This document shows positions 1 to 21,213 of a DNA stretch of 21,213 nt, piece by piece. Origin of the DNA: a virus. Location of the stretch: IMG/VR virus record IMGVR_UViG_3300011115_001004, positions 1 to 21,213 of that record. One strand, 5' to 3'. The notes below the pieces were generated by a model that worked only from the letters and a program-made list of their open reading frames with translations, was not told where the DNA came from and searched no databases. How positions within the stretch are numbered: position 1 is the first letter of the stretch; the number at the start of each line of letters is the position of its first letter. Position numbers and translations under genes: made by a program.

Positions 1-128
1 GGTAGGTGTATGTCATGGTCAAAGCGATGGTTGTCTATCGTGTTATGTAGGTCAATCGTTAAATCAGCTCTTGTCATATAATCACCATGTTGTTTCTGTC
101 TGTCTTTTAATATTGTTTCAATTGTCAT
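1..128 (-). CDS. Partial phage protein, DUF6378-like N-terminus
   Basis: The gene starts at ATG 128 behind a good Shine-Dalgarno sequence (AGAGGTAAGAT) and runs off the left edge, so only about 42 residues are visible. They begin MTIETILKDRQKQHGDYM. The pattern 'ILxxRxxxHGDY' near the N-terminus resembles the short phage proteins grouped as DUF6378, which have no known biochemical role. It is in the same orientation as the lysis genes to its right, 119 bases downstream of the endolysin stop. That gap is AT-rich, with short CA/TG-rich stretches and no convincing terminator. The family call rests on a short N-terminal pattern only. Confidence 0.5.
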   Translation of the reverse strand, partial: MTIETILKDRQKQHGDYMTRADLTIDLHNTIDNHRFDHDIHL

Positions 129-247
129 ATCTTACCTCTCTTATTATATAAATGATACACACTATACACACTAACCACTTAACATAGTCTAACACACACA
201 ATATATCACATAGCAAATAGGGATCAATAGTGTGATTAACCATACTA

Positions 248-682
248 TTAAGCGTATGGTCGTGTGCCTGACTTGTCTATAATGAGTGCTTGTTTCCTTG
301 GCTTTACTGTTTCATTAGGGGGTATTGATATATGCACCCATGAATCAAACTCCTTTATTACTTGGTCATATGCTATTTTACTATTTACTATGGCCTTGAT
401 GACCTGGTCAGGTGTCATGCCACTCACTGTTATGTCTGCTGCACACCCTACACAATGTTGTGATGTGGGTTTGCTACCTAACAAATTATTAACATTAGGT
501 GAGCGATAAGCAGAATTAATATGAATAGGTTTAGAAAGTAAAGAGCGAATAGTCTCAAGGAATTTGGCAAGACGAGTAAGATTGATGACAACATCACCGC
601 TGGGATTATTGTCCAAGTTATGTCTGACAGAAATATCACTGTATGTTAGCTCCTCTAAAGTAAAATGTTCTGATAGGTTCAT
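248..682 (-). CDS. Endolysin, peptidase M15 (D-Ala-D-Ala carboxypeptidase-like)
   Basis: A 144-residue protein of the peptidase M15A/VanY-like family, which cleaves peptidoglycan stem or cross-link peptides. The zinc-site pattern is visible: SAYRSPNVN at about 57-65, then SQHCVGCAADI with His76 and Asp83, and WVHIS with His117. These match the family's three metal ligands (His, Asp, His), so it should be active. No signal peptide is visible, so release to the periplasm would need a holin. One is encoded immediately upstream (679-1062) with a 4-base ATGA overlap, a typical holin-endolysin cassette. Its length fits single-domain phage M15 lysins. The function call is strong; the exact bond cleaved is inferred. 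Confidence 0.9.
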   Translation of the reverse strand: MNLSEHFTLEELTYSDISVRHNLDNNPSGDVVINLTRLAKFLETIRSLLSKPIHINSAYRSPNVNNLLGSKPTSQHCVGCAADITVSGMTPDQVIKAIVNSKIAYDQVIKEFDSWVHISIPPNETVKPRKQALIIDKSGTRPYA

Positions 683-1062
683 CTCTTAATACTCAAATAC
701 ATTCTTTCACCAATAATAAAGCTCATGCAAGCGCCTGTCATATCAAGAAACACTGCTACTATTGACACAGGAACATTAGGTGAATATACCACAGCTATTG
801 TAGCCAATAATATAAATGTAATGATAACATATCTGTAAGATGCTCTCAAATCAATGATCCATTTTGATGGTTCACCATTCGGAGTGTCTAAATCAGCTAA
901 TGCTTTAAGCTTTTCTGTTTCTGCTTGAATAAGGGATATGCGCTCTTGCATATTTTGTGGTTGGCCACCTGCTCCGCCTGTAAATTTTGCAAATAATCCT
1001 CTCACTCCATCAGTAAATGCTGGCACTAATGCAGGCAATATCAGATTGATTAAACTTCCCAT
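679..1062 (-). CDS. Holin, GTA/3TM type
   Basis: A 127-residue protein with a hydrophobic N-terminal helix (about 4-17), a polar charged middle (about 35-72, QERISLIQAETEKLKALAD) and two strong membrane segments (about 77-93 and 97-118), ending in a short basic tail. This arrangement, including the phrase 'WIIDLRASYRYVI' before the first long segment, fits the 'holin of 3TMs' family first described in gene transfer agents of Gram-negative bacteria. It would form inner-membrane lesions that release the endolysin. The start has a good Shine-Dalgarno (GAGGAATTTTAA) and its stop overlaps the endolysin ATG by four bases, which supports translational coupling. Confidence 0.8.
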   Translation of the reverse strand: MGSLINLILPALVPAFTDGVRGLFAKFTGGAGGQPQNMQERISLIQAETEKLKALADLDTPNGEPSKWIIDLRASYRYVIITFILLATIAVVYSPNVPVSIVAVFLDMTGACMSFIIGERMYLSIKR

Positions 1063-1407
1063 TTAAAATTCCTCATGATTAAAATTATACAGATCACATA
1101 TGCGTTTGGCTAGTTTATTAAATTTATAATTATGCTGATCAAAATCTGAATGATTAGCTTTGTATAAATAAACATGGATACACTCATGCATCATTGTTTC
1201 AAATATTTTCAGAAAGCTGTCGCACATCTTATCCACTTCAATTCTCATAGGCTCTGTATGAAAATAGCCCATCACTTCATTTGTGTTTATAACTGAAAAT
1301 TGAATTTTGTGAGGCTGTGGCATTTGATACTCGTTGAATGGCGGTAATGATATACATAGCTTGTATATTTTACGCAAATTTTGTTTCGTTAGTAACTTGG
1401 AAACCAT
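1063..1407 (-). CDS. SprT-like zinc metalloprotein
   Basis: A 114-residue protein with a clear HExxH zinc-metallopeptidase motif, HECIH at 74-78 (His74, Glu75, His78). A further histidine at 92 (DQHNYKFNKLAKRI) is the likely third ligand. The motif position and the 'MMHECIHVYLY...FNKLAKRIC' context resemble SprT-like proteins. Cellular SprT/SPRTN members act on DNA-protein cross-links, but phage copies are mostly uncharacterised. The start lies inside the end of the upstream HNH gene (38-base overlap in another frame). The Shine-Dalgarno is weak, so translation may depend on coupling. The fold class is fairly secure; the substrate is unknown. Confidence 0.65.
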   Translation of the reverse strand: MVSKLLTKQNLRKIYKLCISLPPFNEYQMPQPHKIQFSVINTNEVMGYFHTEPMRIEVDKMCDSFLKIFETMMHECIHVYLYKANHSDFDQHNYKFNKLAKRICDLYNFNHEEF

Positions 1408-1801
1408 AGTCGTTGTCTGTGTAAGTAATCATGCCATTAGGTGAATAAAATAAATAAATGCCTTTGTTTTCCTCTTGTGTTTTTAATGTGTGATGCGGAA
1501 CACATAAACTTTGAAACAGATTACTTTTGAATTTGCTTTGGTCTTGCCTATGTGGAAATACATGGTCTATATGTTCTGCTTGAACAACCTTGCCTTCCAA
1601 TAAACAAGCTGCACATAATGGATTCTTGCTTAACTGTATCTTTCTTTGCTTTTTCCAAAATGCAGTTCCATAGAGCTTATTATTTTCTTTTCCTTTTTCT
1701 GTCGTTCCTCCACCATGTTGCACACAAAATGTTGATCTGTATGTCTTTGGGTTATTGCAGCCTAATTCCCTACATTTGCTATATTTAGGGACAGTTGGCA
1801 T
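1370..1801 (-). CDS. HNH endonuclease
   Basis: A 143-residue protein with an N-terminal cysteine/histidine cluster (Cys10, Cys15, Cys26, His29 region), then a typical HNH core: NPLCAAC, 'AEHIDHVFPH' and 'NLFQSLCVPHHTLKT'. The paired CxxC and CxxH elements would bind structural zinc, and the central EHIDH carries the catalytic histidine. The ATG directly follows the stop of the dioxygenase gene (TAG then ATG), so the two are probably translated together. HNH nucleases serve phages in packaging or as free-standing homing enzymes. Here it sits between a DNA-modification module and lysis genes, so its role is uncertain. Confidence 0.85.
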   Translation of the reverse strand: MPTVPKYSKCRELGCNNPKTYRSTFCVQHGGGTTEKGKENNKLYGTAFWKKQRKIQLSKNPLCAACLLEGKVVQAEHIDHVFPHRQDQSKFKSNLFQSLCVPHHTLKTQEENKGIYLFYSPNGMITYTDNDYGFQVTNETKFA

Positions 1802-2593
1802 CTACCAAAAATCTTTAAATGATTTCAGTGCGTAAAATACAAGGCTATTTCTATAACCGCCCTCTTGAATAGGTATGATAGGTGTTACACCATGAACATT
1901 ACGCCAAGCTGGATAAACGAGCATAGAATTATCTGCACTATCTACAGTAGCATTATAATCGGGAACAGTCGTATTGCCACCTTTTGCATTACTTTTTTTT
2001 GCAATAATTACATTGACACACCCTTCAAGATTTGCTCCATCAATGTGATAGTTGGCCGCAATATTGAAATTACTGATGCTTGATGTGAACAGTCTGCCAA
2101 ATCTATATTTAGGCGGTATGCTTTCTGTTACTACTTTCAATTGATTTTCAAATATATTAGGTGCTATGGATTTGATTACTTCTTCTGCTTCATAACATGC
2201 GAGCATCATGGCCTTGATAAATGTTTTGGCGCTTTCAACCCTATGCACACTACTGATGTTAGGATATGGCCGCCTCATGTGTGGCTTTGCAGGAATAGAG
2301 CCTATGATTGTGCTGTATTGAGTAATTATACGATAAATGTTTTTACCATTCTCATCTTTCCCCATAGGTTTTTTTCTGTCCATGTTTTGTTTTGGCACAC
2401 GATCAGACAGTAACTCTGCATTGGCTATCTCAACATACTGTTTAAGTTTGCCGCTTATTTCTTTTAAATAAAATCCTATCGGCACACCATCAGCATAAAA
2501 GATAGTGTCCTCTGTAATATTAGGTTGTAAGTTGCCACACTCATCACCAATTTTGATTGTATGTTCTTGCGGGCTTAAATCTACGCGCTTCAT
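1802..2593 (-). CDS. TET/JBP-family 2OG-Fe(II) dioxygenase (5-methylpyrimidine oxidase-like)
   Basis: Starting at ATG 2593, where ATGA overlaps the stop of the glycosyltransferase gene, this is a 263-residue protein. The longer in-frame reading has no support because it would lie deep in the upstream gene. The C-terminal double-stranded beta-helix shows iron ligands His183-x-Asp185 (NYHIDGANL), the distal His234 (NVHGVTP) and a 2-oxoglutarate-binding Arg248 (GYRNSLVFY). The layout 'HxD...GG...VPDY...HGVTP...RxSLVFY' is that of the TET/JBP superfamily, whose members oxidise the methyl group of 5-methylcytosine or thymine in DNA. Phage members work with TET-associated glycosyltransferases, and one is encoded immediately upstream. 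The family is strongly supported; whether 5mC or T is the target is unknown. Confidence 0.82.
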   Translation of the reverse strand: MKRVDLSPQEHTIKIGDECGNLQPNITEDTIFYADGVPIGFYLKEISGKLKQYVEIANAELLSDRVPKQNMDRKKPMGKDENGKNIYRIITQYSTIIGSIPAKPHMRRPYPNISSVHRVESAKTFIKAMMLACYEAEEVIKSIAPNIFENQLKVVTESIPPKYRFGRLFTSSISNFNIAANYHIDGANLEGCVNVIIAKKSNAKGGNTTVPDYNATVDSADNSMLVYPAWRNVHGVTPIIPIQEGGYRNSLVFYALKSFKDFW

Positions 2594-3321
2594 ACGATTT
2601 CTTTTTTGTAATGTGCGGCCACAGCTTTGATATCTGCTTTCATGTCTATGCGGCCTTTGTTCATTTTTAAAGTAATGAATGGATGCCACTCTTTGACAAT
2701 CATGCGAGCTGCTTCTTCATCTTCTTTTTTTTGATATTTTTCTTGTAAACCGCCAGCATTACTTCCGACATTTGGGCAGTTGAACCAAATATGATTGAAT
2801 CTTAAAATGCCTGAACCATATTTGATACATTGCAACGCAAAATCTCTGTCCCCCTTTAAAGGAAACTTTTCTTTGAAGCGCCATTTGATTTTCTCTACAT
2901 TAAGCAAGGCACATACATCAGGAAACTTGCGATTGACACTCCATGCTTTCTTTTCATGCCACGCATGTTGACAGTAATTCATTCCAATAATTTCAAAGGG
3001 CAATTTTGCCGCAGCATCTTCAATCGTTTTTAAAATGCTCGCATCTTTCTTTACTGTCTTGCCATTGTATATACCGAAACTCGTGATGTCATCATCTGCA
3101 AACCATGCCCATTTATGCCCATTTTTTTTGAGCCAATCTAATTTAAAGTTCCTGACATACATAAGACCTTTATTGTTTTCGCCAATATTGATTTTGTTAG
3201 GCACATCATAATCAGTGAAATCTTGAGGCTCTAAAAAATGATATACCTCATAACCTGCATCAGCAAATAATTTCCAAGTTTTTGTGTCAGGTCTTTTTCT
3301 TGATGGGATACAAACTATCAT
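2590..3321 (-). CDS. TET-associated DNA glycosyltransferase (TAGT/GREB1-like)
   Basis: A 243-residue protein opening with a GT-A glycosyltransferase core: 'MIVCIPSRKRP', then 'LEPQDFTDY', 'NNKGLMYVRNFKLDWLKKNG' and the metal/sugar-nucleotide motif WAWFADDDITSF with Asp76-78. This order matches the TET-associated glycosyltransferase family, found in phage operons with TET/JBP dioxygenases and related to the C-terminal part of vertebrate GREB1. The expected role is transfer of a sugar to a hydroxymethylated pyrimidine in phage DNA. It is coupled by ATGA overlaps on both sides, to the ParB-like gene upstream (3318-3321) and the dioxygenase downstream (2590-2593). The donor sugar cannot be read from the sequence. 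Confidence 0.8.
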   Translation of the reverse strand: MIVCIPSRKRPDTKTWKLFADAGYEVYHFLEPQDFTDYDVPNKINIGENNKGLMYVRNFKLDWLKKNGHKWAWFADDDITSFGIYNGKTVKKDASILKTIEDAAAKLPFEIIGMNYCQHAWHEKKAWSVNRKFPDVCALLNVEKIKWRFKEKFPLKGDRDFALQCIKYGSGILRFNHIWFNCPNVGSNAGGLQEKYQKKEDEEAARMIVKEWHPFITLKMNKGRIDMKADIKAVAAHYKKEIV

Positions 3322-3920
3322 GCTATCAATTTATTCTTTTCAGAGCGTAGGTGTTGAATCACCATAGAACCAATGTATGCTCCTTCGTTGCGCCAAAATT
3401 TAAATAACTCTTGAGCTTCCTCATAATCATCAGGTTCAAATTCAATTTGGATTGCTTTTTTTGAATTCCCGGTCATGTCATCTAGTTGTCTATCTAAATT
3501 ATGCTCATCTAAAATAGAATAATCTATTTCTTTGACTTGCAATTCTGATGCATCAAAAGCCAATATGCTCAAATCAAAATCACTTATTTTTAGCTTTTCA
3601 ATTTCCATGAGCAACATGGATTCGTCCCACTCTGCATTCAATGCTATTTTATTGTCTGCAATGATATAGGCCTGCTTTTGTGTTTCACTCAAATCTGATG
3701 CGTCAATCGTTGGGATTAAATCAATGCCGAGTTTTTTTGCAGCTTCAACGCGGCCATGACCTGCGAGAATATTAGCTCCATCAACAATAATTGGGTTACG
3801 AAACCCAAACTCTTTGATTGATGCAGCAATTTGATCAATTTGCATTTCACTATGAATGCGACTATTTTTTTCATAGGGGATCAATTCAGAAACTAATCTG
3901 TATTCAACTTGTATTGTCAT
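3318..3920 (-). CDS. ParB/sulfiredoxin-fold N-terminal domain protein
   Basis: A 200-residue protein with a clear ParB-like N-terminal domain: 'VSELIPYEKNSRIH', 'IDQIAASIKEFGFRNPIIVD' and the nucleotide-binding box AGHGRVEAAKKLG, followed by 'YIIADNKIALNAEWD'. In many phages and plasmids this domain is fused to, or sits beside, DNA methyltransferases. Here no methylase domain follows; the C-terminal third ends in 'EAQELFKFWRNEGAYIGSMVI'. It is the first gene of the TAGT-TET/JBP trio, with Shine-Dalgarno AAAGGAAAAGAT, and ATGA coupling follows. A DNA-binding or targeting role for base modification is inferred from this context. A partition role is unlikely without a ParA. Confidence 0.8.
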   Translation of the reverse strand: MTIQVEYRLVSELIPYEKNSRIHSEMQIDQIAASIKEFGFRNPIIVDGANILAGHGRVEAAKKLGIDLIPTIDASDLSETQKQAYIIADNKIALNAEWDESMLLMEIEKLKISDFDLSILAFDASELQVKEIDYSILDEHNLDRQLDDMTGNSKKAIQIEFEPDDYEEAQELFKFWRNEGAYIGSMVIQHLRSEKNKLIA

Positions 3921-3930
3921 ATCTTTTCCT

Positions 3931-4335
3931 TTATTTTAAAAACATCAATTTATAAATTGTTCCATCTACTAAAGACCTAATATCATCTACTGAATTTTGC
4001 AATTCAGATTCAGAACCTACTACATCTCTATTTTCATCAATGTATGTGGCCAAATCTAAAAGTTCTTCAAGACCGCTTACTTTCGGAGGCGTATATGTAT
4101 TTGGATATTGAATGATTATTCCTTTGCGACCTTGCCATTCCTCTATTAAGCTGTCAGTTTGTTCAACAATAGCCTCATAAAAATTACCTAAAGCTTTATG
4201 CTCTGCGTAGCTTTTTGTTTGAAGATGCAAAATATGTGTGTTCGTGCCAGCATGTAAAAGCTTTAAAAAGAAATCGCCTATTGAAATAGTGGCGTTTGTT
4301 GTTTGAGCCTCTTTGATTGAAAATACAGTTTTCAT
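3931..4335 (-). CDS. DUF5856-like ferritin-fold phage protein
   Basis: A 134-residue, largely helical protein. The segment 'HAGTNTHILHLQTKSYAEHKALGNFYEAIVEQTDSLIEEWQGRKG' (split here for naming: HAGTNTHILHLQTK, then SYAEHKALGNFYEAI) fits phage proteins called DUF5856. These look like Dps/ferritin four-helix bundles with His/Glu pairs that could bind metal. No function has been shown for phage members that I know of. The gene has its own Shine-Dalgarno (AAGGAATTATT) and ends 10 bases before the ParB-like gene, so it shares the leftward transcript. Protection of DNA or iron handling would be a guess from fold alone. Confidence 0.55.
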   Translation of the reverse strand: MKTVFSIKEAQTTNATISIGDFFLKLLHAGTNTHILHLQTKSYAEHKALGNFYEAIVEQTDSLIEEWQGRKGIIIQYPNTYTPPKVSGLEELLDLATYIDENRDVVGSESELQNSVDDIRSLVDGTIYKLMFLK

Positions 4336-4358
4336 AATAATTCCTTAAAAAAATTATT

Positions 4359-4640
4359 CTACTCTAAAAGAGCTAAAGTTTGTTGTAAAAGTTGCGATTC
4401 TGTTCCATATTTTTTTTCAAAGGTTTTTTGACCTGCATGGAGTGCCACACCATGTCCACCATGTTGATGATGCATCGGGCAAAGGGGTATAGCGTTAGAC
4501 CAATGGCTTTTTTGACCAATTCCAGCACCATGTCTAATATGATGTATGTGAGGAGCAGAATAACCGAAATTGAGATTATGACAAACGATGCAGCCGATTT
4601 GAGATAGTTTTTCATAGTGTTGTTTTTCATCTTTGGTCAT
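4359..4640 (-). CDS. Ref-family RecA-dependent nuclease (HNH-type)
   Basis: I start this at ATG 4640, where ATGA overlaps the NinB stop, rather than at an upstream TTG; this gives 93 residues. It has a zinc-binding 'GCIVC' pair near the N-terminus, the signature 'PHIHHIRHGAGIGQKSHW', then 'IPLCPMHHQHGGHGVALHAG' and a C-terminal 'FEKKYGTESQLL'. This series of His/Cys motifs is typical of the phage P1 Ref (recombination enhancement function) family. Ref cuts DNA within RecA-made D-loops. The neighbour NinB (lambda Orf-like) acts in the same recombination step, which strengthens the call. The family is well supported; activity in this phage is untested. Confidence 0.8.
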   Translation of the reverse strand: MTKDEKQHYEKLSQIGCIVCHNLNFGYSAPHIHHIRHGAGIGQKSHWSNAIPLCPMHHQHGGHGVALHAGQKTFEKKYGTESQLLQQTLALLE

Positions 4641-4990
4641 TGCCAAGCGAAACCTAATTCAGTAATTGCCCATATTTCAATTTTATCCATATAGTCCGTC
4701 ATTTCCTCAACAGACAACGAAGTAGTGCTTTTCAAAACTTCAAAAGATTCACCATTTAGAATTCTTTCAGTGCGCAAAAATTTGAATTTCAAAATCTTGT
4801 GCATCTCATCTTGAGAATAACCAATGTAGTCACCTATGGCCTTATACATTGCCCATAGTCTGTCGTTCTGTTCGTTGGTTCTTATTTCCTTATTTTCAGT
4901 AAGCACTATTTTCCATTTTTTTGTGAAGTCCAGCGCTTCAAGCTTTTCTATCAGGAACGGAAGGTTTTGTTTTGTAATGATCCATTGCAT
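4637..4990 (-). CDS. ninB: NinB/Orf-like recombination mediator
   Basis: A 117-residue protein with the NinB (lambda Orf) signature 'RTNEQNDRLWAMYKAIGDYIGYSQDEMHKILKFKFL' (read as RTNEQNDRLWAMYKAIGDY, then IGYSQDEMHKI). Family members bind single-stranded DNA and SSB and help load the annealing protein, replacing host RecFOR. The N-terminus ('MQWIITKQNLPFLIEKLEAL') fits the usual short first strand. Its stop overlaps the Ref-like gene by ATGA, and its start overlaps the next small gene upstream by about 50 bases in another frame. Its partners ERF and exonuclease are encoded on the opposite strand at 10777-12331. Confidence 0.85.
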   Translation of the reverse strand: MQWIITKQNLPFLIEKLEALDFTKKWKIVLTENKEIRTNEQNDRLWAMYKAIGDYIGYSQDEMHKILKFKFLRTERILNGESFEVLKSTTSLSVEEMTDYMDKIEIWAITELGFAWQ

Positions 4991-5147
4991 ATTCTTTGGC
5001 CTTTGCAGGTGTCTTATAAAATCCTAATAATTTACTTGGTAATTCCCATACGCCATATTTTGCGTCATCTGCAACAATATATTTAGCGATTGAGTATCCA
5101 TTTGCGGTTATCGCAAAATTACCAAACTTTTTCCATTTGAATTCCAT
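4938..5147 (-). CDS. Hypothetical small phage protein
   Basis: A 69-residue protein of unknown function. It opens 'MEFKWKKFGNFAITANGYSI', with alternating hydrophobic residues suggesting a small beta-sheet, then 'LGFYKTPAKAKEYAMDHYK', which looks like a helix. The phrase 'LGFYKTPAKAKEYA' is like short phage proteins in replication regions, but I cannot name a family. It overlaps the possible helicase loader upstream (29 bases) and NinB downstream (53 bases). Such overlaps are long for this genome, so either the N-terminus of NinB or the end of this gene may be slightly different from what I give. Confidence 0.5.
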   Translation of the reverse strand: MEFKWKKFGNFAITANGYSIAKYIVADDAKYGVWELPSKLLGFYKTPAKAKEYAMDHYKTKPSVPDRKA

Positions 5148-5562
5148 TGCGCAATTCTAACGCTTCTTTTGCAAAACGGATAGAGATTGCAGGATAATTT
5201 TTTGGGTTTGCTAATATACGCTTTGCCCAAGCTTTGTAATCAGTTTTTGGTGATAATGTTTTTGAAACAATTTGCATGACCTGGTCAGCATGTTTTTTAC
5301 TGTCCTCTAGAGCCATTCTAGGCGCTGCTATGGCGCTAAATTTTGTAGGCCTAGGGCAAAGCTTAATGATATCTATTGGTGTGGGTGCTGATGTGTTTTT
5401 AGATGTATAAACATCAAAAGCCTTGCATACAGTTTGAAAGTCAAATTCTTGCAGCTTGGCAAACCAAACCCGCATCAAAGATAATTCAACTTCGGGCTGA
5501 CTATACATTTCCATAATGGAATTTATTAGTTTCATAAAATTACTCTTATCTTTATCTGTCAT
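5119..5562 (-). CDS. Possible helicase loader/replication protein (G39P-like)
   Basis: A 147-residue helical protein. The N-terminal half has the spaced pattern 'FMKLINSIMEMYSQPEVELSL' ... 'VWFAKLQEFDFQTVCKAFDVYTS' ... 'APTPIDIIKLC'. This fits the helical domain of phage helicase-loader/inhibitor proteins such as G39P and of related replication accessory proteins, whose function is to deliver the replicative helicase to the origin. The C-terminal half is basic. Shine-Dalgarno AGGACAATAT precedes the ATG. Neighbours are NinB and small genes, and a DUF1376-type replication protein is on the same strand at 7541-8194. The assignment rests on a loose pattern, so it is moderate at best. Confidence 0.45.
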   Translation of the reverse strand: MTDKDKSNFMKLINSIMEMYSQPEVELSLMRVWFAKLQEFDFQTVCKAFDVYTSKNTSAPTPIDIIKLCPRPTKFSAIAAPRMALEDSKKHADQVMQIVSKTLSPKTDYKAWAKRILANPKNYPAISIRFAKEALELRNGIQMEKVW

Positions 5563-5570
5563 ATATTGTC

Positions 5571-5765
5571 CTAAAATAGTGGTTCATCTGAAATCAAATC
5601 AAATACATTTTCTATTGGTGCAGGCGGCAACCTTTCAATTCTGTGGTTTGGCCTATGTAAAACATAACATTCAGCTTCATGCTTTGTTCTGAACCTACGG
5701 ATAGGCTCACCTAAATCATCAAAAACTAAATATCTAAATAAAACTTCCATCATTAACACTTTCAT
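5571..5765 (-). CDS. Hypothetical small phage protein
   Basis: A 64-residue protein of unknown function with 'FRYLVFDDLGEPIRRFRTKHEAECYV' (a beta-beta-alpha look) and a proline-rich end. The start at 5765 is chosen because AAGGAA lies five bases upstream and ATGA overlaps the stop of the membrane peptide at 5762-5872. Two further ATGs at codons 5 and 6 are possible but lack as good a ribosome site. It lies in a run of short genes between replication genes. Nothing in it points to an enzyme; the charged 'TKHEAECYV' segment resembles small phage proteins that read 'T+xEAxxYV', function unknown. Confidence 0.5.
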   Translation of the reverse strand: MKVLMMEVLFRYLVFDDLGEPIRRFRTKHEAECYVLHRPNHRIERLPPAPIENVFDLISDEPLF

Positions 5766-5872
5766 AGATTCCTTATAAGTATTAATTCTATCACCATATC
5801 GACACCAATGGCCAAACCAATCACGCCAGCAATTATTAATAATTTGATTGCAATGTCTATAATTCTAGCCAT
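5762..5872 (-). CDS. 36-residue single-pass membrane peptide
   Basis: The frame could be read from a TTG at 5947, but ATG 5872 has a strong Shine-Dalgarno (GGGAAGAATTTA) and gives a 36-residue peptide beginning MARIIDIAIKLLIIAGVIGL. It is nearly all one hydrophobic helix with an Arg near each end. The upstream part of the longer reading is occupied by another small gene in a different frame (5865-5981), whose stop overlaps this ATG by eight bases. Two tiny membrane peptides coupled in this way may act together, but their role is unknown. The stop overlaps the next gene by ATGA. Confidence 0.5.
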   Translation of the reverse strand: MARIIDIAIKLLIIAGVIGLAIGVDMVIELILIRNL

Positions 5873-5981
5873 TAAATTCTTCCCATAAATAAAATAGGAC
5901 GAGTGAAACAACCAAAAATATAACCACCCACAAAATAAAACCAACAATTTTAAAGACCGATGACAAATTTGCTAGATTCAT
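5865..5981 (-). CDS. 38-residue single-pass membrane peptide
   Basis: This short frame runs from ATG 5981 to TAG 5865. It encodes 38 residues beginning MNLANLSSVFKIVGF, continuing with a long hydrophobic helix (about 10-32) and ending LWEEFNG. It overlaps the end of the upstream gene by 32 bases and the start of the 36-residue peptide by eight (ATGGCTAG). The hydrophobic helix plus acidic tail looks like a genuine bitopic membrane peptide, not noise. The ribosome site is weak (A-rich, with GGGA further upstream), so coupling to the upstream gene is likely. Function unknown; a small lysis, superinfection or membrane role cannot be told apart. Confidence 0.45.
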   Translation of the reverse strand: MNLANLSSVFKIVGFILWVVIFLVVSLVLFYLWEEFNG

Positions 5982-6168
5982 ATTTTTTTTCAATCCCTGT
6001 TACAGTTTTAGTTTTAATAACGCCTAGCTCTGAAATAACTAAATTGTGCTTCTTGCCTTTCAAATCTTTTAACCATGAAAGGCTGTCAGGCTCAAAAAAT
6101 GATATCATTTTCCATGCGAGTTGGCCATTGTGATCAAATTCCTCTATCAACCAAGCTTTAGTTTCCAT
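5950..6168 (-). CDS. Hypothetical small phage protein
   Basis: A 72-residue protein starting at ATG 6168 (METKAWLIEEFDHNGQ). I prefer this to a GTG three codons earlier because GGTGG lies six bases upstream of the ATG and the gene then begins just after the upstream stop. The text 'KAWLIEEFDHNGQLAWKMI' suggests a beta-rich fold; similar short phage proteins carry 'W+I.....G....W', but I cannot name a family. It lies in a string of five short genes (5571-6637) between replication genes, all apparently on one transcript. Confidence 0.5.
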   Translation of the reverse strand: METKAWLIEEFDHNGQLAWKMISFFEPDSLSWLKDLKGKKHNLVISELGVIKTKTVTGIEKKYESSKFVIGL

Positions 6169-6169
6169 A

Positions 6170-6436
6170 TTAACCACCGCTTAAAATTTGAGCCGCCATT
6201 AATCTATTGGTTAATGGGTTGAATGTTAATCTTAAATTTGGAATTGTGCGTTTCGGTGAATTTTGCCCATTCGTTAAAGTTAAAGAGCATTTATTTTCAT
6301 CAGTCAAATAAACTCTATATTCTTTAACATATGCTTCAGGTTTTCTGCTTGTTTTTGTTTTTGCTACAGCTTGCACATTGAGCTCGCCATTTAATTGACG
6401 AACCCAATTTTCTAGATTTCCCATTGTCGTATTCAT
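6170..6436 (-). CDS. Hypothetical phage protein
   Basis: An 88-residue basic protein of unknown function, opening MNTTMGNLENWVRQLNGELN and rich in Lys, Thr and Asn. The ribosome site AAGGACAATAT directly precedes the ATG and is nearly the same as at 5562, 7158 and 16529. This shared 'AAGGACAA' leader seems to be a favoured initiation signal in the phage. No motif is evident. The central part 'KEYRVYLTDENKCSLTLTNG' is likely beta-sheet. Confidence 0.5.
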   Translation of the reverse strand: MNTTMGNLENWVRQLNGELNVQAVAKTKTSRKPEAYVKEYRVYLTDENKCSLTLTNGQNSPKRTIPNLRLTFNPLTNRLMAAQILSGG

Positions 6437-6445
6437 ATATTGTCC

Positions 6446-6637
6446 TTAAGTTAATAAATCAAAATTACTCTCAAGCTTTTCATACTTGAGTTGTAAAATT
6501 TGCAATTCTTGTGCGGCCAATGTCATAAGCATTGAAGCATCACGCAGCTTATGAATCAAAACCACATCTGTTGAGGCTCTGCTTTCATCATTGAGTAATG
6601 CTGCACTATCAAATAATTGATTGCTTAATTCTGCCAT
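6446..6637 (-). CDS. Hypothetical small helical protein
   Basis: A 63-residue protein with strong Shine-Dalgarno AGGGGAACAAC. It is alanine- and leucine-rich, with helical heptad-like stretches ('LIHKLRDASMLMTLAAQELQ' and 'ILQLKYEKLESNFDLL') that could form a short coiled coil or helical hairpin. No catalytic residues are seen. Phages often carry such short helical proteins in replication regions, but I do not recognise this one. It lies 14 bases downstream of the stop side of the gene at 6652-7158. Confidence 0.5.
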   Translation of the reverse strand: MAELSNQLFDSAALLNDESRASTDVVLIHKLRDASMLMTLAAQELQILQLKYEKLESNFDLLT

Positions 6638-6651
6638 GTTGTTCCCCTTTG

Positions 6652-7158
6652 TTATTGAATAATGTAATTGTGATCATACCATGTTGGAATTGTTCTGCTA
6701 GTCCATTTTGCAATGTGAAACTTGTATAGCTGATAATATTTTCTATAGGAAGCTATTGCATCATTTTCTATTTTGCAATCATCAGGCATTGCAGGCGTAG
6801 GCTCTGTAAATTCATCATGGCCAATATGCTCAGGAAGTTTTCCAAGTTTTTTTAATAAATCTGTTCTTTGAACCTTATGAATTTTGCCATAACGATAAGT
6901 GTATTCAATACATAAAAAATGTAGTAATTCATGAAGCCAAAAATAATTTGAATAGCTTTTGCGCACCCAAATAGCTGAAGGGTGATTCATGTGAGTGGTT
7001 TTATAAAATTCTTGTGTGTCTGCAAAGCTGTCGCCATCACAAACTCTGTGAGCTGTAGAAAGAAGCTGCGCATATTCTAAAATCATTTTGACGCAATGTT
7101 TATCTAAATGCATAGTAGCGCAGGTTCTTGGGTTTTTATCTAAATAAAATATATTCAT
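6652..7158 (-). CDS. Conserved phage protein (MNIFYLD...DKHxVKM family)
   Basis: A 168-residue protein with a distinctive N-terminus: 'MNIFYLDKNPRTCATMHLDK', 'HCVKMILEYAQLLSTAHR', then 'NHPSAIWVRKSYSNYFWLHELL', 'EYTYRYGK' and 'AMPDDCK'. I recognise this pattern from many freshwater and marine phages. It is usually annotated as hypothetical, and sometimes as a pyrimidine-dimer DNA glycosylase-like protein. The repeated invariant His, Asp and Lys (HLDKHCVKM) would fit a nucleic-acid enzyme, but I would not assert the glycosylase role. It sits among replication genes with ribosome site AAGGACAAG. The family pattern is clear; the biochemical function is uncertain. Confidence 0.6.
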   Translation of the reverse strand: MNIFYLDKNPRTCATMHLDKHCVKMILEYAQLLSTAHRVCDGDSFADTQEFYKTTHMNHPSAIWVRKSYSNYFWLHELLHFLCIEYTYRYGKIHKVQRTDLLKKLGKLPEHIGHDEFTEPTPAMPDDCKIENDAIASYRKYYQLYKFHIAKWTSRTIPTWYDHNYIIQ

Positions 7159-7175
7159 CTTGTCTTGTCCTTATG

Positions 7176-7532
7176 TTAATAAAAAATATGATTACCTAAT
7201 GCTATTTTAACTGTTTTATCTTTAGACCAAATTGGTTTTATATTTTTAGTATGAAACCATTTAGCCCCTCTCGTTGGATCATCTACACGACCTTCCAAAA
7301 TGGCTTTTGCTAATGGCATGAATTGCGCAGTCTGTTTTTCAGTTGGCATTCCCACCTTTGACAAAAACTCATATTGATTGGGTTGTTGCATTATTTTACA
7401 AATATTATCAGGATAGCGTGGATCTTTTTTCCTGTTAATAGCTGTATAAGCTGCGGCTATTTGACCAATTGGCGCTTCACCTCTTGCTTCACCCCAAATA
7501 ATTGCTGATAGACACATAAGTTCGTTTAACAT
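7176..7532 (-). CDS. Cell-wall hydrolase, SleB/CwlJ-like
   Basis: A 118-residue protein with the SleB (Hydrolase_2) core: 'SAIIWGEARGEAPIGQIAAAYTAINR', in which Glu15 of WGEARGE is the expected catalytic acid, then 'YPDNICKIMQQPNQYEF' and 'GAKWFHTKNIKPIW'. Family members are lytic-transglycosylase-like peptidoglycan hydrolases. No signal peptide is visible. It is separate from the holin-M15 endolysin cassette at 248-1062, so this phage encodes two different wall-degrading enzymes in the same cluster. This one sits amid replication genes, where its timing and purpose are unclear. The family call is firm. Confidence 0.85.
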   Translation of the reverse strand: MLNELMCLSAIIWGEARGEAPIGQIAAAYTAINRKKDPRYPDNICKIMQQPNQYEFLSKVGMPTEKQTAQFMPLAKAILEGRVDDPTRGAKWFHTKNIKPIWSKDKTVKIALGNHIFY

Positions 7533-7540
7533 CTAATCTC

Positions 7541-8194
7541 CTAGAATGTTATAGGGATAGGCGGTTCGTCCTTCCAGCGACCTTGATTCAAATAGGTTGT
7601 TGGATTGGGAATATACTGCCCTTCATTTTTGAACCATTGATCAGATTCCATTTGCCACGACAATGCTTCAAGGACTTCTTTTATGTTGGCTTGTTTTGTT
7701 TTCCAAGCTGCCATTGCTTTGTCTTTGCCTACTTTTTTAGGATAAGCATTCCAAAAAATATCAAAGTCATTTTGCTCACTCTCTGTAAGAGTGGTTTTTG
7801 GTTTGATGGTTTTTGGTTTATGGTTTGCTGGTTTATGGTTGGTAATGCCATCGCTATGCGTTTGCATTGCGTCAGCATCAGTCCATCTTTTCTTTGCAGC
7901 GTTGGAAGCTGTGGTAGATTTTAAATGATATGCTTCAATTTCAATTTCACAGCGTCTATGAACATAACCGCTTTCAGTTTTAGTAAAGAAATCGTTAAGG
8001 ACATTTTCAATAGCAGATTTTTCATTTTCCCCCCTTGCGCTCATTAAGCGAAATAGTTTTGTTAAATCTAATGGAATTGGTGCTTCAGATAAATAATACT
8101 GATCCAATAGTTGATGATAAACGCCATGCTCTAGTAAAGATAAATGTGAAGTATCTTTTCTGTAGTCGGCAATATTATGTTGATAATAGTGCAT
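7541..8194 (-). CDS. Phage replication protein with DUF1376 (YdaU-like) N-domain
   Basis: I start this at ATG 8194 because AGAGGGGG precedes it and family similarity begins there; upstream in-frame codons look non-coding. The 217-residue protein opens 'MHYYQHNIADYRKDTSHLSLLEHGVYHQLLD' (read in parts), the DUF1376 signature. A short basic linker with repeated 'NHKPxxxKPK' follows, and then a C-terminal block 'DIFWNAYPKKVGKDKAMAAWK' ... 'GQYIPNPTTYLNQGRW'. That C-terminal block occurs in many phage replication initiators. The two-domain form suggests an origin-binding or primosome protein. It lies next to the divergent control region, a usual place for such genes. Confidence 0.75.
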   Translation of the reverse strand: MHYYQHNIADYRKDTSHLSLLEHGVYHQLLDQYYLSEAPIPLDLTKLFRLMSARGENEKSAIENVLNDFFTKTESGYVHRRCEIEIEAYHLKSTTASNAAKKRWTDADAMQTHSDGITNHKPANHKPKTIKPKTTLTESEQNDFDIFWNAYPKKVGKDKAMAAWKTKQANIKEVLEALSWQMESDQWFKNEGQYIPNPTTYLNQGRWKDEPPIPITF

Positions 8195-8259
8195 AAACCC
8201 CCTCTTTTCTTGTAAGTGCCAAATCATTTTCCAGCAAATCCAAAAAAAAAGAAAGCTTT

Positions 8260-8610
8260 TTATGAGGCCAAGTAATTTTTGACCTGGTCTTTTGCTTCTA
8301 AAAAGCCATAACAAACGATGGCAGCATAGCCCATAGATTGAGCCAGCTTGATAAATTCTAACTGATTTTGCTGCGGTTTACCACCTTTAGATTTCATTTC
8401 TATAAAAAGGCCATGATGGCCACCTTTTGCTACCATTAAAAACAGGTCGCTGACGCCTGCAATGACGCCCTCACGCTTTAATTTGATTGCTGTGCCAATG
8501 TTACGCACCCCGCCATTAGGGATCGCCCATAGGCAGCCGCGAAGTAATGGGTATTGCGCCCTAAACCACTCAATTAAAAGGACTTGTTGCTCGTGTTCTG
8601 CTTGTTTCAT
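8260..8610 (-). CDS. VRR-NUC domain nuclease
   Basis: A 116-residue protein with the VRR-NUC fold: 'WAIPNGGVRN', 'GVIAGVSDLFL', 'GLFIEMKSKGGKPQQNQ' and 'YAAIVCYG'. The D-(E/x)-x-K core is visible as Asp of VSDLFL and Glu-Met-Lys of IEMKSK, with a following Gln, typical of the PD-(D/E)xK superfamily. Phage copies are standalone nucleases thought to act on branched DNA or in replication/repair. I chose ATG 8610 over a GTG two codons earlier; neither has a strong ribosome site. It is the first gene of the long leftward cluster. Confidence 0.8.
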   Translation of the reverse strand: MKQAEHEQQVLLIEWFRAQYPLLRGCLWAIPNGGVRNIGTAIKLKREGVIAGVSDLFLMVAKGGHHGLFIEMKSKGGKPQQNQLEFIKLAQSMGYAAIVCYGFLEAKDQVKNYLAS

Positions 8611-8630
8611 GGCCACACTTTACCATACTT

Positions 8631-8700
8631 GCTCAATTTTTAATCAATTTTGTTGTTTTTGCTCATTTTTTAATCAATTTGCTCATTTTTTAATCAAAAA
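8631..8700. repeat. Three direct repeats (iteron-like) in divergent region
   Basis: A near-identical 17-20 base unit beginning GCTCAWTTTTTAATCAA occurs at 8631, 8661 and 8681, the last two directly abutting and the first offset by 30 bases. All are in the same orientation. They lie just upstream of the leftward VRR-NUC gene and before the rightward cluster. Iterated AT-rich units here could be replication-origin iterons or operator sites for a repressor. I cannot tell which. Confidence 0.6.
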
Positions 8701-8703
8701 AAG

Positions 8704-8717
8704 TGGAAATATTTCCA
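8704..8717. promoter_or_regulatory. Perfect 14-bp palindrome (operator candidate)
   Basis: TGGAAATATTTCCA reads the same on both strands and lies directly after the direct repeats in the only divergent intergenic region of the window. This is where an operator for a dimeric regulator would be expected. A looser inverted pair, GCTTG (8724) and CAAGC (8740), follows. Confidence 0.4.
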
Positions 8718-8755
8718 AAAATTGCTTGAAATTACTTGCCAAGCTCTAAAAAAGG

Positions 8756-8784
8756 TTGAAAATAACACTTGTAGCACATTTATT
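8756..8784 (+). promoter_or_regulatory. Candidate sigma70 promoter for the rightward cluster
   Basis: TTGAAA at 8756-8761 and TTTATT at 8779-8784 are separated by 17 bases, 24 bases before the first rightward ATG at 8808. This spacing would leave only a short leader containing the Shine-Dalgarno. A second option is TTGCTT (8722) with TCTAAA (8745), also at 17-base spacing. Both match the consensus only in part. Confidence 0.4.
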
Positions 8785-8807
8785 AACAGGAAACGAAAGG
8801 AAACAAC

Positions 8808-9080
8808 ATGATAGTTTACACAGACCGCAAAAACCACGCCAACCTTCCATTTCTAGATGAAACCAGCTATTACAGAGGCAATGTATTCTTTGATGCTATG
8901 CCTTGTGATTGCTGCGGCAAAGTTTTGATTGAAATGGCCAACCCTGTTACAGTAGAAACAAGGTTCAATGATTTGGCATTTTATCAACAAGGCAAATTAA
9001 ACGCAGCCGAATTCAACATCACCGACCAATACGAATTTGTTGATGGTCAAATGATTTGTTTAGATTGCGAAGGAAAATAA
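8808..9080 (+). CDS. Hypothetical protein with two CxxC-type cysteine pairs
   Basis: A 90-residue protein that opens the rightward cluster, with a strong ribosome site in the leader GGAAACGAAAGGAAACAA. Cysteines occur as CDCC (about 33-36) and CLDC (about 84-87), a spacing that could bind one zinc ion across a small domain. The rest shows no known motif. Its position as first early gene suggests a regulatory or host-takeover role, but that is only a guess from place. I do not recognise a family. Confidence 0.5.
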   Translation: MIVYTDRKNHANLPFLDETSYYRGNVFFDAMPCDCCGKVLIEMANPVTVETRFNDLAFYQQGKLNAAEFNITDQYEFVDGQMICLDCEGK

Positions 9081-9377
9081 ATGACAACACAAAATAAAAC
9101 AACAAGGGTAGAAATGACTTACAGAAATTTACTGCAATCAATTAAATCTGATGTAATTAAAGCAGGTTTTAAAACTCACAGTAATATGTCAATCAAAACA
9201 TGTAAAAAAAATGGCGGCAAAATTGAATACGCTTGCCAATTCACAACAACAAATAAGCAAAACGATACATTATTCACTTGGGCTGATAATATTTTAGCCA
9301 ATGGCAAAGATGATGCTCGTTATCAAGCTTGGAAAATTGTGTTAGGCAAACTCAATATAGCGGGGGGTGCAAAATGA
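9081..9377 (+). CDS. Hypothetical protein
   Basis: A 98-residue protein whose ATG immediately follows the TAA of the previous gene. It has a polar N-terminus (MTTQNKTTRVEMTYRNLL), a likely helix and a beta-hairpin centre ('GGKIEYACQFTTTNKQ'), and ends with 'AWKIVLGKLNIAGGAK'. No recognised motif. Its stop overlaps the next gene by ATGA, so translation is probably coupled. Confidence 0.5.
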   Translation: MTTQNKTTRVEMTYRNLLQSIKSDVIKAGFKTHSNMSIKTCKKNGGKIEYACQFTTTNKQNDTLFTWADNILANGKDDARYQAWKIVLGKLNIAGGAK

Positions 9378-9550
9378 GGCTCACCGCTGCCATTGGTGTT
9401 ATTCAAACATTAGCTGCAAATCTTGATATTGAATTTGATCATGCTTTGCAATACATTCAAGAAAATTACAATGACAAGGATATTATCAACAAATATCAGC
9501 GTATAGCGTATGAATGTTATGTTCGCTATGCGCTTTTACAATCAAACTAA
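9374..9550 (+). CDS. Hypothetical small protein
   Basis: A 58-residue protein starting at ATG 9374, chosen because GGGGGGTG lies just upstream and ATGA overlaps the previous stop. The longer in-frame reading from 9329 would lie within the upstream gene. It looks all-helical ('MRLTAAIGVIQTLAANLDIE', then 'ALQYIQENYNDKDIINKYQR'), much like short helical phage proteins of unknown role. It ends 20 bases before the next gene's ATG. Confidence 0.5.
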   Translation: MRLTAAIGVIQTLAANLDIEFDHALQYIQENYNDKDIINKYQRIAYECYVRYALLQSN

Positions 9551-9570
9551 CGGAAACGAAAGGAAACAAA

Positions 9571-9873
9571 ATGACTACAGATAATAAATATAATGGTTGG
9601 CACAATTACGCAACATGGCGTATCGCTTTAGAAATATTCGATAATTTTGATGCTACAGGTTATTCTCATGAGCCTCATATATTAGCTGAACAATTGAAAG
9701 ATTTTGCTGATGAAATTATATTCATGGATATTCCGCCAAATAATAATAGTCTTGCGATAGATTATGCTGGCGCTTTCCTTCAAGAAGTTAATTGGTATGA
9801 GATTGCTGAACATATTATTGATAATGAAGAAGGTGAAGCTCAATCCGAGGAGGACTATGATGAAACTATATAA
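9571..9873 (+). CDS. DUF7249-like phage protein (NGWxNYxTW motif)
   Basis: A 100-residue acidic protein starting at ATG 9571, preceded by the same GGAAACGAAAGGAAACAA leader as the first gene of the cluster. The N-terminal phrase 'YNGWHNYATWRIALEIFDN' is a well-known phage pattern (NGWxNYxTW...), now grouped under DUF names such as DUF7249, function unknown. The C-terminus is strongly acidic (EEGEAQSEEDYDE). Acidic early proteins sometimes mimic DNA to block host enzymes, but nothing more specific supports that here. The longer reading from 9514 lacks a ribosome site. Confidence 0.6.
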   Translation: MTTDNKYNGWHNYATWRIALEIFDNFDATGYSHEPHILAEQLKDFADEIIFMDIPPNNNSLAIDYAGAFLQEVNWYEIAEHIIDNEEGEAQSEEDYDETI

Positions 9874-10057
9874 ATTTTTAGTTAAAGGCACTTCTACGAT
9901 TTATTATGAACGAGAAATTGTGGCAGAGAATGAAGATGAAGCGATTGATGTATTTTCTGCCTCATTAGATGATAATGACAAAGTAAGTGAAGAAAATTTT
10001 GAAATCTATGATATTGAAAATGTTGGCATACCTACGGAGGACGAATTATGTTCATAG
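9860..10057 (+). CDS. Hypothetical small acidic protein
   Basis: A 65-residue protein. ATG 9860 follows GAGGAGG by six bases; an adjacent ATG at 9857 is too close to it. It begins 'MKLYKFLVKGTSTIYYEREI', then 'VAENEDEAIDVFSASLDD'. This beta-strand/beta-strand/helix layout occurs in many short phage proteins of the type 'x+xxVxxxYEVEAxNEDEA', with no known role. It overlaps the end of the previous gene by 14 bases and the next gene by 10. Confidence 0.55.
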   Translation: MKLYKFLVKGTSTIYYEREIVAENEDEAIDVFSASLDDNDKVSEENFEIYDIENVGIPTEDELCS

Positions 10058-10242
10058 TCGATTTTCAAACTGAAAAAATTAGAGAGGTTGATCACTTTGA
10101 AATATGTAATTTTGTGAACAATCTTATTTGGGAACAAAGCGAGGATTTACTTGGTAAGCGCTATTTATTTATTCCCACTGCAGATGCTGCAGAGTATGTT
10201 TTAACAAAATCATTGGAGAACAAAAATGCAAAAAAACACTAA
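10048..10242 (+). CDS. Hypothetical small protein
   Basis: A 64-residue protein with a very good ribosome site (ACGGAGGACGAATT) inside the end of the previous gene. It begins 'MFIVDFQTEKIREVDHFEIC' and ends with a lysine-rich tail. No motif is recognised. It overlaps the next membrane peptide gene by 17 bases. Confidence 0.5.
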   Translation: MFIVDFQTEKIREVDHFEICNFVNNLIWEQSEDLLGKRYLFIPTADAAEYVLTKSLENKNAKKH

Positions 10243-10336
10243 ACTAGCTATTATTTATGCTATTGCTGCATGGGCATATTTCGCAATTTGTCTTTATGTC
10301 CTTACGCCAATGGTCATACAATGGTGGAGTAAATAA
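10226..10336 (+). CDS. 36-residue single-pass membrane peptide
   Basis: A short frame from ATG 10226 to TAA 10336, with ribosome site TTGGAGAACAAAA. It encodes MQKNTKLAIIYAIAAWAYFA followed by a hydrophobic stretch and a tryptophan-containing end (QWWSK). One membrane helix spans about residues 7-30, with basic residues on both sides. It fills what would otherwise be a 94-base gap. Function unknown; early phage membrane peptides may block superinfection or alter host membranes. Confidence 0.5.
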   Translation: MQKNTKLAIIYAIAAWAYFAICLYVLTPMVIQWWSK

Positions 10337-10399
10337 ATGTTGCCAAATCAAACAGATAAGAATACTATACAACAAAATCAAAACACAACGGAGGCCGTT

Positions 10400-10756
10400 A
10401 TGTCTGAAGAAAATGTTTTAGTAGAAAACAAAGTGCATATTCAAACTATGGTAAACCCTGATCCTGACTTTTTAGATGGTGATGAAAAACCTACGCTTCA
10501 AGAATTGATTGAATATTATTTAATGTTTCAATCAAAAAAGTTTTCAGATGCTTACAATGGTTGGGATTTGCAAGACCAGGTCAAAAATATTCTTTATGAT
10601 CCTGATGATGACAAAATTGGCCGCATTAAAGATTTGTATGATGCAAAAATTGAACAGGTTGCTAAAGATGTAGTTACAAGATACATCAATGGTGAAAATA
10701 CTGCTGCTCATTGGGCAGGTAACATTTACAATGAGACAATGAAACACATTATATAA
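10400..10756 (+). CDS. Hypothetical phage protein
   Basis: A 118-residue acidic protein. I favour ATG 10400 (MSEENVLVENKVHIQTM) because ACGGAGGCCGTT precedes it closely. An in-frame ATG at 10337, abutting the previous stop and with a weaker GGTGGAG site, would add 21 Asn/Gln/Thr-rich residues. The body is helical ('PTLQELIEYYLMFQSKKF', 'LYDAKIEQVAKDVVTRYI'). No motif identifies a function. It lies directly before the ERF recombination gene. Confidence 0.5.
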   Translation: MSEENVLVENKVHIQTMVNPDPDFLDGDEKPTLQELIEYYLMFQSKKFSDAYNGWDLQDQVKNILYDPDDDKIGRIKDLYDAKIEQVAKDVVTRYINGENTAAHWAGNIYNETMKHII

Positions 10757-10776
10757 TTAAAAGGAAACTATAAGAC

Positions 10777-11355
10777 ATGAAAACATCAGATAGCATTAAC
10801 GCTATATCCAAAGCTTTGGTTCAAGCGCAGCGTAACATCAAGTTTGCAATCAAAGACAGCACCAATCCTCACTTCAAATCACGCTATGCCGATTTAGGCT
10901 CTGTAATAGATGCAGTCAAACCAGCTTTGAATGAAGCAGGTATTGCATTCCTACAGACCGCCAGCGCAAGTGAAGCAGGATTTATTTCTTTGACCACACG
11001 CCTTATTCATGAATCAGGTGAATGGATTGAGGACACCGCAAACTGCCCATTACAAAAAAATGATGCGCAGGGCGTTGGAAGCTGCATGAGTTATTTACGC
11101 AGATATAATTTAAGCGCCATCTGTGGCCTTTACCAAGATGATGATGATGGTGAAGCTACACGCATGAACCCTGAAGATTATATTAAAAAAATCAATGAAA
11201 GCAAAACCATTGATGAGCTACAAAAAAACTACGCTACTATCATTTCAGAAGTGCGAAATAATAAAACTGTGGCGCAGGCTGTAATCAATGAAACAAATAA
11301 ACTCAAAAAAATATTACAAGGGGAACAAGATGACACAACAAGACCGCTTAATTAA
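10777..11355 (+). CDS. erf: ERF-family single-strand annealing protein
   Basis: A 192-residue protein of the ERF (essential recombination function) family, which anneals complementary single strands during phage recombination and genome circularisation. Diagnostic text is visible: 'HFKSRYADLGSVIDAVKPALNEAGI' (read in parts), 'GSCMSYLRRYNLSAICGL' and the acidic 'YQDDDDGEA'. The C-terminal third is lysine-rich and variable, as in the family. It opens a cassette with a YqaJ-type exonuclease and an SSB-tailed protein, a functional parallel of lambda Red. Ribosome site AAGGAAAC is somewhat far from the ATG. Highly confident family call. Confidence 0.92.
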   Translation: MKTSDSINAISKALVQAQRNIKFAIKDSTNPHFKSRYADLGSVIDAVKPALNEAGIAFLQTASASEAGFISLTTRLIHESGEWIEDTANCPLQKNDAQGVGSCMSYLRRYNLSAICGLYQDDDDGEATRMNPEDYIKKINESKTIDELQKNYATIISEVRNNKTVAQAVINETNKLKKILQGEQDDTTRPLN

Positions 11356-11545
11356 ATATTTTAAAAAATCAAAAACGATTGATCCGTTGAAGGCATGGAA
11401 AAATCTAGGCATTTATCGGTTAGCTGACACAATTTATAACCTACGCAAAAAAGGCTATGAAATTGAAACGCAGGCCAAGAAAGTCAAAAACTCTTTTGAT
11501 GAAACTTGTATTGTTGCAGAATACAGAATGCGAGGCATGTTATGA
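11330..11545 (+). CDS. Small helix-turn-helix protein (HTH_39-like)
   Basis: A 71-residue protein starting at ATG 11330, with ribosome site AAGGGGAACAAG. It matches the layout of short HTH proteins of the HTH_39 type: 'QQDRLIKYFKKSKTIDPLKA', then 'WKNLGIYRLADTIYNLRKKGY' and 'EIETQ'. In these a winged-helix-like unit ends in 'LRxxGxxI'. Such proteins sit beside recombination genes in many phages; a DNA-binding role is likely but the target is unknown. It overlaps the ERF end by 26 bases and the next gene by ATGA. Confidence 0.65.
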   Translation: MTQQDRLIKYFKKSKTIDPLKAWKNLGIYRLADTIYNLRKKGYEIETQAKKVKNSFDETCIVAEYRMRGML

Positions 11546-11712
11546 ATTCACTCATGACAAAAGCAAATCAAATATATCCCCAATCAGAAAGCATGCGTAT
11601 TCAATGGATTGTGCAAACCATTTATTTACGCTTGAAAAGGCAAAATGATATGGAACCGATAAACCAGCATGCTATGGGAAGGTATTTTTATGGACATACA
11701 ACAAGGAAGTGA
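11542..11712 (+). CDS. Hypothetical small basic protein
   Basis: A 56-residue protein beginning at ATG 11542, which overlaps the HTH gene stop as ATGA. It opens MNSLMTKANQIYPQSESM and continues 'IVQTIYLRLKRQNDM', then ends basic. Its end overlaps the exonuclease start by 23 bases. The helical, basic nature and position between HTH and exonuclease genes suggest a nucleic-acid-related accessory, but no family is recognised. Confidence 0.45.
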   Translation: MNSLMTKANQIYPQSESMRIQWIVQTIYLRLKRQNDMEPINQHAMGRYFYGHTTRK

Positions 11713-12331
11713 TGAATGGTTTCAAATGCGACTTGGTAAGGTTACGGCCAGCAAAATTGCCGACCTTATGTCCAAAATCAAGTCAGGTGAGAGTGCAGGC
11801 CGCAAAAAACTCAAAAACGAGCTCGTTAGAGAGCGTTTAACAGGAAAACGAGTGCAAGGCTACACCAATGCAGCAATGGAACGCGGAACAGCGTTAGAAC
11901 CGCTTGCAAGGGCTTCCTACGAGGTGAAAAGAGGCTTATTTGTAGATCAAATAGCTTTTGTCAATCACCCTGTCATTTCTATGGCAGGTTGTTCACCTGA
12001 TGGCATGATTGGTAGCGATGGCCTTATAGAAATCAAATGTCCGCTGCCCGACAATCACCTTGAGCATTTTATCAACGATGGCAAAGATTTAGTCAGTCGT
12101 TATTATGCCCAAGTGCAGTTTCAGATGGCCTGCTGTGGCGTAGATAGAAAATGGTGTGACCTGGTCTCTTTTGATCCTGACATCAGCGAACCTTTGCAGC
12201 TTTTCATTAAGCGCATTTATAGAGATGAGGATTTTATCTCGCAAGCTGAAGCAGAAGTAATTGAGTTCAATAATGAAGTAGATTTAATCGTTCAACAACT
12301 AAAGGAAAAAGAAAATGGCAATAACTCATGA
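11690..12331 (+). CDS. YqaJ-type (lambda Exo-like) recombination exonuclease
   Basis: A 213-residue protein starting at ATG 11690 behind GGAAGG. It has the YqaJ viral recombinase pattern: 'GSDEWFQMRLGKVTASKIAD' at the N-terminus, 'ERGTALEPLAR' with Glu70, 'GCSPDGMIG' with Asp104, and 'LIEIKCP' with Glu114 and Lys116, the PD-(D/E)xK metal site. It would degrade 5' strands of double-stranded ends to expose 3' tails for the ERF annealing protein encoded upstream. Length and motif spacing fit the family. All catalytic residues are present. Confidence 0.9.
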   Translation: MDIQQGSDEWFQMRLGKVTASKIADLMSKIKSGESAGRKKLKNELVRERLTGKRVQGYTNAAMERGTALEPLARASYEVKRGLFVDQIAFVNHPVISMAGCSPDGMIGSDGLIEIKCPLPDNHLEHFINDGKDLVSRYYAQVQFQMACCGVDRKWCDLVSFDPDISEPLQLFIKRIYRDEDFISQAEAEVIEFNNEVDLIVQQLKEKENGNNS

Positions 12332-12569
12332 TTTATTAGCAGGCGGTGAAAACTATGTTGGTAAAGACGGCAAAGAAAGAAGAAAATGGATTAGATGTGG
12401 CGTTGTTGTAGAAACAAAAAATGGCGGCCAAGCTATCAAGCTTGAAACTATCCCTGTCAATTTTGATGGGTGGTTACAAATGAAAGAACCGCTACCAAAA
12501 GATTCACAACAAACTAGCGCCAAGTCATCAACTTCTTTTGATGATATGGAAAGTGATGTTCCGTTTTAA
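12315..12569 (+). CDS. SSB-like protein with acidic C-terminal tip
   Basis: An 84-residue protein with a small beta-rich N-terminal domain ('GKDGKERRKWIRCGVVVE', 'GGQAIKLETIPVNFDGWLQM'), then a flexible Ser/Thr/Gln linker and the end 'SFDDMESDVPF'. The acidic tip ending Asp-x-x-Pro-Phe is the SSB-type tail used to recruit recombination and replication partners. Short phage proteins of this layout, 'IKLDxxPxxFDGWL' plus a DDxxPF end, are found next to Red-like genes and are thought to bind single-stranded DNA. It overlaps the exonuclease gene by 17 bases, so the two are co-translated. Confidence 0.65.
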   Translation: MAITHDLLAGGENYVGKDGKERRKWIRCGVVVETKNGGQAIKLETIPVNFDGWLQMKEPLPKDSQQTSAKSSTSFDDMESDVPF

Positions 12570-12580
12570 TTGATCAATGG

Positions 12581-12609
12581 GTGAAAGTTTTAATGTAATG
12601 CAATATAAT
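12581..12609 (+). promoter_or_regulatory. Candidate sigma70 promoter before the phosphoesterase gene
   Basis: A perfect TATAAT at 12604-12609 lies 17 bases after GTGAAA (12581-12586), in the 119-base gap between the SSB-like gene and the phosphoesterase gene. A perfect 10-bp palindrome CTTGCGCAAG (12629-12638) lies just downstream and could be an operator. No other open frame of note fills this gap. Confidence 0.45.
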
Positions 12610-12688
12610 ATAGGCGAATATTGCTAGACTTGCGCAAGGTATTTAATAATAGACATTAAGACAAGTAGCCCTCTTTTTTAGGAACCAT

Positions 12689-13639
12689 ATGCCAAAATTA
12701 ATATCAGATGAAGAATTCATAAAGCTTTGGGGTGAATTAAAATCATGCCAAAAAATCTCAACAAAAACAGGTATCAGTATTCGTGCTGTGCAAATGAGGC
12801 GCAGAGCAATGGAAAGCCGATACGGATTGGATTTACAGGCCAATGAAGAAAAGCCTTTTATAGAACGACACTCCGCAAGAATTAATATCCCTATTCAAGA
12901 TGGCATTGTGATTGTTTTTTCTGACGCTCACTTTTGGAATAATGATGAAACAACCGCATTCAAAGCGCTTATTAAATTTATCAAAGAATTAAAACCTAAA
13001 GCTGTGATTGCTAATGGTGATGTATTTGATGGTGCAAATATATCAAGACATGGCCGCATTGGATTTCTTGAACACAGGCCAACAGTCATTGATGAATTAA
13101 ACGCCTGCAAAGAAATGCTAGGTAGGATTGAAGATGCTTGCAAGACAGTTAAACCTAGCCCTTTTCTCACTTGGACACTAGGTAATCATGATAGTAGGTT
13201 TGAAACATATCTTGCAGCAGTCGCACCTGAATATGAATTTGTTAATGGCTTTCATTTAAAAGATCATTTTCCCGCTTGGAAACCATGCTGGGCTACATGG
13301 ATCAATGATGTCTGCATAAAGCATCGCTGGAAAGGCGGAGTGCATGCCACGCACAATAATACAATGGGCGCTGGAACAAGTATCGTTACCGGCCATTTAC
13401 ACTCATTAAAAGTTTCAGCATATACTGATTATACAGGCACTCGCTATGGTGTGGACACAGGAACATTAGCTGAAATAGATGGCGATCAGTTTTTAAATTA
13501 CACAGAAGATAATCCAAAGAATTGGCGTAGTGGTTTCGCTGTGTTATCATTTCATAAGGGCAAACTTTTACCGCCTGAATTGGTAGAAGTTATTGAAGAT
13601 GATGTTGTAGCTTTCAGGGGACAGGCTTATGAGTTATAG
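12689..13639 (+). CDS. Calcineurin-like metallophosphoesterase with N-terminal HTH
   Basis: A 316-residue protein with the full metallophosphoesterase motif set: Asp79-x-His81 (FSDAHFW), Asp111 (NGDVFDG), Asn166-His167 (GNHDSR), a later His at about 219 (GVHATHN) and GHLHS with His236 and His238. It therefore should bind two metal ions and hydrolyse a phosphoester. Residues about 5-45 look like a helix-turn-helix ('WGELKSCQKISTKTGISIRA'), so DNA may be the substrate or the docking site. Ribosome site TTAGGAACC precedes the ATG. Phage phosphoesterases are often in recombination or replication regions; the exact substrate is unknown. All motifs are intact. Confidence 0.85.
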   Translation: MPKLISDEEFIKLWGELKSCQKISTKTGISIRAVQMRRRAMESRYGLDLQANEEKPFIERHSARINIPIQDGIVIVFSDAHFWNNDETTAFKALIKFIKELKPKAVIANGDVFDGANISRHGRIGFLEHRPTVIDELNACKEMLGRIEDACKTVKPSPFLTWTLGNHDSRFETYLAAVAPEYEFVNGFHLKDHFPAWKPCWATWINDVCIKHRWKGGVHATHNNTMGAGTSIVTGHLHSLKVSAYTDYTGTRYGVDTGTLAEIDGDQFLNYTEDNPKNWRSGFAVLSFHKGKLLPPELVEVIEDDVVAFRGQAYEL

Positions 13640-13823
13640 CGAGGCAGGCAAAGGTTCAAAACAAAGGAAAACAAATAGAAAACAATATGATGAAAATTAC
13701 GATTTAATATTTGGCCGCAAAGAAAAGTATTATGATTCAGATGATGAATCTAACTCTTGGGACGAGGACAAAATAAATATCGTTGGCACTAATGGCAGCA
13801 CAGGCGATCATTATATTAAATGA
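13629..13823 (+). CDS. Small conserved phage protein (GKGSKQRKT type)
   Basis: A 64-residue protein overlapping the phosphoesterase end by 11 bases. It begins 'MSYSEAGKGSKQRKTNRKQY', then 'DENYDLIFGRKE', and has an acidic C-terminal half ('YDSDDESNSWDEDK'). The pattern 'GKGSxxRxTNxxxYxxNYDxIFG' recurs in short proteins of many phages, function unknown. The charged, probably disordered layout (basic front, acidic rear) suggests nucleic-acid or protein binding rather than catalysis. Confidence 0.55.
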   Translation: MSYSEAGKGSKQRKTNRKQYDENYDLIFGRKEKYYDSDDESNSWDEDKINIVGTNGSTGDHYIK

Positions 13824-13930
13824 TGCTCAAATTACTTGTGGCCTACACTTTATATCATTATGAAGCTGCGTTGATTTGGTGGGTTTTATATTTCATAGTT
13901 TTATGGACAGAAAAAAAGGGAGCGTTTTAA
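13820..13930 (+). CDS. 36-residue membrane peptide, last rightward gene
   Basis: A short frame from ATG 13820 (ATGA overlap with the previous stop) to TAA 13930. It encodes MMLKLLVAYTLYHYEAALIW followed by a second hydrophobic stretch and a charged end (WTEKKGAF). One long membrane segment fits residues about 3-29. There is no strong ribosome site, so coupling would be needed. Its last codons form one arm of the terminator at 13911-13938. Moderate doubt remains because it is short. Confidence 0.4.
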   Translation: MMLKLLVAYTLYHYEAALIWWVLYFIVLWTEKKGAF

Positions 13931-13938
13931 GCTCCCTT
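13911..13938 (-). terminator. Intrinsic terminator of the leftward late cluster
   Basis: An 8-bp stem AAGGGAGC / GCTCCCTT (13916-13923 and 13931-13938) closes a 7-base loop. On the minus strand the stem is followed by seven U residues (the A7 run at 13911-13917, partly in the stem). This is a good leftward terminator after pqqA. Rightward there are only two U residues after the stem, so it is weaker in that direction, but it lies exactly at the junction of the two convergent clusters. Confidence 0.8.
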
Positions 13939-13949
13939 GACTAACTTAA

Positions 13950-13978
13950 GGATACATTGTGTATGAAGCAATGTGTCC
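13950..13978. other. Hairpin at the convergent junction
   Basis: GGATACATTG (13950-13959) pairs with CAATGTGTCC (13969-13978) across a 9-base loop. In a rightward transcript all ten pairs form, one as G-U. In a leftward transcript one pair is an A-C mismatch. No U-run follows on the plus strand. It may protect the 3' end of the rightward mRNA. A TGCTATAAT (extended -10-like) lies beside it on the minus strand at 13981-13989. Confidence 0.4.
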
Positions 13979-13989
13979 ACATTATAGCA

Positions 13990-14061
13990 TTATTTATTCA
14001 TAACATACATAGTAACTTCAAATCCAAATCTCATTTCTGTAGCTGCTGGTTTAGTCCACAT
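13990..14061 (-). CDS. pqqA: PqqA-like PQQ precursor peptide
   Basis: A 23-codon gene, ATG 14061 to TAA 13990. The peptide starts MWTKPAATEMRF, its core is GFEVTMYV and it ends MNK. It matches PqqA in length (23 residues, as in the Klebsiella peptide), in the N-terminal MWxKPA, in the Arg-x-Gly run-up and above all in Glu15-Val-Thr-x-Tyr19. Glu15 and Tyr19 are the two residues cross-linked by PqqE and built into the cofactor PQQ. AAAGG lies eight to nine bases upstream of the ATG. PqqA has no enzyme activity; it is carried by PqqD to PqqE and then processed by host PqqB/C/F. No other pqq gene is in the window, so the phage would rely on the host pathway. PQQ serves methanol and other alcohol dehydrogenases. 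It is the last gene of the late leftward cluster. Confidence 0.88.
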   Translation of the reverse strand: MWTKPAATEMRFGFEVTMYVMNK

Positions 14062-14081
14062 AATATTTGCCTTTCATTTAT

Positions 14082-14101
14082 GACAAACAAAATTATTTGT
14101 C
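14082..14101 (-). promoter_or_regulatory. Hairpin just upstream of pqqA
   Basis: GACAAA (14082-14087) and TTTGTC (14096-14101) form a 6-bp inverted repeat with an 8-base loop, ending 20 bases before the pqqA ATG and just before its ribosome site. It could mark an RNA processing point or a weak control element. The stem is AT-rich and may be chance. Confidence 0.25.
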
Positions 14102-14147
14102 TAGCAAATTATGGCTTTTTTGCAATACAAAAACATCAAGAAAATCA

Positions 14148-14306
14148 TTATTTAAATTTAGAACGAGCCCATTCATAAATTCTAATGCAATACCAAATGA
14201 TTGATAGCAATGCGGCTATTGCTGGTAAAAATTTCATTATTGCGCCAAAAGCTGTAAGTCCCGAAACTGTATCTAATACATGCTTCGTATGTTCTTGCAT
14301 ATCCAT
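14148..14306 (-). CDS. 52-residue membrane protein, holin-like
   Basis: A frame from ATG 14306 to TAA 14148. It encodes MDMQEHTKHVLDTVSGLTAF, then a hydrophobic helix 'MKFLPAIAALLSIIWYCIRI' and the charged end 'YEWARSKFK'. Small phage proteins with a polar front, a 'LPxIAAL...IWxxIRIYE' helix and a basic tail occur near tail-fibre and lysis genes and are sometimes called holins. I use 'holin-like' only for that likeness. A clear 3TM holin is present elsewhere (679-1062). The ribosome site is weak (AGAAAGAAATAAC). The gene fills part of what would otherwise be an empty 370-base gap. Confidence 0.55.
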   Translation of the reverse strand: MDMQEHTKHVLDTVSGLTAFGAIMKFLPAIAALLSIIWYCIRIYEWARSKFK

Positions 14307-14317
14307 GTTATTTCTTT

Positions 14318-14509
14318 CTAATAATTAATAAGATGCCTTTCAATAGCAAGATAAAGACTGTCATTGCTAGATATATAAACAATAGAGCCGTCAGATAATA
14401 AAATAACCAAATAATGTTTATTATCATAAAAATCGGAGCCAATATCTTTGATTGTTTTATTTTGTAGAAAATTGAAGATGTCATCAGTGGTTTCATGGAA
14501 AGTTTGCAT
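14318..14509 (-). CDS. Hypothetical small protein
   Basis: A 63-residue protein beginning MQTFHETTDDIFNFLQNK, then 'IKDIGSDFYDNKHYLVILL' and 'SDGSIVYISSNDSLYLAIER', a helix plus beta-hairpin layout with polar loops. It overlaps the glycosyltransferase C-domain gene by 17 bases. A competing frame in the same place (14308-14496) starts with an ATGA overlap but gives an implausible all-hydrophobic text typical of a shadow frame. I therefore keep this one. No family recognised. Confidence 0.5.
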   Translation of the reverse strand: MQTFHETTDDIFNFLQNKTIKDIGSDFYDNKHYLVILLSDGSIVYISSNDSLYLAIERHLINY

Positions 14510-14936
14510 TTAAACTTTCTATTACTACTTCAGGATTAACAAATTTATTTGCATCATGATCTGTTTCTTCCCACCATAAAAATTGATTTTCACGCAAATT
14601 TTTCCTATCCTTTATAAGATTGATATTTTCAGGATGTCCAAATATCAAAGGATCAGAAACAGACCACAATACTATACCATATTTTTTCTTATCCCAAGCA
14701 AAATGTTGAAGAAAAGAATCACAACTTATCCATGTTCTGCATTCATTAATAAGATTTTCAAGCTCTTTTAAAGATAAATTTTTTTTAAAATCAGAAACTA
14801 ATTGTTCCTCGCCTTCAACGCCAACTTGAATAATAGGTTCTTTAATTAATGCAATTAATTCTTTCCAATAAGGATAATTTTTTGCATTTTGTTTTCCGCT
14901 TCTTAAAGCTTTAGCATAAGGGCTAATAATAATCAT
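14493..14936 (-). CDS. GT9-like glycosyltransferase, C-terminal domain alone
   Basis: A 147-residue protein that looks like the C-terminal Rossmann half of a family 9 (heptosyltransferase-like) glycosyltransferase. It starts directly at 'MIIISPYAKALRSGKQNAKN', goes through 'PIIQVGVEGEEQLV', 'LSLKELENLINECRTWISCD', 'SFLQHFAWDKKKYGIVLW' and 'SDPLIFGHPEN'. In this family that region binds the sugar nucleotide. There is no N-terminal half; that half appears at the end of the upstream gene, whose stop overlaps this ATG as ATGA. The two proteins may assemble into one active enzyme, or a single ancestral gene has been split. Confidence 0.7.
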   Translation of the reverse strand: MIIISPYAKALRSGKQNAKNYPYWKELIALIKEPIIQVGVEGEEQLVSDFKKNLSLKELENLINECRTWISCDSFLQHFAWDKKKYGIVLWSVSDPLIFGHPENINLIKDRKNLRENQFLWWEETDHDANKFVNPEVVIESLNANFP

Positions 14937-15907
14937 AAATACATTTTCCTAAAAGCATTTTCAAGACTGTCAGTCCATTCCCATTGTTTCATTTTTTTAT
15001 ATATGCTCCACTCGTCTATAGCACCAAATAAAGATTTTGCTTCTGACAATGGCCTTCCGGGAATGATTTCAGGAAAACAAGTAAATACTTCTGCATTTTT
15101 TATTTCAGGCAATACATGACTAAATACTATGTGATCGCCCATACCACAATTAAGCACGACAATTTTTTTATCTTTGTAAGCTAATGTGTTTCTAAAAATC
15201 AATTCATCATGTTCATACATTTCTTTACTTGTTTCAGCTCTGATTCCGCCTTGTGGATTTTTAAGATGCCAACTTGTAGCATTTGGAACAACAAGAATTT
15301 TATAGCCTTTTAAATATAATCCATAAGTAAATAATGTTTCTTCTCTATGTGCTACTCTTGAAAGACCTAAATTATAATCATGTATGCCAGCTTTATAAAG
15401 AAAATAACAATGAAGATGTTCAACTTCTTTAGTTTTATGAATAAATGACCATTGAATATTTGGTTCTTTATCTATATTTTCTATTTTGCCTGTAGGTTTT
15501 TCATTATTAAAATTGACAGGGAAAGGTGGTGTTAATATTGCACCACCTATTGCACCTACACTTTTATGGGTGTAATTGAATAATGTTTCTAAAACATTTG
15601 GTTCAGGAATACAATCATCATCAATGCGCCACACCCATTCAAATTTATTTTCATTAGCTTTTTGATGGTTGTGATGTTGACCTTTTTTTTCAGCAAAAAC
15701 CCATTCCCATTTAATATTTTTTATTTCACATATTTTAAAAAAATAATCATAAAATAATTCACCCCTTACATCACGAGAATCGTTATTGTCATCATAAATA
15801 ATAATTGCATTAGGAAGTTTTGTTTGATTTAAAATAGCTTGAAGTGCTAAAGGAAGTGTTGTGTCGTAGCGACCCCTTGTAGATATTGAACATAAAATGC
15901 TACTCAT
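14933..15907 (-). CDS. GT2-type glycosyltransferase with C-terminal GT9 N-domain
   Basis: A 324-residue protein with two parts. Residues 1 to about 240 are a GT-A family 2 glycosyltransferase: 'ISTRGRYDTTLPLALQAILNQ', 'AIIIYDDNNDSR', the metal motif WVWRIDDDCIPEP with Asp96-98, and 'HREETLFTYGLYLKGYKI' with the typical ED/EE-like acceptor motif. From about 245 comes 'KKIVVLNCGMGDHIVFSHVL', the N-terminal signature of a GT9 enzyme (GxGDxxxxxxxL), which stops before the second half. The missing half follows as a separate gene with ATGA overlap. It would transfer sugars to the fibre, to host lipopolysaccharide or to another glycan; the target is unknown. Confidence 0.82.
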   Translation of the reverse strand: MSSILCSISTRGRYDTTLPLALQAILNQTKLPNAIIIYDDNNDSRDVRGELFYDYFFKICEIKNIKWEWVFAEKKGQHHNHQKANENKFEWVWRIDDDCIPEPNVLETLFNYTHKSVGAIGGAILTPPFPVNFNNEKPTGKIENIDKEPNIQWSFIHKTKEVEHLHCYFLYKAGIHDYNLGLSRVAHREETLFTYGLYLKGYKILVVPNATSWHLKNPQGGIRAETSKEMYEHDELIFRNTLAYKDKKIVVLNCGMGDHIVFSHVLPEIKNAEVFTCFPEIIPGRPLSEAKSLFGAIDEWSIYKKMKQWEWTDSLENAFRKMYL

Positions 15908-16529
15908 GATCCCAGCTCATTATCATAAGATTAAATCTATTTCCTTCTTTTATTTCAGCAGGCTCTTTTGATACAAAACCTTCCTCATTAATAAATTCAT
16001 ATTTAAAATCAGGAAAGTGTGATTCATTTAAGCCATGAAGTTTATGATGCTCACCCCAAAAGCCAACAGGTTCATTATGAGGCGTAGTTAATAATAAACG
16101 CTTGCAATGTTGTTTGAGTTTTTGTGCTATTTCAAGGCCATTATCAAGATGTTCAATAAGCTCAAAAGCAATTATGGTGTCGTATTGTTCAAGCGGGTAG
16201 GTGTTTATATCGGCATGAACAAAAGATGCGTTTAAACCCCATTGCTGTTCGTTTGCAACCCCAATAATAACAGGATCATAATCTAAACCTATATAATTTG
16301 CATCATTTGGAAAAAATTGATGGCCATAACCTGTTGAACAACCAATCTCTAAAATATTTCTACCTAAAAGATTGCGGTTAGCCCAAAGATAACGAGTGGC
16401 TTCTCTAGGGTAAACTGGATCACCTTTTAGAAAAACCGCTCGCTCATAATTATTTGTTAATAAAAATCTATAATAATTTAAATCATGCTTTTTAAAGTAT
16501 GCTAAAGCATCTTGTGTTGTCTTATCCAT
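15900..16529 (-). CDS. SAM-dependent methyltransferase (class I)
   Basis: A 209-residue protein with motif I 'NILEIGCSTGYGHQF' (61-69), the acidic residue after strand 2 in 'YIGLDYDP' (Asp83), and a motif IV-like 'IIAFELIEHLDNG'. It ends 'FNLMIMSWDHE'. It resembles Methyltransf_11/23-type enzymes that act on small molecules or sugars, not a DNA methylase: there is no PCQ or NPPY-type catalytic motif. It overlaps the glycosyltransferase gene by eight bases and starts behind AAAGGACAAC, 9 bases after the fibre stop. Methylation of a glycan built by the neighbouring enzymes is plausible but inferred. Confidence 0.8.
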   Translation of the reverse strand: MDKTTQDALAYFKKHDLNYYRFLLTNNYERAVFLKGDPVYPREATRYLWANRNLLGRNILEIGCSTGYGHQFFPNDANYIGLDYDPVIIGVANEQQWGLNASFVHADINTYPLEQYDTIIAFELIEHLDNGLEIAQKLKQHCKRLLLTTPHNEPVGFWGEHHKLHGLNESHFPDFKYEFINEEGFVSKEPAEIKEGNRFNLMIMSWDHE

Positions 16530-16538
16530 TGTTGTCCT

Positions 16539-19211
16539 TTAAATTGGATACACTAAATCAACCCTTTGTGATATTGCCAATGCTGTTCCAAATACCACGC
16601 TAGTTCCTGAAGTTACAGTTACATCAACTGCATTAATCATTTTAACACCTTGTAAAAATACTTGAATTTTTCCTGAAGTGTATGTTTGTGTTGTAGTGAA
16701 TGTTGTCTGTGCCGCAGAAGAAGTAAATTGATCGTAAATCATTTTAGTTACTATGCTAGGTGCAGTGCCACTGTAGCCTGAATATCCTGAAAAACCTGAA
16801 ACTCCGCTACCTGAATAACCACTTATTCCACTACCTGAATATCCACTAAAGCCACTTGCTCCATTAGCTCCACTAAATCCGCTAATACCTGAAAATCCAT
16901 TGATACCACTATAGCCTGATAAACCTTGTGCGCCACTAAAACCTGAATATCCACTAATACCTGAAGCGCCTACTGCACCTGAATAGCCACTAATACCTGA
17001 TGCTCCATTGATGCCTGAATAGCCACTAAAGCCACTTGTTCCATTAGCTCCGCTAATTCCTGAATAACCACTAAAACCACTTGCACCAACTTCACCGCTA
17101 AATCCACTAAAACCTGATGAACCATTAGCGCCACTAAAACCTGAAGTGCCACTTGCACCATTAATACCTGAATAACCTGAATCACCTTTTAATCCACTGT
17201 ATCCACTAAATCCACTGTAACCTGAAAGACCAGGCGTTCCAACTTCACCGCTATAACCGCTATAACCTGATTGACCTATAGCTCCACTAAAACCGCTAAA
17301 TCCTGAATAGCCACTTATTCCACTGTAACCTGAATCACCAATTAAACCTGAATAGCCACTATAGCCACTATAACCTGAAGTGCCTGGAGTTCCTACTTCA
17401 CCACTGAAACCTGAATAGCCACTATAGCCTGAAATTCCTACTGCTCCGCTATAACCACTGTAACCACTAAATCCACTATAGCCTGATATACCATTAATAA
17501 TAGCTAAAAATAATTGTTGATTATTTGTAAATCCCGTTGTGCCTGTTCCGCTAGATGAAATTAAAGATACGGGAACAGTCCAATAGCTATTAGAAGTGCC
17601 TGGATTAATATTTGTAGGTGTTCCATTAACTAACCAAATTTGATTGTTTGTGCTTACATTTCTATCTTGAATAGTAAATTGTTCTGTGTTTTCTAAACCA
17701 GCCAAGAAAATATCAATGTCAGTATTGTCTTCAGTTAAATGGTCAATATTAATTTGAGTGCCAAGAATTTGCACTGCATTGTTCCATAACAAATGACCAT
17801 TAGTTGGCTGACCGCTATAATGAGTAGTATCAGCTTTATATAAGAATAAACTTGATGATCCGCCTGTAGCACCTTGAGCGCCTGAATACCCGCTATCACC
17901 TGAATATCCACTAATTCCACTTTCACCGCTAAATCCGCTTATGCCACTGTATCCACTAAATCCTGATATGCCTGAAGCACCAACCATACCACTCCAGCCA
18001 CTAAATCCTGAATCACCTGAAGCACCGACTTCACCTGAAAAACCACTGTATCCACTGTAGCCTGAAATACCTATTTCCCCGCTAAACCCTGATTCACCGC
18101 TCCATCCACTGTAGCCTGAAATTCCTGAAGCACCAACTTCACCTGACCATCCGCTAAAGCCTGAATATCCTGATGTTCCATCTTGACCTGAATAACCTGA
18201 TTCACCATTGATACCGCTAAAGCCTGATATACCTGATTCGCCTGACCATCCACTTATTCCTGAATCACCACTGAATCCACTAATACCTGAATCGCCACTA
18301 AATCCACTGATTCCACTGTCGCCACTATAGCCACTAATACCTGAATCGCCACTGTAGCCGCTTATGCCGCTATCACCTGAAAATCCACTGTAGCCTGATA
18401 TACCTGACCAACCTGATATACCACTGAAACCATTAATTCCACTGTAGCCACTTAAACCATTAATACCACTAAATCCTGACCAACCTGATATACCTGATTC
18501 ACCACTCCATCCGCTTATGCCCGAATCACCGCTATAGCCACTGATTCCGCTATCGCCACTGAAACCTGATATACCACTATCGCCTGAATAACCACTTATG
18601 CCTGAATCACCTGACCATCCGCTATAACCTGATATTCCGCTATCGCCTGACCATCCGCTTTCACCGCTTCCGCTATATCCTGAATAACCTGAAATGCCAC
18701 TATCACCTGAAAAGCCTGATATACCGCTATCACCGCTAAATCCTGATATGCCTGAATCACCACTAAATCCTGAATAACCTGATTCACCACTGAATCCGCT
18801 TTCGCCTGGTGGTCCTACAATTTGACCAACATTAGTCCAAGTTGAACCTGTCCATACATATAGATCACCATCTGCTTCTACAATATATGCGTCATTAAGA
18901 TTTCCTGATGCTGGAAGATCACCAACAGTTGGAACAGTTCCAATAATATTAATTGAAGTGCCTTGTTGTCCGCTTTCGCCTGACCAGCCGCTAAAGCCTG
19001 ATTGACCTGAAAATCCGCTATAGCCGCTAATACCACTAGCACCTGAATAGCCTGAATAGCCAAAACCACTATAACCTGAAAATCCTGAATATCCTGATTG
19101 ACCTGAAGCACCTTGAACACTACGATCAATCGTTACTTGAGTTGCAGAAGGTGGTGTTACATTGACAGTTAAATTATTACTATCAATAACATCAATAGAA
19201 TAATTAGCCAT
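16539..19211 (-). CDS. Giant collagen-like Gly-X-Ser tail fibre/adhesin
   Basis: An 890-residue protein. Residues 1-33 form a short head domain. Three collagen-like tracts follow (about 34-86, 133-450 and 572-817), made of Gly-X-Ser triplets in which X is mostly Tyr, Phe, Ile, Trp, Asp or Glu. Typical text is 'SGYSGFSGDSGISG'. Inserted between them are two globular domains: about 87-132 ('VGDLPASGNLNDAYIVEADG', common in phage tail proteins) and about 451-571 (beta-rich, with 'FTIQDRNVSTNNQIWLVNG'). The C-terminus (818-890) is a beta-rich tip, probably the trimerisation or receptor part. Unlike animal collagen, proline is almost absent and serine fills nearly every third place. It is probably a trimeric fibre for host binding. 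Genes for sugar transfer and methylation follow on the same strand. Confidence 0.85.
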   Translation of the reverse strand: MANYSIDVIDSNNLTVNVTPPSATQVTIDRSVQGASGQSGYSGFSGYSGFGYSGYSGASGISGYSGFSGQSGFSGWSGESGQQGTSINIIGTVPTVGDLPASGNLNDAYIVEADGDLYVWTGSTWTNVGQIVGPPGESGFSGESGYSGFSGDSGISGFSGDSGISGFSGDSGISGYSGYSGSGESGWSGDSGISGYSGWSGDSGISGYSGDSGISGFSGDSGISGYSGDSGISGWSGESGISGWSGFSGINGLSGYSGINGFSGISGWSGISGYSGFSGDSGISGYSGDSGISGYSGDSGISGFSGDSGISGFSGDSGISGWSGESGISGFSGINGESGYSGQDGTSGYSGFSGWSGEVGASGISGYSGWSGESGFSGEIGISGYSGYSGFSGEVGASGDSGFSGWSGMVGASGISGFSGYSGISGFSGESGISGYSGDSGYSGAQGATGGSSSLFLYKADTTHYSGQPTNGHLLWNNAVQILGTQINIDHLTEDNTDIDIFLAGLENTEQFTIQDRNVSTNNQIWLVNGTPTNINPGTSNSYWTVPVSLISSSGTGTTGFTNNQQLFLAIINGISGYSGFSGYSGYSGAVGISGYSGYSGFSGEVGTPGTSGYSGYSGYSGLIGDSGYSGISGYSGFSGFSGAIGQSGYSGYSGEVGTPGLSGYSGFSGYSGLKGDSGYSGINGASGTSGFSGANGSSGFSGFSGEVGASGFSGYSGISGANGTSGFSGYSGINGASGISGYSGAVGASGISGYSGFSGAQGLSGYSGINGFSGISGFSGANGASGFSGYSGSGISGYSGSGVSGFSGYSGYSGTAPSIVTKMIYDQFTSSAAQTTFTTTQTYTSGKIQVFLQGVKMINAVDVTVTSGTSVVFGTALAISQRVDLVYPI
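16750..19110 (-). repeat. Minisatellite-like 9/18-base coding repeats of the fibre
   Basis: Most of this stretch is built of 9-base units (three codons, Gly-X-Ser) in which synonymous codons for Gly (GGA/GGT/GGC) and Ser (TCA/AGT/AGC) alternate. Longer blocks of 18-36 bases recur. Such DNA can gain or lose units by slippage or by the phage's own annealing recombinase, changing fibre length in frame. Confidence 0.8.
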
Positions 19212-19212
19212 G

Positions 19213-19692
19213 TTAATTTACCACGCCATCTGATCTAACTAGGAATAATAAAAAGATAATAATATCTTGAGCGGGAGTTGAACCTGAAGCTGGGAAACCA
19301 ATAACAATACGACCGCTAAAACCTACGCAATTTTCAGCATTAATATCTAATTCAGGATCGCTATCAATAACACCCCATGCGGATTCATCAATTTCTAAAG
19401 TAAATGTTCCACTAGCCGCAACGAGATTAGAAATAGTTAAAGGAACAGGGGATGGTGGTGGGGAATAATCAGCTATGTCAAAGGTTAAACCATAACGACT
19501 ATCGTGAATATTAGTAACGGCTCTGCGAATAATTGTAGCATCTATTGAAGCACCTGTTAAATCAACAGAAGTGCCATCAGAATTAAATGCTAAATTCCAA
19601 AAAGTTTTTTGATTGTAAACAAGTTCGCCAGCAATGATTTCATTATCAAAGCCCGACACTTGTTGAAGGGTGTTTTTATTAAAGATAGCCAT
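19213..19692 (-). CDS. Phage structural-type protein upstream of the fibre
   Basis: A 159-residue protein starting at ATG 19692, with a clear GTGAGGAAAAC ribosome site; the upstream in-frame ATG lacks one. It begins 'MAIFNKNTLQQVSGFDNEII' and contains 'QKTFWNLAFNSDGTSVDLTG', 'ASIDATIIRRAV' and an end 'AQDIIIFLLFLVRSDGVVN'. The beta-sandwich-like text and its place directly before the fibre suggest a tail-fibre connector or baseplate component. I have seen this 'VDLTGAxIDAxIIRR' pattern in tail regions of other phages, but its role is not established. Two bases separate it from the fibre gene. Confidence 0.6.
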   Translation of the reverse strand: MAIFNKNTLQQVSGFDNEIIAGELVYNQKTFWNLAFNSDGTSVDLTGASIDATIIRRAVTNIHDSRYGLTFDIADYSPPPSPVPLTISNLVAASGTFTLEIDESAWGVIDSDPELDINAENCVGFSGRIVIGFPASGSTPAQDIIIFLLFLVRSDGVVN

Positions 19693-19755
19693 GTTTTCCT
19701 CACTAGGTAAATAACGCAAGCATCTTTCTGACGCAATGCGGAAATTATGTCTTAT

Positions 19756-19761
19756 ATTATA
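19756..19761 (-). promoter_or_regulatory. Possible -10 element in the gap before the fibre pair
   Basis: On the minus strand this is a perfect TATAAT, in a 75-base gap that separates the 2OG oxygenase gene from the structural-type gene and fibre. No good -35 is seen at the usual spacing. A promoter here would let the fibre pair be expressed apart from upstream genes, but phage-coded factors or read-through are equally possible. Confidence 0.25.
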
Positions 19762-19767
19762 TCTTAA

Positions 19768-20343
19768 TTATTGAATTTGTGCTTCCCATTCGTCACCATC
19801 TACATACCAACCAAACATCCACATAATTCTTAAATCACCATCTTGACCAATAACTTTTTCTACTGAATGATCGTGTTTAGTTACTAAATATTGCATCATA
19901 TCACCTTTTTTTAGTTTATATGATTCACCATTAACCCAAATTAAACCACCTTTAGTTTCAGAGGTAAGTATATTGCATCTTAAAGTGTGTTTTTCTTTTT
20001 CAATATCTATAGAATCTTTATGTAAAAATACATCGCCATCAGGCATTATAGCACTTACTACAACACCATCTTTCCCATGAATATGTTTAGGAGTTGCCCA
20101 TTTAATTAGATTAAATTCTGTTTCTATTTGTTTATGAATATCTCTAACTAATTGTGGGTATTCGTAATTTTTTGTTGATCTAGTTGTGTATCTAAATCGC
20201 GTAGTATATATATTTTTTGTTTTATAATTTTGTGTTATTCCATAAGGAATATTATTTTTAGCTATATTTCCTCTTACCCAAGCATTTAATAATTCACATT
20301 TATCATTATCTAAATAATTAGGAATAACATTAACTATTTTCAT
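19768..20343 (-). CDS. 2OG-Fe(II) oxygenase, prolyl-hydroxylase-like
   Basis: A 191-residue protein with the iron/2-oxoglutarate site of the prolyl-4-hydroxylase-like superfamily: His108-x-Asp110 (VFLHKDSID), a distal histidine at 157 or 159 (KHDHSVEKV) and Arg172 (DLRIMWMFGW). The stretch 'LRCNILTSETKGGLIWVNGE' forms the usual core strands. The family hydroxylates protein side chains or small molecules. The nearby collagen-like fibre invites the idea that it is the substrate, but its repeats have almost no proline, so another residue or target would be needed. It is distinct in sequence from the TET/JBP-type enzyme at 1802-2593. The ATG lies one base after the cupin gene stop. Confidence 0.7.
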   Translation of the reverse strand: MKIVNVIPNYLDNDKCELLNAWVRGNIAKNNIPYGITQNYKTKNIYTTRFRYTTRSTKNYEYPQLVRDIHKQIETEFNLIKWATPKHIHGKDGVVVSAIMPDGDVFLHKDSIDIEKEKHTLRCNILTSETKGGLIWVNGESYKLKKGDMMQYLVTKHDHSVEKVIGQDGDLRIMWMFGWYVDGDEWEAQIQ

Positions 20344-20344
20344 T

Positions 20345-21088
20345 TTACAATTTTTCTGTTGGCACTAACTTTTCATTTCCTTCGTATTCAGTTAAAGGTG
20401 TTACGCCATTTGGAATATTTGCAGGATCAATAATATTTCCTACTTGATCCCCATCTCGTAATGGATGAATACAATAAACTACTGTTTCATTTTCAAGCGC
20501 AACCATTCCATGTTTTAACCCAGCTTTAATAAAAATAATTTGAGGAGCATGAAAAATTGTTGAATTTCCATCAACCATTAATTCAATAGAACCTTTACCT
20601 AATAAAGTTTGATGGTCAAATTTGTGTTTATGACCAGGATGAACATCCCCTGCATTTTTAAATACCATTTGTTTAACCCAACAATTTGCTACAATACTAA
20701 TAGAAGGAATAACATCGTCATTTAAAGAAAAATCAAATTCAGGATTATTGCCACCTTCAGCATTTACTGTTGAAATTGGTCTGCACCAAACGCTCAATCC
20801 TTCGTATTGATTTTTATCTTTAATTTGTTTTTCTTGTTCAACAATTTCCTCTTGTTTTTTTATAGCATTAATTTTTGCTTTTGCAATTTCTAATTCAATT
20901 TCAGCAATTAAATTAAATGAAGTTATTTCTTCATTTAAAGAATTATTGTATTCAATATGCCCAATATTTTTTTCTGAATCCCATTGAATTGCTCTAATAT
21001 TTTTGGCAATCATAGACAGATCAACATCATTTGTTGCATTACCATCACTACAAACAGTATTATCTTCTGTAATAATTGAATATTTCAT
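20345..21088 (-). CDS. Cupin-domain protein with coiled coil
   Basis: A 247-residue protein. Residues 1-60 form a phage-like N-domain ('IRAIQWDSEKNIGHIEYNN'). A charged coiled-coil helix spans about 60-92. A cupin beta-barrel occupies about 130-212, with metal ligands His150, His153, His155 (DVHPGHKHKF) and His193 (GLKHGMV), ahead of 'YCIHPLRDG'. The intact His set suggests a bound metal, but no substrate can be named. The N-domain and coiled coil suggest it is part of, or attaches to, the virion tail. The ribosome site GAGGTAAATTAAT is clear. It leads into the 2OG oxygenase gene with one base between. Confidence 0.7.
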   Translation of the reverse strand: MKYSIITEDNTVCSDGNATNDVDLSMIAKNIRAIQWDSEKNIGHIEYNNSLNEEITSFNLIAEIELEIAKAKINAIKKQEEIVEQEKQIKDKNQYEGLSVWCRPISTVNAEGGNNPEFDFSLNDDVIPSISIVANCWVKQMVFKNAGDVHPGHKHKFDHQTLLGKGSIELMVDGNSTIFHAPQIIFIKAGLKHGMVALENETVVYCIHPLRDGDQVGNIIDPANIPNGVTPLTEYEGNEKLVPTEKL

Positions 21089-21089
21089 A

Positions 21090-21213
21090 TTAATTTACCT
21101 CTATTAAATTTTGTTTATATTGGGATGCTACTAATAAAACTTGAGTATTTGTTTCATTAGCTTTTACCATTTCATTTCTAAATGATTCTACTGCCGCTCC
21201 AGTTTCTCTATTT
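21090..21213 (-). CDS. Partial late gene, C-terminus only
   Basis: A frame open from the right edge ends at TAA 21090, one base before the cupin ATG. The visible 40 residues ('NRETGAAVESFRNEMVKANE', then 'TNTQVLLVASQYKQN', ending LIEVN) are helical and polar. It is probably the end of a tail or structural gene in the same cluster, but no family can be named from so little. Confidence 0.5.
   Translation of the reverse strand, partial: NRETGAAVESFRNEMVKANETNTQVLLVASQYKQNLIEVN

Follow-up and report, generated by a model that had tools for sequence, protein, structure and literature searches.

PQQ is the cofactor of methanol oxidation, and its precursor peptide PqqA is consumed during synthesis, one molecule per PQQ, with PqqBCDE serving as the catalysts. 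That phages supply the quickly used-up part of a host energy pathway is familiar from cyanophage psbA and similar auxiliary genes. The closest described counterpart of the gene that we analyse here is a viral pqqA in the Lake Baikal virus population VP_266, reported in 2020 with a predicted contribution to methanol oxidation by Methylophilaceae (PMC7678222). In its available parts, that report deals with a single T4-like population in which pqqA occurs with a methanol dehydrogenase gene, and no analysis of an operator, of selection or of distribution was found there. On the host side, 3–12 copies of pqqA accompany a single set of the other pqq genes (PMC4109929), and a methanol-grown PQQ producer expresses its five pqqA copies differentially (PMC9851590).

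The phage gene resembles that of VP_266 in its viral location and in the role proposed for it in methanol oxidation, and differs in that xoxF was not found beside any viral pqqA copy examined. With the pqqA genes of host Methylophilaceae, which are multi-copy and lie mostly away from pqqBCDE, it shares the 23-residue peptide, the GFE[VI]TMY core, a palindromic operator, a −10 element and a tendency towards a leader hairpin. As with psbA, the phage would supply a fast-consumed part; unlike psbA, that part is a ribosomal peptide consumed as a substrate of cofactor synthesis rather than an enzyme subunit.

The window gene and its genomic setting

The window, by which we mean the whole stretch of 21,213 bases that was analysed, is a virus record encoding ERF and YqaJ recombination genes, endolysins, and HNH and VRR-NUC-like genes. 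Its closest named relative is Methylophilaceae phage P19250A (~72–79% DNA identity over the shared parts), the host of which is a freshwater Methylophilaceae bacterium. These phage genes, together with the synteny with P19250A, place pqqA, a metabolic gene of host type, in a genuine phage genome. The gene lies where rightward early genes meet leftward late genes, amid the following features.

13916–13938, minus strand: intrinsic terminator, leftward, 8-bp stem followed by a T run (terminator search)
13990–14061, minus strand: pqqA, 23 codons, encoding MWTKPAATEMRFGFEVTMYVMNK (Pfam and NCBIfam matches above curated cutoffs)
14070–14075, minus strand: Shine-Dalgarno-like GAAAGG, 8 nt 5' of the ATG (sequence)
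14082–14101, minus strand: predicted 5'-leader hairpin GACAAA-taattttg-TTTGTC at the predicted transcript start (fold of 13911–14101)
14108–14113, minus strand: −10-like CATAAT, 21 nt after the operator (sequence)
14135–14150, minus strand: palindromic operator TAATGATTTTCTTGAT of the host pqqA type, sharing bases with the stop codon of the holin-like ORF (host-trained matrix)
14148–14306, minus strand: small membrane protein upstream of pqqA, 52 aa, holin-like by sequence (no Pfam or PHROG match)

The 23-aa ORF begins with ATG, and its product matches both Pfam PF08042 (PqqA; 42.4 bits, gathering cutoff 21.1, E 6e-11) and the NCBIfam equivalog TIGR02107 (40.4 bits, cutoff 20). The Glu-x3-Tyr pair falls at Glu15 and Tyr19, which we take to be the residues cross-linked by PqqE. 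PHROGs holds no family for the peptide, and Rfam holds none over the pqqA locus. A Shine-Dalgarno-like site is likewise present in 165 of 166 viral copies and in all six finished-phage copies, and the leftward terminator is the sole one in the region searched (shuffled sequence gave 0.3). An earlier note, written from the sequence alone, had read this frame as a genuine PqqA gene on phage DNA, preceded by a ribosome site, followed by a leftward terminator and encoding Glu15 and Tyr19 at the spacing needed for cross-linking; in all that the sequence can show, it was right. It had also placed the gene at the end of the late cluster, which holds as a description of position, pqqA following the late-strand holin-like ORF, but not necessarily as one of expression, because the gene has a promoter signature of its own and sister phages carry pqqA at the same junction on the opposite strand.

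Indeed, comparison of the window with P19250A and with contig L317 shows both flanks to be collinear and the block 13720–14150, comprising pqqA and a small gene near 13720–13833, to be inverted; in L317 the homologous block stops at the operator's edge (14150). Of the relatives identified by way of the adjacent glycosyltransferase, 50 have enough flank, and 14 of these carry pqqA, in either orientation; the 14 are the closer ones to the window. The gene is present in none of ten longer records or fragments that are related through the neighbouring gene and fall outside the pqqA-bearing group, and is therefore not essential to the whole phage group.

Elsewhere in the window, 16539–19211 encodes an 890-aa collagen-like protein with SGYSGFSG-type repeats that is probably a tail fibre. 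Two ORFs are possible DNA or nucleotide modification genes, one (1802–2689) matching PHROG 6059, labelled queuine tRNA-ribosyltransferase, and the other (2590–3321) matching PHROG 842, a glucosyl-HMC glucosyltransferase.

Distribution of phage pqqA and selection on the peptide

Searches with the peptide (tblastn) identified pqqA in nine of nine cultured methylophage records matched (Venkman, P19250A, MEP301, MEP401, MEP402 and four Melnitz), these being the Methylophilales or Methylophilaceae phage records that the search found; further methylophage names exist in the taxonomy. None of the nine is annotated with PqqA, which bears out the suspicion in the earlier note that gene callers miss this gene in other phages. 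In particular, the site carries no annotated feature in the five smaller phages (Venkman, P19250A, MEP301, MEP401 and MEP402), and in Melnitz-1 (the Melnitz record examined) and the cave-spring phage ctXG6705 the annotation shows a hypothetical protein on the strand opposite to pqqA. The gene is shared by unrelated phages: blastn of the queried part of the window against Venkman, ctXG6705, MEP301, MEP401 and Melnitz revealed similarity only over pqqA and a few bases, and MEP402 (Zobellviridae) and Melnitz (Kyanoviridae), in the regions sampled, have no protein in common with one another or with the remaining finished phages. (When pqqA contigs are linked through the genes they share, low thresholds give one chained component, and no lineage count was drawn from it.)

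Relatives are also abundant among uncultured viruses. Three scans of viral contigs with degenerate DNA patterns detected pqqA in at least ~270 contigs (among the matches listed), and codon frequencies lead to an estimate of at least several hundred viral copies in total. The IMG/VR pattern GFE[VIM]TMY occurs in at least 119 stretches, and among the matches listed all are PqqA with a full N-terminus. Exactly one copy is present in each of 15 larger viral records of 36–356 kb. Lone pqqA is very common in viruses of methylotrophs. A single copy (L036, 684–704) sits on a jumbo-size viral contig of 356,312 bases. There is, in addition, a second viral PqqA class (xxIRL/xxVRL-GFE[VI]TMYF; L005, L013, L021, L028, L040, L048 and L055), found without the operator and probably belonging to phages of other PQQ-making hosts.

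Because the pattern GFE[VIM]TMY itself contains Glu15 and Tyr19, the retention of these residues was measured again with N-terminal patterns that exclude both. Glu15, Tyr19 and the 23-codon length are kept in 120 of 120 copies and in 103 of 105 further copies (223 of 225, among the matches listed), the two exceptions being frameshifted; disruption of the pair in related phages, which the earlier note had named as evidence against its proposal, was seen in no other copy listed. Outside the search patterns, pN/pS was 0.076 (codons 13–23) and 0.34 (codons 2–12 and 20–23), compared with 3 and 6 in shifted frames, so that the gene, as would be expected of an auxiliary gene, is retained by selection. 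Between the window and other phages, 7 of 12 (ctXG6705) and 11 of 12.5 (MEP301) synonymous sites have changed, with 0 to 5 nonsynonymous changes. What is conserved is the PqqA peptide rather than the DNA.

The operator and probable promoter of phage and host pqqA

An unsupervised motif search upstream of pqqA returned sites of the ATGATTTT type for 83% of viral copies and TCATGA-WWW-TCATTAG for 86% of host copies, in both cases with scores far above those of shuffles, and both motifs fit the palindrome TMATGA-WWW-TCATKA, presumably similar to a Fur-box core. A matrix trained on hosts only, with its threshold at the top 1% of 1,753 control ORF upstreams (same contigs), recognised 85 of 138 viral upstreams; on held-out contigs it recognised 26 of 48 viral upstreams against 13 of 1,160 controls. 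The window operator scores 11.0, the top 1% level of control ORF upstreams being 7.96. Roughly 40–45% of viral pqqA copies have no operator above the strict cutoff. In the hosts the operator lies mostly before pqq genes: its strict pattern yielded 40 matches in eight host genomes, against 5 with a reversed control, and the 40 merge to 32 places, 23 of which precede pqqA and one of which precedes pqqB. The pqq operator was seen before pqqB in a Methylophilus genome and before a TonB-dependent-receptor-like ORF (L382, ~1501; L407, ~1500), a possible further regulon member.

Phage and host copies share the operator and −10 arrangement, a likeness that is new here, and they differ in its layout. 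Host pqqA genes typically have two operators, with a second half-site or operator ~22 bp beyond the first and the −10 mostly 44 nt after the first, whereas phages usually have one operator, with the −10 most commonly 21–22 nt after it. In Venkman and MEP301, pqqA stands alone and opposes the direction of its neighbours, an orientation that calls for a promoter of its own. From these sequence features, pqqA looks like an autonomous host-regulated unit, more than just the last gene of a late operon. The leader hairpin was also considered as a conserved RNA and rejected: leaders of viral and host pqqA fold better on average than control leaders, but the effect is modest and there is no common sequence, and we therefore claim no riboswitch.

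Proposed precursor supply and its alternatives

In the viral loci examined, the substrate gene alone is carried. Genes for PqqBCDE were found in none of the 167 and 105 viral loci (among the matches listed), whereas 31 of 120 host loci of comparable size contain pqq genes, and the 15 large viral records (36–356 kb) yielded no PqqE above cutoff. Proximity to pqqBCDE, a common but not required trait of the PqqA family, is lacking in the phages, and hosts also hold dispersed copies. Within the phage collection, full-length, high-identity PqqE appeared only in contaminated Acinetobacter records, and PQQ-dehydrogenase matches only in records that resemble host DNA by annotation. We set aside the matches to Acinetobacter "phage" MD-2021a (CAKLQF020000010.1 and CAKLQH020000055.1) as host contamination, since the whole pqqABCDE operon is present. 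All 121 Methylophilaceae genomes searched contain pqqA, 118 of them in more than one copy and up to 12; PqqE was above cutoff in nine of ten host genomes checked, the tenth being a 0.9-Mb assembly that may be incomplete; and a PQQ alcohol dehydrogenase exceeded its family cutoff in both genomes searched for it. Of the host pathway that the earlier note had asked after, PqqE is thus present in nearly all hosts checked, usually with several copies of pqqA.

We propose that phage pqqA is a functional stand-alone auxiliary metabolic gene of Methylophilaceae phages that sustains host PQQ and methanol oxidation, a reading to which we assign a probability of roughly 0.78. During infection, a host-type promoter belonging to the gene (operator, −10 and leader hairpin) would drive its transcription, and the product would be the 23-residue precursor, which host PqqD and PqqE would cross-link at Glu15–Tyr19 and host PqqB and PqqC would finish to PQQ. 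Because the enzymes are reusable and PqqA is destroyed with each PQQ made, pqqA alone would suffice to keep PQQ going, and its supply could by itself keep methanol dehydrogenase and methanol oxidation running in the infected cell. A consumed part joined to a host-type switch would be an economical means of PQQ upkeep while host transcription declines. The culture medium of H5P1, a host of Venkman and Melnitz, contains added PQQ (PMC9004378), which might hide such a benefit. The idea that the phage supplies extra substrate to the host PQQ pathway had been put forward in the earlier note, and conservation of the peptide across unrelated methylotroph phages, with PqqE in their hosts, supports it.

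The same peptide could instead act as a decoy that occupies PqqD and PqqE and blocks or diverts host PQQ synthesis, since a short, high-copy peptide might in principle compete with host PqqA. A decoy would, however, gain by losing Glu15 or Tyr19 and so escaping consumption, and the near-universal retention of both, along with the closeness of the peptide to host PqqA and the host pqq operator, fits supply; we regard this alternative, also raised in the earlier note, as quite improbable. Still more improbable is that the operator is the functional element, titrating a host regulator as phage genomes replicate, with the ORF as a passenger: the operator is indeed kept in over half of viral copies, but the ORF is under strong purifying selection and many copies keep it with no recognisable operator.

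Recent capture from a host, which the earlier note had also listed, might have left a gene without function, and host contamination might explain viral copies, as it does for the Acinetobacter records. Cultured phage genomes nevertheless hold pqqA, viral loci have no pqqBCDE flank, and phages differ at most synonymous sites of the gene yet retain its peptide, which argues against recent capture; the signal of selection already contradicts a lack of function, and the chance of either origin is very slight. A use other than methanol oxidation (for example by further PQQ enzymes, in redox protection or through PQQ release at lysis) is unlikely. It might apply to the minority class of viral PqqA, which differs in sequence, lacks the operator and probably belongs to other hosts; every named host of pqqA-bearing phages, however, belongs to the Methylophilales or Methylophilaceae, and both host genomes searched encode the PQQ alcohol dehydrogenase.

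Phage pqqA is not mentioned in the searched text (by keyword) of papers on cultured OM43 phages (PMC9004378, PMC8024684, PMC10580990 and PMC8163748) or of a catalogue of metabolic genes in viruses of the global ocean (PMC11360552); genes of 23 codons probably escape gene calling. Neither the breadth of phage pqqA nor its selection or regulatory cassette appears to have been reported, a provisional judgement given that subscription papers and preprints lay outside the search.

Taken together, the proposed supply of PqqA by phages inclines us, on balance, towards a broader view, in which most methylotroph phages would carry a mobile, self-contained cassette (host pqq operator, promoter, leader hairpin, pqqA and terminator) plugged into the host PQQ regulon, and in which methanol oxidation by infected cells of fresh and marine waters would be controlled through a consumed RiPP substrate. 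The operator would offer a handle on the regulator of PQQ synthesis in Methylophilaceae. The gene would also provide a clean test of phage gene choice, in that only the used-up part of a pathway of reusable enzymes is carried, with a host-type switch attached, and it may represent a widespread and overlooked viral influence on methanol oxidation, one of the steps in the one-carbon cycle of natural waters.
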